From positions 103,688-167,687 of the forward strand of contig JAEPMR010000001.1 of NCBI GenBank assembly GCA_017643845.1: DNA of 64,000 nt. The letters run 5' to 3'. Every line of letters starts with the position of its first letter. Positions within the stretch are counted from its first letter, which is position 1. Below, piece by piece: positions 1-64,000 of this stretch. Under the pieces are notes generated by a model. The model worked only from the letters and a program-made list of their open reading frames with translations, was not told the origin of the DNA and did not search any database. The position numbers were made by a program, and so were the translations under genes. Source of the stretch: Marivivens sp. (GTDB lineage Bacteria > Pseudomonadota > Alphaproteobacteria > Rhodobacterales > Rhodobacteraceae).

Positions 1-1061
1 GCGAGCCGATGATCCTCGAAAACACGTCCGGCACCTTCTTTGCCCGCATCCCCGCAGGTTCGGAAACCTATATCCATAACGCGGGATATGTATGGCTGAT
101 CCTGCTGATCCCGCTGGCTTTTGCGGGCTGGTTCGGCATGAACAACATCCGTGACGAACACGTCTCGCCCGACATCCCCAGCCCGATAGGCGCTTTCAGC
201 ATCATCACGTTCATGCTGCTTATTGGTCTTGTCACCTCGGCTTTCGGCATCTGGCTGATGCTGCCGGGTGTAGAGGGCGGCCTGCCATCCTCGGGCATCA
301 ACCTTTCCAAGTGGATCGTTCTACCCATCGTCATCGCGCTGACCGTTTTCGGCCTGAAAATGATCCCCGGCGCGGTCGGCCAGAACCTGACGCGTCAGTA
401 CAAGATCTTCGGCAACAAGCATACCTGGGCGATGACCGTGATCTACACCATGACCTTCGGCAGCTTCATCGGTTATTCGGCTGCGTTGGCTCTGACGATC
501 AAGGTGGTCTTTGGCTTCCAGCACCTGATGATCGATGGCGTCATGACCCACGACACAGCAAACCCTGACGGCCCATCGGCCCTGATGTTTGCCTGGATGG
601 GGCCGTTCATCGGCGCTCTGATCCGTCCGATTGGTGGGATGATGGCTGACAAACTCGGCGGAGCCCGGGTGACGCAGTGGATTTCGATTGTCATGGTCGG
701 CTCCGCCCTTGGCGTCGCCTATTTCATCCAGCAGGCCTACGCCTCGGCAACACCACAGGACTTCTTCCTGCCGTTCCTGGTCCTCTTCCTGATCCTCTTT
801 GCCGCGACAGGTATCGGCAACGGCTCGACGTTCCGCACCATCGCCGTCGCGTTCAACAAAGAGCAGGCAGGACCGGTTCTGGGTTGGACCGCCGCCGTGG
901 CCGCCTATGGCGCTTTCATCATCCCCAAAGTTTTCGGGGAACAGATGAGCGCGGGAACACCCGAATACGCACTCTACGGCTTCGCGGTTTTCTACGCGGT
1001 CTGCATCGCCATCAACTGGTGGTTCTACCTGCGCCCCGGCGCCTACATCAAGAACCCCTGA
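1..1061 (+). CDS. narK: Nitrate/nitrite transporter NarK, C-terminal part (cut by window edge)
   Basis: Major-facilitator transporter of the cytoplasmic membrane that imports nitrate and/or exports nitrite. The frame is already open at the left edge and the first Met (position 9) sits in a Glu-Pro-Met context, so the real start lies outside. About 350 residues are visible with roughly eight or nine hydrophobic segments. From that Met, GSFIGYSAAL (151-160) resembles the nitrate-signature helix of NarK proteins, RPIGGMMADKLGG (206-218) is the conserved cytoplasmic MFS loop, and GIGNGSTFRT (268-277) is a second family-typical helix. It lies 67 bp upstream of narG on the same strand. It could be the second half of a fused NarK1-NarK2 protein, as in Paracoccus, but the visible part cannot decide that. 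Confidence 0.93.
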   Translation, partial: EPMILENTSGTFFARIPAGSETYIHNAGYVWLILLIPLAFAGWFGMNNIRDEHVSPDIPSPIGAFSIITFMLLIGLVTSAFGIWLMLPGVEGGLPSSGINLSKWIVLPIVIALTVFGLKMIPGAVGQNLTRQYKIFGNKHTWAMTVIYTMTFGSFIGYSAALALTIKVVFGFQHLMIDGVMTHDTANPDGPSALMFAWMGPFIGALIRPIGGMMADKLGGARVTQWISIVMVGSALGVAYFIQQAYASATPQDFFLPFLVLFLILFAATGIGNGSTFRTIAVAFNKEQAGPVLGWTAAVAAYGAFIIPKVFGEQMSAGTPEYALYGFAVFYAVCIAINWWFYLRPGAYIKNP

Positions 1062-1073
1062 TCCCTGCTCACG

Positions 1074-1106
1074 GCCTGCCCCTCGCCTGAGCGCGGCGGG
1101 GCGGGC
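1074..1106 (+). other. Stem-loop between narK and narG
   Basis: Arms GCCTGCCCC (1074-1082) and GGGGCGGGC (1098-1106) pair over 9 bp with one G-U. No U-run follows, so it is more likely an mRNA processing or stabilising hairpin that sets the narK:narGHJI ratio than a full terminator. Confidence 0.5.
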
Positions 1107-1128
1107 CTCACCGGAATGGAGAAATGAG

Positions 1129-4100
1129 ATGAGCCACCTGCTCGATCGCCTGAACTTCCTGCAGTCCAAGGAACTGGACACGTTTTCAAACGGCCACGGC
1201 CAAACCACCCGCGAAAACCGCGACTGGGAAGACACATACCGAAACCGCTGGCGGCACGATAAGGTCGTCCGCTCTACCCACGGCGTGAACTGCACCGGCT
1301 CTTGCTCCTGGAAGATCTATGTCAAGTCGGGGATCGTCACATGGGAAACCCAGCAGACGGACTACCCGCGTACGCGCCCCGACCTGCCCAACCACGAGCC
1401 ACGCGGCTGCGCCCGGGGCGCCTCTTACAGCTGGTACCTTTATTCCGCCAACCGCGTCAAAAACCCGCTGATCCGCGGTAAGCTGCTCAAGGTCTGGCGC
1501 CGGATGCGCGAAACGATGTCGCCCATCGCGGCATGGACGGCGATCCAGAACGATCCCGTGCTGCGGCAGGGATATGTGGAGACCCGTGGCAAGGGTGGCT
1601 TTGTTCGCGCAAGCTGGGACGAAGCGACCGAAATCACCGCGGCTGCGAACGCCTATACCGCCAAAACCTATGGCCCCGACCGCGTCTTTGGATTTTCACC
1701 GATTCCTGCGATGTCGATGATTTCTTATGCCGCTGGCAGCCGCTATCTGTCGCTTCTCGGTGGCGTCTGCATGTCCTTCTACGACTGGTATTGCGATCTG
1801 CCACCAGCCTCGCCAATGACTTGGGGCGAACAAACGGACGTGCCGGAGAGCGCCGACTGGTATAATGCCGGGTATCTCCTCCTTTGGGGATCAAACGTCC
1901 CCCAGACGCGCACGCCAGACGCACACTTCTACACCGAAGCCCGCTATCGCGGCACCAAATCTGCCGTGATCTGCCCAGACTATTCCGAAGCTGCGAAATT
2001 CGGAGATGTCTGGCTCAATGCCAAGCAAGGCACCGATGCGGCACTGGCCATGGCCTTCGGTCACGTGATCCTGCGTGAGTTCCATCTGGACCGGCAATCG
2101 GATTACTTCACCGACTATTGCCGCAAATACAGCGATTTCCCGATGCTCGTCCGGCTGGAGGAGAAAGACGGCAAGCTTGTCCCAGGCCGGTTCCTGCGCG
2201 CCGACGATCTGACAGGAAAGTTGGGCGAGGAGAACAATCCCGAATGGAAGACGGTGGCCTGGGATCGCACGTCCGGCGGTATGGTCAGCCCGAACGGATC
2301 AATCGGCTATCGCTGGGGGGATGCAGGCAAGTGGAACCTCGAAACCCGCGCGGGAGAAGGTGACACGGACCTGTCCATGTCCTTCATCCTCGAAGAGGAT
2401 CACGACGATGTGGTCGGAGTGGACTTCCCCTATTTCGGCGCTGATGCGACCGCGAACTTCACCACAGGTGACAAGCGCCCGAACATCCTGACCAAAAATG
2501 TGCCCGTCAAGAAAATCAAGGTCGGCCGCAAGACCGAAATGGTTGCCACGGTTTTTGACCTGTTCTGTGCCAACTACGGGCTCGATCGCGGATTGGGCGG
2601 CGACTGGGTTGCCACCAATTACGGCGACGACGTTCCCGGAACTCCGGCTTGGGCCGAAAAGATCACCGGCGTTTCAGCCGACAAAATCACCCATGTTGCC
2701 CGCGAATTCGCTCTGAACGCAGAGAAGACCGGCGGCAAGTCGATGATCATCATCGGCGCGGCAATGAACCACTGGTACCACATGGATATGAACTACCGCG
2801 GCGTCATCAACATGCTGGTGATGTGCGGCTGTGTCGGGCAGTCGGGCGGTGGCTGGGCGCATTATGTTGGGCAGGAAAAGCTCCGCCCGCAGACAGGCTG
2901 GCTGCCACTGGCATTCGCGCTCGACTGGGGCCGTCCGCCGCGCCACATGAACTCTACCAGCGCGTGGTACGCCCATACGGACCAATGGCGCTACGAGACC
3001 CTGACGGCGGGCGAAATCATCTCGCCCACAGCGCCGGAGGGTGACTGGGATATCAGCCTGATCGACTACAACATCCGCGCCGAGCGTATGGGCTGGCTCC
3101 CTTCCGCGCCACAACTGAAAACCAATCCGCTCGAAGTGGCAAAAGCGGCAAAAGCGGCGGACAAGGAAATCCCTGCCTATGTCGCCGAGCAGCTGAAATC
3201 GGGCGCGCTGGAGATGTCCTGTGAAGATCCCGATGCGCCGGAAAACTGGCCGCGCAACCTTTTCGTCTGGCGCTCAAACCTGCTCGGCTCGTCGGGCAAG
3301 GGCCACGAATATTTCCTCAAGCACTTGCTCGGCACCGATCACGGCGTCCTGGGCAAGGACCTGGGAGAGGAAGGCGGTCAGTTGCCGAAAGAGGCAAAAT
3401 GGCACGGCGATGCCCCACGCGGCAAACTGGACCTCTTGGTCTGCATCGACTTCCGCATGTCCACCACGGCCGTCTATTCCGATATCGTCCTTCCCACCGC
3501 GAGCTGGTACGAAAAGAACGACCTCAACACCTCGGATATGCACCCGTTCATCCACCCGCTACAGGCGGCGGTCGATCCGGCCTATGAAAGCAAATCCGAC
3601 TGGGAAATTTTCAAGGCAATCGCCAAGAAATTCCAAGAGGTCGCGCCGGAAATTCTTGGCAAGGAGACCGACATTGTCGCCCTGCCGATCCTGCACGACA
3701 CGCCCGGCGAAGTGGCTCAAGATCAGGTGAAAGACTGGAAAAAGGGTGAATGCGACCTCATCCCCGGCAAGACCGCGCCGAATTACATTCCTGTAGAGCG
3801 CGACTATACGGCTCTCTATGACCGTTTCGTCGCGCTTGGGCCGCTCATGGACAAGCTGGGAAATGGCGGTAAGGGCATCTCGTGGAAAACGGAGCACGAG
3901 GTCCAGCACCTGCGCGATCTAAACGGTGTCTGGGAGGACGGACCAGCAAAAGGCTGCGCCAAGATCTTCACCGATATCGACGCCACCGAAGTTGTTCTGA
4001 TGCTGGCGCCGGAAACCAATGGCGAAGTTGCAGTCAAAGCTTGGGAAGCCCTGTCAAAGGCGACGGGTCGCGAGCACGCGCATCTGGCCCGGCCGAAGGA

Positions 4101-4851
4101 AGACGAAAAAATCCGCTTCCGTGACATCGCAGCCCAACCCCGCAAGATTATCTCATCCCCCACTTGGTCAGGGCTGGAGAGCGAGAAGGTCTGCTATAAT
4201 GCGGGTTATACCAACGTCCATGAACTGATCCCATGGCGCACGCTGACAGGCCGTCAGCAGCTCTATCAGGATCACCTCTGGATGCGGGCCTTTGGCGAAG
4301 GCTTCATGTCCTACCGTCCGCCGGTCGATCTGAAAACGGTCACCGCCGACGTGCAGGATGACGGCGACAGCCTCGTTCTGAACTTCATCACCCCGCACCA
4401 GAAATGGGGCATCCACTCGACCTATTCCGACAACCTTCTGATGCTCACGCTGAACCGCGGCGGCCCCGTCATCTGGATCAGCGAGAACGACGCCCGGAAG
4501 GCAGGTATCGTCGATAATGACTGGGTCGAACTTTACAATGTGAACGGCGCCCTGACCGCCCGCGCGGTTGTCTCGCAGCGGATGAAGGACGGAACGACCT
4601 TCATGTACCACGCGCAGGAGAAGATCGTGAACACACCCGGCTCTGAAAAGACCGGAAATCGCGGTGGCATCCACAACTCCGTCACCCGCGCGACGCTCAA
4701 GCCGACCCACATGATCGGCGGCTATGCCCAGCAGTCCTACGGTTTCAACTACTACGGCACCGTTGGCGCGAACCGGGACGAATTCGTGGTCGTCCGCAAG
4801 ATGAAGAAAGTCGACTGGCTCGACGACGAAGCCACCGGAAAGGAGGCATAA
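1129..4851 (+). CDS. narG: Respiratory nitrate reductase, alpha (molybdopterin) subunit NarG
   Basis: Catalytic subunit of membrane-bound cytoplasm-facing nitrate reductase; it reduces nitrate to nitrite at a bis-MGD molybdenum centre with electrons from NarH. At 1240 residues it has the normal family length. His51, Cys55, Cys59 and Cys94 form the His/Cys3 set that binds the FS0 [4Fe-4S] cluster. The segment SFYDWYCD (216-223) carries the aspartate expected to ligate Mo. There is no twin-arginine signal peptide, as expected for NarG rather than NapA. A GGAGA ribosome site precedes the ATG, and narH follows after 3 bp. No defects were seen. Confidence 0.98.
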   Translation: MSHLLDRLNFLQSKELDTFSNGHGQTTRENRDWEDTYRNRWRHDKVVRSTHGVNCTGSCSWKIYVKSGIVTWETQQTDYPRTRPDLPNHEPRGCARGASYSWYLYSANRVKNPLIRGKLLKVWRRMRETMSPIAAWTAIQNDPVLRQGYVETRGKGGFVRASWDEATEITAAANAYTAKTYGPDRVFGFSPIPAMSMISYAAGSRYLSLLGGVCMSFYDWYCDLPPASPMTWGEQTDVPESADWYNAGYLLLWGSNVPQTRTPDAHFYTEARYRGTKSAVICPDYSEAAKFGDVWLNAKQGTDAALAMAFGHVILREFHLDRQSDYFTDYCRKYSDFPMLVRLEEKDGKLVPGRFLRADDLTGKLGEENNPEWKTVAWDRTSGGMVSPNGSIGYRWGDAGKWNLETRAGEGDTDLSMSFILEEDHDDVVGVDFPYFGADATANFTTGDKRPNILTKNVPVKKIKVGRKTEMVATVFDLFCANYGLDRGLGGDWVATNYGDDVPGTPAWAEKITGVSADKITHVAREFALNAEKTGGKSMIIIGAAMNHWYHMDMNYRGVINMLVMCGCVGQSGGGWAHYVGQEKLRPQTGWLPLAFALDWGRPPRHMNSTSAWYAHTDQWRYETLTAGEIISPTAPEGDWDISLIDYNIRAERMGWLPSAPQLKTNPLEVAKAAKAADKEIPAYVAEQLKSGALEMSCEDPDAPENWPRNLFVWRSNLLGSSGKGHEYFLKHLLGTDHGVLGKDLGEEGGQLPKEAKWHGDAPRGKLDLLVCIDFRMSTTAVYSDIVLPTASWYEKNDLNTSDMHPFIHPLQAAVDPAYESKSDWEIFKAIAKKFQEVAPEILGKETDIVALPILHDTPGEVAQDQVKDWKKGECDLIPGKTAPNYIPVERDYTALYDRFVALGPLMDKLGNGGKGISWKTEHEVQHLRDLNGVWEDGPAKGCAKIFTDIDATEVVLMLAPETNGEVAVKAWEALSKATGREHAHLARPKEDEKIRFRDIAAQPRKIISSPTWSGLESEKVCYNAGYTNVHELIPWRTLTGRQQLYQDHLWMRAFGEGFMSYRPPVDLKTVTADVQDDGDSLVLNFITPHQKWGIHSTYSDNLLMLTLNRGGPVIWISENDARKAGIVDNDWVELYNVNGALTARAVVSQRMKDGTTFMYHAQEKIVNTPGSEKTGNRGGIHNSVTRATLKPTHMIGGYAQQSYGFNYYGTVGANRDEFVVVRKMKKVDWLDDEATGKEA

Positions 4852-4854
4852 ACC

Positions 4855-6378
4855 ATGAAAGTGCGTGCACAAATCGGCATGGTGCTGAACCTCGATAAAT
4901 GTATCGGCTGCCACACATGCTCCGTCACCTGCAAGAACGTCTGGACCAGTCGCGATGGTGTCGAATACGCGTGGTTCAACAACGTAGAGACAAAGCCCGG
5001 CACCGGCTATCCGACGGACTGGGAAAATCAGGACCGTTGGAACGGCGGATGGGTGCGGACGAAGTCCGGTAAACTCCAGCCAAAGCAGGGTGCAAAATGG
5101 CGGATCCTGGCGAACCTCTTTGCCAACCCCGACCTGCCGGAGATCGACGACTACTACGAGCCGTTCGATTTCGACTATGACCACCTGAAGTCTGCACCAG
5201 AAATGAAGGCCTTTCCCACCGCCCGTCCGCGTTCGAAAATTACCGGAGAGCGGATCGAGAAGATCGAGAAAGGTCCGAACTGGGAGGAAATCCTCGGCGG
5301 CGAATTTGCGAAGCGTTCGGAAGATTACAACTTCGAGGGCGTGCAAAAACAGATCTACGGTGAATACGAAAACACCTTCATGATGTATCTCCCGCGTCTG
5401 TGTGAGCACTGCCTCAATCCGGCATGTGCCGCCTCCTGTCCCTCCGGCGCAATCTACAAGCGCGAAGAGGACGGGATCGTGCTGATCGACCAGGAGAAAT
5501 GCCGCGGCTGGCGGATGTGTGTCTCGGGCTGCCCCTACAAAAAGGTCTACTACAACTGGTCGACCGGCAAATCCGAGAAATGCACCCTCTGCTATCCTCG
5601 GATCGAAAGCGGCAATCCGACGGTCTGTTCGGAAACCTGCGTGGGTCGTATCCGCTATCTCGGCGTGATGCTCTATGACGCCGACAAAATCAGCGAAGCG
5701 GCGTCGGTCGAGGACACCACAGACCTCTACGACGCGCAGCTTGGGGTATTCCTTGATCCAAATGACCCCGAAGTGATCCGTGCGGCACGGGCCGAAGGGA
5801 TCCCCGAGGACTGGCTTTCCGCCGCCCAGCAAAGCCCGATCTGGAAAATGGCGATGGAATGGAAGGTCGCCTTCCCGCTCCACCCGGAATATCGCACCCT
5901 GCCGATGGTCTGGTATATCCCGCCACTCTCACCGATCCAGAACGCCGCCGAAGCCGGTGCAATCGGTACAGATGGCGAAATGCCGGATGTCCGCAACCTG
6001 CGCATTCCGCTGCGCTACCTCGCGAACATGCTTACAGCAGGCGACGAGGCTCCGGTGGCCACCGCGCTCGAGCGGATGCTGGCGATGCGCGCCTACATGC
6101 GGGCCAAGACTGTCGACGGCATAAATGACGAGGCGATTGCCGCGAAAGTCGGTCTGAATGGCCGCATGATCGAGGACATGTACAAGATCATGGCCCTCGC
6201 CGACTACGAAGATCGTTTTGTCATTCCGACAACGCACCGCGAACAAGTCGAGGATGCCTACGATTTGCGCGGCGGCTGCGGCTTCACCGACAGCAACGGC
6301 TGCTCGACAGGCATATCATCCGGCTCCCTCTTCGGTGGCGGCAAGAAACCTTTGAAAATGCCACAGGAGGTGCGCTGA
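4855..6378 (+). CDS. narH: Respiratory nitrate reductase, beta (iron-sulfur) subunit NarH
   Basis: Electron-transfer subunit linking NarI haems to NarG. Four cysteine groups are visible over 507 residues: C16/C19/C22/C26, C183/C186/C191/C195, C216/W219/C222/C226 and C243/C246/C258/C262. The Trp at 219 in place of Cys is the NarH hallmark giving one [3Fe-4S] and three [4Fe-4S] clusters. AAAGGAGG lies just upstream of the ATG, overlapping the end of narG. narJ starts one base after the stop, so translation is probably coupled. Confidence 0.98.
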   Translation: MKVRAQIGMVLNLDKCIGCHTCSVTCKNVWTSRDGVEYAWFNNVETKPGTGYPTDWENQDRWNGGWVRTKSGKLQPKQGAKWRILANLFANPDLPEIDDYYEPFDFDYDHLKSAPEMKAFPTARPRSKITGERIEKIEKGPNWEEILGGEFAKRSEDYNFEGVQKQIYGEYENTFMMYLPRLCEHCLNPACAASCPSGAIYKREEDGIVLIDQEKCRGWRMCVSGCPYKKVYYNWSTGKSEKCTLCYPRIESGNPTVCSETCVGRIRYLGVMLYDADKISEAASVEDTTDLYDAQLGVFLDPNDPEVIRAARAEGIPEDWLSAAQQSPIWKMAMEWKVAFPLHPEYRTLPMVWYIPPLSPIQNAAEAGAIGTDGEMPDVRNLRIPLRYLANMLTAGDEAPVATALERMLAMRAYMRAKTVDGINDEAIAAKVGLNGRMIEDMYKIMALADYEDRFVIPTTHREQVEDAYDLRGGCGFTDSNGCSTGISSGSLFGGGKKPLKMPQEVR

Positions 6379-6379
6379 T

Positions 6380-7084
6380 ATGGACCGCACATTAAAAGCC
6401 CTATCCCTGATCCTGAGTTACCCGACGCGCGCGCTGCAGCATGCCATGCCGGAGATCGGTGGCGTTCTGTCTTCGGACACGCGATTGACAGCAGCAGCAC
6501 GTCGGGGGTTGCGCCCGCTGGTGGAGGAGCTGAGCGGGCGCGACATTTACGATCTCGAAGAGCAATATGTGATGCTCTTCGATCGCTCGCGCACCCTATC
6601 GCTCAATCTCTTTGAGCACGTGCACGGCGAAAGCCGCGACCGCGGCAGCGCAATGGTCTCACTTCTCGAAACATACCGCGACGGTGGTTTCGAGCCGGTC
6701 ACATCAGAGCTTCCAGATCACCTGCCGGTGCTTCTGGAATTCCTCGCAACTCGTCCCCACAGCGAGATGCAGGAAACCTTGGCGGATGCGGCGCATATTT
6801 TTGAGGCCCTCAATGCGCGGCTTGTCCGCCGTGAGAGCCCGTATGCTGCCGTATTCGCCGCTCTTTTACAGCTGTCCGGCGCGACTGCCGATGCAGAAGC
6901 CGTGGCCGAACTACTCGACCAACCCGAGGTCGACCCCAACGATCTAGAGGCGCTGGATGCGGTCTGGGAAGAGAGCGAAGTGCGCTTCGGCCCCGACCCG
7001 AATGCCGGATGCCCGCAGGTTCGCGACATGCTGGCCCGAATGGATAACCCCGTAACCCCCGCCCCTGGCGTGGCTGCGGAATGA
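6380..7084 (+). CDS. narJ: Nitrate reductase assembly chaperone NarJ
   Basis: Dedicated cytoplasmic chaperone (TorD/DmsD/NarJ superfamily, all-helical) that holds NarGH until the Mo cofactor and FS0 cluster are inserted and the complex docks on NarI. It has 234 residues, usual for the family, with the conserved start region ALSLILSYPT and the LFEHVHGESRDRG motif near residues 75-87. It sits between narH and narI with 1 bp and about 11 bp spacing. Confidence 0.95.
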   Translation: MDRTLKALSLILSYPTRALQHAMPEIGGVLSSDTRLTAAARRGLRPLVEELSGRDIYDLEEQYVMLFDRSRTLSLNLFEHVHGESRDRGSAMVSLLETYRDGGFEPVTSELPDHLPVLLEFLATRPHSEMQETLADAAHIFEALNARLVRRESPYAAVFAALLQLSGATADAEAVAELLDQPEVDPNDLEALDAVWEESEVRFGPDPNAGCPQVRDMLARMDNPVTPAPGVAAE

Positions 7085-7095
7085 AGGAGGCAGAG

Positions 7096-7800
7096 ATGCA
7101 CAATTTCCTCTTCGGTATATACCCCTATATCGCGCTCGCGGTTCTGGTGATCGGTTCCATCGCCCGCTACGACCGCGACCCGTTCACTTGGAAGACCTCC
7201 TCCAGCCAGCTCCTGCGACGCAAACAGCTGATCTGGGGCTCGATCCTGTTTCACGTCGGCGTGCTGGTGATCTTCTTCGGGCATCTGATCGGCCTTTTGA
7301 CCCCCATCGCGGTGTTTGATGCGCTCGGCATCAGCCACGGGGCCAAGCAATTGCTTGCAGTGGTCGCGGGGGGGATCGCGGGCGTAATGGCGCTGATCGG
7401 TGGCCTCTTGCTGTTCCACCGCCGCTGGACCGACCCGCGTATCCGCTCCACCTCCACCTTTGCGGACAACGCGATACTGCTTTTGCTTCTCGCCCAGCTT
7501 GTGCTTGGCCTCAGCACCATTTTTGTTTCGCTGCAGCATTTGGACGGGCATGAAATGACACTGTTCATGTCATGGGCACAGGGCATCTTCGCCTTTGACC
7601 CGAATGCGGCAGGTTACATCGAAAACAGCGCCCTGATCTTCAAGCTGCATCTATTCCTCGGGCTGACCATCTTCCTCGTTTTCCCGTTCACCAGACTGGT
7701 GCATATCCTCTCGGGCTTTGGGGCGTCGCTACGCTATCTGTTCAACCGCCCTGGGTATCAGATCGTGCGCTCGCGCAAGCGCCGTCATCCGGCGGAGTAA
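7096..7800 (+). CDS. narI: Nitrate reductase gamma (cytochrome b) subunit NarI
   Basis: Membrane subunit that oxidises ubiquinol and passes electrons through two b haems to NarH. Five hydrophobic helices are seen in about 234 residues. The four haem-ligand histidines are present: His53 and His63 in helix 2, His185 and His203 in helix 5. I chose the ATG at 7096 because AAGGAGG stands 5 nt before it. An earlier in-frame ATG at 7081 overlaps the end of narJ and would place that ribosome site inside the gene. Confidence 0.96.
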   Translation: MHNFLFGIYPYIALAVLVIGSIARYDRDPFTWKTSSSQLLRRKQLIWGSILFHVGVLVIFFGHLIGLLTPIAVFDALGISHGAKQLLAVVAGGIAGVMALIGGLLLFHRRWTDPRIRSTSTFADNAILLLLLAQLVLGLSTIFVSLQHLDGHEMTLFMSWAQGIFAFDPNAAGYIENSALIFKLHLFLGLTIFLVFPFTRLVHILSGFGASLRYLFNRPGYQIVRSRKRRHPAE

Positions 7801-7804
7801 GCCC

Positions 7805-8620
7805 ATGGCCGCACCGCTCTTCCCAGATCTGATTGTAAATGGCGAAACCATTCCGCAGGCCGTCGTGGCTCAGGAAGCCCAGAACCACGACGCGCCCAAG
7901 GGCAAGCCGGGCTATGCATGGCGGAAGGCCGCAAATGCCATCGCCACGCGCACGCTGCTTTTGCAAGAAGCCCGCAGACGTCGCATCGCGACCGACGCAG
8001 CGGAGGTCGGCCCGGGTCGGTTCGAAACAGACGAGGAAGCCCTCATAAGGGGGCTTTTGGAAAGTGTCATTGATAGTGCTGCGCCAGATGAAGCGACGGT
8101 GCGCTCGGAATGGGAACGCGACCCGTCCCGTTTCCGCACCCCGCCGCTTTGGGAGGTGTCACATATTCTGATCCCCGCTGAACCATCCGATCCGCAGGCA
8201 ACAACGACAGCGCAACAATTGGCCGAACAGCTGGCTCGCACACTGCAATCCAGCCCAAAGGACTTTGCACGGCTCGCCAAAGCTCACAGCGCGTGCCCGT
8301 CACGTGAGGCTGGCGGCAGTCTCGGTCAAATCGGAAGCGGCGACACATTACCAGAATTTGAGGTCGCCCTCCGCGCGATGTGTGAGGGACAAATCAGTGC
8401 CTCTCCCATTCAGACCCGCCACGGCTGGCACATCATCCGGCTTGATGCCTCCGCCAGTGCTGACGTTCTGCCATTCGAGACGGTTCGCCCTATGATCGCC
8501 GACGCGATGGAAAAGGCCGCATGGGCGCGTAGCGCACGGGCATTCCTTGCTGAATTGGTTCGCAAAGCTGAAATTTCGGGTGCCGACCTGCAAAACCCAC
8601 CAGAGGACCAAGCGTCATGA
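7805..8620 (+). CDS. Parvulin-type peptidyl-prolyl isomerase (NifM-like) of the nar operon
   Basis: About 271 residues. The C-terminal half holds a PpiC/rotamase domain: WEVSHILIP, then FARLAKAHSACPSREAGGSL, then TRHGWHIIRLD. No signal peptide or membrane helix is seen, so it is probably cytoplasmic, unlike SurA or PpiD, and resembles NifM, the nitrogenase-maturation isomerase. The start at 7805 is 4 bp after narI; the frame is open further upstream only inside narI. It overlaps moeA by ATGA. Co-transcription implies a role in folding or assembling NarGHI, which is inference from context. Confidence 0.85.
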   Translation: MAAPLFPDLIVNGETIPQAVVAQEAQNHDAPKGKPGYAWRKAANAIATRTLLLQEARRRRIATDAAEVGPGRFETDEEALIRGLLESVIDSAAPDEATVRSEWERDPSRFRTPPLWEVSHILIPAEPSDPQATTTAQQLAEQLARTLQSSPKDFARLAKAHSACPSREAGGSLGQIGSGDTLPEFEVALRAMCEGQISASPIQTRHGWHIIRLDASASADVLPFETVRPMIADAMEKAAWARSARAFLAELVRKAEISGADLQNPPEDQAS

Positions 8621-9909
8621 TTCCTGCATCGACGCCTCCCAACCCGCGACTTTGCGGCTGCGACGAAGTCTCGGAGCGCGGGCTGTTATCCATCGAAGCC
8701 GCCCTTGGCTGCATTGATGCATCGGTCACCCCGCTCCGTCAGGCAGAGATCGTGGGGCTTTATCAGGCAAAGGGGCGCATCCTCGCAGCTGATGTCTTGG
8801 CCCGTTCCGATCTGCCTGCATTTGATACGTCCGCGATGGACGGATACGCGGTCAATACGGACGATCTAGGCGCAACGGCACCGGTCATCGTCCCGCTTGA
8901 TGGGCGCAGCGCTGCCGGTGATACACCCAAAACTCTTCGAGCGGGTCATGCCCAGAGAATTTTAACCGGCGCGCCGGTGCCACGGGGCGCGAATGCAGTC
9001 CTCATGCAAGAACGCACAACGTCGACCGGCGATCAGCGCGTGGCGCTGAATGCCTTGCCCCAATCCGGCGAAAACATCCGCACAAGAGGCGAGGAAATCG
9101 CGCGCGGGGACACAGTGCTGGCCGCTGGAACGCGCCTCTCCGCGCGCGCGATTGCGGCGGCTTCGGCGGCCGGTTGCGCCTCCCTCCCCGTCCGGCGGCG
9201 GATTCGGGTCGCGATCCTGATTACTGGCGCCGAGTTGGAAACCGCAGGCGACACCCTGCAAGGCGGGCAAATCTGGGACATCAACGGCCCCGCCCTCCAT
9301 GCGGCGTTGCAGGCTAGGGATGTTGACATCTGCTCGCTCGCTCACTGCACGGACAATGCAGACAAAATCGCGTCTCAGCTCGAGATATTGTCCGGAAAGG
9401 CAGATTTGGTGATCACGACCGGCGGCGTTTCCGTAGGCGACGAAGATCACCTTCAGACTTGTATCAGCGCGGTCGGGGGCGAAGTGATCTTCGCGGGCGT
9501 TGCTCTCAAACCCGGCAAGCCGGTTTCGTTTGGGCGGATCGGCGGCTGTCATTGGTTGGGGTTGCCCGGCAATCCTCTTTCCGCGCTTGTCACTTGGCAA
9601 CTTTTCGGTATTGCGGTGCTCGACCGGCTACGGGGCGTTCGAGCGAAACGAAAGCACAGCTATGTCATTTCAGCAGTACCCCTCGACCATAAGCCCGGGC
9701 GCTGTGAAATTCGGCCCGCGACAATTGTCGGCTATGATCCGCAGGGCCGTGCCATTGTTACCTGCGGCAGCGCCACCCATTCGGGCAGGGTAACAAATCT
9801 CCCTCTCGCGGACGGGCTGATCCTGATCCCCTCTGACATTTCACACCTCCCCGAGGGAGCAATGCTGGATTTTATACCCTTTGACCAAAACGACGGAGAA
9901 AACGGATGA
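8617..9909 (+). CDS. moeA: Molybdopterin molybdenumtransferase MoeA
   Basis: Inserts molybdate into adenylylated molybdopterin in the last step of Moco synthesis, supplying NarG. At 430 residues it is near the usual length. Recognisable motifs are FDTSAMDGYAV (substrate loop), ITGAELET, TTGGVSVGDEDH (MoCF-binding fold) and GLPGNPLSALVTW. It overlaps the isomerase gene upstream and the DUF2478 gene downstream (4 bp each), so it is translated as part of the nar operon. This is likely a nar-dedicated paralogue. Confidence 0.94.
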   Translation: MIPASTPPNPRLCGCDEVSERGLLSIEAALGCIDASVTPLRQAEIVGLYQAKGRILAADVLARSDLPAFDTSAMDGYAVNTDDLGATAPVIVPLDGRSAAGDTPKTLRAGHAQRILTGAPVPRGANAVLMQERTTSTGDQRVALNALPQSGENIRTRGEEIARGDTVLAAGTRLSARAIAAASAAGCASLPVRRRIRVAILITGAELETAGDTLQGGQIWDINGPALHAALQARDVDICSLAHCTDNADKIASQLEILSGKADLVITTGGVSVGDEDHLQTCISAVGGEVIFAGVALKPGKPVSFGRIGGCHWLGLPGNPLSALVTWQLFGIAVLDRLRGVRAKRKHSYVISAVPLDHKPGRCEIRPATIVGYDPQGRAIVTCGSATHSGRVTNLPLADGLILIPSDISHLPEGAMLDFIPFDQNDGENG

Positions 9910-10427
9910 ATATCGCGTTCACCATGTCACCCGGTCGTGGCGACACGGATCTGCTGCTGCATCACTTTGCTCACAGCCTTGTGGCCCGCGGCTTTCGCCT
10001 CGCGGGCACCGTGCAAGTCAACACTGACCGCCCCGATCGCGGCCCCTGCGATATGGACGTCAAGCTCCTACCCGATGGCCCCAGCATCCGCATCTCCCAG
10101 TCGCTCGGCAAGGGCGCACGCGGCTGTCGGCTGGACCCATCGGCGCTGGAGCACGCTGTCTCGGCCGTCGCCGGCAGACTCAACAGCGGCATCGACCTGC
10201 TCATCATCAATAAATTCGGCAAGCACGAGGCCGACGGGCGCGGCTTTCGGTCGGTTATTGCCGAAGCTCTTTCACAGGATGTTCCAGTGCTGGTCGGGCT
10301 GAACAGCCTCAATGCAGAGGCCTTCCACGCTTTCACCGCGGGGTTTGCCACCGAAATCCCGCCAAGCAACAACAGCCTCATGCAATGGTTCGAAACCACT
10401 GCCTTACGCGAACTGGACTGCGCATAG
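9906..10427 (+). CDS. DUF2478 family protein (nucleoside-triphosphatase-like)
   Basis: 173-residue soluble protein. Its N-terminus (MNIAFTMSPGRGDTDLLLHHFAHSL) replaces a classical P-loop with SPGRGDTD. The segment LLIINKFGKHEADGRGF (about 100-116) and the PVLVGLN strand are typical of DUF2478, a family usually found beside molybdate-enzyme or molybdate-transport genes. Last gene of the nar operon, overlapping moeA by 4 bp. The function is not established; a role in Mo cofactor delivery is inference from neighbours. Confidence 0.75.
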   Translation: MNIAFTMSPGRGDTDLLLHHFAHSLVARGFRLAGTVQVNTDRPDRGPCDMDVKLLPDGPSIRISQSLGKGARGCRLDPSALEHAVSAVAGRLNSGIDLLIINKFGKHEADGRGFRSVIAEALSQDVPVLVGLNSLNAEAFHAFTAGFATEIPPSNNSLMQWFETTALRELDCA

Positions 10428-10493
10428 GCGCTTTGATGCAACGACCACCCCACCCAGCGCAGTAGGCCATGCGACATCGCGCTTGGATATTCG

Positions 10494-11525
10494 CTACGCG
10501 TCCAAAATCCAATGGGAGTCCCGCAGCACCAGCGGGCATTCCATCCGTTCCTGTAGCGCAGTCGGCGCACTGCCGCCCAGCAGTTGCTGCGCGCTCCACT
10601 GCCCCATCTCTCGATGCGGCAAGAGCACCGTAGACAACGCAGGCGATAGGTGCTGGGCGATTTCCTGGTCATCATAGCCCATTACAGCGATCGTTCGGCC
10701 AATCTGTTCGCCCGACTCCTTAAGCGCCTCATAGCACCCAACCGCCATGAGATCGTTCGCACAGAATATCGCGTCTGGCCGATTGCCCCCGCTCAGGAGC
10801 TTTAGCGTCGCCGCCCGACCGCCACTGGGGAGAAAATTCCCCTCCACGATCAGAGAGGGGTCCACAGGTATCCCTGCCGCCCGCAACGCCCGCTCATACC
10901 CTTCCATACGTTGGTCCGAGGCCTCCATCCACGGTTCCCCCGAGATAAAGGCGATCCGGCGATGGCCCGCTGCGATGAGCGCTTGGGTCGCCACCTCACC
11001 GCCTCGCCTTTCAGCCGGAACAACAGCCGGAAACCGGCTCTCCCCATCATAGCAATTGAGGAGCACGGCTGAATGTTTGGAAAGGGCATCCGGCGGATCG
11101 AGCTTTCGGGTCAGGATCGACCCGTAGATGACACCCTCGACCCTGTCCGCCGCCCATTTCCGAAGCACTGCCGCCTCGTAATCCCGATCACCCCCGGTCA
11201 TTACGACTTCGACGATGACGTCCTGCTTCCAGGCTTCTTCCTGCACGCCTTCGATCGAAATGGCCGCGAAAGGGCTGGTCGCCACCTCATCGAACATCAG
11301 CCCGATGACCCTGTGCGCCGAGGCGCTTGGCGGTCGCCCTGCTGCACGCGGACGGTATCCCAGTTCCGCCACCGCATCGAGCACGCGCTTTCGGGTTTCC
11401 GCACTGATCCGCATTGTCTCCTGTCCGTTCAGCACAAAGGAGACTGTGGATTGCGACACACCGGCGCGCACGGCGACATCCTTCATCGTCGCGCGGGCGG
11501 TATCGCTATTTCCGGTCTTGCTCAT
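10494..11525 (-). CDS. LacI-family transcriptional regulator
   Basis: 343 residues. A helix-turn-helix at 14-33 (MKDVAVRAGVSQSTVSFVLN) is followed by a periplasmic-binding-protein-like sugar-sensing domain (PNVIGLMF-type core, PDAIFCANDLMAVG near the C-terminal half, MGYDDQEIAQHL). It is transcribed away from the adjacent sugar ABC operon, so it is the likely local repressor, released by the imported sugar. The symmetric operator candidate lies at 11565-11579. Confidence 0.93.
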   Translation of the reverse strand: MSKTGNSDTARATMKDVAVRAGVSQSTVSFVLNGQETMRISAETRKRVLDAVAELGYRPRAAGRPPSASAHRVIGLMFDEVATSPFAAISIEGVQEEAWKQDVIVEVVMTGGDRDYEAAVLRKWAADRVEGVIYGSILTRKLDPPDALSKHSAVLLNCYDGESRFPAVVPAERRGGEVATQALIAAGHRRIAFISGEPWMEASDQRMEGYERALRAAGIPVDPSLIVEGNFLPSGGRAATLKLLSGGNRPDAIFCANDLMAVGCYEALKESGEQIGRTIAVMGYDDQEIAQHLSPALSTVLLPHREMGQWSAQQLLGGSAPTALQERMECPLVLRDSHWILDA

Positions 11526-11564
11526 TCCTCATTCGTAGCACCTTGCGCGCCGCTAATAAATATT

Positions 11565-11579
11565 GCTAATAATATTAGC
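11565..11579. promoter_or_regulatory. Candidate LacI-family operator
   Basis: GCTAATA-A-TATTAGC is a perfect odd palindrome between the divergent regulator and ABC operon. One extra half-site GCTAATA lies at 11552-11558, 13 bp to the left. The position fits autoregulation plus control of the ABC genes. Confidence 0.5.
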
Positions 11580-11586
11580 TGAGGAG

Positions 11587-11611
11587 ATTCGGCAGATTAG
11601 ATTTGCCGAAT
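11587..11611 (+). promoter_or_regulatory. Inverted repeat just before the ribosome site of the sugar permease
   Basis: ATTCGGCA (11587-11594) and TGCCGAAT (11604-11611) are perfect 8-bp arms around a 9-nt loop. The right arm touches the GGGAGG ribosome site (11612-11617). It could be a second operator or an RNA hairpin controlling translation. Confidence 0.4.
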
Positions 11612-11623
11612 GGGAGGATCGAA

Positions 11624-12724
11624 ATGGGCCGAACATCTGGCCAGTTCAGATTGAAGTTAAACGAACGTCAGGCGGCTCTGGTCCTGCTGACGCCGTTTCT
11701 GGCCGTTTACGGCGTCTTTCTGGTCTATCCGTTCTTCAAAGGTTTCTGGATCAGCCTGCATGACTGGAACCTGCTGGCCGTCGCATTCAACCCAGACGCC
11801 AAAGAATTCGTGGGCTTGCGCAACTACCAGCGGGTCATGTGGGGTCGCGACATCGAATGGGGGGCCTTCGCGCAGCCTTTTATCCAGCTATTTGGATTGG
11901 CCGTCATCGGCCTCGCCATCTTCCTTCGCCGGGTTGGCCGGGTGAGCAAGGTTACCGCAATCGCGATTGGTCTCGCGGCGGCCCTGCTCTTTGTCCTACC
12001 CGGATTCCACCCCGGCGAAGGAGGCCGCTGGTATGATCGCCGCTTCTGGCCCACGGTCGGAAATACCCTCGTGTTCGTCGGCCTCACGGTTCCGGGGGTC
12101 GCGATAACAGCTTTGATCCTCGCTGCCGCACTGAACCGCGAGACCCGTGCGATGGGCCTCTTGCGAACGATCTTCTTCGTGAGCCAAGTGCTTTCGGTCA
12201 CTGTTGTCACACTGATCTGGCAAATCATGTTTTCCCCGCGTCAGGGACTGATCGCCAACATCACCGATCTATTCGGCGGCTCGCCGATCATCTGGCTCAC
12301 CGATGAGCGTTTTGCGATGGCGGCAATCGTCATTACCACCGTTTGGTGGTCGCTCGGCATTGCGATGATCCTGTTTCTCGCAGGCCTACAGGACATCAGC
12401 CGCGATCTCTACGAGGCCGCAGCCCTCGACAACGCATCCGGTGTGAAAGCTTTCTGGTTCATCACGCTACCCAATTTGAAGCGGACGATCACTTTGGTCG
12501 TGGTCCTTCAGATCATCCTGCACTTTCAGGTCTTCGGGCAATCCCACCTGATGACCAACGGCGGCCCCGACGACACCACCCAAGTGCTCGTGCGCTACAT
12601 TTACCAGAGCGCGTTTCGCGACAGCGAACTGGGCCGCGCATCTGCGATGGCGGTCTTCCTCTTCGTGATCATGGGGGCGTTTTCGGTTCTCCAGTTCGTT
12701 CTGGGTCGGGAGGAGGACGCATGA
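11624..12724 (+). CDS. Sugar ABC transporter permease (MalF/UgpA type)
   Basis: First membrane subunit of a carbohydrate importer. At 366 residues it is longer than usual because about 70 extra residues, including hydrophobic helices (about 75-125), lie before the conserved core. The ATPase-docking loop EAAALDNASGVKAFWFITLP is present. The ATG at 11624 is preferred over the TTG at 11603 because GGGAGG stands 6 nt before it. It overlaps the next permease by ATGA. Confidence 0.92.
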   Translation: MGRTSGQFRLKLNERQAALVLLTPFLAVYGVFLVYPFFKGFWISLHDWNLLAVAFNPDAKEFVGLRNYQRVMWGRDIEWGAFAQPFIQLFGLAVIGLAIFLRRVGRVSKVTAIAIGLAAALLFVLPGFHPGEGGRWYDRRFWPTVGNTLVFVGLTVPGVAITALILAAALNRETRAMGLLRTIFFVSQVLSVTVVTLIWQIMFSPRQGLIANITDLFGGSPIIWLTDERFAMAAIVITTVWWSLGIAMILFLAGLQDISRDLYEAAALDNASGVKAFWFITLPNLKRTITLVVVLQIILHFQVFGQSHLMTNGGPDDTTQVLVRYIYQSAFRDSELGRASAMAVFLFVIMGAFSVLQFVLGREEDA

Positions 12725-13554
12725 ACCGCTCCTACGCATGGCTCGTCACCGCTCTCGCGATCCCGGCCTTTCTATGGTTGGTGCCGACGCTCTGGATGGT
12801 GTCTCTCTCCTTTCAGCCGAATGACGTGCTGGCGCGCACGACTTCCTCGACTGCACTCGGGCTGGTGCCCCTGCCCTTCACACTGGAAAACTACGCAGCA
12901 TTGTTCGCTTTCGGGCAAACGCCGTGGTGGTTTCTCAATTCGATCATCGTCGCGGGCGGAATGACGCTCGGCGTATTGGTATTATCGACGACCGCCGGAT
13001 ATGCTTTGGCGCGCCTCGACTTTCCTTTCAAATCTGCAATCACCTTCGCCTGCCTGATCGGCCTGATGGTGCCTGAACAAGCGGTCTTTATCCCGCTTTA
13101 CACGATGTTTGCCGATTTTGGCTGGCACAACAGCTATCACGCCCTGATGTTGCCACGCATGGCAGTGCCGATTGGCGTCTTTCTTATGATGCAGTTCTTC
13201 AAGGCGATTCCGGGCGACATAGAAGAAGCAGCGCGGATCGACGGTGTGGGATGGCTGCAGATTTTCTGGTTCGTCATGTTGCCACTGGCGCGCCCCGCGA
13301 TGATGACATTGGCAATCCTCACGTTCCTTTATGCGTGGAACGATTACCTCTGGCCGTTGGTGAGCGCCCAGCAAAGGGAATATTTCACCATCACCCTCGG
13401 ACTGGCGAGCATCCAGTCGAACTTCGCACAATCGGAAGGTCTGGGCCGCGTCATGGCCTCTGGCGTCATCGCCTCCCTTCCGGTCGTTCTCCTGTTCCTG
13501 ATCTTCCAGCGCTACGTGGTGCAAGCCATGACCGTTGGCGGGACCAAGGGCTAA
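12721..13554 (+). CDS. Sugar ABC transporter permease (MalG/UgpE type)
   Basis: Second permease, 277 residues, with six hydrophobic segments. The EAA loop EEAARIDGVGWLQIFWFVML contacts the ATPase. The start overlaps the upstream stop (12721-12724). It pairs with the preceding permease and the following binding protein; the nearest in-window partner ATPase is 38 kb away. Confidence 0.93.
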   Translation: MNRSYAWLVTALAIPAFLWLVPTLWMVSLSFQPNDVLARTTSSTALGLVPLPFTLENYAALFAFGQTPWWFLNSIIVAGGMTLGVLVLSTTAGYALARLDFPFKSAITFACLIGLMVPEQAVFIPLYTMFADFGWHNSYHALMLPRMAVPIGVFLMMQFFKAIPGDIEEAARIDGVGWLQIFWFVMLPLARPAMMTLAILTFLYAWNDYLWPLVSAQQREYFTITLGLASIQSNFAQSEGLGRVMASGVIASLPVVLLFLIFQRYVVQAMTVGGTKG

Positions 13555-13578
13555 TCCGCACATTCTAGGGAGGAAACC

Positions 13579-14859
13579 ATGAAACATGTGCTTATCACGG
13601 CGGCGGCAGCCGCCACTATCGCCAGCGGCGCCATGGCGCAGGAAGTAACGCTTGGACGTTTCTTCGGTGCCTGCGAGGATGCCGGCACCGACACCAAGGC
13701 AAGCGTCGGCGAACCGTGCATCATCCAGTCCATCATCAATGCCGCCAGCGCCGAAATCGACGGCGTAACGGTCAACACCCTGCCGACCGACTGGGGCAAC
13801 TACTACGATCAGATCAAAGCAGCCTATGCGGGCGGCACCCCGCCGGATGTGCATGTCATGCACCGCCACCGGATTCCTGAATTCGCAGGCCTCGGTGCTC
13901 TGGCAGACCTGTCTGACGATCTCGCGGCGGCGGGCATCGACACCTCTGATTGGGCACCTGCAGCTCTGGATGCGGTCAGCTTCAATGGTGGAATCTACGG
14001 TGTGCCGATGGATTTCCACGCGAACCTCTGGCACGTCAACATGGACCTGATGGCCCAGGCCGGACTGGTCGAAAACGGCCAGCCCGTTCTCCCCTCCTCG
14101 CCGGAGGAGCTGCTCGCCCATGCGCAGCAGGTCAAAGAAGCCACGGGTCAGGACTACCTCGCGGCAGACTTCGCGCAGTTCCCCATCGGGGTGCGCCTGA
14201 CGCTGGCGCTGATGTGGCAACAGGACGCCAACATCTTTGACGGCGACACAGCCACCATCGACAATGACGCGGCTCGCAATGCGGTCACCGCGATCACCCA
14301 GCTGTTCGACGCAGGCGTCGCAAACCCGCAGCTGAACTACGCGGATAGCCAGCAGGCCTTCCTCAACGGTGAAGCGGCTATTCTGGTGAACGGCACCTGG
14401 GTCGTCGATTTCTATGACGCCGAAGCCGCCAAGGAAGAGGTCGCGCTCGACAACTACTACGTCGCCGACTTCCCGACCCTGTTCGACACAGGTGCGACAT
14501 GGGCCGATAGCCATATGTGGGCGATCCCTGCCAGCCTGAAAGCCAATGACGCCGAAGGCTATGCGGCTGCGCTGAAGGTTCTGGCCTTCATCAACGACCA
14601 CAACATCGACTGGGCCCGTACCGGCCATATGGCCGTGCGCAATTCGGTTCTGGAAAGCGATGCATATGCCAACCTTCCGCACCGCGACGAGTACACCGGC
14701 ACCGCCGCCATCGCCCGCGACACGCCGCCGAGCGAGCGCTACGGCGCCATTCAGGACGTGCTGAACCGCGAGCTTCAGGCGATCTGGCTGACTGGCAAGT
14801 CCGTCGACATGGCACTCGCTGATGCCGAAGCCGAAGTTCAGGATCTGCTGGACCGCTAA
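13579..14859 (+). CDS. Sugar ABC transporter substrate-binding protein
   Basis: Periplasmic binding protein, 426 residues. The N-terminus MKHVLITAAAAATIASGAMAQ is a Sec signal peptide with an AMA|Q cleavage site. The extracellular-solute-binding (family 1) fold is suggested by YYDQIKAAYAGGTPPDVHVMH and the FLNGEAAILVNGTW segment. AGGGAGG precedes the ATG. The substrate is unknown; the neighbouring glycosidase suggests an oligosaccharide. Confidence 0.93.
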   Translation: MKHVLITAAAAATIASGAMAQEVTLGRFFGACEDAGTDTKASVGEPCIIQSIINAASAEIDGVTVNTLPTDWGNYYDQIKAAYAGGTPPDVHVMHRHRIPEFAGLGALADLSDDLAAAGIDTSDWAPAALDAVSFNGGIYGVPMDFHANLWHVNMDLMAQAGLVENGQPVLPSSPEELLAHAQQVKEATGQDYLAADFAQFPIGVRLTLALMWQQDANIFDGDTATIDNDAARNAVTAITQLFDAGVANPQLNYADSQQAFLNGEAAILVNGTWVVDFYDAEAAKEEVALDNYYVADFPTLFDTGATWADSHMWAIPASLKANDAEGYAAALKVLAFINDHNIDWARTGHMAVRNSVLESDAYANLPHRDEYTGTAAIARDTPPSERYGAIQDVLNRELQAIWLTGKSVDMALADAEAEVQDLLDR

Positions 14860-14868
14860 TCGCAAATA

Positions 14869-14893
14869 CCGGCTCCGCTTCCTGCGGGGCCGG
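14869..14893 (+). other. Stem-loop after the sugar-binding protein gene
   Basis: CCGGCTCCGC (14869-14878) pairs with GCGGGGCCGG (14884-14893) around a 5-nt loop, with one G-U and no U-run. This arrangement commonly protects binding-protein mRNA and lowers expression of the downstream gene. Confidence 0.5.
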
Positions 14894-14916
14894 CCCTTCA
14901 CCGAAAAGAGGTAATC

Positions 14917-15987
14917 ATGGAACGCTGGTCACAAGAACAGGCCAACGCTTGGTGGAATGCGCAGAAATGGGTCTGCGGCTTCAATTTCCTGCCCTCTACG
15001 GCGGTGAATTTTCTAGAGATGTGGCATCCGGAAACCTTTGATCCGACGACCATCGAGCGCGAGCTCGGGTGGGCCGCGGAGATTGGCTTCAATGCCTTGC
15101 GTATCAACCACCACTATCTGGTGTGGAAACATGACAGGGACGGCCTCCTCCAGCGCTTCGACTGGGTGATGGGTGTCGCCGACAGGCTCGGGCTCAAAAC
15201 GGTGCCCTGCCTCTTTGATGATTGCGGCTTTGGTGGCAACGAACCGGTCTACGGCCCGCAACCAAAGCCTATAGACGGCGTACATAACAGCCGTGCCGTT
15301 GCCAGCCCCGGACGCGCGTTACTGGCTGCTGAGGCCGAATGGGACGGGCTGGAAGCCTACGTTCGGGATCTGATCTCTGCCTTTGCAGATGATGAACGTA
15401 TCCTATTCTGGGATCTCTATAACGAACCTGGAAACCGCATGGTCTTTGGCTCCGATAGCTCACGCCTCTACCAGCCGGACTTCACGCCCTACAGCCTGCG
15501 CCTTTTGCAAGACAGCTTTCGATGGGCACGCGCGGAGGCGCCGTCCCAGCCGATTACAGTCGCGGCTTGGGAAACGCCTCTCCCCGGCTCCTCTGCCCCG
15601 CCCTATCAATCGCAAATCGACCAGACCGCCATCTCATTGTCCGACCTCGTGACGTTCCACGCATATTGGGATGCCCCGCACGTAGAAGAATTCATCAACC
15701 ACCTGCGCAGCGAAGGTCGCCCTATGCTCTGCACTGAATGGATGGCACGTCCGATCGGAAGCCGCATCGACGATCAGCTGCGCTTGTTCAAAGACGAAAA
15801 CGTCGGCTGTTTCCAATGGGGGCTCGTGCAGGGCCGGACCCAGACCCACCTACCTTGGCCGAATGATCTCGTGGAAGCGCACGGTGGCATCGCGGACCGG
15901 TCGGTCTGGTTCCATGACTTGCTGCACTCAGACGGGCGCCCCTACTCCCCCGAAGAAGTGGCGACCGTCGGGGCACTCATGCGATAG
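14917..15987 (+). CDS. Cytoplasmic glycoside hydrolase (GH5-like, clan A fold)
   Basis: 356 residues without a signal peptide, so it probably acts on imported sugar. The TIM-barrel retaining-glycosidase pattern is visible: LRINHHYLVW early strand, FWDLYNEPGN with acid/base Glu170, FHAYWD, then LCTEWMAR with candidate nucleophile Glu274. It is the last gene of the ABC operon. The exact family (GH5, GH2-C or an unclassified relative) and substrate cannot be told from motifs alone. Confidence 0.8.
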   Translation: MERWSQEQANAWWNAQKWVCGFNFLPSTAVNFLEMWHPETFDPTTIERELGWAAEIGFNALRINHHYLVWKHDRDGLLQRFDWVMGVADRLGLKTVPCLFDDCGFGGNEPVYGPQPKPIDGVHNSRAVASPGRALLAAEAEWDGLEAYVRDLISAFADDERILFWDLYNEPGNRMVFGSDSSRLYQPDFTPYSLRLLQDSFRWARAEAPSQPITVAAWETPLPGSSAPPYQSQIDQTAISLSDLVTFHAYWDAPHVEEFINHLRSEGRPMLCTEWMARPIGSRIDDQLRLFKDENVGCFQWGLVQGRTQTHLPWPNDLVEAHGGIADRSVWFHDLLHSDGRPYSPEEVATVGALMR

Positions 15988-15993
15988 GATCGC

Positions 15994-16332
15994 CTAGTAT
16001 GCGGCGGTCACGATTATCTCGACCTTGAGTTCGGGCCGCGCCAGCTTTGCCTCGCCGCAGGCCCGTGCAGGCGCATGCCCCTCGGGAACCCACGCATCCC
16101 AGACGGCATTCATCTCCGCAAAATCCTTCATGTCGGCCAGCCAGACAATTGCCTGAAGCATCTGCTCCCGCGAAGAACCGGCCTTTTCAAGCAGTGCATC
16201 CACACGGGCGAGGCACTCAATGGTTTGCTCAGTGACGCTTTCGCCCGCACCCACTTGGCCGCATAGATACGCAACCCCATTATGCTTGACGATCTTGCTC
16301 ATACGCGCGCCGGTTTCGATGCGTTCGATCAT
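15994..16332 (-). CDS. RidA/YjgF/UK114 family protein (putative imine deaminase)
   Basis: 112 residues, family-typical length. Motifs are [30 protein letters not shown] and [22 protein letters not shown] with the conserved arginine. RidA proteins hydrolyse reactive enamines and imines made by PLP or flavin enzymes. It lies 10 bp downstream of a flavin amino-acid oxidoreductase on the same strand, which would produce an imine, so a shared role is likely. Confidence 0.9.
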
Positions 16333-16342
16333 GCTTTCTTTC

Positions 16343-17737
16343 CTATTCTTTTCCGACCGGCTCCGTCACCGACATCGCCGCCAATTCACCCAATGTGACG
16401 GGCTTCAAAGGTGGTCGAATGCGATAATAGCCAGTTTGATCGGCAGTTTGTCCATTGGCTCCCGCCAATAGTGTTGTCACCGTCAAACCACAATAGCGCC
16501 CCTGGCATGGCCCCATCCCGGCGCGACTGAATGATTTCGCCTGGTTCGGGCCAAGGCATCCCAACTTGGCCGCGCTTCGGATGTCTCCGGCGGTCACCTC
16601 CTCGCAGCGACAGATGATTGTCTCATCAACCGGCGCGAGCGCACCCGCAAACGGGGGATAGGCCAGATCCAGAAACGGACGCGCTGCCAGTTCCCGCCGG
16701 ATCATGCGGCGCAAGGGCGCAGCCCTCTGATCACGTTCCTTTACGCTCAGTCGGCCTGCCGCCTCCGCGATCTTCAGAACTGCCAGACGGCCCGCAATCT
16801 CGGCGACCTTCGCGCCACCGATACCCGCTCCATCTCCGGCAATGAAAACACCGGCGACGGGGCTCTCGCCCCATCCATCCAACTGCGGCACAAAGCACGC
16901 CTGATCCGCGCGCCACTCATGCGGAATATCCAATGACCGCGCGGCCTGCACATTGGGGACAACGCCATGATGCAGAAAAACCGTATCGCATTCGATCCTG
17001 TGTTCCCTGCCAGCGCATGTGAACACTACCGCTTCCGCGCGATCTTGGCCTTCGACGGAAATATCGGTCGCGCCTGTAAATCGGGGAACCCCCGCCCGCT
17101 GGATCGCCGCGAGCATCGTCAGCCCTTTTGCAAGATAGCGCCATCCCCGTAACGCTCCGCCCAAATGGCGGGTGGCCCGAATGAAATCGCTGCGCGTCTG
17201 CGTTTCGACGAGCGCCAATGGCGGCGTTCCCGCGCGCACCATCTGCGCCGCAATAAGGTAGAGCAGCGGCCCCGTCCCGACCAGAACCGCCCGCCTTGCC
17301 AGAACACCTGATTGCTTGAGCAGGATTTGCCCGGCACCGGCAGTCATCACCCCCGGCAGCGTCCAACCCGGCAGCGGCATCGGGCGTTCCAATGCGCCTG
17401 TTGCGAGCAAAATCCGGTCTGCTTCGATCTGCGCACCGCTCCCGTCACGCGTATAGGACACTCGAAAGCCGTCTTCGATCGCCCAAACGATGGAGCCGGA
17501 TAAATACTCGATCTCGCTCTCGCGCATCTCAGCCGCAAGCGACGCGCCATAAACATAATCTTTGCCGAGCATTGCGCCACGAGCTTTGGCGGCGCGTTCC
17601 ACGTCACGATAGATCTGCCCGCCCGCGCGCGGCTGCTCATCTAAAACTGTTACGGTCAGGCCCAGCTTTACCGCCTTGGCAGCCGCCGCCATCCCTGCAG
17701 GGCCGGCACCAATGACCAACAAATCACGCCGGTTCAT
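16343..17737 (-). CDS. FAD/NAD(P) oxidoreductase subunit (HcnB / opine dehydrogenase A-like)
   Basis: 464 residues. An N-terminal Rossmann FAD site ([15 protein letters not shown], about 8-22) and a second nucleotide-binding region ([11 protein letters not shown]) are followed by a C-terminal Bfd-like [2Fe-2S] domain. That domain has CRCEEV with later cysteines in GPCQGRYCG. This is the architecture of HcnB and of hydroxyproline/opine dehydrogenase subunits. It overlaps the small ferredoxin-like gene (17724-18032) and forms a probable heterotrimer with it and the 18007-19107 product. Confidence 0.88.
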
Positions 17738-18032
17738 CGAACGCTCCGGTCGTATCTGGGCTCATGATCTCGAGTCCGGCACGCACCTCCAACATGCAAG
17801 CTTGCTGAACCACGCCGTCAATCTCGACAAGGCAGTCAAAACAGGCTCCCATCATGCAGAACGGTGCTCTTGGCGCGCCGGAAACGGGTGTTTTGCGAAA
17901 GGCATCGACCCCAGACGCCAGCAATGCCGCCGCAAGGTTGCTGCCATCCGGCAAGTGCAGAAGCTCTCCGTTAAAAGAGAGTTCCACCCGTTCAACACTG
18001 TCCAGTTCAAGAAAGGGCGAAGCGGTCTTCAC
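17724..18032 (-). CDS. Small (2Fe-2S) ferredoxin-like subunit (HcnA-like)
   Basis: About 102 residues. The cysteine pattern CMMGACFDC plus a downstream Cys (VQQACM) is the plant-type [2Fe-2S] loop of HcnA/opine oxidase small subunits. I chose the GTG at 18032 because GGAGG stands 6 nt before it; longer in-frame starts lie inside the upstream gene. It overlaps the HcnC-like gene by 26 bp and the HcnB-like gene by 14 bp, so the three are tightly coupled. Confidence 0.85.
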   Translation of the reverse strand: MKTASPFLELDSVERVELSFNGELLHLPDGSNLAAALLASGVDAFRKTPVSGAPRAPFCMMGACFDCLVEIDGVVQQACMLEVRAGLEIMSPDTTGAFDEPA

Positions 18033-19107
18033 TGAACACCTCCAAATCAGGGGCGTTTTGATGCCCTTCCAGCCAGTCGGGTAACAAACGCGCATGCGCC
18101 GCCGCGAGTGTAATGCCACTGTGACAGGTCACGAGATACGCGCCCGGCATTTCGGCGCTCTCTTGGTAGATCGGCAATCCATCCGGCGACAAAACGCGCA
18201 ACGCACCCCATGACCGCACCAGCTGGGCTTTCGCCAGCGCCGGATATGCCGCAATTGCCTCCGCTGCGAGGCCGGACAATCCGGGCTGGGTCACCCGATC
18301 ATCACGGCCCACTTCTTCGTTCGTCGCTCCGATCTGGATACCTCCCTCGTCCACCTGACGCGCGATCAGCGACGGACGGTTGATCAGTTTCGGCAGCTTT
18401 TCGGTAATCAGAACCTGCCCGCGCTGCGGACGCACTGGCGCCTTGAATCCCAACTTCGGCCCGAGCTGTGCCGCGCCCAGCCCCGCAGACAGCACAACTT
18501 TTGCCGCACTGACGGTCGTGGAATCCGAACACGATATCTGGAACCCATCCGTTTTGGTGACTTCCGTCACGGTCTTGCCGGTCAAAACATGCCCCCCAAG
18601 CCGCCGGACATCATCGGCGAGCGCCTGGAGAAGTTTCAAAGGATTTGCATGACCATCCTGATGGTGAAGGATCGCTCCGACCACCTTCGGCCCGATATGC
18701 GGCTCCTCTTTGCGGAGCGCATTATGCCCCAAGACCTCATATGGATAATCGCCACCCAGAGCTTCTTTCAGGACTTCGTATTTCGATACAGTATCCTGAA
18801 GCGTTTCCTCGGAAAAATGGAGGTCATATCCACCGCGCTGTTCGAGCGGAACGCTCAGCCCGGTATTATGCCCAAGCTCCGCCGCAAACTCCGCCCAGAG
18901 CGCGGCGGATTGCTGCGACCACCGAGCGTAGCGGGGTTGCTTCATCCCTTTGGATTGCACCCACACCAGCCCGAAATTTCCCCGACTGGCGCGGAAGGAT
19001 CCATCATCACCATCCAGAACGGTTACCCTGAGACCGCGCTTCAGCAGCCCCCACGCCACCGAGAGGCCAACAACACCTCCTCCGATAATGGCATAATCGG
19101 TTTCCAT
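18007..19107 (-). CDS. FAD-dependent amino-acid oxidoreductase subunit (HcnC / DadA-like)
   Basis: 366 residues with an N-terminal DAO-family FAD motif (YAIIGGGVVGLSVAWGLLKRG, about 5-25) and a C-terminal GITLAAAHARLLPDWLEG region. It is the substrate-oxidising subunit of a membrane-associated amino-acid, opine or D-hydroxyproline dehydrogenase with the two genes downstream. Hydrogen cyanide synthesis from glycine is possible by homology, but the TRAP importer and RidA next door favour catabolism. Confidence 0.87.
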   Translation of the reverse strand: METDYAIIGGGVVGLSVAWGLLKRGLRVTVLDGDDGSFRASRGNFGLVWVQSKGMKQPRYARWSQQSAALWAEFAAELGHNTGLSVPLEQRGGYDLHFSEETLQDTVSKYEVLKEALGGDYPYEVLGHNALRKEEPHIGPKVVGAILHHQDGHANPLKLLQALADDVRRLGGHVLTGKTVTEVTKTDGFQISCSDSTTVSAAKVVLSAGLGAAQLGPKLGFKAPVRPQRGQVLITEKLPKLINRPSLIARQVDEGGIQIGATNEEVGRDDRVTQPGLSGLAAEAIAAYPALAKAQLVRSWGALRVLSPDGLPIYQESAEMPGAYLVTCHSGITLAAAHARLLPDWLEGHQNAPDLEVFSEDRFALS

Positions 19108-19135
19108 ATTTCCGTCCTTGGGGTGAATGAGTAGC

Positions 19136-19164
19136 GCGACAGGGCCGATGACCGGCCCTGTCGC
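19136..19164 (-). other. Strong stem-loop after the TRAP binding-protein gene
   Basis: GCGACAGGGCC (19136-19146) and GGCCCTGTCGC (19154-19164) form a perfect 11-bp stem with a 7-nt loop. No U-run is seen on the minus strand. It lies between dctP-like and the oxidoreductase genes and is probably an mRNA-stabilising or attenuating hairpin. Confidence 0.55.
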
Positions 19165-19172
19165 AAGGTAGC

Positions 19173-20171
19173 TCAGTTTGCGGCTGCCGCAACTTCGTCG
19201 AGGATCGCCTGTCCCCAGTCAGCGCCGACATCTTCCAGCACCGCCGGCCAGACATCCGCGCGGGCCTTCGCTGCCATTGCCGCCAGCTCTGCGTCGCTCA
19301 ATGCAACGACCGTCGCGCCAAGATCGTCTACGAGCCGCTGTTCGTTGCGCCCCTGATCGGCTTCGGCAACCTCCCAACGTGTCGCCTCAAACGCAGCCGC
19401 CTGCTCTTTCAAAGCGGCCTGATCTTCGTCGGATAGGTCAGCAAGGCTTTCGTTCGAAATGATCATGTACCAGACTTCGAAATGGGTATTTGCGGGGATG
19501 TATGTCTTCGTCACGTCGCGGAACGAAGCATAGTAGCCCTCTGCACCGGAGCCGATAACCCCATCGACAACACCGGTCTGAACAGCCGTAAAGGCTTCAG
19601 AGAACGGAATGGGCGATGGAATGTAGCCCAGCGCTTCGCCTGTAAGCTGGAAGCTCTTGATCCCCGGAACACGGACTTTGATCCCGTTCGGCTCGACAGA
19701 ACCCGCATTCGGATTGTCGACATTCAGAGAAATGCCACCGAAATAGACGGGATATGCCGCCAGCATCGCGATGTCCTGCTCAGCATAGAGGTCGACCATG
19801 ACCTCACGTACGACGCCACCGGGACCATAGACCGCGCGCGCCTGTTCCCAATTGCCCGCCAGATATGGGAAAGAGCTGATCTGCATTCGCCGGTCAGCAG
19901 CAGTTGCTGCGGGTTGGGTCGCCATATCAATCGCACCAACGCTGATGCGCTCTTGTACGGTCGTATAGTCACCAAGCGCGGATGCCGGGAAAATTTCAAT
20001 TGTCACATCGCCGCCCGTCGCCTCAGCGACAGCAGCCGAAAATGCGCGCAGTTCCACATCGATGGTCGCATCTTGAGGGCGCACATGACTCATCTTGAGC
20101 TCTTGGGCGCTGGCATAGCTGCCCAGCGCCATAAGGGCCGCCGCAGCAGTGGTCAGGAATGTATGTTTCAT
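19173..20171 (-). CDS. TRAP transporter substrate-binding protein (DctP/YiaO type)
   Basis: Periplasmic receptor, 332 residues, with signal peptide MKHTFLTTAAAALMALGSYASAQ. Family features include AVAEATGGDVTIEIFPASALG and the conserved VRVPGIKSFQLTGEALG arginine region that binds a substrate carboxylate. It is transcribed after the two TRAP membrane genes. The neighbouring amino-acid oxidoreductase suggests an amino acid or opine ligand. Confidence 0.93.
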   Translation of the reverse strand: MKHTFLTTAAAALMALGSYASAQELKMSHVRPQDATIDVELRAFSAAVAEATGGDVTIEIFPASALGDYTTVQERISVGAIDMATQPAATAADRRMQISSFPYLAGNWEQARAVYGPGGVVREVMVDLYAEQDIAMLAAYPVYFGGISLNVDNPNAGSVEPNGIKVRVPGIKSFQLTGEALGYIPSPIPFSEAFTAVQTGVVDGVIGSGAEGYYASFRDVTKTYIPANTHFEVWYMIISNESLADLSDEDQAALKEQAAAFEATRWEVAEADQGRNEQRLVDDLGATVVALSDAELAAMAAKARADVWPAVLEDVGADWGQAILDEVAAAAN

Positions 20172-20208
20172 TGAGTGTCCTCCTTGTTGAACTTAGATTT
20201 CAGGGTGA

Positions 20209-21519
20209 TCAGGGCGCCACGTCGTAGCCAAAGAAACGCGGCAGAAAGAGCGACAAGTCCGGCCATAGCGATGTCAGGAACACCACCGGCACATAACCGA
20301 ACAGGATGAGCTTCATCGCGGGCGGGATGACCTTGGTGACCTTCACCTTGCCGATCCGCGCACCGAGATAGAGAATGGACGCATAGGGGGGTGTGACGCC
20401 GCCCATCGCCGTGTTGACCCCCATGATCGCGGCGAACTGGACCGGGCTCACGCCGATCGCGTTCATAAGCGGAAGAAGCAACGGCGCAATCAGGATAATC
20501 GCGGTCACGTCGTTAACCACCATTCCGACCAGAAACAGCAGGATATTGATGAGGATCAGCAGCAGCACCTTGTTTTCCGTGATCGAGAAGATGCCCGACA
20601 CAAGCTTCTGCGGAATACTTTCATAGACGAACATCTGGCTGAGGATCATCGAGAAAAGGATCATCATCATGATCGCGCCCACGGCCGTCGCAGCCTCTTT
20701 TCCAGCGAATAGGAAATTCTCCCAGCGCAATCCCTTGTAGATCAGAAACCCGACTGGCACCGCATAGATCACCGCGACCGCTGCCGCTTCCGTCGGCGTC
20801 ATGACGCCGCCATAAATACCGCCCAGAATGATCACTGGCATCAGAAGCGCAGGGAAAGCATGAAAGCCCCGCCGCGCCACCTCGCCCGAAAGGGTCGAGA
20901 ATGAGGGTTTATCATCCAAAACAAGGTTGAACTTGCGCGACATGACGAGGTTGATCAGAGAAAACGCCACCATGATCAGGAGCCCCGGCCCCAGCGTTGC
21001 GAGGAAACAGGCCAGGATTGAGGTGTCTGTCACCCAGCCATAGACAATCATCGTCACAGAAGGCGGGATCAGCAGGCCAAGGATTGAAGAATTGGCAATC
21101 AGAGCCGTCGCATATTCACGCGGATATCCACGCTTCTCCATTTCAGGGATCAACAGAGGCCCGATCGCGGCAATGCCTGTCAAACCAGAACCGGAAATCG
21201 CTCCGATCACCGCGCAGGACACGGCGGCAACAACGCCCAGTCCACCACGAACATGCCCGATGAATGCGTTGACAAACCGTAAGAGCGACGCCGCGATCCC
21301 GCTCTCTGACATGATCGTCCCCGCAAGGACAAACAGGGGTATCGCGAGCAGAACAGGGTTTCCGAGCTGCTGGAAACCCCAGAGCATCATCCCCTTCATC
21401 GTCACATCACCGAAGAAATACATCACCATCAGCGCGGAACCGAAGCAGTAGGGGAGCGGCACGCCGAGCGTCAGCGTGATGACCAGCACCGCGATTGCAA
21501 ATAGAGCTATCTCGATCAT
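20209..21519 (-). CDS. TRAP transporter large membrane subunit (DctM)
   Basis: 436 residues, about a dozen hydrophobic helices, with the DctM motifs GSGLTGIAAIGPLLIPEMEK and MGGVTPPYASILYLGA. It catalyses Na+-driven uptake with DctQ and DctP. The ATG at 21519 is chosen because it overlaps the DctQ stop (ATGA) and begins MIEIALFAIAVLVITL, a typical DctM start; in-frame codons further upstream lie inside dctQ. Confidence 0.94.
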   Translation of the reverse strand: MIEIALFAIAVLVITLTLGVPLPYCFGSALMVMYFFGDVTMKGMMLWGFQQLGNPVLLAIPLFVLAGTIMSESGIAASLLRFVNAFIGHVRGGLGVVAAVSCAVIGAISGSGLTGIAAIGPLLIPEMEKRGYPREYATALIANSSILGLLIPPSVTMIVYGWVTDTSILACFLATLGPGLLIMVAFSLINLVMSRKFNLVLDDKPSFSTLSGEVARRGFHAFPALLMPVIILGGIYGGVMTPTEAAAVAVIYAVPVGFLIYKGLRWENFLFAGKEAATAVGAIMMMILFSMILSQMFVYESIPQKLVSGIFSITENKVLLLILINILLFLVGMVVNDVTAIILIAPLLLPLMNAIGVSPVQFAAIMGVNTAMGGVTPPYASILYLGARIGKVKVTKVIPPAMKLILFGYVPVVFLTSLWPDLSLFLPRFFGYDVAP

Positions 21520-21986
21520 GCCGGTTCTCCTGTGCGCAGGGTGCGGATATGGCGCCACAAATGCCATGCGGTGTAGACCATCATCAGGGTAAGCCCCGTA
21601 AGCAGTGCGATGTCGGAATAGAATGTCGGGATGTAGAGCGTCGGGCTTTCGCGCCAGACACGCCATGCATAGCGTGTGTAGTCCCAAGCCCAACTCAGCA
21701 GCCAAAGGCCCACAATCAGGCTGATGATCTCACCAATGATTGCCAGCACGGTATGTCCGCGCGGGGTCTTGATAAAGATCTCCAGCACATTCGCGCGAAT
21801 ATGCGTATTCTCTCGGGAGGCATTGACCGACCCAAGGATATAGAGCCACAGCGTGGGATAAAGCATGGTTTCTTCCAGCCCCATCACCGGCACCTGAAGC
21901 ACATATCGCGTGATCACCTGCACAAACTGTCCCAATGCGACCACGCAGATCAGCGCCGTCAGCAGGTATTTGGAAAAAGTGTCCAT
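21516..21986 (-). CDS. TRAP transporter small membrane subunit (DctQ)
   Basis: 156 residues with four hydrophobic segments and the GLEETMLYPTLWLYILGS region typical of DctQ. First gene of a minus-strand unit dctQ-dctM-dctP-hcnC-hcnA-hcnB-ridA. It is divergent from the LysR regulator gene, with which it shares a 110-bp promoter region. Confidence 0.93.
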   Translation of the reverse strand: MDTFSKYLLTALICVVALGQFVQVITRYVLQVPVMGLEETMLYPTLWLYILGSVNASRENTHIRANVLEIFIKTPRGHTVLAIIGEIISLIVGLWLLSWAWDYTRYAWRVWRESPTLYIPTFYSDIALLTGLTLMMVYTAWHLWRHIRTLRTGEPA

Positions 21987-22044
21987 TTGTCCCCCAACCC
22001 CGCAATCTGTCGTGCGGGTGTTGTTATCATTTCACTGTACATAA

Positions 22045-22096
22045 GGTATAAAATCAATTTGATAATTTCTTTAAGTCAATAAGTTGAATTTATACC
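22045..22096. promoter_or_regulatory. Long inverted repeat in the TRAP/LysR divergent promoter
   Basis: GGTATAAAATCAA (22045-22057) and TTGAATTTATACC (22084-22096) match as inverted arms at 12 of 13 positions, separated by 26 bp of AT-rich DNA. The right arm abuts the LysR ATG. It fits a LysR-type binding site for autorepression and activation of dctQ. Confidence 0.5.
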
Positions 22097-23032
22097 ATGC
22101 ACCTCTCTTTGCGACAGCTCTCGACTTTCCGCGAAGTAATGCGTTCAGGCTCCATCAGCCAAGCCGCCCGCGCACTCGGGCGTACGCAGCCTGCTGTCTC
22201 CACCATGATCCAAACTCTCGAAGACCAGCTTGGCTTCGCCCTCTTTGTTCGCGCCCAGAGCAAATTGACACCCACGCCAGAGGCGCAATTTTTTCTCGAA
22301 GAATGCGAGGACATCCTTAAACGCGTCGAACGCACCGAACGCACGTTGCAACGGGTCAGCTCCCTACAGGCCGGCAAACTCCAGATCGCCTGCCACCCAG
22401 CCGCATCCAGCGTCTTCCTCCCGAAATTGATGACCCGATTCCTCGATGGGCGCGATAACCTCGACGTATCTCTGATCATGCGCTCCTCCGACGTCATCGA
22501 AGACCTGATCGCCTCCCAACAATTCGATGTGGGTTTTGCCGAGTCTCCCGAACCAAGGGCCTCGATCCACCAAACCGACTATAATCTGGAATGCGTCTGC
22601 GTTTTGCCGTCCGATGACCCGCTGGCAAGCTCCGAGGTCGTGACCCCGAATGACCTCGACGGCCGCGCCATGGCAGTTCTTTTTGAAGACCACCGCACCG
22701 CCGTCCAGACAGAAGCAGCCTTTCGCGCCGCGAACTGTCACTTCAATAAGCGTCTGGAGCTGCGGACATTCCTCCCCGGTTTCGAATTCGTGGCGGCTGG
22801 CCTGTGCGTGATGGTCTGCGACATGATCACCGCCTACAGCCACCTCCTCAGCACACCGGAAGGCTCACGCCTCGCGATCCGCCGGTTCCGACCAAGGATT
22901 TCGAACAAGGTCTCGATACTCACCCCGGGATACGCGACACATTCCCAGGTCAGCCGCGCCTTTATTCTGGAACTGAAATCAGCGGTCGAACGCATGCAGA
23001 CCGAATTCGACGACGTACTTAACCGCGTCTAG
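22097..23032 (+). CDS. LysR-family transcriptional regulator
   Basis: 311 residues. The N-terminal winged HTH (LRQLSTFREVMRSGSISQAARALGRTQPAVSTMI, about 5-38) is followed by the periplasmic-binding-like effector domain (LQIACHPAASSVFLP, VGFAESPEP). It lies divergent from the TRAP/oxidoreductase operon and is most likely its activator, sensing the imported amino acid or opine. Confidence 0.93.
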   Translation: MHLSLRQLSTFREVMRSGSISQAARALGRTQPAVSTMIQTLEDQLGFALFVRAQSKLTPTPEAQFFLEECEDILKRVERTERTLQRVSSLQAGKLQIACHPAASSVFLPKLMTRFLDGRDNLDVSLIMRSSDVIEDLIASQQFDVGFAESPEPRASIHQTDYNLECVCVLPSDDPLASSEVVTPNDLDGRAMAVLFEDHRTAVQTEAAFRAANCHFNKRLELRTFLPGFEFVAAGLCVMVCDMITAYSHLLSTPEGSRLAIRRFRPRISNKVSILTPGYATHSQVSRAFILELKSAVERMQTEFDDVLNRV

Positions 23033-23080
23033 GCCTGCACGACCGCACGCGGACTTTGCGAGACGCACAAATTGGTCCGG

Positions 23081-24294
23081 TCAACGCGCTTTATAGCCCT
23101 TAAGCACGACGGAGACCCCCTGACCAACCCCGACGCACAGTGTGCAGAGGCCATACCTGCCGCCTCGCGCCTCAAGTTCTCGCGCCGCAGTGCCGATCAG
23201 ACGTGCGCCGTCATCCCCAGAGGATGGCCCAAGGCAATCGCACCCCCATTCGGATTCAAACATGGCGCGGCCGGATCAATGGAAAGCGCACGGCAGACCG
23301 CAAGCACTTGAGAGGCAAAAGCCTCATTGAGCTCGATCACATCAAAGTCATCCACACACAACCCTAGCCGCTGCATCAGCTGCTGTGTCGACGGAACCGG
23401 CCCGATCCCCATGATGCGGGGCGCAACACCAGCACTTGCCGCTCCGATATATTCAGCAATCGGCGTCAGCCCATAACGGCTGACGGCCTTCTCAGAGGCC
23501 AGAAGCAAAGCCGCAGCACCGTCGTTCACGCCAGATGCATTCCCGGCAGTCACGCTCCCGCCCTTCCGAAACGGGGTCGGCAGCGCGGCCAGCTTTTCCA
23601 GGGTGGTCGAACGCGGATGTTCATCCACCTCAACGACCTGCGACGCACCCTTCCGCCCTGCCACGGTAACTGGCGCGATCTCCTCCGCCAGGCGGCCCAG
23701 GGCCACAGCACGCGCGGTCTTCTCCTGACTTGCCAATGCGAATGCGTCCTGATCGGTGCGGGACACGCGGAATTCCTCGGCGAGATTTTCGGCGGTCTCG
23801 GGCATACTGTCGACCCCATATTGCGCCGCGATCCGTGCATTGACAAATCGCCAGCCTATCGTCGTGTCAAAGAGTTCCGCATCGCGGGAAAACCCCGTCG
23901 TCGCTTTCGGCATGACAAAGGGCGCGCGGCTCATGCTCTCGGACCCTCCGGCGATAACCAGATCACCCTCCCCGCACTGGATTTGCCGCGCTGCCGCAAC
24001 GACCGCATCCATCCCCGAAGCACAGAGTCTGTTCACCGTGTAGGCAGGAACGCGCTCCGGCAACCCGGTCAACAACACGGCCATCCGAGCCAGATTGCGA
24101 TTGTCCTCACCCGCTTGATTGGCGGCTCCGAATACGACCTGATCCAGAGCACTCCAATCCACCTGTGGATTGCGCGACATCACCGCGGCAACAGGAACCG
24201 CCGCCAGATCATCTGCCCGCACCTGCGACAAAGCGCCCCCATATCGGCCAATCGGCGTGCGTTGATAGTCACAGATAAAAACGCGCCGCGTCAT
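23081..24294 (-). pseudogene. Acetyl-CoA acyltransferase (thiolase), frameshifted near its C-terminus
   Basis: Thiolase reads normally for about 360 residues with acylation Cys91 (NRLCASGMD) and the His of ALGHPLG. It then hits a stop at 23197. The expected continuation (GARLIGTAARELEARGG, then the CVGVGQG motif with the second catalytic Cys) lies in another frame down to 23081. One missing base near 23209-23214 explains it, as ATG AC GGC replaces ATG ACN GGC. The gene is last in the anthranilate operon, overlapping ridA by ATGA, and would cleave the final beta-ketoacyl-CoA. It is a real mutation or an assembly error; the rest looks undecayed. Confidence 0.85.
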
Positions 24295-24686
24295 GACAAA
24301 TGCGCAGTTGCTTCGATCTCTACCACAGCCTTGTCCTCGACCAGGCCAGCCACAACCACCATCGACATTGCAGGGAAATGCTTGCCAAAAACATCGCGGT
24401 AGGCAGCGCCGACTTCAGCCTGTCGCTCCAGGTATTCCGACTTGTCCGTAACAAACCATGTCAGGCGCGTCACGTCCTCGGCGCGCCCACCAGCCGACTT
24501 AACGACCGCGACAATGTTTTTCAGGGCTTGGCGCATCTGCCCCACAAAATCCTCCGAAACAAAGGTCTTGGTCTCGTCCCAGCCAATCTGTCCGCCGATA
24601 TGCAGCGTTCCATCACGCGCCAATACGCCGTTGGCATAGCCTTTCGCGGGTAGCCAGCCCTCGGGGTGAATAATCCGATGGGTCAT
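24291..24686 (-). CDS. RidA family protein of the anthranilate cluster
   Basis: 131 residues, RidA/YjgF fold: VLARDGTLHIGGQIGWDETK, QMRQALKNIVAVVKSAGG, and FPAMSMVVVAGLVEDKAVVEIEA. The conserved arginine position reads differently from true RidA (FPAMSMV rather than xPxRxxV), so it may belong to a non-deaminase subgroup. The ATG at 24686 overlaps the upstream thioesterase stop; the frame extends further but only inside that gene. It may clear imines formed from the amino-oxo-cyclohexenyl-CoA product, which is inference. Confidence 0.85.
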   Translation of the reverse strand: MTHRIIHPEGWLPAKGYANGVLARDGTLHIGGQIGWDETKTFVSEDFVGQMRQALKNIVAVVKSAGGRAEDVTRLTWFVTDKSEYLERQAEVGAAYRDVFGKHFPAMSMVVVAGLVEDKAVVEIEATAHLS

Positions 24687-25087
24687 GATCCGTCCTCTTT
24701 CAACTTCAGTCGTATTGCGTCGGGCCACGACGCGGGTTTTCCCTGCCCGTCCACATGAACCAGCACCGTTTCCGCCTCGAAACGCCGCTCGGTCCCGCAA
24801 GTGGCCTCAATTCGATACCCCAGCGAGGACCGCCCGATCCGCGTCACATGCATCGCGAGCGACAACCTGTCCCCGTGGCGGCTTGGCGCGGCAAATCGCG
24901 TCTTGATTTCAGCCGTCGGCACCCCTTGATCCAGTAACAGCTCCTCAAATGGCCAGCCCAGCACCTCGTCAAAGAAATGCTCTACACAGTCGTTGATCAT
25001 CTCGAAATAACGCGGGAAAAACACGATCCCCGCCGGATCACAGTGCCTGAACAGCACTTTTTGCTCAAAGACAAAGGCAGGCCCCAT
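24683..25087 (-). CDS. Acyl-CoA thioesterase, hot-dog fold (4-hydroxybenzoyl-CoA thioesterase-like)
   Basis: 134 residues. The HCDPAGIVFFPRYFEMIND motif near residues 15-33 contains the catalytic Asp of the 4HBT subfamily, followed by PTAEIKTRFAAPSRHGDRL. It probably releases CoA from dead-end aromatic or alicyclic CoA esters in this pathway. It lies 3 bp after kynU and overlaps ridA by 4 bp. Confidence 0.88.
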   Translation of the reverse strand: MGPAFVFEQKVLFRHCDPAGIVFFPRYFEMINDCVEHFFDEVLGWPFEELLLDQGVPTAEIKTRFAAPSRHGDRLSLAMHVTRIGRSSLGYRIEATCGTERRFEAETVLVHVDGQGKPASWPDAIRLKLKEDGS

Positions 25088-25090
25088 TGC

Positions 25091-26284
25091 TCAGGTCACC
25101 CGCGAGCGTGTCTGGAAACGCGGATCACGCCAGCTTTCCGTTTCCAGAACATCTTGCAGAATTTCGGCAGCCGCAATCACGTCGCTTTCGTCTATATAGA
25201 GCGGCGTGAATCCAAAACGCATGACATCCGGCGCACGGAAATCCCCGATAACACCGCGCGAAATCAGCGCCTGCATCGCAGAATAGCCGTGTTCAAACGC
25301 GAAAGAGACCTGACTGCCTCGCTGCATCGCATCCCGAGGCGACGCGAGCTCCAGTTCGGGGCAGCGCGCTTCGACTTCCGCGATGAAGAGATCGCCCAGC
25401 CGCATAGACGCGGCGCGCAAGTCGGACAAATCCACCCCGTCCCAGACGGTAAGCGCTTCCTGCAATACGGCAAGCTGCAAAATGGGCGGCGTGCCGACGC
25501 GCAGCCGCTCGGTGGACATCGCAGGACGGTAGTCCAGCTCCATGGCGAAGGGCGCATCATGACCCAGCCACCCCGATAGTGCTGGCTCGATCCCCTCCAC
25601 AATGTCGGGGCGTGCATATATGAACGCGGGGGCGCCAGGGCCGCCATTGAGATATTTATAGGAACAACCCACCGCAAACTCAGCGTCCGAACCGGCAATA
25701 TCCAGCTCTAACGCCCCTGCTGAATGCGCAAGATCCCAAATCATCACCGCGCCCGCAGCATGAGCCGCTTTTGTGACCGCCTTCATGTCATGCATACGGC
25801 CCGATCGATAATCCACATGGGTCAGCATCACCACAGCGACATCCTCGGAAATCGCATCGACAACCGCTTCCGGCGCCGGTGTGCGCAGCTCGTATCCCTT
25901 GTCTATCGTGCCGATCAGCCCTTGCGCCATGTAGAGGTCGGACGGGAAATTCCCGTCGTCAGAGAGAATGACACGCCGGCCCGGACGCATCTTGAGCGCG
26001 GCATCGAGCGCCTGATACACTTTTATCGAAAGCGTATCACCTGTCGCCACGCTGCCCTCCGGCGCTCCGATCAGATCAGCGATGCGGTTGCCAACTACAC
26101 GCGGCAGATCCATCCAGCCGGCACTGTTCCAGGCACGGATCAGTTGCCCGCCCCACTCCTCTTCGATCACCCGGGTCGCGCGGATCGCAGCCCCTTTGGG
26201 CAGCACGCCCAATGAATTCCCATCAAGGTAGATGATCCCATCAGGGATCTCGAACAGGTCTTTTCTCGGCAGGCTCACGCCCAT
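25091..26284 (-). CDS. kynU: Kynureninase
   Basis: PLP enzyme that splits L-kynurenine into anthranilate and alanine. About 397 residues. The PLP lysine is Lys210 in GCSYKYLNGG, with LDGNSLGVLPKG at the start and IWDLAHSAGALELD (Asp cofactor contact) before it. I chose the ATG at 26284 because GAGGAG stands 9 nt upstream and it overlaps the end of kynA. An in-frame ATG at 26305 is the alternative. Confidence 0.95.
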   Translation of the reverse strand: MGVSLPRKDLFEIPDGIIYLDGNSLGVLPKGAAIRATRVIEEEWGGQLIRAWNSAGWMDLPRVVGNRIADLIGAPEGSVATGDTLSIKVYQALDAALKMRPGRRVILSDDGNFPSDLYMAQGLIGTIDKGYELRTPAPEAVVDAISEDVAVVMLTHVDYRSGRMHDMKAVTKAAHAAGAVMIWDLAHSAGALELDIAGSDAEFAVGCSYKYLNGGPGAPAFIYARPDIVEGIEPALSGWLGHDAPFAMELDYRPAMSTERLRVGTPPILQLAVLQEALTVWDGVDLSDLRAASMRLGDLFIAEVEARCPELELASPRDAMQRGSQVSFAFEHGYSAMQALISRGVIGDFRAPDVMRFGFTPLYIDESDVIAAAEILQDVLETESWRDPRFQTRSRVT

Positions 26285-26285
26285 A

Positions 26286-27125
26286 TCACAACTCTCCTCG
26301 GACATTCCAGAGTTCAGGGAACAGCTCCACGCTTAGCATTCGGCGCAGATATTGCACCCCCGAAGTGCCCCCCGTACCGCGCTTGAACCCGATCACACGT
26401 TCAACCGTCGTGACATGATTGAAACGCCACCGCCGGAAATAATCTTCGAGATCAACCAGTTTCTCGCCCAGTTCGTAGAGCGTCCAGTACTGGTCCACAT
26501 TGCGATAAACGGCTTCCCATGCCGCCTGAATTTCCTCCCGAGGCTCATGCGGCCCGTCAAGGACCGGCGCAGGCATCGCTCCACGCTCCCCATGAACCGT
26601 GTCAAACAACAAAGACACCACATCATCGTAGAAACTCGGGCGCCGCAGCTCTTCCGCCAACCAGTCGTGCACCTCCGGTATGTGCGCGTGCGGTCGCAGC
26701 ATATTGGCATTTCGGTTCCCCAATACGAATTCGATCATCCGATACTGATAGGACTGGAAACCAGATGAATTGCCGAGTGTTTCACGAAATCTCGTGTAGT
26801 CGGCCGGAGTCATGGTGCGCAGGACATCCCACGCGTTGTTCAACTGTTCGAAAATTCGACTGACCCGCGCCAGCATCTTGAACATCGCGGCCATCTGTCC
26901 TCGCCCAAGTGCCTCTCGTGCGGCCGCCAATTCGTGAATTGCCAGTTTCATCCATAATTCACTCGTCTGATGCTGGATGACGAAAAGCATTTCGTCATGC
27001 GCATCGCTGAGCGGCGACTGCAAGGCAAGAAGCGCGTCGATCTTCAGATAGTCGCCATAGGACATGGCACCGTCAAAGCTCATGCGGGCGCCGTCTTGTG
27101 ACGGGTCATAGGCGTGATTGCTCAT
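26286..27125 (-). CDS. kynA: Tryptophan 2,3-dioxygenase
   Basis: Haem dioxygenase opening the indole ring of L-Trp to N-formylkynurenine. 279 residues, usual bacterial length. Landmarks are [17 protein letters not shown] (active-site region), [15 protein letters not shown], and [14 protein letters not shown] near the C-terminus with the haem-proximal His just before it. It overlaps the upstream CoA-ligase gene by 4 bp and is coupled to kynU. Confidence 0.96.
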
Positions 27126-28741
27126 GATTGGGCCTTCAATTTGAAACGCTGGATCTTTCCCGTGGCAGTCTTGGGCAGCGTCTTTGTAAAGACGATGGAA
27201 CGAGGATACTTATAGGGGGCAATCGTCGCCTTGACGTGATCTTGCAGCCGTTTGGCAAGCGCATCACCCGGCACCTCTCCGGCCCCTAGCACAACATGCG
27301 CCTGAACGATTTCGCCGCGCTCGTCATCTGACACACCGATCACCGCACATTCAGCAACGGCATCATGGGCCAATAGCGCAGCCTCCACTTCCGGCCCCGC
27401 GATATTGTAGCCAGCGCTGACGATCATATCGTCGTTGCGCGCAGCGAAGTGGAAATAACCGTCATCATCCTGCACGAATGTATCACCGGTAATGTTCCAG
27501 CCATTCTGCACATATTCTGCCTGCCGTTCGCCAAACAGATACCGGCAGCCCGTCGGCCCCCGTACCGCCATCCGCCCCGCCTCACCGCGCGGCACCTCCT
27601 CGCCATCAGGACCGATCACCTTGGCCTCGTAGCCCCTGACAGGTCGCCCCGTACAGGCTGGCCGGTGATCCCCGAACCTGTTGCTGACAAAGATATGCAG
27701 CAGTTCCGTCGCCCCGATCCCGTCAAGCATCGGCTTGCCGGTCTTCTCCTTCCACTCCGCATAGACTGGGGCGGGCAGGGTTTCACCTGCCGATACCGCT
27801 GCCCGCAATGACGACAGATCTGCGCCATCGTCCATTGCACGTAACATTGCACGATAGGCTGTCGGTGCCGTAAAACAGACCGTAGCGCGGTATTTCTCGA
27901 TGATCTCCACCATATTCGGAGGTGAGGCATTTTCCAGCAACGTCGCCGCGGCCCCATACCGTAACGGAAACACCGCTAGCCCCCCCAGCCCGAACGTGAA
28001 CGCCAGTGGCGGAGAGCCAACAAATACGTCCTCGTCAGTGACTCCCAGCACCTCCTGCGCGTAACCATCGGCAATAATCAACAGATCGCGATGGAAATGC
28101 ATCGTCCCCTTCGGCTCCCCTGTAGAGCCGGATGTGAACCCGATCAGCGCCACGTCGTCTTTGGATGTAGGCACCGCATCAAAGCGCACTGGTTTTTCCA
28201 GTGCGAGCCGGTCGAGCTCTGCGTCATGATTGGACGTGCCGTCGAAAGCTGTGACCATGATCTCGCGCCCGCACGTATCGGCGCAGGTGGTTATTTCATC
28301 CATCAAGCGGCTGTCGCAAAGCGCATGCGTTATTTGCGCCTTTTCGACATATTTCACCAGTTCCGCAGCCCTCAGCATCGGCATCGTGTTCACCACGACT
28401 GCACCGGCTTTGGTCGCTGCGAGCCAACATGCCACCATCGCCGGATTATTGGCCGAACGGATCAAAACCCGATTTCCGGGCTGCACCCCCAGATCTTCGA
28501 CCAGCACATGCGCAATCCGGTTGGTCCAGTCTGTCAGCTCCTTGTAGGTACGGCGACGTCCGTTGCCGATGAGCGCCGTATGATCGCCGAACCCTTTAGC
28601 AACCATCGCATCCGTCAATTCAACCGCAGCGTTCAACGTGTCAGGATATTCAAATCCGCTCAGCAGAAAGTCGGGCCAGCTGTCGGGTGGCGGCAGATTG
28701 TCCCGCGCGAAAGTATCCACATGCGCCGATTGTCCGAGCAT
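27122..28741 (-). CDS. 2-aminobenzoate (anthranilate)-CoA ligase, AMP-forming
   Basis: 539 residues of the ANL superfamily. ATP-binding loop [17 protein letters not shown], adenylate motif [14 protein letters not shown], and C-terminal catalytic Lys in [13 protein letters not shown]. Benzoate-CoA ligase-type core ([19 protein letters not shown]). Sitting between kynA/kynU and an aminobenzoyl-CoA monooxygenase, anthranilate is the best substrate guess. The ATG at 28741 follows GGAGGGGAG; longer in-frame starts lie inside the acyl-CoA dehydrogenase gene. Confidence 0.88.
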
Positions 28742-28742
28742 T

Positions 28743-29903
28743 TCACTCCCCTCCCATTGTGGCCTGAAGCTGGCGTGCGATGACAACCCGCTGGACATCG
28801 GACGCCCCCTCATAGATGCGCAAGGCACGGATTTCGCGATAGAGCCGCTCAACGACCTCGCCAGAGCGAACCCCGTCCCCGCCATGCAACTGCACAGCCT
28901 TGTCGATGACCCTTTGAGCCGCTTCGGTTGAGAAGAGCTTCGCCATCGCCGCCTCGCGGGTAATCCGCGGCGCGCCTTTGTCCTTTGCCCATGCAGCGCG
29001 GTAGGTCAGCAACGCGGCCGCATCCACTTCAAGCGCCATATCCGCGATGTGCCCCTGCACCATCTGCAAATCAATCAGCGGTCCGCCCTGCACATGGCGG
29101 GTGGTGACACGCCTCATCGCCTCATCGAGCGCCCGCCGCGCAAAACCCAGCGCCGCAGCTGCCACCGTTGGACGAAACACATCCAGCACCGACATTGCGA
29201 TCTTGAAGCCCTGTCCGGGCGCCCCCACCATCGCCGAGGCTGGCAGCCTGCAATTCTGAAAGCGAAGCGTAGCCAGCGGATGCGGGGCAATCGTATCAAT
29301 ACGCTCTGTCACATCGAATCCCGGCAAACCCGCCGGCACGATGAACGCGGACAGCCCACGAGCACCCGGCGCCTCTCCGGTGCGGGCAAACAATGTGTAC
29401 ACATCCGCAATTCCGCCGTTCGAAATCCAGGTTTTCTCCCCATTCAACACGTAATGGAGCCCGTCACGGCGAGCAGTCATCGTCGAATTCGCAACATCCG
29501 AACCGGACTGCGGCTCTGTCAGGGCAAAAGCCGCAATCGCATATCCCTTTCGTGTCTTGGGGAGCCAATCCGCTTTCTGGGCACCACTGCCAAAAAGAGT
29601 AATCGCGCCCGTGCCCAGCCCCTGCATCGCAAAGGAAAAATCGGCCAGGCCGTCATATCGCGCCAGCGTTTCACGGATCAGGCAAAGGCTCCGCACGTCC
29701 AGTCGTTCATCTCCGACCGCTCCGGTATGCTCCAGCCACCCAGCCTTTCCGAGCTTCGACACCAACACATGACATATTGAATCCGTGCATCCCTGTTCGA
29801 CCTTCGCCAAGGCCTCCGATGCCCATGCCTCCAGATCATCGGCCAGCCGTTTGTGCCGATCCTCGAAAAACGGCCAGTCCAGAAAGCTTCGATCCATCAT
29901 CAA
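28743..29903 (-). CDS. Acyl-CoA dehydrogenase
   Basis: 386-residue flavoprotein. [19 protein letters not shown] and [19 protein letters not shown] are the family signatures. The C-terminal [30 protein letters not shown] segment contains the catalytic glutamate region. It likely oxidises the ring-reduced cyclohexane-carboxyl-CoA intermediate of anthranilate breakdown. It overlaps the enoyl-CoA hydratase gene by 4 bp. Confidence 0.92.
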
Positions 29904-30700
29904 TCGCCCTCGAAAACCGGCTTTTGCTTGGCAACAAACGCGTCATAGGCCCGTTTGAAATCCCGCCCCTGCATGCAAATGGCCTGCGCTTGCGCCTCGG
30001 CCTCAATCGCCTGTTCCAGTCCCATCGACCATTCCTGCGCCAGCATCGTCTTGGTCATCATGTTGGCAAACCCGGGTCCGGTTGCGATCCGCACTGCAAT
30101 GTCCTGCGCCGTTGCCATCAGCGCCTCCTGCGGCACGACCCGATTGAAAAACCCCCACGCGGCACCTTCCTCCGCACTCATCGAACGTCCCAGATAAAGC
30201 AGTTCCGCCGCACGCCCTTGCCCGATAATCCTCGGCAAAATCGCACAGGCTCCCATGTCACAGCCCGCCAGACCGACGCGGTTAAACAGAAACGCAACCT
30301 TGGCGTCAGGCGTCGCAACACGCAGATCGGCGGCCATGGCAATGATCGCTCCCGCCCCCGCACACACACCCTCAACAGCTGCGATTATCGGCTTCCCGCA
30401 ACTAATCATTGCTTTCACGAGGTCGCCCGTCATCCGCGTGAAGGCGAGAAGATCTTTCACACCCATTTCGGTCAGGGGGCCGATAATTTCATGCACATCC
30501 CCGCCAGAGCTGAAGTTTCCCCCATTGGGGCCGAAAACGACTACCCGCACCGTGTCGTCATACTGGAGGTCACGAAACCAGTCCCGCAACTCGGCATAGC
30601 TTTCAAAGGTCAGCGGGTTCTTGCGCTCCGCACGGTCCAGCGCCAGATGGGCGATCCCGCCCTCGATCCGGCACTGGAAATGTGTAACGTCACTGCGCAT
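29900..30700 (-). CDS. Enoyl-CoA hydratase/isomerase family protein
   Basis: 266 residues of the crotonase fold. The oxyanion-hole segments are [10 protein letters not shown] and [21 protein letters not shown]. The Glu expected in hydratases is not obvious, so it may be an isomerase or ring-opening hydrolase in this CoA pathway. The ATG at 30700 has GGAGGA 8 nt upstream and directly follows the MarR gene stop. Confidence 0.88.
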
Positions 30701-30701
30701 G

Positions 30702-31175
30702 TCATTCGTCCTCCAGCGTTGTCGACAAATGATCCAATCGAAGGACCATACCGGCCACGTCATCCGCGTTCAGACCGGCCAGTATTTCGTCGATCCACGC
30801 CTCATGCAGCGCGGCATGACGTGCAAAAAGCGCCTGTCCTTTAGGGGTGAGGCGCACGAGATTGGCCCTCCGGTCTGCAGGGATTGAAACACGCAGCGCA
30901 ATTCCCTCATCGGTCAACTTGTCGACAATCCCGGTGATATTCCCGTTGGAAACCCGCAGCCGCTTTGAAATCTCACTCATTTTCAGGCCGTCTGGTGCCC
31001 GCGACAGCGCCGACATGACATCAAACCGCGGCAGGGTCGTTCCTAGTTCCGCCCGCATCCGGCGGCGCAATTCCTCTTCGATCAGGCCCGAAGTCTTGAG
31101 TAACTTCAGCCACAAACGCAGCCGCGATTTCGACATCGGCTCGGTCTTGCCAGCTTTTACAGGGCTCGTTGTCAT
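30702..31175 (-). CDS. MarR-family transcriptional regulator
   Basis: 157 residues with the winged-helix core [33 protein letters not shown] and the [13 protein letters not shown] wing. It is embedded inside the aminobenzoyl-CoA operon, overlapping the SDR gene by ATGA. MarR proteins in aromatic-CoA clusters usually repress and are released by the aryl-CoA; operator candidates lie at 34303-34343. Confidence 0.92.
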
Positions 31176-31930
31176 ATCTCGCCTCCAGAAATCGCCAATG
31201 CGTGGCCGTTGATCGATCGCGCCACTTCCGAGCAGAGCCAGAGCGCCGCTCCCGCCACCTCGTCTGGCTGGATGAACCGTCCCTGGGGGTTTCCAGCAAC
31301 GAGACTCGCCCGCGCCGTCATTTCATCCATCCCGGTCTTGTCCTTAATATTAGCGATAGAGCGCTCCAGCATTGGGGTTTCGATAAAGCCCGGGCACAGC
31401 GCATTTACAGTGACACCGCAGTCCCCCAGTTCGAGCGCCACAGAGCGGGTCAGCCCGATCACCGCATGTTTTGCGGCGGCATACCCGGAAACATAGGGGA
31501 ACCCCTTCAAACCCGCGGTCGATGCCACGGCGATCAAGCGCCCCCAGCCCTCGGCCTTCATGTCTGGCAGCGCGGCCTGCCAGCTGTTCATGACGCCCCC
31601 GACATTCACTGCCAGCATATTTTGCAGTTGCTCCGGCGTCATTCTGGCGAACGGGACACTTTCTGCCGCACCCGCATTCGCAACCACGACAGAAACCGGA
31701 CCATTCAGTCCGCGCGCCTGTAGAAAAGCGGCCTTAACAGCGCTGGAGTCCGTCACATCACAAACCACCCAGCCGATATATCTGTGCTGCGCCGCGACCT
31801 CGCGCAGCTGCGCCTCGCGCCGTCCCAGGATTGTGACCTTCGCATCCGCATGAGCAAAGGCCTCGGCCATCGCTCGTCCCACGCCCGCGCCACCACCGGT
31901 CACAACGATATGTTTGCCCGCAACACTCAT
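31172..31930 (-). CDS. Short-chain dehydrogenase/reductase
   Basis: 252 residues. NAD-binding [15 protein letters not shown] near 12-26, VVANAGAAE, and the [12 protein letters not shown] active-site segment (VSGYAAAKH with catalytic Tyr and Lys). It probably acts as the 3-hydroxyacyl-CoA dehydrogenase step or reduces a ring ketone in this pathway. It overlaps the neighbouring monooxygenase gene by ATGA. Confidence 0.92.
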
Positions 31931-34224
31931 ACGCGGATCGCCTCGGCCTCGCGGTCCGCCAGCCGCCATGCCTGATCCCGCGCAGGCAGATAGGGCATCG
32001 GCCAATCAGGTGCGCACCGATCCCCGATCCGTGTCGCCTCGTGCAGGGTCCAGTATGGATCAGCCAAATGCGGTCGTCCCACCGCTACCAGATCGGCACG
32101 ACCTGCCATGAGGATCGAATTTGCATGATCAGCCTCATAAATATTGCCGACCGCCATCGTCGCAATCCCCGCTTCATTTCGAATACGATCGCTGAACGGC
32201 GTCTGAAACATCCGGCCATAAACCGGTCGCGCATCGGTGCTTGTCTGACCCGCGGACACGTCGATAATATCGGCACCCGCTGCATGAAAGGCTTGCGCAA
32301 TCGGCACGGCGTCTTCGGGCGTTACACCGTCCTCACCCATCCAATCAGTCGCAGAAATCCGTACCGACATCGGCTTCTGAGCGGGCCAGACCGCGCGCAT
32401 CGCCCTGAAAACTTCCAGCGGGAAACGCAGACGGTTTTCAAGCGACCCACCATAGGCATCGTCGCGCTGGTTTGACATTGGTGAAATGAAGGACGACAGC
32501 AGATACCCATGGGCGGCATGAAGTTCGATCATATCAAAACCAGCACGTTCTGCCATCTGCGCGGCCGCGATGAACTGCTCGCGCACCAACGTCATGTCGT
32601 CGCGAGTCATTTCTCGCGGAATCTGGTTCTCAGAAAACCAGGGGAGCGGCGACGGGCCGATGATCGGCCAGTTTCCATCCGCGAGCGGTCGGTTGTCACC
32701 CTCCCATCCGACGCGGGTCGACGCTTTACGGCCCGCATGGCCGATCTGGCAGCAGATTTTTGCGTCGGTCTGACCATGGACGAAACTGGTCAGTCGCGTC
32801 CATGCCTCTTCATGTGACGGATCATAGAGTCCGGGACATCCCGGAGAAATCCGCCCTTCGGCCGACACACAGGTCATCTCGGTATAGACAAGCCCCGCGC
32901 CTCCCTTCGCGCGCTCCCCGTAATGGACCAGATGCCAATCTGTCGGGCAGCCGTCCTCGGCCTTATACTGTGCCATCGGCGATACGACGATGCGGTTCTT
33001 GAGTGTCATCTCCCGCAGCTTGAACGGCGCAAACATAGGTGCACGCACCGCCGAACCCCGCGCAACACCAGCACCCTCCTGAAACCATCGTTCGGCGCTC
33101 TCCAGCCAGCTAGGGTCGCGTAGACGGAGGTTTTCATGGGAGATACGCTGCGAGCGGGTCAGCAGCGAGTAGTTGAATTGCACGGGATCGAGATCAAGGT
33201 AGCGCTCGACCTGTTCGAACCATTCCAGACTGTTTCGGGCAGCTGATTGCAGGCGCAGGACCTCCAGCCGCCGCTCCTCCTGATACCGCTCAAAGGCCGC
33301 CTCCGTCGTCGGCTCCGAATGCAAGTAGGTTGCAAGCGAAATTGCACTGTCAAACGCGAGGCGTGAGCCCGACCCGATCGAAAAATGACCTGTCGCCGCA
33401 GCGTCACCCATCAGGACCACGTTTTCATGATACCATGTCTCACAGATTACCCGGGGGAAATTCATCCAGACCGCGGAGCCGCGCAAATGTGCCGCATTCG
33501 ACATAAGCGCGTGCCCGTCCAGATGCGCAGCAAATATCTTCCGGCAGGTCTCGACCGTTTCCTCCTTGGACATAGCCTCGAAACCCCAGCGTTCCCACGT
33601 GTCTTGCTGACACTCGACGATAAACGTCGCCGTTTCCGCGTCGAATTGGTAAACATGCGCCCAGACCCAGCCGTGGTCCGTCTTTTCAAAAATGAAGGTG
33701 AAAGCATCGTTGAATTTCTGGTGCGTCCCAAGCCAGACAAACTTGCATTCCCGCACATCGATATCGGGCCGGAAATGCTCGATGTACTCGCTCCTGACAC
33801 GCGAGTTGATACCGTCGGTTGCGACCACGATATCAAAATCACTGCGGTATTCCTCGGCACTTGCGAATTCGGTCTCGAACCGCATCTCGACACCCAATGC
33901 ACGCGCGCGATCCTGCAACAGGATCAACATCTGTTTGCGCCCGATCCCGGCGAATCCATGCCCGCCCGAAACCGTCCGCACGCCGTTGTGAATCACGGCA
34001 ATATCGTCCCAGTAAGCAAAATGGTCGCGGATCGCGCGGGCGCTGACCGGATCATTGACCTGCAGGTTTTCCAAAGCGTCATCCGAAAGAACCACGCCCC
34101 AGCCAAACGTATCGTTCGGACGATTCCGCTCGATTACCACGACCTCGTGCGCAGGATCCCGAAGCTTCATCGAGATCGCAAAATAGAGACCCGCCGGCCC
34201 TCCTCCAAGACATGCAACACGCAC
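31927..34224 (-). CDS. 2-aminobenzoyl-CoA monooxygenase/reductase (salicylyl-CoA 5-hydroxylase-like fusion)
   Basis: 765 residues with two flavin domains. The N-terminal half is a FAD monooxygenase ([39 protein letters not shown]). The C-terminal half, from about residue 395, is an old-yellow-enzyme domain ([37 protein letters not shown]). This fusion hydroxylates and reduces anthraniloyl-CoA in the aerobic hybrid pathway described in Azoarcus. GTG at 34224 is preferred: GGGAGG lies 7 nt upstream. First gene of the minus-strand operon. Confidence 0.92.
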
Positions 34225-34302
34225 GATCCATCCTCCCACGCGACACAACCCCAGCGTTTGAAAGCGGGATTTGATGCCAGCCTATGCAGAGTCGTAATTT
34301 AC

Positions 34303-34343
34303 TTCAAGCTTGAAATATCTAAGCTTGAATGGTAGCGCTTGAA
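34303..34343. promoter_or_regulatory. Candidate MarR operator cluster
   Basis: A perfect 12-bp palindrome TTCAAGCTTGAA (34303-34314) is followed by two more CTTGAA half-sites at 34324-34329 and 34338-34343 (15 and 14 bp steps). It lies in the divergent promoter region between the aminobenzoyl-CoA operon and the formamidase/FadJ-like genes. Confidence 0.55.
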
Positions 34344-34435
34344 AACAACGCTAGATATGATCCAGAGCCTCACACGCACCCGTTTCCCCGAAGAAAGCCG
34401 CCTTCGCTGGAAGGACCCCACTCAGAGGACTGACC

Positions 34436-35239
34436 TTGACGGACAAGACAGGAATAGATTGGGAAGACGCCTTCGCAAACGCGCTGCATATCCCAAATGG
34501 CAATGACTATCCGGCACGCTGGACCACTGCCGCCCATGCGTTCCGCGCCACCGCCATGGGACAGATCGACCTTGCCTACGGAGAGTCTCCGCGCGAACGG
34601 CTTGATCTGTTTCTCCCTCCACAGACGCCTCGCGGATTGATTGTATTCATTCATGGCGGGTTCTGGCTGGCGTTCGACAAATCAAGCTGGTCGCATCTTG
34701 CAGCGGGCCCTCTGTCTCTTGGATGGGCGGTCGCAATGCCCAGCTATACGCTTGCCCCGAAGGCACGCATCACCGAAATCACATGCCAAATCGCTCGGGC
34801 GATTTCATACGCCGCAAATCTTGTCGATGGTCCGATCCGCCTCAGCGGCCATTCTGCGGGCGGTCACCTCGCAACCCGCATGATCTGCGATGACAGCCCG
34901 CTTTCCGATGGCACCCTGAAACGGATCGACAAAACAATCTCCATTAGCGGAGTTCACGACCTAAGGCCTCTACAACTCCACTCCATGAATGCATCGCTCC
35001 AGCTAGACACACAGGAAGCCCGCACCCAGAGTCCTGCCCTCAGGTCTGTCCTGCCAGATATTGACGTGACGGCATGGGTCGGCGCTGCCGAGCGGCCGGA
35101 GTTCCTCCGTCAGTCCGCCCTTCTGGCAGAAGCGTGGAGCATCCCCCTCATCACCGATCCCGCGCGCCACCACTTTGATGTCATAGAAGGCCTCATCGAC
35201 CCTGAGCACCCGCTGACTCGCCACCTCGCACAGGACTGA
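34436..35239 (+). CDS. Alpha/beta hydrolase, probable N-formylkynurenine formamidase
   Basis: 267 residues. HGGFW (oxyanion-hole motif, about 73-77) and nucleophile elbow GHSAGGH with catalytic Ser are those of the animal-type (AFMID) arylformamidase and related esterases. A C-terminal His is available in ARHHFDV. With kynA and kynU divergent beside it and no kynB-type cyclase fold present, it plausibly supplies the missing formylkynurenine hydrolysis. It starts at TTG with AGAGGA upstream. Confidence 0.8.
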   Translation: MTDKTGIDWEDAFANALHIPNGNDYPARWTTAAHAFRATAMGQIDLAYGESPRERLDLFLPPQTPRGLIVFIHGGFWLAFDKSSWSHLAAGPLSLGWAVAMPSYTLAPKARITEITCQIARAISYAANLVDGPIRLSGHSAGGHLATRMICDDSPLSDGTLKRIDKTISISGVHDLRPLQLHSMNASLQLDTQEARTQSPALRSVLPDIDVTAWVGAAERPEFLRQSALLAEAWSIPLITDPARHHFDVIEGLIDPEHPLTRHLAQD

Positions 35240-35241
35240 AC

Positions 35242-37188
35242 ATGCCGGTGCAAATCGAAATTCGCGACAGGATCGCCGTTGTCACGATCGACAACCCGCC
35301 CGTCAACGCCATGAGCCGCGCTGTGCGGCAAGGTCTATCTGACGCTATCACACAGACCGAGGCTAACCCAGAAATCACTGCTGTCGTCGTGACATGCGCC
35401 GGTCGGACTTTTGTTGCCGGCGCTGACATCCGTGAGTTCGGCAAGCCTCCGCAGGAACCACATCTCCCCGACCTCCTCGACCGTATCGAAGGCGCTCGGA
35501 AGCCGTGGATCGCAGCGATCCATGGGAATGCTTTAGGTGGCGGGCTGGAATTGGCAATGGCCTGTCGTTTTCGCCTTGCCAGCGCCACTGCTAGACTGGG
35601 CCTGCCTGAAGTGACGCTTGGCCTGATCCCCGGCGCGGGCGGCACTGTTCGACTGCCGCGCTTGGTGCCCTCGGACAAGGCACTCGAAATGATCGCCACA
35701 GGCAGGCCGATCTCAGCAAACATTGCCCATCGCGTCGGCCTCATCGATGCCATCACCAGCGGCGACCTCCTTACGACCGCGCTCGAACTGGCACACCAGG
35801 CGGACACGGTTTCTCCCACGCTATCCCGTCCGGTCCGCTCTGAAACGTCTGCTGGATCGCTCAACGCACAGATCGCCAATATCCAAACGCGAACCGAGGG
35901 GCAGGCTGCGCCGGAAGCGGCGATCTTGGCACTACGCAATGCCCTAACCCTTCCCCCAACAGATGCGCTCAAAAAGGAACGAGATCTCTTTCTCTCCCTG
36001 AAAGACGGGCCACAGTCGGGGGCGATGCGGCATATTTTCTTTGCCGAGCGCGCAACCTTACAGAGCATCCGCGAAACATTGGCAGACCCCCTTCCGGTGC
36101 AGAGGGTCGGCATTGTAGGCGGCGGCACAATGGGCGCCGGTATCGCCGCTGCCTGCCTCTTGGCGGGGATCGCGGTCTCACTGGTCGAGCGCGATACCGA
36201 GGCTGCCCGAGCTGGCGCAAACCGGGTCACGGCCATCCTCGACAACAGCTTGAAACGCGGCAAGCTCACCAAGGCCACCCACAACGAACGGCTCGAAGCG
36301 TTTCACGCGGGTGATCAATTGCTTTCATTGGCCGACGCTGATCTGGTGATCGAAGCGGTGTTCGAGGACATCAGCGTCAAGAAGGACGTCCTTGCTCAGC
36401 TCGACCACATCGTCAGACCCGAAACAGTTTTGGCAACCAATACCTCCTATCTCGATGTCAGTGCGATTGCCGCCTCCACCCAGCACCCCGAAAGAGTTAT
36501 CGGGCTACATTTCTTTGCCCCCGCTCACATCATGAAACTACTCGAGATCGTTACACCCAAAGGTCTCAGCGCGCGCACGCTCTCCACCGGAGTCACATTG
36601 GCCAAACAGCTCGGCAAGATCCCCGTTCTCGCAGGGGTCTGCGACGGATTCATCGCCAATCGTATGATGTCTGCCTACCGGCGCGAGGCCGAATACATGC
36701 TCGAAGACGGCGCCCTGCCTTGGCAGATTGATCATGCGATGGAATCCTTCGGCTTCCCGATGGGCCTCTTTCGGATGCAAGACCTCGCCGGCCTCGATAT
36801 CTCGTGGGCAATGCGCAAACGTCAGGCTGCGACCCGCGATCCCGCCCAGCGATATGTTGAAGTCGGGGATCTTCTTTGCGGGGCCGGTCATTTCGGCCGC
36901 AAGACAGGCCGCGGTTACTACGTCTATGACGATGTTGGGACGCCATTTCCCTCCCTCGAAGCCGAAGCACTCATTCACGCCGAGTCCGCGCGAAAAGGAA
37001 TTGACCGTCGCGAAATCTCCGAGTCCGAAATTATGGACAGGCTACTGACCGCCATGCAGTCAGAGGGGCGCCGGATACTGGACGAAGGCATCGCCAGTTC
37101 CGCAAACGACATCGACGTCGTGATGGTTAATGCCTTCGGCTTTCCACGCTGGAAGGGCGGCCCAATGTATTGTTCAGCCAGCGACTAG
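35242..37188 (+). CDS. Bifunctional enoyl-CoA hydratase / 3-hydroxyacyl-CoA dehydrogenase (FadJ-like), shortened C-terminus
   Basis: 648 residues. Crotonase domain at about 1-200 (FVAGADIREFGK, HGNALGGGLELAMACRFRLA). Rossmann 3-hydroxyacyl-CoA dehydrogenase follows at about 290-475 (VGIVGGGTMGAGIAAACLLAG, ATNTSYLDVSAIA, GLHFFAPAHIMKLLEIV). The C-terminal helical domain reads normally to FPRWKGGPM, then ends after seven more residues, about 45-50 earlier than related enzymes. Its TAG stop shares a CTAG with the stop of the converging gene. It starts 2 bp after the formamidase gene, so the two are co-transcribed. Confidence 0.9.
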   Translation: MPVQIEIRDRIAVVTIDNPPVNAMSRAVRQGLSDAITQTEANPEITAVVVTCAGRTFVAGADIREFGKPPQEPHLPDLLDRIEGARKPWIAAIHGNALGGGLELAMACRFRLASATARLGLPEVTLGLIPGAGGTVRLPRLVPSDKALEMIATGRPISANIAHRVGLIDAITSGDLLTTALELAHQADTVSPTLSRPVRSETSAGSLNAQIANIQTRTEGQAAPEAAILALRNALTLPPTDALKKERDLFLSLKDGPQSGAMRHIFFAERATLQSIRETLADPLPVQRVGIVGGGTMGAGIAAACLLAGIAVSLVERDTEAARAGANRVTAILDNSLKRGKLTKATHNERLEAFHAGDQLLSLADADLVIEAVFEDISVKKDVLAQLDHIVRPETVLATNTSYLDVSAIAASTQHPERVIGLHFFAPAHIMKLLEIVTPKGLSARTLSTGVTLAKQLGKIPVLAGVCDGFIANRMMSAYRREAEYMLEDGALPWQIDHAMESFGFPMGLFRMQDLAGLDISWAMRKRQAATRDPAQRYVEVGDLLCGAGHFGRKTGRGYYVYDDVGTPFPSLEAEALIHAESARKGIDRREISESEIMDRLLTAMQSEGRRILDEGIASSANDIDVVMVNAFGFPRWKGGPMYCSASD

Positions 37189-38678
37189 GCCGTTCCGTCA
37201 CCCAAAATCGCCTCGGCTTCGATCTCGACACGGTAATCCCCGATCAATCTTGCAACAACAACCAACGTATTCGCAGGCTTGATCTCACCAAAGACCCGCC
37301 CATGTGCACGAGAGACAGCCAGAGCATCCTCCTCATGGGTCAGATAAATTCGGGTCCGCACCACATGCTCGGCCTGCGCGCCCAGCGCCGAGAGCGCCGC
37401 AAGTATCTTGTCCAAAATGTAGGTTGTCTGTGCCCCCGCATCATCCGGCGCGACCACCCTGTCGTGACCCGCAGTTGCGGTTGTTCCCGAAACGAGTATC
37501 CGTTGGCCGATCCTCTGCGCACGACAATAGCCGGCGATGTCTTCCCATTCCGACCCACTTGAAACGCGCTCCGCATTCGCACGGGTCGGGACGGGCTGCG
37601 CTTTATGAATGCGCGGCATTTCTTCCAGATGGTGGCTCAGATCGCCAGATGCTGTGAGAAACGGCGGCTTTCGGTATTCATCCCCGCAATCGCCCGGGAT
37701 CGGGCGCATGTTTTTGAATGCGGTCTCCAGATGCGCCTGATCCTCGTTATCCAGCGAATAGGAAAACAGCCTCGCATTATCAGCGGTATGCCTATTCTCA
37801 CCCAAGCGCGCGCCGACGATCACCGCCGCGACGCCTGTCTGCTCCAGAACCCAGCGCGTGGCGACATTGGAAATCGACACCCCGTGTTTCCGCGCGATGT
37901 CATTTGCTGCAGTCAATAGCGACTGAAACGCCGCCCATCCACCTGACACGTCGATGAACCGCTTGTATTTCAACTTGGACCAGTCGCTGATCTCCGTCGG
38001 TTCGGCAACGCCCAGCCAGCGATCTGACAAGAACCCGCCACACAGCGTTCCGTATCCGAGCAATCCGACACGCTCCGCCTCACATAGTCCGGCAAGGGCC
38101 CCTGCCGCCCGTCGGTCCACCATCGAGAAAGAGACCTGATTGGTTCGGATCGGTAGACCGTCTCTGAGAGCCAGCTGCACATGCGAGGCATCGAAATTTG
38201 TCACACCGATCTCTCCGATCAGCCCCTCGTTCCGCAGACCGGATAACTCGTGCAGGGCATCCAACCATGCAGGGTGCTCGAAGCTCCACCAATGGAATTG
38301 CAGGAGATCAACACAGGATAACCCGAGCCGCTCGAGCCGCTGCTCCACACCCCTTCGCACGATGTCCCGCGTCATAGGGCCGGGAGGCGGGCACCATTTC
38401 GTCAGTGCGACTGGACGATTTTCCTGTCCTTTGAACCTGCGCAACAGCCTGCCCGCGATCACTTCGGACGTGCCGTAGTGATCAGCCATATCGAAACTGT
38501 CAAAACCCGCATCGACATAGTGCTGGAGATCATCTGCCCCTTTTTCCGGGTCGATCTCACCTGACTTCCGCTCAATATCGGCGACTTGCCACAGACCCGT
38601 CAGCACCCTGCTAATCGATAATCCATCTGCGAGCTGGACCCGGTCTGGGATCGTGTGCGGTATAGCCTCGCCCTGCAT
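37185..38678 (-). CDS. Aldo/keto reductase fused to a RidA-like domain
   Basis: 497 residues. Residues about 10-340 form an AKR barrel: FDSFDMADHYGTSE with the catalytic-type Asp/Tyr, LTKWCPPPG with Lys, LLQFHWWSFEHP, and C-terminal NAD(P) loop VAAVIVGARLGENRHTAD. Residues about 370-497 form a RidA/YjgF domain: GQRILVSGTTATAG, ILDKILAALSALGAQAEHVVRTRIYLT, and PANTLVVVARLIGDYRVEIEA. A paralogous single-domain AKR lies at 39840. The RidA half lacks the usual PxR arginine (KPANTLV). GGAGG precedes the ATG. Confidence 0.88.
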   Translation of the reverse strand: MQGEAIPHTIPDRVQLADGLSISRVLTGLWQVADIERKSGEIDPEKGADDLQHYVDAGFDSFDMADHYGTSEVIAGRLLRRFKGQENRPVALTKWCPPPGPMTRDIVRRGVEQRLERLGLSCVDLLQFHWWSFEHPAWLDALHELSGLRNEGLIGEIGVTNFDASHVQLALRDGLPIRTNQVSFSMVDRRAAGALAGLCEAERVGLLGYGTLCGGFLSDRWLGVAEPTEISDWSKLKYKRFIDVSGGWAAFQSLLTAANDIARKHGVSISNVATRWVLEQTGVAAVIVGARLGENRHTADNARLFSYSLDNEDQAHLETAFKNMRPIPGDCGDEYRKPPFLTASGDLSHHLEEMPRIHKAQPVPTRANAERVSSGSEWEDIAGYCRAQRIGQRILVSGTTATAGHDRVVAPDDAGAQTTYILDKILAALSALGAQAEHVVRTRIYLTHEEDALAVSRAHGRVFGEIKPANTLVVVARLIGDYRVEIEAEAILGDGTA

Positions 38679-39350
38679 CTATTGGCCTCCTTGGTCATTG
38701 GCCTGCAACACGCGGAAGGACCGCTCGATGTCCTCGGTCAATGCCGCACGGGCGGCGTCAAGGTCACACCGCTCGAGCGCGTCGAGAATTTCATAATGAT
38801 ATTGATGCTCGGCGATCTCACTCGCCGATTTCTGTCGGATTATCAGGTTCAGATACGCCCCGTATTGCACCCACAGCGCCTCCACGATCGGCAGCAGTAC
38901 CTCCGACCTGCAATGACGATAAAGTCCGAAGTGAAAATTGTAGTTCTGCGTCAGATCCGGGCCGTCATCGTAACCCTCAGTCGGCTTGGTCAGCACATCT
39001 CGCAAGGCCGCGATCCCGGCCGCGTCGATGTTCTCCATCGCCTGATCCAGCACGATAGTCTCAATTGCCAGACGGGCGGATTTCAGGTCTGCCATCCGCT
39101 TGCCGCTGAACTCAGGCACCAAAAGCGTTCGGCTTCTGGTGTCGATCAGCGCGCCTTCCGCGACCAGCCGCCGGACCGCCTCCCGCACGGGCGTCATGGA
39201 TGTGCCAAGCTGGTCCGCGATCCCCCGCAGCGACAACACATCGCCGGGCGCAAACTCTCCGCGGGTAAATGCATCCCTGAGCGCTTGATAGGCACTATCC
39301 CGCAGATTGCTTTGGTCAATCGGAGCGATTCGAACAGCGGCCATTGGCAT
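38679..39350 (-). CDS. GntR-family regulator (FadR/FCD subfamily)
   Basis: 223 residues. Winged HTH at about 15-75 (AYQALRDAFTRGEFAPGDVLSLRGIADQLGTSMTPVREAVRRL), then an all-helical FCD ligand domain with metal-binding type residues (NFHFGLYRH, YHYEILDAL). It is divergent from the 39445 operon and upstream of the AKR-RidA gene by one base, so it likely controls both units. Confidence 0.93.
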   Translation of the reverse strand: MPMAAVRIAPIDQSNLRDSAYQALRDAFTRGEFAPGDVLSLRGIADQLGTSMTPVREAVRRLVAEGALIDTRSRTLLVPEFSGKRMADLKSARLAIETIVLDQAMENIDAAGIAALRDVLTKPTEGYDDGPDLTQNYNFHFGLYRHCRSEVLLPIVEALWVQYGAYLNLIIRQKSASEIAEHQYHYEILDALERCDLDAARAALTEDIERSFRVLQANDQGGQ

Positions 39351-39393
39351 ACCTTTCTGTTTTCCAAACGAATTTCGACACTTTTCAAGGCGT

Positions 39394-39423
39394 TTGACAA
39401 GCCTGCAATCATTTACCTAAGAT
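39394..39423 (+). promoter_or_regulatory. Sigma70-like promoter for the TIGR04076/AKR/ABC operon
   Basis: TTGACA (39394-39399) and TAAGAT (39418-39423) are separated by 18 bp, 21 bp upstream of the first candidate ATG, in the divergent region with the GntR gene. Confidence 0.45.
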
Positions 39424-39444
39424 AAAATATCACAGATCACAGCC

Positions 39445-39843
39445 ATGAAATCAATTGCGGGACACCTGATAATGAATGAAGCGAACGGCTTCTGGCTCTA
39501 CGATCTTCGGGTTGAGACCGTCCTGGACGGGCGCACGCCGGTATGCCGCCATGTGGAAGGCGAGCATTTCAGCGTTCGCGGAGAAAACCTGCGCTTCGAA
39601 GCCGACACGCAGATCTCGATGTATGCACTCGCCGCGCTTCTTCCGCTGCTTCCAGCCAAACAAAGGCTGACCGATCCATCCGACTGGATGTCCACTGATG
39701 CCGAGGTCGCCTGCCCTGACCCGCATTGCGGCGGACGGTTCCGCATCATCCGCGAGGACAAACGGTGGTTCTCCCACGCGGAAACAACCGGCCTTCCAGA
39801 GCAGCGGGACACCCCATATTGGCAGAAAGATACTGCATCATGA
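39445..39843 (+). CDS. TIGR04076-like small protein
   Basis: 132 residues (or 123 if the Met at 39472 is used; neither has a clear ribosome site). Middle part ISMYALAALLPLLPAKQRL and the C-terminal TDAEVACPDPHCGGRFRI resemble the TIGR04076 family of unknown function. These proteins are common beside aldo/keto reductases in proteobacterial catabolic operons. Cys residues in VACPDPHCGG could bind metal. It overlaps the AKR gene by ATGA. No role can be assigned. Confidence 0.65.
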   Translation: MKSIAGHLIMNEANGFWLYDLRVETVLDGRTPVCRHVEGEHFSVRGENLRFEADTQISMYALAALLPLLPAKQRLTDPSDWMSTDAEVACPDPHCGGRFRIIREDKRWFSHAETTGLPEQRDTPYWQKDTAS

Positions 39844-40925
39844 CCATGCCGGAACGGACGAAACTGCGCCCCGGCCATGAAATTTCGCGTGTCATTCGCG
39901 GCGGCTGGCAGCTTGCAGGCGATCACGGCAGCGTGGATCGGGATGCTGCGATTTCAGACATGGAGGCCTTTCTCGACGCAGGAATAACCACCTTCGATTG
40001 CGCCGACATCTATACCGGCGTCGAAGAAATGATCGGCACGTTTATCGGCGGACTGCGCCAGCGGCGCGGGGCATCTGTTGCGGATCAGGTCATGGTCCAT
40101 ACCAAGCTCGTGCCGGACTTGTCCCGTCTGGCCGATCTGCGCCCGGAGGAGGTCGAGGCCATCATCGACCGCTCCTTGAAACGGCTGCAACTGGAACGAT
40201 TGCACCTTGTGCAGTTTTTTTGGTGGGATCTCTCACTCGGACGCCCCGTCGAAGCCCTCGAAGTTCTAAAATCGTGCCAACAGAAAGGCAAAATTGCCAA
40301 TCTCGGCACCACCAACTGGGACAGCGCTCAGATGGAGCGATTCACAGAGGCTGGCTATGATATTGCCTCCGCGCAGGTTCAGTATTCTGTCCTCGACCGT
40401 CGGCCGTCCCATGGTCTGGGTGACTGGGCCGCTGCCCGCGACATCCAGTTCCTGTGTTACGGAACCCTTGCAGGCGGCTTCTTGACCGAAAAATGGCTCG
40501 ACCAGCCAGATCCCGGCTATGAGTTCAGTAACCGCAGCCTCGTGAAATATCGTCTGATCATCAGCGAATTTGGCAGCTGGGAACTGTTTCAGACCCTGCT
40601 CCACACCTTGAGCTTGATCGGGGCAAAGCACGGCGTGTCCCTCAGCTCCGTCGCGACTCGTTGGGTGCTGGACCAGCCGCAGGTGGCCGCCGCCATCGTC
40701 GGGGCACGTTACGCGCGGCATTTGCCAAAGACCCTACAGGTTTTCGACCTTGCACTCGACGCGGACGATCACGCCCGGATCGCCGCCGTTCAGGAGCGCG
40801 CCAGCGGCCCTTCCGGGCCCGTCTACGGGTTGGAGGGCGACCGCAACTCCCGCCATGGACGGATCATGAAATATAACCTGAACACCCGTCCGGATGACCC
40901 GACCTACAGGTCCGCAAATGGCTGA
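39840..40925 (+). CDS. Aldo/keto reductase
   Basis: 361 residues, AKR barrel: TTFDCADIYTGVEEMIGTFI, HTKLVPDLSRL, LVQFFWWDLSLGRP, and C-terminal cofactor loop VAAAIVGARYARHLPKTL. Clearly paralogous to the AKR half of the 37185-38678 fusion (shared LLQ/LVQFxWW and GYGTL/CYGTLxGGFL motifs). The start overlaps the TIGR04076-like stop. It lies upstream of and overlaps the ABC ATPase, so substrate uptake and reduction are coupled. Confidence 0.92.
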   Translation: MTMPERTKLRPGHEISRVIRGGWQLAGDHGSVDRDAAISDMEAFLDAGITTFDCADIYTGVEEMIGTFIGGLRQRRGASVADQVMVHTKLVPDLSRLADLRPEEVEAIIDRSLKRLQLERLHLVQFFWWDLSLGRPVEALEVLKSCQQKGKIANLGTTNWDSAQMERFTEAGYDIASAQVQYSVLDRRPSHGLGDWAAARDIQFLCYGTLAGGFLTEKWLDQPDPGYEFSNRSLVKYRLIISEFGSWELFQTLLHTLSLIGAKHGVSLSSVATRWVLDQPQVAAAIVGARYARHLPKTLQVFDLALDADDHARIAAVQERASGPSGPVYGLEGDRNSRHGRIMKYNLNTRPDDPTYRSANG

Positions 40926-41691
40926 TACTGTCTTCACCATAGACGGGCTTACCGTGACCTTCGGCGAATTTTGTGCGGTTGATGACGTCAGCCTGAAAGT
41001 GCGGCGCGGGTCTATTACAGGGCTGATCGGTCCGAATGGCGCTGGCAAAACAACTCTGTTCAATGCGATCACTGGCAATCTTTCCCCTGATCGCGGCACT
41101 GTTACGCTGAACGGGAAGCAGGTCACAGGCCTCCCACCGGATAGGCTTTTCGCGATGGGTCTTGGGCGGACCTTTCAAATCCCGCGCCCTTTTGCCCGCA
41201 TGTCTGTTCTTGAAAACGTCATGCTGGCACCACTGGCACAAATCGGCGAGCGCCTGACGGGGCCATTCCTATCCGCCCGTGCTGTCAGGGCGCAGGAAAA
41301 GGAAATTCGCGTGCGCGCCATGGAAGTCCTCGAATTCATGACGCTCTCTCCATTGGCCGATCACCCCGCCGGGAAAATCTCAGGCGGGCAGATGAAGCTT
41401 CTGGAGCTGGCGCGTGTCCTCATGGGCGACCCTGAGATTATCTTGCTCGACGAACCCGCGGCAGGCGTGAACCCGACACTCGCAGGCACTCTGATCGAGC
41501 GGATCGAAGACCTTAACCAACAGGGCAAAACCTTTGTGATCATCGAACATGACATGGACTTCATCATGCGCCACTGCGATCCGATTATCGCCCTTGCGCA
41601 GGGCAAAGTCGTTTTTGAAGGCACCGCCGTAGAAGCTCAATCCAATCCGATCCTTCTGGATGCCTACCTGGGGGCGCGCGTCGATGCCTGA
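40918..41691 (+). CDS. Branched-chain-amino-acid-type ABC transporter ATPase (LivG-like)
   Basis: 257 residues. Walker A GPNGAGKTTLFN, signature SGGQMKLLELARV, Walker B IILLDEPAAGVNP, His switch EHDMDF. The LivG-type C-terminal extension is present. The ATG at 40918 is used; it overlaps the AKR gene end by 8 bp. Part of a five-gene HAAT importer set. Confidence 0.95.
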   Translation: MADTVFTIDGLTVTFGEFCAVDDVSLKVRRGSITGLIGPNGAGKTTLFNAITGNLSPDRGTVTLNGKQVTGLPPDRLFAMGLGRTFQIPRPFARMSVLENVMLAPLAQIGERLTGPFLSARAVRAQEKEIRVRAMEVLEFMTLSPLADHPAGKISGGQMKLLELARVLMGDPEIILLDEPAAGVNPTLAGTLIERIEDLNQQGKTFVIIEHDMDFIMRHCDPIIALAQGKVVFEGTAVEAQSNPILLDAYLGARVDA

Positions 41692-42415
41692 TCCGGTTCT
41701 GAACGTCATGAATGTAACTGGCGGCTACGTGCCGGACCTGCCAATTTTGCACGGCGTCTCGATGCAGGCCCACCGCGGCTCGGTCACCGTCATTATCGGT
41801 CCAAACGGCGCAGGGAAATCGACGCTTATCAAGGCGATTGCCGGTCTCGTGCATGTCGCCGAGGGGTCGATCACACACGCAGGCACCGAGATAACCAATA
41901 TCCGACCAGACAGGATGGCAAACCACGGCATCGCCTATGTCCCTCAGACCGATAATATCTTCCGCAGCCTTACGGTCCGCCAGAACCTCGCACTCGCTCT
42001 GCGCAGACATCTGGACCCCGCGGCGGGTCTGTCAGACTTGCTAGCGCAGTTCCCCGCGCTGACATCCAAGCTTGAAGAAAAGGCAGGCTCCCTGTCCGGC
42101 GGTCAGCGCCAGTTCCTCGCGGTGGCGATGGCCCTCGCAACCACCCCGAGCCTCGTTCTGATGGACGAGCCGTCCGCCGGTCTCTCGCCCAAGGCCGCGC
42201 AAGAGGTGCTCGAACAGGCCCGTGCGCTCACTGAAAACGGCGTGACGATCCTGCTGGTCGAACAAAATGTCAATCAAGCGCTGCGGCTCGCAGATCACTG
42301 TTACATCCTCGCGGAGGGCCGCAACCAGATCGACGGCAACGCCGCTGACCTCATTGGCGATCCCACTGTGGCCGAGATCTATCTCGGCGGCAAGAGATTG
42401 AGGGCAGGCGCATGA
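41684..42415 (+). CDS. Branched-chain-amino-acid-type ABC transporter ATPase (LivF-like)
   Basis: 243 residues. Walker A GPNGAGKSTLIK, LivF-type YVPQTDNIFRSLTVRQNL, signature LSGGQRQFLAVAMA, Walker B LVLMDEPSAGLSP, EQNVNQAL switch. The start overlaps the LivG-like stop by 8 bp. It forms the heterodimeric ATPase with that protein. Confidence 0.95.
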   Translation: MPDPVLNVMNVTGGYVPDLPILHGVSMQAHRGSVTVIIGPNGAGKSTLIKAIAGLVHVAEGSITHAGTEITNIRPDRMANHGIAYVPQTDNIFRSLTVRQNLALALRRHLDPAAGLSDLLAQFPALTSKLEEKAGSLSGGQRQFLAVAMALATTPSLVLMDEPSAGLSPKAAQEVLEQARALTENGVTILLVEQNVNQALRLADHCYILAEGRNQIDGNAADLIGDPTVAEIYLGGKRLRAGA

Positions 42416-43326
42416 TCCAGCACATGCTCGACGGAATTCTCGTTGGCGCCATCCTGTCGCTCGGGGCGACGGGGCTGACAATGGTCATGCACATGCTGCG
42501 TTTCGCCAATTTCAGCCATGCCGAACTCCTCTCGATCGGCGCCTATTCAGCGCTCGTATTCGACGCGATTTTCAAGTCGGCACTACCGGTTTTCGCCACG
42601 CAAATCGGTCCGCTCTCGATGACCCTCGCCCTCGGTCTTGCAATGATTCTCGCAATGGGGATCACCGGCGCCAGCGCGGTCCTGTTCGACAGGCTCGTTT
42701 TCCGGCGCGTGCGCGAAAAGGGGGACGAGCTTTCAATGGTCTTTGCATCCTTTGGACTGGCGCTCATCATACGAAACGCGATTGGCTTGATTTTCGGTCT
42801 CCATACCAAACTCTACAGCCAGGATATTGTCTTTGCGACAGTGCTCAGCCGCGATCCGTTGCTCCTGGTCAAGCCCGATCAACTCGCTACCTTGGGCATA
42901 GCGCTTGTTATCATACTCGCCCTGCATCTCACCTTGTCACGCACCAATTTCGGCTTCGCACTGCGGGCAGTCGCCGAAAACCCGAATTTGGCTCAGGTTA
43001 ATGGCATCAATCTTCAAAAAATGATTGTGACAGTCTGGGTGCTAGGTGGTGGTCTGGCCGCGCTTGCAGGTGTCTTCTACGGTCTGAGCAATCAAATCAC
43101 CCCTACAATCGGGCGCGATCTGGTGCTGCCCATATTCGCCGCGACAATCGTCGGTGGCATCGGTTCGATCTATGGCGCACTCCTCGGCGGTTTCATCGTC
43201 GGGCTGGCTGCAAACCTCGCCCTTCTGATCCTGCCGTCAGGCTACAGCCCGTCGGTTCCATTCCTGATCATCCTCGCGGTGCTGCTTATCCGCCCCAATG
43301 GCCTATTTGGAGAGGCGCGGACATGA
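42412..43326 (+). CDS. Branched-chain-amino-acid-type ABC permease (LivH-like)
   Basis: 304 residues, eight or so hydrophobic helices. It begins MIQHMLDGILVGAILSLGATGLTMV as LivH proteins do. The ATPase contact NPNLAQVNGINLQKMIVTVWVLGG lies about 190-213. ATGA overlap with both neighbours. Confidence 0.94.
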   Translation: MIQHMLDGILVGAILSLGATGLTMVMHMLRFANFSHAELLSIGAYSALVFDAIFKSALPVFATQIGPLSMTLALGLAMILAMGITGASAVLFDRLVFRRVREKGDELSMVFASFGLALIIRNAIGLIFGLHTKLYSQDIVFATVLSRDPLLLVKPDQLATLGIALVIILALHLTLSRTNFGFALRAVAENPNLAQVNGINLQKMIVTVWVLGGGLAALAGVFYGLSNQITPTIGRDLVLPIFAATIVGGIGSIYGALLGGFIVGLAANLALLILPSGYSPSVPFLIILAVLLIRPNGLFGEART

Positions 43327-44276
43327 TCGGCCTGATCTCATATCTGGTGTTTTTCACTACCGTTGCCTCAATCCTCGCCATCGCCGTGCTGGGTCTGAAC
43401 CTGCAATGGGGAAATACCGGCCTGTTCAACGGTGGCGTTGTAGCCTTTTTCGGGGCGGGCGCTTACGGGACTTTGCTGCTCGGCGGCACCCCGCAACCGG
43501 ATCACATGGGCGGTTTCGGCCTGATCTATCCGCTCGCACTGCTCGGCGGCATGGTGGCCGCAGGTCTCCTTGCATGGATCGTGGGTGTTCTCACCCTGCG
43601 AATGCGGCATGACTACCTTGCCATTTCGACATTCGGCGTCGCGGTGGCTTTTGAAAACCTGATGCGCAATGCCGAATGGCTTTCCGGTGGCGCCAAAGGC
43701 ATCCGTGGCTTCGAACGTCCGCTGCGCGCGGCGCTTGGCGACGGGTTTCTTTACAACCTGCTTTTTCTCCTCTTCGTGTTGCTGTTGCTCTTTGCCACCT
43801 ATCGGTTTCTGGAATTGCTTGTCGGCTCTCCCTTCGGACGGCTCCTACGGGCGATCCGCGAGGATGAAACCGCCGCGCGCTCCCTTGGCAAAAGCCCTGA
43901 TCGCATCCGCCTGATCGCCTTCATCACAGGATCGGTCATTATGGGGCTCGCAGGCGGACTTTACGGGACGTTCTACGCATTCGTCAGCCCGCAAGATGTG
44001 CTCCCGACCCTAACATTTCAGATCTGGGCAATGCTGATCGTCGGTGGCGCAGGGAACAATCGGGGGGCCATCATGGGCGCATTCCTGATTTGGGCCGCTT
44101 GGACAGCCAGCGGCTGGGGGCTGTCCCGTTTCGCACCGGTTGAAATGCAAATTTTCGCCGGATCCATCCAATACGTTTTGATCGGTCTGGTCATCGTCGG
44201 GATGCTGCTTTGGCGGCCTCAAGGACTGTTCCCGGAGAGACTGGTCGTATCGCAATCGGGTCACGCCAAGAATTGA
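43323..44276 (+). CDS. Branched-chain-amino-acid-type ABC permease (LivM-like)
   Basis: 317 residues, about nine hydrophobic helices. NLQWGNTGLFNGGVVAFFGAGAY is the LivM-type signature, and AIREDETAARSLGKSPDRIRLIAF is the ATPase contact. It pairs with the LivH-like subunit. Confidence 0.94.
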   Translation: MIGLISYLVFFTTVASILAIAVLGLNLQWGNTGLFNGGVVAFFGAGAYGTLLLGGTPQPDHMGGFGLIYPLALLGGMVAAGLLAWIVGVLTLRMRHDYLAISTFGVAVAFENLMRNAEWLSGGAKGIRGFERPLRAALGDGFLYNLLFLLFVLLLLFATYRFLELLVGSPFGRLLRAIREDETAARSLGKSPDRIRLIAFITGSVIMGLAGGLYGTFYAFVSPQDVLPTLTFQIWAMLIVGGAGNNRGAIMGAFLIWAAWTASGWGLSRFAPVEMQIFAGSIQYVLIGLVIVGMLLWRPQGLFPERLVVSQSGHAKN

Positions 44277-44299
44277 CCCATTTCACTAGGGAGACTGAC

Positions 44300-45568
44300 A
44301 TGAAAAAACTGAACAATTCAAAGCTGGCGCTCACGCTGGGCACCAGCATCGGGCTTGCGATGGTCGCGGGTTCCGCGATGGCACAGGACTGCACAACAAA
44401 GATCGGAGCCGTCCTGCCGACATCCGTGGACTGGGGCCGCCCGATCGCAGAGACCGCACAATTTGCCGTCGATCAGGTCAATGCCGCGGGCGGCGTTGCA
44501 GGATGCGAAATCGAAATGGTCCTGCGCGACACTCAGGTTGACCCCAAAGTCGGCGTCGATGCGGCCAAGGCACTCGTTGACCTTGATGGCGTTCAGGTTT
44601 TGCTCGGCGCGGTTTCCTCCGGTGTATCAATGCCGATACTCACCTCCGTGTCGGTTCCCAGCAACGTGATGCAGATGTCGTGCTGCTCCTCCTCGACCGC
44701 CTTCACCAAGCTGGCAGAAGAAGGCAACACCGACGGCCTGTTCTTCCGCACCTTCGCGACCACAGGCGTTCAGGCGGCTGTCGGCGCGAAGGTAGCCGCC
44801 GATCAGGGCTTCAGCTCTGTCGCTATCCTCTACAAAAACGATGACTGGGGACAGGATCTCAACAACCTGATCGCGAGAGACTTCGAAGCCCTCGGCATCA
44901 CCGTCACCGCATCGGTCGCGATCAACGATGGCCAGCCCTCCTACCGCGCCGAGGTCACCCAAGCCCTCTCCGGCAGCCCCGAGGCGCTCTATCTGGGGCT
45001 CTACCCCGCAGAAGGCACCGCCGCCGTCCGCGAGTGGCTGTCGCTTGGCGGAACCCAGAATATGATCATGGCAAACTCCCTGAAGTCCGATGACTTCCGC
45101 GAGAATGTCGGTCTCCAATACCTCGGAAGCGCCCTCGGAACGGATACCGCGTCCCCCCGTGTTGCCAGCGCCGACGCTTTCGTCGCGGCTTATATTGACA
45201 GGTTCGACTCCGAACCCAACGGCCCGGGCCTTGCTAACAGCTACGACGCGACAATGATTGCGCTTCTGGCAATGGAAGCCGCAGGCAAAGATGCAACCGG
45301 CGATCAAATCGCCGCGTCGGTCGCCAGCGTCACCGATCCGAACGGCACACCTGTCACTGCCGATACCGCAGGCTTCGCCGCTGCGCGGGATGTCTTGGCC
45401 GGTGGCGGCACGGTGATGTATCAGGGTGCGACCGGCAATGTCCGCTTTGACGCCAATGGCGACGTTTCCGCCCCTGCGGTGGTGTGGAAATTCACCGAAG
45501 GCGGCACCGAAGAGGTTCAGTATCTCTCCCTGACGGAAGTCGATGATTTCATTGCTTCACTGAATTAA
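44300..45568 (+). CDS. Branched-chain-amino-acid-type ABC substrate-binding protein (LivK-like)
   Basis: 422 residues. A signal peptide of about 33 residues ends SAMA|QD. The type-I periplasmic-binding fold is suggested by KIGAVLPTSVDWGRPIAETA and VAILYKNDDWGQDL. The ATG at 44300 is preceded by AGGGAG. The ligand is unlikely to be only Leu/Ile/Val given the aldo/keto reductases in the same operon; an amide, urea-like or sugar-derived ligand is possible. Confidence 0.93.
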   Translation: MKKLNNSKLALTLGTSIGLAMVAGSAMAQDCTTKIGAVLPTSVDWGRPIAETAQFAVDQVNAAGGVAGCEIEMVLRDTQVDPKVGVDAAKALVDLDGVQVLLGAVSSGVSMPILTSVSVPSNVMQMSCCSSSTAFTKLAEEGNTDGLFFRTFATTGVQAAVGAKVAADQGFSSVAILYKNDDWGQDLNNLIARDFEALGITVTASVAINDGQPSYRAEVTQALSGSPEALYLGLYPAEGTAAVREWLSLGGTQNMIMANSLKSDDFRENVGLQYLGSALGTDTASPRVASADAFVAAYIDRFDSEPNGPGLANSYDATMIALLAMEAAGKDATGDQIAASVASVTDPNGTPVTADTAGFAAARDVLAGGGTVMYQGATGNVRFDANGDVSAPAVVWKFTEGGTEEVQYLSLTEVDDFIASLN

Positions 45569-45578
45569 CTTGATGACG

Positions 45579-45609
45579 GACGGGCCGCGGGATCATCCGG
45601 CGGCCCGTC
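45579..45609. terminator. Bidirectional stem-loop between converging genes
   Basis: GACGGGCCGC (45579-45588) pairs perfectly with GCGGCCCGTC (45600-45609), with further pairing possible in the loop. It separates the LivK-like gene from the converging hexosaminidase gene. No U-run is seen, so termination efficiency is uncertain. Confidence 0.5.
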
Positions 45610-45634
45610 TGCCCCAAACAGGCCTCAAGCCGGA

Positions 45635-47446
45635 TCAGGAGGCCCGCCACCCCATCCGGCGAAAGATCAGCGCATAGGTGTCCGCCAGCGCGTGCAGCAC
45701 CGTCGGATCGGCACTCCCGCGCTCCTGCCAGCCCATCGTCGCGACCCCTAGGATGCGCGGCGCAATCATCGGCTCCATTTCATCGTCACAGGTTGTAAAC
45801 TCTGACCAGAACGTGCCCTGCACGCCGATAATTTTCTGCGCCAGTTCGGGCTCCTCATCAGGGACCGGATCCCACGCGATCGTATCCGCCAGGCCGATGA
45901 TGGCAGCCCAGCTCGCCCCCCAGTCATCCTGCGCATCCGTTTGCGCCATATCCAGATAGACCTTCTGCCCCGGCGTCATGACGACCCGATAGCCAGCGCG
46001 TGCGGCCTCCAGCCCCGGCCCCTGTCCGGTCCAGCTGAAAAGGATGGCATCATTTCCAATCCCCTGCCGCCCGCGCGCAGATTCCTCCCATCCTGCCGGT
46101 GTCTTCCCCAACGCGACTACCTTTTGCGCAAGCCGGTGCATCGTCCAACCCATCACATCATCGGCTGTCTGCAACCCTTCAGTCACTTTGAGCGCATCCA
46201 CCGCCGGTGATCCCGCCCAGGTGTCCTCCGGCAGTTCGTCCCCGCCGAGGTGCAGCACCGAAAACGGGAATATCTCGGCAATCTCCTGCACCATCGCCTC
46301 CCAGATCCGCCAGCTTTCGGGCATCGCCGGGTTCAGCACATTCTGTGCATATCCCTGCACGGACTGCTCGTCGCCACTTTCTTCCGGGTCGCGCGCATCT
46401 GGATAGACCCGCGCCAGCGCCAGCGCATGCGCGGGAACCTCGATCTCGGGCATCACCTGAATACCCAACGCCTCGGCATGGGCCAAAACCCGAATGACAT
46501 CTGCGCGTGAATAGCTTCCGCCTGACCGCGCACCTCCGCCGAATACACCTGGCAGCAGCTCTCCCTCGCCTCGGAAATGAGTGGCGCGCAATTCCGGCAA
46601 GCACGCCAGCTCCAGCCGAAACGCCTCATCATCCGCAAAATGCCAGTGGAACCGGTTCAGTTTCATAAGCGCCATCACATCCAGAAGGCGCAGAATTGTT
46701 TCGACCTCGTAGAAATGCCGCGCACAATCAAGGTGCTGCCCGCGCCATTCGAAGCGCGGCGCATCCTCGATCACACCACATGGGATTCTCCCGGTATGGG
46801 TCACCATTAATGTCGCCAGTGAAACACCCGCATAGAAAAGGCCCGCGTCACTCCCATAGGTGATCGCCACGCGGCCATCAGAGATTTGGATTTTGTAGCT
46901 TTCCACAGCCCGCGCGGGATCATGCACCAGTTCCACTGCACTCCCATCACCGCGCAGCAAGCGCCCCAGTCCCGTGCGCTGCGCCAATTGGTCTGCCCGC
47001 CTCAATGCCGGATGATCGCTGACAACTCCGCTCAGAACCATCTCCCCACCTGCCGCCTCAAAGCGCTGCGGTTGCGGGCACAGCGTCAATGCCGGGACAG
47101 TTCCTTTTGGCCGCGCGATCCCCTCGCGCCGCACCCCGGCTGGCAATCTCGGCAGATCAATGACCTCGGTCCCTGCCCGCAAATACGCGCCCAGCGGCAA
47201 CCATGCGCGGTTTTTCGGCGCGAACGCATCAACCAGATGCGCAATCGTAACCTCCGCGACCCGCCCCGGCACCAGATCCGGCAATTGCACTTCGGCATAT
47301 CCTCCAAGGGAACGCACCATCTCCCCACCCTCCAGCACCTTTACGGGTGCCATGCAGGAGAAACAGAAAACAGGCTGCTCCACAGCGCGGTCACTATCGA
47401 TACGGCAACGAATATGCGTTCCGTCGATCCAAGCCTCAAATTTCAT
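45635..47446 (-). CDS. Beta-N-acetylhexosaminidase, GH20
   Basis: 603 residues. GH20 catalytic barrel from about 230: RGQHLDCARHFYEVETI, FHWHFADDEAFRLEL, VMPEIEVPAHA and HLGGDELPEDTW, where Asp403-Glu404 are the substrate-assisted catalytic pair. An N-terminal beta domain precedes it. No signal peptide is seen, so it probably cleaves imported chitooligosaccharides or other GlcNAc/GalNAc glycosides in the cytoplasm. It is transcribed away from the ABC operon with the GntR gene 18 bp upstream. Confidence 0.94.
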   Translation of the reverse strand: MKFEAWIDGTHIRCRIDSDRAVEQPVFCFSCMAPVKVLEGGEMVRSLGGYAEVQLPDLVPGRVAEVTIAHLVDAFAPKNRAWLPLGAYLRAGTEVIDLPRLPAGVRREGIARPKGTVPALTLCPQPQRFEAAGGEMVLSGVVSDHPALRRADQLAQRTGLGRLLRGDGSAVELVHDPARAVESYKIQISDGRVAITYGSDAGLFYAGVSLATLMVTHTGRIPCGVIEDAPRFEWRGQHLDCARHFYEVETILRLLDVMALMKLNRFHWHFADDEAFRLELACLPELRATHFRGEGELLPGVFGGGARSGGSYSRADVIRVLAHAEALGIQVMPEIEVPAHALALARVYPDARDPEESGDEQSVQGYAQNVLNPAMPESWRIWEAMVQEIAEIFPFSVLHLGGDELPEDTWAGSPAVDALKVTEGLQTADDVMGWTMHRLAQKVVALGKTPAGWEESARGRQGIGNDAILFSWTGQGPGLEAARAGYRVVMTPGQKVYLDMAQTDAQDDWGASWAAIIGLADTIAWDPVPDEEPELAQKIIGVQGTFWSEFTTCDDEMEPMIAPRILGVATMGWQERGSADPTVLHALADTYALIFRRMGWRAS

Positions 47447-47464
47447 AAGGTAATCCTCTTGGGC

Positions 47465-48229
47465 CTAGCCCATATTGTCGGGGCGCAATTCGGCCACGAA
47501 GTCATAAATGTCGGGCCGGTATAGCCCGCGCGTGAATTCAATCGGTCGCCCGGTATTGAGAAACGCAGTCCGCTCAATCCGCAGGATTGCGGTCTTTTCC
47601 GGCACGCCGAGCAATTTGGCCTCTTCTCCCGTGACGTTGATCGCAGAGACCCTCTGGATCGCGCGACTCGGCGCCTGTCCCGATTGCCTCAGCACCGCAT
47701 TGAGCGACGTCTCCACGGCATCAGGATCGGGCAGGACATCGGCTGGTAATGAGGAGCGCTCAATCGCCATCGGCGTCTTGTCCGCGCTTCGCAGCCGCTC
47801 CACCCGCGCCACCTGCTGACTGGGCGACAAACCCAGCACCATCATCTCGTCCGGACTGGGGGCGAACAGCCCCCTGCTCAAAACGGTGCTGGTGGCGGTG
47901 CGCCCCCGCGCCTGCATATTCTCGCTGAAGGAAACCAGACTCGAGAGGGATTGCTCGGTCTTTGGGGACGCCCGCTGCACAAAGCTTCCGGCCCCGCGCC
48001 GCTGCTCGACCAAACCCTGTTCCACGAGTTCTGCAACAGCCTTCCGAACGGTGACACGGCTGACCTCCGCAAGCTCGGCAAGGTCGCGCTCCGGCGGCAA
48101 CTGATAGCCCTCCTCCAGCCGCCCGTCTGCGATTGCAGATGCAACATGACGGGCCAGTTGCAGATAGCGCGACCCCTCTCCGGGGCGGTGCCAGGCCTCC
48201 GCCAGAAAAAGCTGCCGATTCGATTCCAT
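47465..48229 (-). CDS. GntR-family regulator (HutC/UTRA subfamily, NagR/DasR-like)
   Basis: 254 residues. Winged HTH at about 20-85 (LQLARHVASAIADGRLEEGYQLPPERDLAELAEVSRVTVRKAVAELV), then a UTRA effector domain (RVERLRSADKTPMAIERSSLP, ILRIERTAFLNTGRPIEFTRGLYRPD). In this neighbourhood it is the probable sensor of N-acetylhexosamine phosphate. It is divergent from the sugar ABC operon; operator-like repeats lie at 48249-48395. Confidence 0.93.
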   Translation of the reverse strand: MESNRQLFLAEAWHRPGEGSRYLQLARHVASAIADGRLEEGYQLPPERDLAELAEVSRVTVRKAVAELVEQGLVEQRRGAGSFVQRASPKTEQSLSSLVSFSENMQARGRTATSTVLSRGLFAPSPDEMMVLGLSPSQQVARVERLRSADKTPMAIERSSLPADVLPDPDAVETSLNAVLRQSGQAPSRAIQRVSAINVTGEEAKLLGVPEKTAILRIERTAFLNTGRPIEFTRGLYRPDIYDFVAELRPDNMG

Positions 48230-48248
48230 CCGTTCTACCGCCTTGTTT

Positions 48249-48272
48249 TTGGTATCTTTTCCTTAATACCAA
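48249..48272. promoter_or_regulatory. Palindromic operator candidate for the GntR/NagR-like regulator
   Basis: TTGGTAT (48249-48255) and ATACCAA (48266-48272) are perfect inverted arms 10 bp apart, 20 bp upstream of the regulator start codon. This suits autorepression. Confidence 0.55.
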
Positions 48273-48355
48273 TAGCCCAACAGGACTACTGGATAGACCC
48301 AAGTCTGGGCAGAAAAATCTCAGTTAATCAAGAGGAAAGAGACCAATTGGATTAT

Positions 48356-48395
48356 TTGGTATTATTTTGGTAGTATTTTAATTCACGCTTGGTAA
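48356..48395 (+). promoter_or_regulatory. Phased TTGGTA repeats before the amino-sugar ABC operon
   Basis: TTGGTAT (48356), TTGGTAG (48367) and TTGGTAA (48389) lie 11 and 22 bp apart, on one helix face, and match the half-sites of the 48249 palindrome. They are likely additional regulator contacts controlling the operon. Confidence 0.5.
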
Positions 48396-48439
48396 TATTC
48401 CTCCAAGACGTCGCCCAACTCGCGGCACGGGAGGGACAA

Positions 48440-49357
48440 TTGGCAAATACCGCAACGAAATCTCAGAAGATCCGCCGGAGCCTGCCTGAGGCCTGGTTCG
48501 CTTGGGCGCTGATTACTCCAGCGGTCATTTTTATTGGCGTCATTGTCGCGTGGCCCCTGTTCGAGACGTTCCGGCTTTCGTTCACTGATGCTCGCCTTGG
48601 CGGGGAAAATTATGTTGGGCTCGAGAATTACGCTGAACTGGCCGACAGCCGGAAATTCCAGCAAACGATCGTGCGCACATTCTATTGGATGTTCCTCTCG
48701 GTAAGCTTGAAGCTGGTGTTGGGTCTGATCGGCGCGACGCTTCTCAATGCCGCAGTGCCGGGGCGGGCATTGTTCCGGGTACTCGTGATGCCGCCCTGGG
48801 TAATCCCGATGGCGATCGGCATGATCGGCTGGCTGTGGCTGTATAATGGCGCCTTCGGCGTACTGTCCGGCACAGCACAGCATTTCGGGATCATCGACAA
48901 GGCTTTCGAATTTCTCGCCTACAAGCAGTCGGCATTCTACTCCGCCGTGGTCGCGGATGTTTGGGTCGGAACCCCCATGGTTACGCTTTTCTTCCTTGCC
49001 GCAATGCAGGGGGTGAGCCGAGATCTTTACGAGGCAGCATGGGTGGATGGTGCAGGGCGCTGGTATCGTTTCCGCCGGATTACAATCCCGCAGATCATGC
49101 CGGTGATCGTTTCAATGGCACTGCTTTCGGCGATTTTCACCTTCAACAGCTTTGAGATCATCTGGATCCTGACCGAGGGCGGACCGCGCAATGCAACGAC
49201 GACCCTGATCATCGACACCTACAAAACGGCAATCGGAAATTTCAAATTCGGCGAAGGCGCAGCGCGTGCGGTGGTGATTGTTGTCCTGCTGGCCGTCTTC
49301 TCACTGATCTACCTGTTCTTCCTGAACAAAGTGAACAAGCATTACGGGGTGAAGTAA
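48440..49357 (+). CDS. Amino-sugar ABC transporter permease (MalF/UgpA type)
   Basis: 305 residues with six hydrophobic helices and EAA loop YEAAWVDGAGRWYRFRRITIP. The start is assigned to TTG at 48440, 4 nt after GGAGGG. The frame extends upstream to an ATG at 48389 that sits inside the operator repeats with no ribosome site. First gene of the amino-sugar operon. Confidence 0.92.
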   Translation: MANTATKSQKIRRSLPEAWFAWALITPAVIFIGVIVAWPLFETFRLSFTDARLGGENYVGLENYAELADSRKFQQTIVRTFYWMFLSVSLKLVLGLIGATLLNAAVPGRALFRVLVMPPWVIPMAIGMIGWLWLYNGAFGVLSGTAQHFGIIDKAFEFLAYKQSAFYSAVVADVWVGTPMVTLFFLAAMQGVSRDLYEAAWVDGAGRWYRFRRITIPQIMPVIVSMALLSAIFTFNSFEIIWILTEGGPRNATTTLIIDTYKTAIGNFKFGEGAARAVVIVVLLAVFSLIYLFFLNKVNKHYGVK

Positions 49358-49358
49358 G

Positions 49359-50201
49359 ATGATGGACCGTTACACAAAACTTCAGATGGCGGGAATCTAT
49401 GCTGCCGTTGCTGTCTTTCTAATCTTCATCCTATTGCCGTTCTTCGAAATGTTCATGGCTTCACTGAGGCCGCTAGAGCACCTGTTCCGCAGCCCCTATC
49501 AATTCTGGTCGGACGATTTCAGTTTCCGGGCCTATCGCGACATGTGGGTCACGGTACCGCTCTTGGGTCGGTACATTTTGAATTCGGTATTTATTGCCGG
49601 ATCGGTGACTGTGCTGACCTTGGTTTTGGTAGTGCCTGCGGCCTACGCCTATGCCCGCCTCGATTTCCCCTTCAAAAATGCCTCTCTGGGCATGTTCCTC
49701 GGGGTGAATATGTTTACCGGCGCAGTGCTTTTGATCCCTCTGTATAGAGTATTGAGCACACTCGGGCTGTTGAACACCTACTGGGCGATGATCGTTCCAG
49801 GTGTCGCCTTCCTGATACCGACCGGCATTTGGCTGCTACGCTCGTATCTGGAAAAGATTCCGGTCGAGCTGGAAGAGGCCGCCTACATGGATGGCGCAAG
49901 CCGTATGTATACGCTGCGCCGCGTCGTCCTGCCGTTAGCTGTTCCGGGGCTGATCGTTGTGGGGACCGCCATCTTTATCGGGGCGTATGCACAGCAGTTT
50001 CTATTCGCAATCACTTTCAACCAAACGCGCGAGTACCAGCCTTTGCCAGCCGGTCTGTTCGAGTTCGTCGGCTACCAGACGGTGACGTGGAACGAAATGA
50101 TGGCGGCGGCCTTAACGGGCGTTCTGCCGGTGATGGTGATTTTCCTATTCTTGCAGAAATACCTTGTGGCCGGTCTGACCGCAGGGGCTGTCAAAGAATA
50201 A
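49359..50201 (+). CDS. Amino-sugar ABC transporter permease (MalG/UgpE type)
   Basis: 280 residues, six helices, EAA loop EEAAYMDGASRMYTLRRVVLPLA. It starts 1 bp after the first permease stop. Partner of the preceding permease, the binding protein and the 51525 ATPase. Confidence 0.94.
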   Translation: MMDRYTKLQMAGIYAAVAVFLIFILLPFFEMFMASLRPLEHLFRSPYQFWSDDFSFRAYRDMWVTVPLLGRYILNSVFIAGSVTVLTLVLVVPAAYAYARLDFPFKNASLGMFLGVNMFTGAVLLIPLYRVLSTLGLLNTYWAMIVPGVAFLIPTGIWLLRSYLEKIPVELEEAAYMDGASRMYTLRRVVLPLAVPGLIVVGTAIFIGAYAQQFLFAITFNQTREYQPLPAGLFEFVGYQTVTWNEMMAAALTGVLPVMVIFLFLQKYLVAGLTAGAVKE

Positions 50202-50232
50202 CTACCAAGGTCCAAAAAAGGGAGAGACCAAT

Positions 50233-51444
50233 ATGAGAAACTTGAAAACATTAACAGTGGGAGCCGCGCTTCTTTGTGGGTCGGCGCTCTCAGCGCAGGC
50301 AGAAGAATTGCACTTCATCATGTGCGGTGGTGAAGCCTTCCACGCCGACCAGAAGGTTGTCGCCGATTTCGAGGCCGCAAATCCTGGTGTAACGGTGAAC
50401 CTCGAACAGGTTCCGTGGGGGACGTGCCAAGACAAAGCTTTGACCCTTGCCGCCGCAGGTAACCCGCCGTCGATCGCCTATATGGGTAGCCGAACCCTGC
50501 GCCAGCTCGCCAATAATGACCTTATCGTTCCTGCTCAGATTTCAGACGAAACCCGCGAGGCCTATCAGCCGGGAATTCTGAATACCGTGACAATCGAAGG
50601 CACCGAATGGGGTTATCCGCGGGCGTTCTCCACTAAGGCACTTTTCATCAACTGTGACTTGGCCGAAGCCGCAGGAGCGACATGCGAAGCCCCCAAGACC
50701 TGGGACGATATGTATGCACTCGCAAAAGCGATCAACGACAATACCGAGGCCGCTGGCGTAGGGCTTGCCGGCAAAGACTTCGACAACACGATGCACCAGT
50801 TCCTGAACTACCTCTATTCGAACGGTGGTGTGGTGATCGACTCGCAATCCGGTGAAAACATGCTGGACAGCGATCAAACACGCGAAACGCTCGCATTCTA
50901 CGGCAAGCTTGTAAATGTGGCTCAGGAAGGTCCGACCGCATGGGAACGTTCGCAGCTGACTGATCTTTATAATGACGGCAAAATCGGTATGTACATCAAC
51001 GGCCCGTGGGGTCGTGGTGCGCATAACGACAGCATCAACGAAATCACGGTTCCGGTACCGCACGGTCCAAGTGGCGACAATGGCACCCTCCTGATCACCG
51101 ACTCGATTGCGGTCTTCAAAGGCTCCGGCCACGAAGAACTGGCACATCAGCTGGCCGGGATGCTGACCACTGGCGACAGCCAGTATGCACTGGACACCGA
51201 GTGGGGCCTGACACCGATCTTTGACTATGCAAAGCTCGGCTTCGAGAACCCCTACTACGAGGGTGACGATTACTGGCAAGTCTTCGTGAATGGAATCGGC
51301 GCAGGTGGCCCCGAGCCGCTCGTCGAAGATTTCAAATCCCTGCAATCGGTGTTCACCAACATGATCCAGGGCATCATTCTTGATGACGATACCGTCGATA
51401 ACCTCGTGACGATCGCGGGCGAAGAACTCGACGACGCCCTCTAA
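50233..51444 (+). CDS. Amino-sugar ABC transporter substrate-binding protein
   Basis: 403 residues. Signal peptide MRNLKTLTVGAALLCGSALSAQAE. Family-1 solute-binding features are VNLEQVPWGTCQDKALTLAA, LYNDGKIGMYINGPWGRGA and the C-terminal ALDTEWGLTPIFDYAKLGFE. The ligand is probably an N-acetylhexosamine or oligosaccharide, inferred from the operon. GGGAGAG precedes the ATG. Confidence 0.93.
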   Translation: MRNLKTLTVGAALLCGSALSAQAEELHFIMCGGEAFHADQKVVADFEAANPGVTVNLEQVPWGTCQDKALTLAAAGNPPSIAYMGSRTLRQLANNDLIVPAQISDETREAYQPGILNTVTIEGTEWGYPRAFSTKALFINCDLAEAAGATCEAPKTWDDMYALAKAINDNTEAAGVGLAGKDFDNTMHQFLNYLYSNGGVVIDSQSGENMLDSDQTRETLAFYGKLVNVAQEGPTAWERSQLTDLYNDGKIGMYINGPWGRGAHNDSINEITVPVPHGPSGDNGTLLITDSIAVFKGSGHEELAHQLAGMLTTGDSQYALDTEWGLTPIFDYAKLGFENPYYEGDDYWQVFVNGIGAGGPEPLVEDFKSLQSVFTNMIQGIILDDDTVDNLVTIAGEELDDAL

Positions 51445-51459
51445 GGCTCCTCCCACGTT

Positions 51460-51484
51460 CGGGCGGCGGGGTCCCTGCCGCCCG
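51460..51484 (+). other. Stem-loop after the amino-sugar binding-protein gene
   Basis: CGGGCGGC (51460-51467) pairs with GCCGCCCG (51477-51484), with two more flanking pairs. No U-run follows. It is probably an mRNA-stabilising hairpin setting excess binding protein over ATPase. Confidence 0.5.
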
Positions 51485-51524
51485 GACACACCATTCCCTC
51501 CAGAAATCAGGACAGGATAGATCC

Positions 51525-52622
51525 GTGGCAACCCTCGACCTTAAGAAAATCAGCAAGTCCTTTGGCGAAGCCAAGGTTCTGCATGACATTGATCTTGCCA
51601 TCAGGGACAAGGAATTCGTCGTGTTCGTCGGTCCGTCCGGCTGCGGAAAATCCACCCTCCTGCGGATCATCGCCGGTCTCGAAGAGGCGACCGAGGGCGC
51701 AATCATCATCGGCGGCGATGACGTGAGCAAAGCGCATCCTGTAGAGCGTGGCATCTCTATGGTGTTCCAGTCCTACGCCCTGTATCCGCACCTGTCTGTG
51801 TATGAAAACATCGCCTTCCCACTCCGCGTCCAGAAAATGGAAGCTCAGGAACTGGACGCCCGCGTTCAGAAGGCCGCAGGCATCCTGCAACTGACCGAAA
51901 AGCTTCAGTTAAAGCCCGGTCAACTTTCCGGCGGCCAGCGCCAGCGTGTGGCGATCGGCCGGTCCATCGTCCGCGAACCCAGCGTGTTCCTCTTTGACGA
52001 GCCGCTCTCGAACCTCGACGCCGCTCTGCGCGGCGATATGCGGGTCGAACTCTCCCAGCTCCACCGTAATCTGGACGCCACCATGGTCTACGTCACCCAC
52101 GACCAGATCGAGGCCATGACAATGGCCGACCGGATCGTGGTTCTCAACGGCGGGCGCGTCGAGCAGTTCGGCACCCCGATGGAGCTTTACCACCACCCCC
52201 AGACCAAATTTGTGGCAGGCTTCATCGGCCAGCCGAACATGAATTTCGTCCCCGCAACGATTTCTCAAGTCGCCGCGTCCGGCGTCAGCGTCGATCTCGA
52301 TTGCGGCGGCAGTTTGACCCTCCCCGTTGAACCCGGCTCCGCGGCCGCGGGCGACCGCGTAGAGGTCGGCATCCGCCCCGAAGACATCTCGACAGGCGAA
52401 GGCATCAACCTCAATGTCACCGTGCTCGAGCGCCTTGGCGGGGTAACAATTTCCTACGGAACATTAAACGACGGCACGCGCTTCTGCGCGGCGCTCGATG
52501 GTGTCGCTACCGCCAAAGAGGGCGAGCCTGTGGGCATCACCGTCGATCCGGCCGCCTGTCATCTCTTTGATGCCAGCGGATCGGTCCTCCGCCGCAAGAA
52601 CGCCCCCGTTCTGGCAAGCTAG
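51525..52622 (+). CDS. Sugar ABC transporter ATPase (UgpC/MsmK type)
   Basis: 365 residues. Walker A GPSGCGKSTLL, signature LSGGQRQRVAIGRS, Walker B VFLFDEPLSNLDA, His switch VTHDQIEAM. The C-terminal TOBE regulatory domain extends from about 240. GTG start at 51525 with AGGACAG upstream. Such ATPases often serve several permease pairs, so it could also power the ATPase-less importer at 11.6-14.9 kb. Confidence 0.95.
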   Translation: MATLDLKKISKSFGEAKVLHDIDLAIRDKEFVVFVGPSGCGKSTLLRIIAGLEEATEGAIIIGGDDVSKAHPVERGISMVFQSYALYPHLSVYENIAFPLRVQKMEAQELDARVQKAAGILQLTEKLQLKPGQLSGGQRQRVAIGRSIVREPSVFLFDEPLSNLDAALRGDMRVELSQLHRNLDATMVYVTHDQIEAMTMADRIVVLNGGRVEQFGTPMELYHHPQTKFVAGFIGQPNMNFVPATISQVAASGVSVDLDCGGSLTLPVEPGSAAAGDRVEVGIRPEDISTGEGINLNVTVLERLGGVTISYGTLNDGTRFCAALDGVATAKEGEPVGITVDPAACHLFDASGSVLRRKNAPVLAS

Positions 52623-52633
52623 GGAGCGCGCAG

Positions 52634-53782
52634 ATGAAAGTTGTCACCGCCGGGATCGGTCTTCGGGCCGGTCACGTCCTCTCCATCCTCAAGGAGACCA
52701 TGCCGGAGATCGAGTTTTGCGGCTATTTCGATCCACAGCCCACATTTCTCCATATGATCGGAGAGGATGTTCCCCGCTTTGAGAGCGTCGAAGAGATGCT
52801 GGCGACGGTCAAGCCGGACCTCTTTTTCGTCGGCTCCCCAAATCGCTTTCATCTCGATCAGATCCGCCTCGGGCTCGAGGCAGACGTTCCACATATCTTC
52901 ACCGAAAAGCCGGTTGTGGTTTCTATCGCCGAAACGATGGAACTGGCGCGCTTGCTCGCAAAACATGATGCAGCGGGCCGCGTCATGGTGGGGCTGGTGC
53001 TGCGCTATTCCCAGCATATGGTCGACCTGCGCAGCGCCATCGCCGATGGCGCCCTCGGCCAGATCGCCTCGCTGGAGGCGAACGAGCACATCGGTCCTTA
53101 CCACGGCGCCTTCTTCATGCGCGACTGGCGCCGTATGGCCGAGCATTCGGGCGGCTTCATGCTGGAAAAATGCTGCCATGACCTCGACATCTACAACATG
53201 ATCACCGCGTCCCGCCCCGCACGCGTCGCCAGCTTTGGCGGCCGCCGCTCTTTCCTGCCCGGACACGCACCCGCCTCGAATGCAGAGAACGAGATTTTCC
53301 ACGTCAAAAAATCCGTCTGGGAATTCGTCGATGATCCGTTTCGCTCCGACGGTGACATTATTGATTTTCAAACAGCGATCCTGTCCTACGAAAGCGGGGC
53401 CAGCCTCGCGTTCCACACCAATCTCAATGTTCCCGACGAGCACCGCCGCTTCTGCGTCATGGGCGCACTGGGGATGGCCGAGGGGGATTTCGTGCGCGGC
53501 TACCTCAAAGTCACGCGGCGCGACGGCTCGATCCACACCGATCAGGACTACACCAAGGGCGACAAGGCCCAGCTGGGCCACCATTACGGTGCCGATCACA
53601 TGATGGCCGCCGATCTCGCCGCCTACCTGCGCGGCGAGGAAGAGCGCCTACCCGTCTCCATTGTCGATGCGCTGGAGGCTGGCGTCGCCGCCCTTGCCCT
53701 TGACGAAGCCCGTGCCAGCGGACAGGTCGTCGACCTGACCGAGACATGGGCCGAATTTGATCAATACAGGCTTCGCAAATGA
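52634..53782 (+). CDS. Gfo/Idh/MocA-family oxidoreductase
   Basis: 382 residues. An N-terminal Rossmann domain (VVTAGIGLRAGHVLSIL, FVGSPNRFHLDQIRLGLE) contains the EKPV motif (HIFTEKPVVV) of sugar dehydrogenases. The GGFMLEKCCHDLDIYNMI segment is the active-site region. It probably oxidises or epimerises an amino-sugar-derived substrate. It overlaps the first SIS gene by ATGA. Confidence 0.9.
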   Translation: MKVVTAGIGLRAGHVLSILKETMPEIEFCGYFDPQPTFLHMIGEDVPRFESVEEMLATVKPDLFFVGSPNRFHLDQIRLGLEADVPHIFTEKPVVVSIAETMELARLLAKHDAAGRVMVGLVLRYSQHMVDLRSAIADGALGQIASLEANEHIGPYHGAFFMRDWRRMAEHSGGFMLEKCCHDLDIYNMITASRPARVASFGGRRSFLPGHAPASNAENEIFHVKKSVWEFVDDPFRSDGDIIDFQTAILSYESGASLAFHTNLNVPDEHRRFCVMGALGMAEGDFVRGYLKVTRRDGSIHTDQDYTKGDKAQLGHHYGADHMMAADLAAYLRGEEERLPVSIVDALEAGVAALALDEARASGQVVDLTETWAEFDQYRLRK

Positions 53783-54789
53783 ACCCACGCCCCCATTCCG
53801 CCGGTCATTTCATGGCCGCAGAGCTCGCCGAGAGCGTCGATGTCTTCTGCCGTGCCGCAGCCGTCGATTTGCGCACCGGTCGTGCCCCCCTTCCCCTCAA
53901 CGACGTTGACGCGCTCTACACCATTGCGCGCGGATCCTCCGATGCGGCTGCCAATATCCTGTCGTATGAATTCATGCGTGAACTGGGAATCCCGGTTACA
54001 TCCCTCCCCCCTTCAGTGTTCTCAGTCGGCGGCGGCGTCGCGATGCGCCGCGCGGCGGGGCTCGTGATCTCCCAGTCAGGTGCCAGCGAGGATCTGGTGC
54101 GCACCGTCACCGGCATCCGTACGGCAGGCGGGCGCGTTGCTGCGATCACGAACGTCCCCGGCTCGCCTGTCGAGGCGGCAGCCGATCTGACCGTGCCGAT
54201 TTCCGCCGGACCGGAACAGGCCGTCCCCGCCACCAAAACCGTTATCGGCTCCGTCGCAGCCGGACTTGCGCTCCTCGCCGCTCTCGCACCGGATTACGCA
54301 ACACGGCACGCCACCAGCACAAAGGCCTTCGCCAATGTCGGTGGCCTTCCCCCCGAAAAACACGCCCAACTGCGGGCGGCGCTCCTGCGTGCCCGGCACG
54401 TCTATGTCGTGGGCAGAGATACCGGCTTTGGCGCCGCACATGAGGTCGCCCTGAAAATCAAGGAGACCTGCGCCATCCATGCCGAGGCCTACTCCGCCTC
54501 CGAAGTGCTTCATGGACCGCTTCAACTGGCAACAAACCCGCTGACAGTACTGGTGCTCGACACCGGCGCGCCCGGCACGGCCGAAAGCATCGAAAACGCG
54601 ATCTCGCGGTTTTCCGCAACATCCGCGACCGTCCACAGGATCGCGCCCACCATCGCCGGTCTGACGCCCGCCGCGGCTGCCGCCGCCCTTCTCCGTCAGC
54701 TCTATCCTGTTATTCTGGATGTCGCGCTCGCTCTCGGGCTTGACCCCGATGCCCCCGAAACACTTTCCAAGGTCACAGTAACCCGATGA
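53779..54789 (+). CDS. Double-SIS-domain sugar isomerase (GlmS C-terminal-like)
   Basis: 336 residues without a glutaminase domain. SIS half 1 has ARGSSDAAANILSYEF and VISQSGASEDLVRTV. SIS half 2 has YVVGRDTGFGAAHEVALKIKETCAIHAEAYSASEVLHGP, the GlmS/NagB-II signature. It likely converts an amino-sugar 6-phosphate to a ketose phosphate, with ammonia release. ATGA overlaps with both neighbours. Confidence 0.9.
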   Translation: MNPRPHSAGHFMAAELAESVDVFCRAAAVDLRTGRAPLPLNDVDALYTIARGSSDAAANILSYEFMRELGIPVTSLPPSVFSVGGGVAMRRAAGLVISQSGASEDLVRTVTGIRTAGGRVAAITNVPGSPVEAAADLTVPISAGPEQAVPATKTVIGSVAAGLALLAALAPDYATRHATSTKAFANVGGLPPEKHAQLRAALLRARHVYVVGRDTGFGAAHEVALKIKETCAIHAEAYSASEVLHGPLQLATNPLTVLVLDTGAPGTAESIENAISRFSATSATVHRIAPTIAGLTPAAAAAALLRQLYPVILDVALALGLDPDAPETLSKVTVTR

Positions 54790-55859
54790 CAGACGCCTCC
54801 CATACACGCTGGGCAACCTGGTCAGAAATCCACGCACAACCAGCCATCTGGCGACAGTGGGCCGAGATTTGCGACTTCGCAGCGCATTGTGCGTGGATCG
54901 CGGATCAGGACTTCGATGAAATCTGGTTCTGCGGCGCGGGAACCAGCGCATTTATCGGTGACATCATTGTCGCTGGCCTTGAGGCGCAGCGCGGCGGCCC
55001 GACCCTCCGCTCCGTTCCCAGCACCGACCTCGTAGCCCGCCCCCACGCCTATCTCTCCGGTCGCCGTCCACTCGTCGTGAGCTTCGGGCGCTCTGGCAAT
55101 TCCGCTGAATCGATCGGCACTTTGGATGCCCTCGATGCGCTTAGCCCCGATGCCCCACGGCTGAACATCACTTGCAATCAGAATAGCGCCCTCGCGACAC
55201 GCGGCGGTGCCGAGACCCGCGTGATCACGCTGCCGCCAGAAACACATGACAGCGGCTTTGCCATGACCAGCAGCTTTTCCACGATGCTGCTCACCGCGCT
55301 CGAACTATTCTCGAACGACTCCGATCCGGCGCGGCTGTCCCGCGCGGCGGATTGTTTCGACGCGACATTGCCCGCGGTTCAGGCCGCCGTTGGCCCTATT
55401 CCCGAACGGGCCGTGTTCCTCGGAACCGGCCCCCTCACCTTTGCCGCCCGCGAATCCGCCCTGAAAGTCATGGAGCTTTCGGCAGGTGCCATCCCATGCC
55501 TGTGGGACAGTGTGCTCGGCTTTCGTCATGGGCCGAAATCCTTCATCACGGATCAGACCCGCGTCATCGTCCTGACCGGAGCCGACACCCCGGACGCCCG
55601 CTACGAACAGGACCTGATCGACGAACTGCGCTCCCAGTTTCCCGACACCAAGGTCACCTGCATCGGGCCGGACGGCGACATTGATCTCCCCCATCCCGAT
55701 GGCCCCGCTTGGGCATCACCAAACGCCGTCGCATTTTCGCAGATCGCCGGCACCGTCTGGGCCGATGCCGCAGGCCGCAATGTCGATGATCCCTTCTCCG
55801 GCCAAGGAACGCTGACCCGCGTTGTTTCCGGCGTCACGCTCTACAAGGTGCAGTCATGA
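54786..55859 (+). CDS. SIS-domain sugar isomerase/deaminase (AgaS-like)
   Basis: 357 residues. Two SIS halves: CGAGTSAFIGDIIV with VSFGRSGNSAESIGTLDAL, and FLGTGPLTFAARESALKVMELSAGAIPC followed by LGFRHGPKSFI. It resembles AgaS, the galactosamine-6-phosphate deaminase/isomerase giving tagatose 6-phosphate. A second SIS protein beside the first suggests parallel use of GlcNAc- and GalNAc-type sugars, or a heteromer. Confidence 0.88.
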   Translation: MTDASHTRWATWSEIHAQPAIWRQWAEICDFAAHCAWIADQDFDEIWFCGAGTSAFIGDIIVAGLEAQRGGPTLRSVPSTDLVARPHAYLSGRRPLVVSFGRSGNSAESIGTLDALDALSPDAPRLNITCNQNSALATRGGAETRVITLPPETHDSGFAMTSSFSTMLLTALELFSNDSDPARLSRAADCFDATLPAVQAAVGPIPERAVFLGTGPLTFAARESALKVMELSAGAIPCLWDSVLGFRHGPKSFITDQTRVIVLTGADTPDARYEQDLIDELRSQFPDTKVTCIGPDGDIDLPHPDGPAWASPNAVAFSQIAGTVWADAAGRNVDDPFSGQGTLTRVVSGVTLYKVQS

Positions 55860-56767
55860 TCCGCGCGGCGGGGATTGACCTCGGCGGCACCAAGTCAGAG
55901 GTGCAGCTCTTCGATGCCGAATGGAACCGCGTCGCCCAGCGCCGCGACGCAACCCCGCGCGATTATGACAGCCTCGTTTCCGTGCTTGTCGAGCAGGTCC
56001 AATGGGCCATCGCGCAGGCCGGGGCTCCGATCCCCCTCGGTGTGGGCGCCGCTGGCCTCGTGGATGCAGGCGGCAATGCATTTACCGCCAATCTCCCCGC
56101 CAAAGGCCGCCCACTTCCGGCCGACATTGCACAGATATCAGGGCACCCGATCACCTACGTCAATGATTGCCGTGCGCTGGCACTCTCTGAAGCCACGTTC
56201 GGCGCAGGTCGCGGCTATCGCACCGTGATGTCGCTGATCCTCGGCACCGGTATCGGTGGAGGGATCGCCCTTGACGGCAAGCTTGTGCCCGGCCCCGCGG
56301 GAACAGGCGGTGAATTCGGCCATACCCCTGCGGCTGCGGCCGTCGTTTCCCGCCATGGCCTGCCGATTTATCGCTGTGGATGCGGGCGGCTCGGATGCGT
56401 TGAAACCTATATCGCCGGTCCGGGTCTGAGCCGCATGGCCGGAGACCTGACCGGAACGCCTGCCTCCCCGGAAGAGATAAGCGCAGGCAAGGGCCGCGAC
56501 GAAAATCTCCGTAAAGTCTGGTCCGTCTGGCTTGAAATGACGGCGGAGCTCCTCCTTTCCCTCGTGCAGACGGCCGACCCCGATGTAATCGTCCTTGGCG
56601 GTGGGCTGAGCCAGGTGCCCGGTGTCACCGAAGATCTCGCCACCGCACTTTCCGCCACCCAGATCGCAGGCTTTGGTGCGCCCCGCATCGTCCTTGCCGA
56701 AGGCGGTGACGCCAGCGGCGCCCGAGGCGCGGCTCTTGCCGCTGTTCAGGAGGCGCAGGATGACTGA
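55856..56767 (+). CDS. ROK-family sugar kinase
   Basis: 303 residues. ATP motif GIDLGGTKSEVQLFD at 5-19, catalytic region YVNDCRALALSEATFG (Asp), GTGIGGGIALDG, and the ROK zinc site HGLPIYRCGCGRLGCVETY. It phosphorylates a hexose, here probably GlcNAc or GalNAc, at O6. Overlaps: 4 bp upstream, 8 bp downstream. Confidence 0.93.
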   Translation: MIRAAGIDLGGTKSEVQLFDAEWNRVAQRRDATPRDYDSLVSVLVEQVQWAIAQAGAPIPLGVGAAGLVDAGGNAFTANLPAKGRPLPADIAQISGHPITYVNDCRALALSEATFGAGRGYRTVMSLILGTGIGGGIALDGKLVPGPAGTGGEFGHTPAAAAVVSRHGLPIYRCGCGRLGCVETYIAGPGLSRMAGDLTGTPASPEEISAGKGRDENLRKVWSVWLEMTAELLLSLVQTADPDVIVLGGGLSQVPGVTEDLATALSATQIAGFGAPRIVLAEGGDASGARGAALAAVQEAQDD

Positions 56768-58019
56768 GCACCTCAGCAAGATCGTCGCAGACAACCGCGC
56801 CGGCACCCCCTGTGCCATCGTCTCGGTCTGCACCGCCCACCCTGACGCCCTCCGCGCCAGCCTCAACTGGGCCGAACGGCGCGACATCCCCATCGTGATC
56901 GAAGCGACCAGCAATCAGGCCAACCAGGACGGTGGATATACCGGCATGACCGCCGCCGACTTCGCCAGCGCCCTGTGGAAAATGGCGGACGGGCTCGGAG
57001 TTGATCGCGCCCGCGTGACCCTCGGCGGCGATCACCTCGGCCCGCAGGCATGGCGTGCCCTTCCGCCCGAGGCCGCAATGGAAAAGGCGCGCGTTCTGGT
57101 CGAAAGCTATGTCGAGGCTGGCTTCGACAAAATCCACCTTGATTGCTCCCAAGGCTGTGCCGGTGAGCCTGAGCAGCTATCAGATCACGACACTGCCACC
57201 CGCTCCGCTGACCTCGCGGCCCGATGTGAGGCCGCCGCGAGCGGGCGCGACATCCTCTACGTCATTGGCACCGAAGTTCCCCCGCCCGGCGGAGCACGCG
57301 CAGATGAAGAAGGCGACATCCCCGCCACCACGCCTGACGCCGCGCGGCAAACCCTCGCCGCCCATGCAGAGGCGTTCGCCGCCGCCGGTCTCGACGGCAT
57401 CGAAGCGCGCGTCGCGGGCCTTGTCGTCCAGCCCGGCGTGGAATTCTCTCCGATGCACGTCAATCACCTGCCCCTCGACCGCGATCCGGGTCTGCGGGCA
57501 GTTTCACGCGACTGGCCCGCACTCTGCCTCGAGGCCCATTCCACTGACTACCAGCATCCGGCAGCCTATCACCGGCTGGCTGAATTGGGGTTCGCCTTCC
57601 AGAAGGTCGGCCCCGCCCTGACTTTCGCCTATCGTGAAGCGCTCTATGCGCTCGATTGGGCGCTCACCCTTTCGGGCCACGGCGTCGGTCTCTTCAAAGC
57701 GATGGAAAGCCTTTTGCAATCCGATCCGGCGCATTGGGCGGGGCACTACGCCCCCGGCGACCAGATCGCCCGCCATTTCGGATATGCAGACAGAATTCGC
57801 TACTACTGGCCCCGTGCCGAGGCCCGCAGCGCCGTCACCGCCCTTCTGCACGCGGTCTCAGAGCACAATTTGCCCGAGCCGCTACTCTCACAGGTATTTT
57901 CCAACGCCTGCCTTGATAGGGCGGAGACCCTTTCCGGGCCATTTTCCCAGCGCCTCATCGACGCCAAAATCGAGCTGGCGCTCGACCCCTATGACCTGAC
58001 CCAGCGAGGTGCCCCATGA
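56760..58019 (+). CDS. GatZ/KbaZ-like protein (class II tagatose-bisphosphate aldolase accessory family)
   Basis: 419 residues, TIM-barrel GatZ/KbaZ type: VSVCTAHPDALRASLNWA, LGGDHLGPQAWR, DKIHLDCSQGC, VIGTEVPPPGGA, EAHSTDYQHPAAYHRL. GatZ normally supports a GatY/KbaY catalytic subunit, but no GatY is in this operon. Stand-alone members have been linked to hexulose-phosphate 4-epimerase activity, which would turn tagatose 6-phosphate into fructose 6-phosphate here. The start overlaps the ROK stop. Confidence 0.88.
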   Translation: MTEHLSKIVADNRAGTPCAIVSVCTAHPDALRASLNWAERRDIPIVIEATSNQANQDGGYTGMTAADFASALWKMADGLGVDRARVTLGGDHLGPQAWRALPPEAAMEKARVLVESYVEAGFDKIHLDCSQGCAGEPEQLSDHDTATRSADLAARCEAAASGRDILYVIGTEVPPPGGARADEEGDIPATTPDAARQTLAAHAEAFAAAGLDGIEARVAGLVVQPGVEFSPMHVNHLPLDRDPGLRAVSRDWPALCLEAHSTDYQHPAAYHRLAELGFAFQKVGPALTFAYREALYALDWALTLSGHGVGLFKAMESLLQSDPAHWAGHYAPGDQIARHFGYADRIRYYWPRAEARSAVTALLHAVSEHNLPEPLLSQVFSNACLDRAETLSGPFSQRLIDAKIELALDPYDLTQRGAP

Positions 58020-59131
58020 CCGATAAATGGCTGTTGCCCAAGCTGGTCTTCGACGGGGACCACCTACGCCCCGACATGGCCCTCAATATTCGTGACGGCC
58101 GGATTGTTGCCCTGACGCCGCGCAACGAGGCCCACTCCGGTGCGGAACCTGTCTCCGGCATCGTGGCCCCGGGGTTCATCGACCTTCAGGTCAACGGCGG
58201 CGGCGGCTTTCTCCTGAACGCCACGCCCACTGCCGATGCCATGTCCCGCATTGCCGCTGCGCACCGGCCCTTTGGCACCGTCGGCATTCTCCCAACCGTC
58301 ATCACCGATACGCCAGAGGTCATGGCCGCCGCCGTCGATGCGGCACTGGAGGCACAATCAGATATGGCACTCCTTGGCCTGCATATCGAAGGTCCGCACA
58401 TCGCCCCACCCCGGCGCGGCACCCACGCCGAACGCTTCATCCGTCCGATGGATGCCAGCACGATCGCTCATGTCGAACGGCTCCGCGCCGCCGGTATTCC
58501 GATCATGATCACCCTCGCCCCCGAAGCCGCAACCACTTCACAAATCCGGGCACTCGCCGATACAGGCGCGATCATCTCGATCGGCCACTCCGATGCTACA
58601 GCAGACGAAACACATGCTGCCATCGCGGCCGGGGCGACCTGCGCGACGCATCTGTTCAATGCTATGTCCCCCATGCTGAACCGCGCACCCGGCGTCGTCG
58701 GCGCGGTGATCAACTCGGACATCCACGCCGGACTGATCGTCGACGGCTACCATGTCGCCGATGAAATGATTGCGCTCGCCATCCGTGCGCGCCCCGTGGC
58801 TGACCGTATGTTTCTGGTCTCCGATGCAATGCCCACAGTCGGCGGACCGGATCAATTCGATCTCTACGCCCAGAGCGTCCGCCTCTGTGATGGCCGCCTC
58901 GTCAATGCCGAAGGCTCCCTTGCAGGCGCCCATCTGACCCAGGCGACCGGCCTGCACCGCCTCCACACCATCGTCGGGATTGACCGCGAGACCGCTCTCA
59001 GAATGGCAATTTCCATCCCAGCGCGGCTCATTGGACGCGAGTCCCATGCCGGCATCATCAATCGCCCTGTCTCCGAGATCATCCGCCTGTCGGATGACCT
59101 GAGCTTCAGCGGCTACCTTCTCGAACCCTGA
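58016..59131 (+). CDS. nagA: N-acetylglucosamine-6-phosphate deacetylase
   Basis: 371 residues of the amidohydrolase superfamily. Metal and substrate motifs are GFIDLQVNGGGGF, LGLHIEGPHIAPPRRGTH (metal Glu), SIGHSDATADETHAAI (His), CATHLFNAMSPM and FLVSDAMPTVGG (catalytic Asp). It removes acetate from GlcNAc-6-P or GalNAc-6-P before the SIS isomerases act. ATGA overlap with the GatZ-like gene. Confidence 0.95.
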   Translation: MTDKWLLPKLVFDGDHLRPDMALNIRDGRIVALTPRNEAHSGAEPVSGIVAPGFIDLQVNGGGGFLLNATPTADAMSRIAAAHRPFGTVGILPTVITDTPEVMAAAVDAALEAQSDMALLGLHIEGPHIAPPRRGTHAERFIRPMDASTIAHVERLRAAGIPIMITLAPEAATTSQIRALADTGAIISIGHSDATADETHAAIAAGATCATHLFNAMSPMLNRAPGVVGAVINSDIHAGLIVDGYHVADEMIALAIRARPVADRMFLVSDAMPTVGGPDQFDLYAQSVRLCDGRLVNAEGSLAGAHLTQATGLHRLHTIVGIDRETALRMAISIPARLIGRESHAGIINRPVSEIIRLSDDLSFSGYLLEP

Positions 59132-59134
59132 GCC

Positions 59135-59821
59135 ATGCGTGCAACGCTCGAAGTCTGCGTCGATGCGCCGGACGATCTCTTTGCCGCCGTCGCCGCCGGT
59201 GCTGACCGCATCGAACTGTGCAGCGCACTTGCGCTCGGCGGTCTGACCCCCTCTGCAGGACTGATCGAACAGGCCCGCCAATGCAGCGTTCCCGTCTACG
59301 CGATGATCAGGCCCCGTGGCGGTTCGTTTTGCTACAGCGAGGCCGAGATATGTCAAATGGAGCACGACATCGCCACCATGCGCGCGGCCGGATTGGCCGG
59401 CGTAGTGTTCGGCGCCCTGACGCATGACGGCCCGCCCGACGTTGCAACCCTCCAGCGCCTGATCAATGCCGCACAGGGGTTGGGTCTCACATTGCACCGC
59501 GCGGTCGATCTACTCTCCGATCCCGTCACCGCCGTTGAACCTGCCAAAGCCCTCGGCTTCGAACGCATCCTCACCTCCGGCGGCGCCCCCACAGCACCCG
59601 AGGGCGCACGCACGATCGCCCGAATGATCGCCGCAGCAGGACCGGACATAGAGATCATGGCAGGAAGTGGCGTCACCGCCGCCTCCGTCCCCGCCCTCCA
59701 TGCAGCGGGCGTCCGGTCGTTCCACGCCTCCTGCTCACAAGCCGACGCAGACGGTACCCGATCCCTGAACCACCAGGCGCTCCGCGACCTTAGACACGCC
59801 GTCACCAGCCTTGATCAGTAA
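59135..59821 (+). CDS. cutC: CutC family protein
   Basis: 228 residues, TIM-barrel CutC type. LEVCVDAPDDLFAAVAAGADRIELCSALALGGLTPS is the diagnostic N-terminus, followed by VYAMIRPRGGSFCYSEAE and RILTSGGAPTAPEG. The classical role is copper homeostasis, but the family is frequently found in sugar-utilisation operons and its enzymatic role is unsettled. Last gene of the amino-sugar operon, 3 bp after nagA. Confidence 0.93.
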   Translation: MRATLEVCVDAPDDLFAAVAAGADRIELCSALALGGLTPSAGLIEQARQCSVPVYAMIRPRGGSFCYSEAEICQMEHDIATMRAAGLAGVVFGALTHDGPPDVATLQRLINAAQGLGLTLHRAVDLLSDPVTAVEPAKALGFERILTSGGAPTAPEGARTIARMIAAAGPDIEIMAGSGVTAASVPALHAAGVRSFHASCSQADADGTRSLNHQALRDLRHAVTSLDQ

Positions 59822-59891
59822 AAAGCCGACATCAAACCAACCCGCGAACAGGTTAGATATCCGCATTCGAAGGATAATGGGGAAAGTTTTA

Positions 59892-59909
59892 TGGCGGAGA
59901 CGATGGGAT
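59892..59909. repeat. Candidate attachment-site remnant resembling a tRNA 3' end
   Basis: TGGCGGAGACGATGGGAT on the plus strand resembles the complement of a bacterial tRNA acceptor/T-arm end, the usual target of tyrosine integrases. The next bases (GATCCGACA) depart from the TTCGAACC expected in a real tRNA. No intact tRNA is present. It lies 73 bp before the integrase frame and at the drop in GC content. Confidence 0.35.
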
Positions 59910-59964
59910 GATCCGACATTCCAACTTAAGCCCTTGAAGGCATTGAATCTAATACGTAAAGCCA

Positions 59965-61254
59965 GTGCATCGTGTGTGGAAAACGTGTGTGGTGAACGTG
60001 CCTAAATACCTTCAAATGCGTCGTCGCCGTTGGTATGCGACCTTGGATATTCCGAAGAGCCTTAGACCTCTGTTTGGTGGTAAGCCGAGATTTGTCCAAA
60101 GCCTGCGCACCGAGAGCCTAACAGTTGCGGAAAGACGATGTCTGCCGGTTGTTGCCAATTGGAAGTCGCTGATTGCAAGCGCAAAGAATGGTGATCCAAC
60201 CCCGCTCAATGACCACGTTGATGACGCGATCTTGTGGCAAGAAATGCTCTACGATGCCACTGATGCGGATTCAAAAGCGGGGATTGAATATGGTCTCTCA
60301 ATCACCGCTGAAAAACTTGACAAGGAAAAAGTCGGAAGAGGTGTCGAACTGTATAAAGTTGCCACAAGGCAATGGCACCTAACTTCTCGCCATGTCGAGG
60401 ACTGGCTAGCGACTCTTTCCAATGAGCCAAAGAGCATCGATATGAAGCGGACAGACCTAGACCGTCTGTCGTCCAAATTTCACCTGACCCGTGATGTTCG
60501 CAGAAATGCTGTTAGGCAATGGGTCGTAGACCTACAGCAGCGGGATGGACTGAAAACCTCTACTGTACGCCGCATAATTTCCACATGCAGAGGGTACTGG
60601 CGCTATCTTCAGATGCTCGAGGTTGTTCCTGATAGTACTGACCCGTTCAACGATGTCGTGCCTGCCAATTCCCAAAAGACGAAAGCCGAAGTCGCCGCGA
60701 AGCGAAGAGCCTTTACCGCTGCGGCAGTTTTGCAACTTCATCAAGCGGCAATCGAAAAGGAAGACTCGGATCTAGCGGACCTCATAACCCTGGCAATGTG
60801 GACTGGCTGCCGGATTGAGGAACTATGCAGCCTGAAAGTTGCACAAGTTCATTCAGACTACTTCGAAATTTCCGAGGCCAAATCTGAGGCCGGTTGGCGC
60901 GAAGTGCCGATACACTCAAAATTAGCCCCTTTAATTGAGCAGCTTGTGACCCGCAGTATTGACGGCTACCTCCTCTCCGGTCTCACAAAAAACAAGTACG
61001 GAGATCGCTCAAACGCCATCGGTAAACGCTTTGGACGGCTCAAGACGAGCATGGGCTTTGGGTCAAACTATGTATTCCACTCGATAAGGAAGACCGTAGC
61101 GACACAACTGGACGCAGCTGGAATCCCTGAGCCAGTTACTGCCCGCATTTTGGGGCATGATATTCCTACAATGACATATGGAATTTACTCGGCAGGAGCG
61201 CCAATGGCGGTCAAGAAAGAGGCCATCGAAAAGCTAGAATACCCATCCAAATAG
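59965..61254 (+). CDS. Tyrosine-type site-specific integrase
   Basis: Up to 429 residues from GTG 59965; GTG at 59992 or 59998 would give the more natural starts VNVPKYL or VPKYL, and no ATG is available. N-terminal region typical of alphaproteobacterial phage-type integrases (RRRWYATLDIPKSLRPLFGG). Catalytic set numbered from 59965: Arg283 (GCRIEELC), His372 and Arg375 (HSIRKT), His398 (ILGHD), and nucleophile Tyr408 (TYGIYSAG). The gene is AT-richer than the chromosome before it. It marks the left side of an integrated element. Confidence 0.93.
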   Translation: MHRVWKTCVVNVPKYLQMRRRRWYATLDIPKSLRPLFGGKPRFVQSLRTESLTVAERRCLPVVANWKSLIASAKNGDPTPLNDHVDDAILWQEMLYDATDADSKAGIEYGLSITAEKLDKEKVGRGVELYKVATRQWHLTSRHVEDWLATLSNEPKSIDMKRTDLDRLSSKFHLTRDVRRNAVRQWVVDLQQRDGLKTSTVRRIISTCRGYWRYLQMLEVVPDSTDPFNDVVPANSQKTKAEVAAKRRAFTAAAVLQLHQAAIEKEDSDLADLITLAMWTGCRIEELCSLKVAQVHSDYFEISEAKSEAGWREVPIHSKLAPLIEQLVTRSIDGYLLSGLTKNKYGDRSNAIGKRFGRLKTSMGFGSNYVFHSIRKTVATQLDAAGIPEPVTARILGHDIPTMTYGIYSAGAPMAVKKEAIEKLEYPSK

Positions 61255-61261
61255 TGATTTA

Positions 61262-61477
61262 TCACGAGCGACCATTTACCCCGAACTAGCATCGCAGCAA
61301 AGGCTTGTTGCTCATTGTTCGAGCCTTTCATCGAGGTTTGCTGACGGTATCATTGGCCCCGCGACGATAGCCGCAATTCAGCGCTTTCAAAGAGCTTACG
61401 GCCTGACACCTGACGGTATAGTCGGAACACAAACCCTCCGTGCTTTGATGTCACAACCAACCGGTGCCTGTTACTAA
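61262..61477 (+). pseudogene. Remnant of a peptidoglycan-binding-domain protein (phage endolysin-like)
   Basis: No start codon is available. In the frame ending at TAA 61475-61477, residues from about 61343 read DGIIGPATIAAIQRFQRAYG and then LTPDGIVGTQTLRAL. This is a nearly complete PG_binding_1 repeat, as found at the C-terminus of endolysins and cell-wall hydrolases. The catalytic domain is missing; upstream sequence in frame is not recognisable. Probably a decayed lysis gene, implying phage ancestry of the element. Confidence 0.6.
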
Positions 61478-61503
61478 AAGCTATCCAGGCTGCATCGTCT
61501 CCT

Positions 61504-61605
61504 ATGTTGGGGGAGTTGCTGAGATCGAACAGGCAATATTTCCCAGCATTGGCTGCCGCAATGGACGAGGGGAAACGTAGATTCTTCAGGTTGCGTCAGC
61601 TTTAG
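61504..61605 (+). CDS. Short open frame, unknown (possible gene fragment)
   Basis: 33 codons from ATG to TAG. The frame reads back upstream without a stop (KAIQAASSP precedes the Met) and looks protein-like (MLGELLRSNRQYFPALAAAM, then charged residues). It may be the 3' end of a degraded gene rather than a real small protein. A terminator-like hairpin follows at once. I do not recognise a family. Confidence 0.3.
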   Translation: MLGELLRSNRQYFPALAAAMDEGKRRFFRLRQL

Positions 61606-61646
61606 AACCACAACATCTGGGGCTAACACTAGATATAGTGGTTTTT
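61606..61646 (+). terminator. Probable intrinsic terminator after the gene remnants
   Basis: AACCAC (61606-61611) pairs with GTGGTT (61638-61643), with inner ATCT/AGAT pairing, followed by TTT to 61646. It would end transcription from the left before the structured region. Confidence 0.4.
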
Positions 61647-61792
61647 CAAAAGGTAGGCACTACGACTTTTTGAGCCTACATACAATACTTGGACAACACT
61701 TGGGGAGGCACACAACATATTGTGGTTAGACTCCCTCATACCCATAGAGTGGCTATCTGGAAATGGCCCGAAAAAGACCAGCAATATCAATG

Positions 61793-61805
61793 ACTTAAAT
61801 TAAGT
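61793..61805. repeat. AT-rich odd palindrome ahead of the direct-repeat array
   Basis: ACTTAA-A-TTAAGT, perfect 6-bp arms around a single base, 30 bp before the first CTTAGGT repeat. A possible protein-binding site. Confidence 0.35.
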
Positions 61806-61835
61806 TCCACCATTGAATACCCCGGTCCCTATACC

Positions 61836-61893
61836 CTTAGGTATATAACTTAGGTAGATACTTAGGTTCAGAACTTAGGTTCAGACCTTAGGT
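61836..61893 (+). repeat. Iteron-like array: five CTTAGGT direct repeats
   Basis: CTTAGGT occurs at 61836, 61849, 61861, 61874 and 61887, with steps of 13, 12, 13 and 13 bp. The third and fourth repeats share the longer block CTTAGGTTCAGA. The spacing and AT-rich setting resemble replication iterons or a multi-copy protein-binding site. The array ends 14 bp before the first hairpin unit. Confidence 0.75.
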
Positions 61894-61907
61894 AGAACTG
61901 CAGTTTT

Positions 61908-61957
61908 CTAGAGTATGAGTAATCAACAACAACAACATAGTTGATTACTATCTCTAG
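61908..61957 (+). repeat. Hairpin unit 1, AAC-repeat loop
   Basis: Outer clamp CTAGAG (61908-61913) with CTCTAG (61952-61957). Inner stem AGTAATCAAC (61918-61927) with GTTGATTACT (61940-61949), 10 bp perfect. AAC is repeated four times at 61925-61936, starting inside the 5' stem strand. Confidence 0.8.
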
Positions 61958-61986
61958 TATATCTGTAGTTCATGCACTGTAGTCTT

Positions 61987-62036
61987 CTAGAGAGCCTCTA
62001 TCCCCGAGGAGGAGGAGGAGGGGATAATAACTCTAG
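61987..62036 (+). repeat. Hairpin unit 2, GAG-repeat loop
   Basis: Outer clamp CTAGAG (61987-61992) with CTCTAG (62031-62036). Inner stem TATCCCC (61999-62005) with GGGGATA (62020-62026). GAG is repeated five times at 62006-62020, filling the loop. Confidence 0.8.
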
Positions 62037-62067
62037 TTAGGTACTACAGCTCATAGACCCTAGTCTT

Positions 62068-62116
62068 CTAGAGAGCCTTCATGATCATCATCATCAGTAT
62101 GATATCATAGCTCTAG
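62068..62116 (+). repeat. Hairpin unit 3, ATC-repeat loop
   Basis: Outer clamp CTAGAG (62068-62073) with CTCTAG (62111-62116). Inner stem ATGAT (62081-62085) with ATCAT (62104-62108), shorter than in the other units. ATC is repeated four times at 62084-62095. A local 12-bp palindrome at 62098-62109 offers an alternative fold. Confidence 0.7.
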
Positions 62117-62156
62117 TAGTACTACAGTTCATAACCTCTGGTCTTTCTGTAGTCAT

Positions 62157-62201
62157 CTAGAGAGCCTATGACCACCACCACCTAGTGGTCATACTGTCTA
62201 G
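62157..62201 (+). repeat. Hairpin unit 4, ACC-repeat loop
   Basis: Outer clamp CTAGA (62157-62161) with TCTAG (62197-62201). Inner stem TATGACCAC (62167-62175) with GTGGTCATA (62185-62193), 9 bp perfect. ACC is repeated four times at 62171-62182, starting inside the 5' stem strand. Confidence 0.8.
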
Positions 62202-62356
62202 TATCACTACAGGTCATTACCTCTGGTCTCCTCGTGAGGTCATACTGAAGATCATCCTCTAGTCAGACTGCCGCTCATGACGCGGGTTATCCTCAATGTT
62301 CCCTCTTCAGACCCAGACATGTGTCTCCCTCTCTGGGTCCCCCTCCTGCTCTCCTA

Positions 62357-62418
62357 AAGCCCCTCGCTTCAGGTGTCTTCTGACCAAGACCTCTGATCCA
62401 TGCGAGGGGCTTTTTTTT
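62357..62418 (+). terminator. Strong intrinsic terminator closing the hairpin array
   Basis: AAGCCCCTCGC (62357-62367) pairs perfectly with GCGAGGGGCTT (62402-62412) and runs into eight T (62411-62418). The 34-nt loop itself can form a GTCTT/AAGAC hairpin. Only three A precede the left arm, so it acts on plus-strand transcripts. Confidence 0.8.
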
Positions 62419-62607
62419 CGAGATCGGCTTTAGGGGTCTTTTCTTAGGCCGCGAGGTCTACACATGTCAGGTCACTCTGCGCAGTCGACAGGCCTTTGCA
62501 CGGCCCTTACCGAAGACCAACCAATGCATGGTCTGATCAGCAGATCCTCCTGCGCCCCGCTCGTCGAGCCACAGGCTCCGAGCAATCATTCCCCACCTTC
62601 GCCATAC

Positions 62608-62657
62608 AGGGCAGATACATGAGTTGTGACGCAGCTCGCATGTGTCTGCCCTTTTTT
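62608..62657 (+). terminator. Second plus-strand terminator hairpin
   Basis: AGGGCAGATACATG pairs with CATGTGTCTGCCCT (14 bp, one G-U) and is followed by six T to 62657. It shares TCTGCCCTTTTTT and a downstream CGTCATC with the next terminator, so the two are paralogous. Confidence 0.7.
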
Positions 62658-62704
62658 GTTCCGTCATCTTTGTTGGCGGTTGTTCTTTCCTCACTTCTCT
62701 CAAA

Positions 62705-62755
62705 GGGTAGGCATGAGCGATCTTCTTTAGGTCTCTCAGGTCTGCCCTTTTTTTT
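62705..62755 (+). terminator. Third plus-strand terminator hairpin
   Basis: GGGTAGGCATGAG (62705-62717) pairs with CTCAGGTCTGCCC (62735-62747) with one mismatch and two G-U, then eight T to 62755. The unit of about 100 bp between this and the previous terminator could be a separate small RNA. Confidence 0.7.
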
Positions 62756-62802
62756 CGACGTCATCGTTCCGAGATTGCCTCACGATTCAAATGCGCCTGA
62801 GA

Positions 62803-63103
62803 GACTCTCAGAGAGTCACTGAGTGCCCCTAAGCGCTCCGCAGCACGTTGGGGTGCCAATAAGCCCCAAGACTCCTCAGCGAGTCTCTCCGTGAGTCTGA
62901 GGGGCATGGTCAATTTGCGAGGCTCTGCCGAAGGCTGAATTGTTGGGTGTGGGGGATACACAAACCGCCCGCTTACCCAAAACACACAAGGACTCTCAGA
63001 GCGCCGGAGAGAGTCACTGAGTACGGGTTGGGTCTTGCGAGTCCCTGAGGTTAAAACAGGCGCTAACGATCCTCCTCGAGTCTCTCCGTAGCTCTCAGAG
63101 TCA
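62803..63103. repeat. Second repeat family with GACTCTC/GAGAGTC inverted repeats
   Basis: Two copies of GACTCTC...GAGAGTCACTGAGT (62803-62823 with a 1-nt centre; 62991-63022 with an 11-nt centre) and two copies of GAGTCTCTCCGT (62881-62892; 63078-63089), partly in opposite orientation. CCTCAG/CTGAGG arms flank the 62881 copy (62874-62879 and 62897-62902). A TTGGGG/CCCCAA hairpin lies near 62849-62870. Plausible protein-binding or RNA-folding elements; function unknown. Confidence 0.55.
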
Positions 63104-63333
63104 TATGTGCTCTTATGGCCTGTGGGCGACCAAGCCCGCGACTGATTTTGCTGCAAAAATCTGAACAGGTATTCGATAGGTCGTCTTGCGATTGTTTCCC
63201 CCGCTGGGGGCTTGCCAGTGACAGCCTCAGCGCATCGGTGATTGCCGCATAAAGACCCATAGTCGACCGGCAACCGTCAAGCCTTCAGCCCATGGAGGAC
63301 CGTCAATATGCTGAGGGGTGCCTCCTTATTTTT

Positions 63334-63447
63334 TGTCCGTAGAGGTATACCTCAGTGGACACTCCCTGTGGTCTTATTTTTTGTGTCCGTAAGGCTTGAC
63401 TTTGATCAACGGACATCGCTAACAACGGACAGGACTACAAAGGACAC
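63334..63447 (+). promoter_or_regulatory. Res-like recombination/regulatory site of the serine recombinase
   Basis: Site I, 28 bp at 63334-63361: TGTCCGTAGAGGTA and its right half form an imperfect dyad with a TA centre and 12-bp core palindrome GAGGTATACCTC. Site II, 32 bp at 63384-63415: TGTCCGT and ACGGACA are perfect 7-bp arms. Site III, half-sites ACGGACA (63425-63431) and AGGACAC (63441-63447). The layout and lengths match the three-subsite res of Tn3-family resolvases, placed just before the gene. Confidence 0.6.
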
Positions 63448-63455
63448 ACATACTC

Positions 63456-64000
63456 ATGACCAAGACCATCCTCTATGCCCGCGTCTCCACGGCAGACCAA
63501 ACCCTCGATCATCAGCTGTCCCAGGCTCAAGCTGCAGGCTTCTCCATCGATGAAGTCATTGCCGACCATGGGGTCTCTGGCGTCAACACTCCCCTAAAAG
63601 AAAGACCTGAAGGAAAGCGGCTCCACGACAAACTGCGCCATGGGGATACATTGGTTGTCCGCTGGGTGGATCGTTTAGGGCGGAACTATCAGGACGTTAC
63701 AGATACAATACGGCACTTTATGCGCCTTGGGGTGGTCATTCGCACGGTCATCAATGGTCTGACCTTCGATGGAGCCACCAAAGACCCGATGCAAGAAGCT
63801 GTCAGAGATGCCCTAATCGCCTTTATGGCAGCATCCGCTCAAGCCCAAGCCGAAGCACAAAAAGAAGCCCAAAGAGCAGGCATAGACGCCGCCAAGCAGG
63901 ACCGCAGTAAGTACCGAGGCAAAAAGCCCAGCTATGATCGCAAGACCCTCAATCTCGTCAAAGACCTCCTAAGCCAAGGCAAGGGGGCAAGTGAGATCAG
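63456..64000 (+). CDS. Serine recombinase (resolvase/invertase family), cut by the right edge
   Basis: 181 residues visible, no stop before the window ends. N-terminal catalytic domain: YARVSTADQTLDHQL with nucleophile Ser11, then RWVDRLGRNYQDV (arginine-rich active-site segment), then MAASAQAQAEAQKEAQRAG on helix E. From about 155 a helix-turn-helix begins (SYDRKTLNLVKDLLSQGKGASEI). Small-resolvase architecture. AAAGGA lies 10 nt before the ATG, and the res-like site overlaps its promoter region, as in autoregulated resolvases. Confidence 0.93.
   Translation, partial: MTKTILYARVSTADQTLDHQLSQAQAAGFSIDEVIADHGVSGVNTPLKERPEGKRLHDKLRHGDTLVVRWVDRLGRNYQDVTDTIRHFMRLGVVIRTVINGLTFDGATKDPMQEAVRDALIAFMAASAQAQAEAQKEAQRAGIDAAKQDRSKYRGKKPSYDRKTLNLVKDLLSQGKGASEI

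Follow-up and report, generated by a model that had tools for sequence, protein, structure and literature searches.

REP/BIME palindromes are conserved and dispersed through the genome, CRISPR arrays combine near-identical direct repeats with non-palindromic spacers, and the cuckoo RNAs (CcsR) of Rhodobacter, from the same bacterial group as the genome studied here, are tandem small RNAs with the motif CCUCCUCCC. An array followed by terminators is a layout common for small RNA genes, and covarying stems usually count as strong evidence for a selected RNA. Further, the ToxI RNA of Type III toxin-antitoxin systems consists of tandem repeats followed by a terminator (PMC8860590), while integron attC sites have two conserved box pairs, an unpaired central spacer and a variable terminal structure (PMC2727003). 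Finally, in quasipalindromes, that is, imperfect inverted repeats, a polymerase that stalls at the palindrome takes the nascent strand as its template, which brings the palindrome closer to perfection (PMC7202029), so that arms become or stay perfect and multi-base compensatory changes appear, and such template switching is able to create and maintain RNA hairpins (PMC8794818).

The locus described here, an array of four tandem hairpin units (U1-U4) within a 64-kb window (the whole stretch of DNA that was analysed), shows the hallmark of quasipalindromes, namely arms that have changed together and pair by Watson-Crick pairs only, as judged from an alignment made by hand. It differs from them in comprising four tandem units with a common frame and a different triplet run at each apex, and in that here we infer the process. 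As opposed to attC sites, the array has no AAC/GTT R box, cassettes or recognised IntI; as opposed to ToxI, its repeats are not uniform and no toxin gene was recognised behind the terminator (Pfam gave no match in 62496-62819 on the + strand or 62764-63273 on the - strand, the two longest of six frames of at least 60 codons past the terminator). The CcsR motif is only partly echoed, on the minus strand of U2, and the other loops differ. The variable parts are self-complementary, in contrast to CRISPR spacers, and there is no dispersal of the REP/BIME kind since a covariance model of the units (R1) finds, at a cutoff of E 0.1, just these four copies in the genome studied here (G000).

Four hairpin units on a common frame

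The four units are marked by CTAGAG starting at 61908, 61987, 62068 and 62157 (i.e., spacings of 79, 81 and 89 bp), which forms with CTCTAG a clamp common to U1-U4; in this, an earlier reading made from the sequence alone (hereafter, the sequence-only reading) was right. A second common stem outside the clamp, CTGTAG/CTACAG, was overlooked by that reading; it occurs with variants (CTGCAG/CTGTAG in U1; CCCTAG/CTACAG is also present) and has two of its six pairs broken in U3. With the outer stem included, the units are hairpins of 66-73 nt separated by linkers of 8, 8 and 19 nt, and the parts of each unit follow the order outer stem, unpaired spacer (4 vs. 5-7 nt), clamp, short unpaired joint, unit-specific inner stem, and triplet run. 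Specifically, and without assigning a strand to any unit, U1 (61898-61968) has a 10-bp inner stem and a (CAA)4 run (CAACAACAACAACA, 61924-61937); U2 (61977-62049) has a 7-bp inner stem and a (GAG)5 run ((GAG)5G, 62006-62021); U3 (62058-62127) combines the partly broken outer stem with a 5+5-bp bulged inner stem and an (ATC)4 run (ATCATCATCATCA, 62084-62096); and U4 (62147-62212) has a clamp one pair shorter, a 9-bp inner stem and an (ACC)4 run (62171-62182). A degenerate fifth copy that comprises just the right-hand frame (family D2, 61% identical to the reference copy) lies at 62258-62290 on the + strand.

The tips required more revision. The loops had been described as pure triplet repeats; instead, the runs start or stop within a stem arm, overlapping one arm in each unit, and the loop of U1 is closed by ATA and that of U4 by TA, so that neither is wholly triplet. 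The AGCC-type spacer said to belong to every unit is present in U2-U4 but absent from U1, and the U3 inner stem is better read, with a bulge, as ATGAT-C-ATCAT/ATGAT-ATCAT. The core sequences do differ in every unit, as claimed, but those of U1, U3 and U4 share the design ATGA...(ANC)4, with N being A, T and C, followed by ATAGT, AGT and TAGT, respectively. The U2 run is of another class (GAG) and adjoins the right arm, and its core is not obviously the same as these three. Overall, the left frames are 75-94% identical between units whereas the cores align at only 38-64%.

To relate these features to chance, each core was shuffled 4000 times, and equally long triplet runs and perfect Watson-Crick stems were counted. 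Runs of equal length appeared in none of the shuffles for U1, U2 and U4, and in one for U3. Equally long perfect stems appeared in 2 (U1, 10 bp), 13 (U2, 7 bp) and 2 (U4, 9 bp) shuffles; hence, chance rarely gives the inner stems of these three units, whereas that of U3 is not significant alone because 1244 of the 4000 shuffles give a 5-bp stem. The whole window contains five triplet runs of at least four copies, four of them in the array, and 580,911 other bases of this genome contain 11; this corresponds to about one run per 54 kb outside the array and thus about 0.006 expected per 300 nt. Perfect stems of at least 7 bp around a triplet run number three in the array and zero in the same 580,911 bases, which provided two runs with a 6-bp stem, while about 2.27 Mb of further loci, not all of them free of overlap, provided one run with a stem of at least 7 bp (L081) and five more with 6 bp. 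The array is real and highly non-random.

Arms that changed together and their possible origin

For comparisons between units, the lowest seven core pairs were aligned by hand, anchored on the stems, with one U3 bulge omitted and the U1 register chosen. Watson-Crick pairs fill 27 of the 28 cells of this alignment, a figure that is partly built in by anchoring on the stems; what is informative is the difference in pair types. Four of the seven core pairs (again in the hand alignment) have changed on both sides, e.g., pair 6 reads A-T, T-A and C-G across U1, U3 and U4, and the true assignment of right arms ranks best among 24 permutations. The covarying cores on a constant frame reported by the sequence-only reading are thus supported. 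Since ATGA...(ANC)4...AGT is common to U1, U3 and U4, the middle base has changed in all four triplets at once and the arm facing them has changed with it, as expected from concerted slippage combined with arm correction. G-U pairs are absent from the inner stems, whose 36 pairs are Watson-Crick throughout; in the outer stem there is a single G-U, along with a compensatory change at pair 4 (C-G vs. T-A) and, in U3, two mismatches. Further, in five of the six comparisons between cores, similarity exceeds that of 290 or more of 300 shuffled versions, with the caveat that both the palindrome and the run are lost on shuffling.

We tentatively favor the hypothesis that this is a young hairpin array, the tips of which were rewritten by hairpin-templated copying errors. 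Under this hypothesis, one ancestral unit would have been duplicated to give four tandem inverted-repeat units. A unit would fold while the DNA is single-stranded and the polymerase would stall at the hairpin; slippage would then homogenise triplets into runs, and template switching would copy one arm onto the other, keeping the arms complementary. As a result, the tips would drift fast, unit by unit, with the frame staying recognisable. In the simplest history of this kind, all four triplet copies of a single ancestral tip would have changed, with the arm opposite them then following suit. While the frame, the complementary cores and the equality of the two strands (below) are observed, the order of events and both types of error are what we infer from them. 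Rewriting fits the pure Watson-Crick arms, the strand equality and the runs that overlap one arm, and the sequences searched (below) contained no second array. Against it, slippage leaves the constant number of 4-5 copies in all four runs unexplained, the U2 run is of a different class, the outer stem shows a compensatory change and one G-U as selection on an RNA would give, and a + strand terminator, then two more, follow the array.

It is important to note that template switching coupled to slippage would also yield covariation, which is consequently no proof of selection on an RNA. The sequence-only reading had taken it as such, and that step fails: the two strands fold about equally well, the 36 inner pairs include no G-U, and the promoter scan detected none of the sigma-70 type. 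Because a mutational process could account for the covariation of this orphan array, the locus is a natural test case for template switching vs. selection. An extension, which we regard as unlikely, is that the array diversifies itself, i.e., the fixed clamp would be a platform on which replication makes new stems and tips, shown as a terminator-ended RNA with orthogonal hairpins and unstructured loops. If true, this would represent a natural class of RNA scaffold that arises from hairpin-templated mutation as opposed to point mutation and selection.

Search for relatives of the array

Searches with blastn, using 641 and 2206 bases, found no array among plasmids and phages. Among 147 related genomes, nine besides G000 matched at E 0.1 or better, all over short lengths and none with an array, the best match (E 1e-4 over 32 nt) being coding DNA by eye. 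The exact unit pattern, a scan that detects nearly identical arrays only, was found zero times in viral contigs and zero times in genome contigs (84,980 species genomes). A looser pattern matched 59 viral contigs, once each, which on inspection we judged to be chance, and a 15-base pattern gave single matches in 22 contigs, including a seeming empty unit in L287 that falls within a 945-codon frame.

The covariance model R1, applied to overlapping sets of 394, 390 and 385 genomes, gave strong matches only to the four units in G000, with stricter filters in searches of more than 40 genomes; R1 captures mainly the frame since the inner stems of U3 and U4 pair poorly in its MAFFT alignment. One weak match in G742 (23.3 bits, E 0.077) pairs poorly and was rejected. 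R1 had no match in 28 sources (resolvase loci plus two contig ends of this genome), no array and one weak match (13 bits, E 1.3) in five integrase loci, and one weak match (18.5 bits, E 0.45) in 40 stretches of this genome. The sequence-only reading had staked its RNA claim on homologous arrays being present somewhere; none was found, and that claim stands unproven, not refuted, because the searches required near-identity or relied on a model built on no more than the four units. The array may occur only in close relatives of this genome, which public collections may not include.

As that reading expected, no known RNA family was recognised: Rfam 15 gave no match at gathering score in the 64 kb, and the two sub-threshold matches within 61255-63455 (E 0.36 and 0.96) both lie off the array. 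Literature searches of open-licence PMC papers listed no title or opening of an abstract on a comparable array.

A possible + strand transcript

The most serious alternative to rewriting, doubtful but possible in our view, is a non-coding + strand RNA of about 0.5 kb that ends near 62418, in which the unit-specific arms would prevent mispairing and each triplet loop would bind a partner. The region that the sequence-only reading had suggested for folding, 61836-62418, gives a low z (-7.02 for 61836-62420), as does the whole array (z -6.19 on the + strand), and both speak for an RNA. However, the - strand folds the array equally well (z -6.35). On the + and - strands, respectively, z is -5.84 and -3.82 for U1 (61896-61970), -1.61 and -2.66 for U2, -1.97 and -2.27 for U3, and -5.47 and -4.84 for U4; that is, U2 and U3 are weak on the + strand when folded singly. 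Moreover, U2 misfolds as a + strand RNA, in which GCCUC/GAGG pairing is favored over the stem proposed earlier (-27.2 vs. -21.7 kcal/mol), and U2 and U3 merge in the fold of the entire + array. The whole-array fold of the - strand predicts hairpins at U1-U4, although U1 and U3 have opened outer stems, which pair with one another. Given that the two strands fold about equally, folding picks out no RNA strand.

The only strand-specific signs are three terminator-like hairpins on the + strand, all of which favor the RNA. The first is a strong, 12-bp hairpin at 62356-62418 (inverted repeat I5, z -5.31) that begins 143 nt downstream of the array and carries eight T at 62411-62418, three of them within the stem; it falls outside the consensus scan for terminators because its 34-nt loop is too long. 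The second (62608-62657, z -4.99) has six T and the third (62702-62755, z -4.45) eight. Also consistent with a non-coding RNA, no frame of at least 60 codons crosses the array on either strand, and the two-sided pair changes extend over both the core and the outer stem. On the other hand, the flank between array and terminator (62213-62355) lacks structure (z +0.36), a promoter scan that covers the sigma-70 type only gave no hit on either strand (vs. a shuffle mean of 2.3), and no homologue emerged from the plasmid, phage, viral, genome or R1 searches. Hfq recognises an ARN motif, which the AAC and AGG repeats would suit in two of the four loops; we set this aside as post hoc, together with an explanation by codon-optimal triplets.

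In our ranking, rewriting comes first, a + strand RNA second and a DNA-level site third, and the first two are mutually compatible. The likeliest role of the array, if any, is as a + strand RNA with its end at the 62356-62418 terminator, although the pattern requires no role. If the transcript exists, it would have a multi-hairpin RNA design without an Rfam match.

Beyond the first terminator, the hairpins at 62608-62657 and 62702-62755 contain an identical stretch of 14 bases, GTCTGCCCTTTTTT, in their 3' parts, and possibly represent a cluster of small RNA genes. A second repeated palindromic set (e.g., GACTCTCAGAG...GAGTCACTGAG) lies between the terminators and res, at 62793-63098, in two blocks about 190 bp apart.

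Iterons and the integrase-resolvase setting

The array sits in a 2.2-kb stretch that contains no convincing intact gene and lies between a tyrosine integrase with DUF6538 (59965-61254, + strand; PF00589, E 7.8e-15; PF20172, E 1.5e-10) and a res-like block with GTCCG/CGGAC repeats (63334-63440, + strand; 94% identity over 33 nt to G212 and 71% to G426) that precedes a serine resolvase (63456-64000, + strand; PF00239, E 7.5e-27). The res-like block is the part of 62421-63455 that matches resolvase-adjoining DNA of other genomes. The resolvase is cut by the end of its contig (C49), one of the 137 that make up this draft genome. Together with a GC drop from 0.63-0.68 to 0.49 near 59.8 kb, the integrase and res/resolvase bear out the mobile-element setting suggested by the sequence-only reading. 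No tRNA was found in the window. Just past the integrase, 61334-61474 encodes 47 residues of a peptidoglycan-binding domain (PF01471, E 1.2e-13), a fragment that may be left over from a phage lysis gene.

Five relatives of the integrase, 49-59% identical, were found in genome contigs, one of them in a MAG named Gammaproteobacteria; we take the other four to be Roseobacter-group genomes. A convergent resolvase follows the integrase in two of these five loci, and in one the contig stops soon past the integrase. The resolvase itself was detected (E 1e-40 or better) in 23 of 394 family genomes, G000 included, and across 24 resolvase loci the nearest upstream frame of at least 110 codons is 161-987 bp away, as compared to 2.2 kb for the integrase of the window. 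Two loci, L122 and L123, have a DUF6538 integrase, 12-bp iterons, res and resolvase in the same order as the window, and R1 finds no array in them; L023 has a frame with a sub-threshold integrase match before the resolvase, a small opposite frame in between and no array. Such recurrent integrase-resolvase loci without an array indicate that the array of the window sits in extra, variable DNA.

Directly preceding U1, in the most AT-rich part of the profiled stretch (GC 0.40), are five CTTAGGT iterons with 12-13 bp spacing (61836-61893, + strand; starts at 61836, 61849, 61861, 61874 and 61887; TRF period 13, 4.6 copies). Iterons and hairpins could thus form a DNA-level site, e.g., a replication origin, with single-strand initiation hairpins, of the element when circular, an arrangement that we liken to the IncQ oriV; a limited literature search gave this likeness no support. 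The position and GC content of the iterons favor such a site, as do the 12-bp iterons, of differing sequence, between the DUF6538 integrase and res of these two related loci (L122:2976-3038 and L123:7394-7429). But these two loci lack the array and their non-coding DNA folds at the level of shuffled sequence (z -0.25, from 20 shuffles, and +0.17), no replication gene was found among the scanned proteins beside the resolvase ends, with the contig stopping at the resolvase, and the iterons might equally serve the integrase or a regulator. Hence, we consider a DNA-level site improbable. CTTAGGT iterons as a phage signature were also considered and rejected: at least 120 viral contigs match, and the 80 inspected are mostly coding-like repeats.

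Remaining explanations and neighbouring loci

That the triplet runs are the codon runs of four mini-genes (MSNQQQQHS, MHCSLLESLYPRGGGGGDNNSS, MIIIISMIS and MTTTT), acting in tRNA sequestration or as leader peptides, appears very unlikely. An ATG-started open frame does cross the run in all four units on the + strand; however, for a random point in this stretch, the probability that an open in-frame ATG lies in the preceding 60 nt is 0.42, the minus strand also has a started frame in three of the four units (two ATG, one GTG), no good ribosome-binding site is seen by eye, and the U2 start codon falls in a linker. Similarly, the draft state of the genome (137 contigs, with a break at the resolvase) and the designed look of the triplet loops might suggest a sequencing or assembly artefact or a synthetic contaminant, but the array lies inside a 167,687-base contig, flanked by natural genes whose relatives occur in the same bacterial group, and its units have diverged and partly decayed in the manner of natural repeats, making this explanation highly implausible as well. 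Least credible of all is a role of each unit as an attC-like recombination site folded from a single strand, which would fit the order of outer stem, unpaired spacer, inner stem and variable tip (PMC2727003) but not the missing AAC/GTT boxes at the attC position, the DUF6538 type of the integrase or the 8-19 nt between units, which leave no room for cassettes. As for the extrahelical bases of attC sites, the clamp is unbulged in U1-U3, the U3 inner stem has a bulged C, and of the two joints the left one (AGCC) is the longer.

A few observations on the resolvase loci are worth reporting. A DNA methyltransferase/type ISP restriction gene is the nearest or second upstream gene in six of the 24 resolvase loci (L022, L028, L120, L126, L130 and L137, with L028 taken from annotation), in a survey that scanned one neighbour in 19 of the 24; restriction-modification genes may be cargo that moves with the resolvase. 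Within this genome, the resolvase 3' end is also found, with slightly different sequences, on two other contigs (L024:1-170 and L025:19830-20000), and the gene is probably present in two copies. These two ends adjoin two-component regulator genes and AT-rich islands, and the island beside the resolvase end of L025 encodes two large DUF285 plus PKD proteins (L025:10829-16433).
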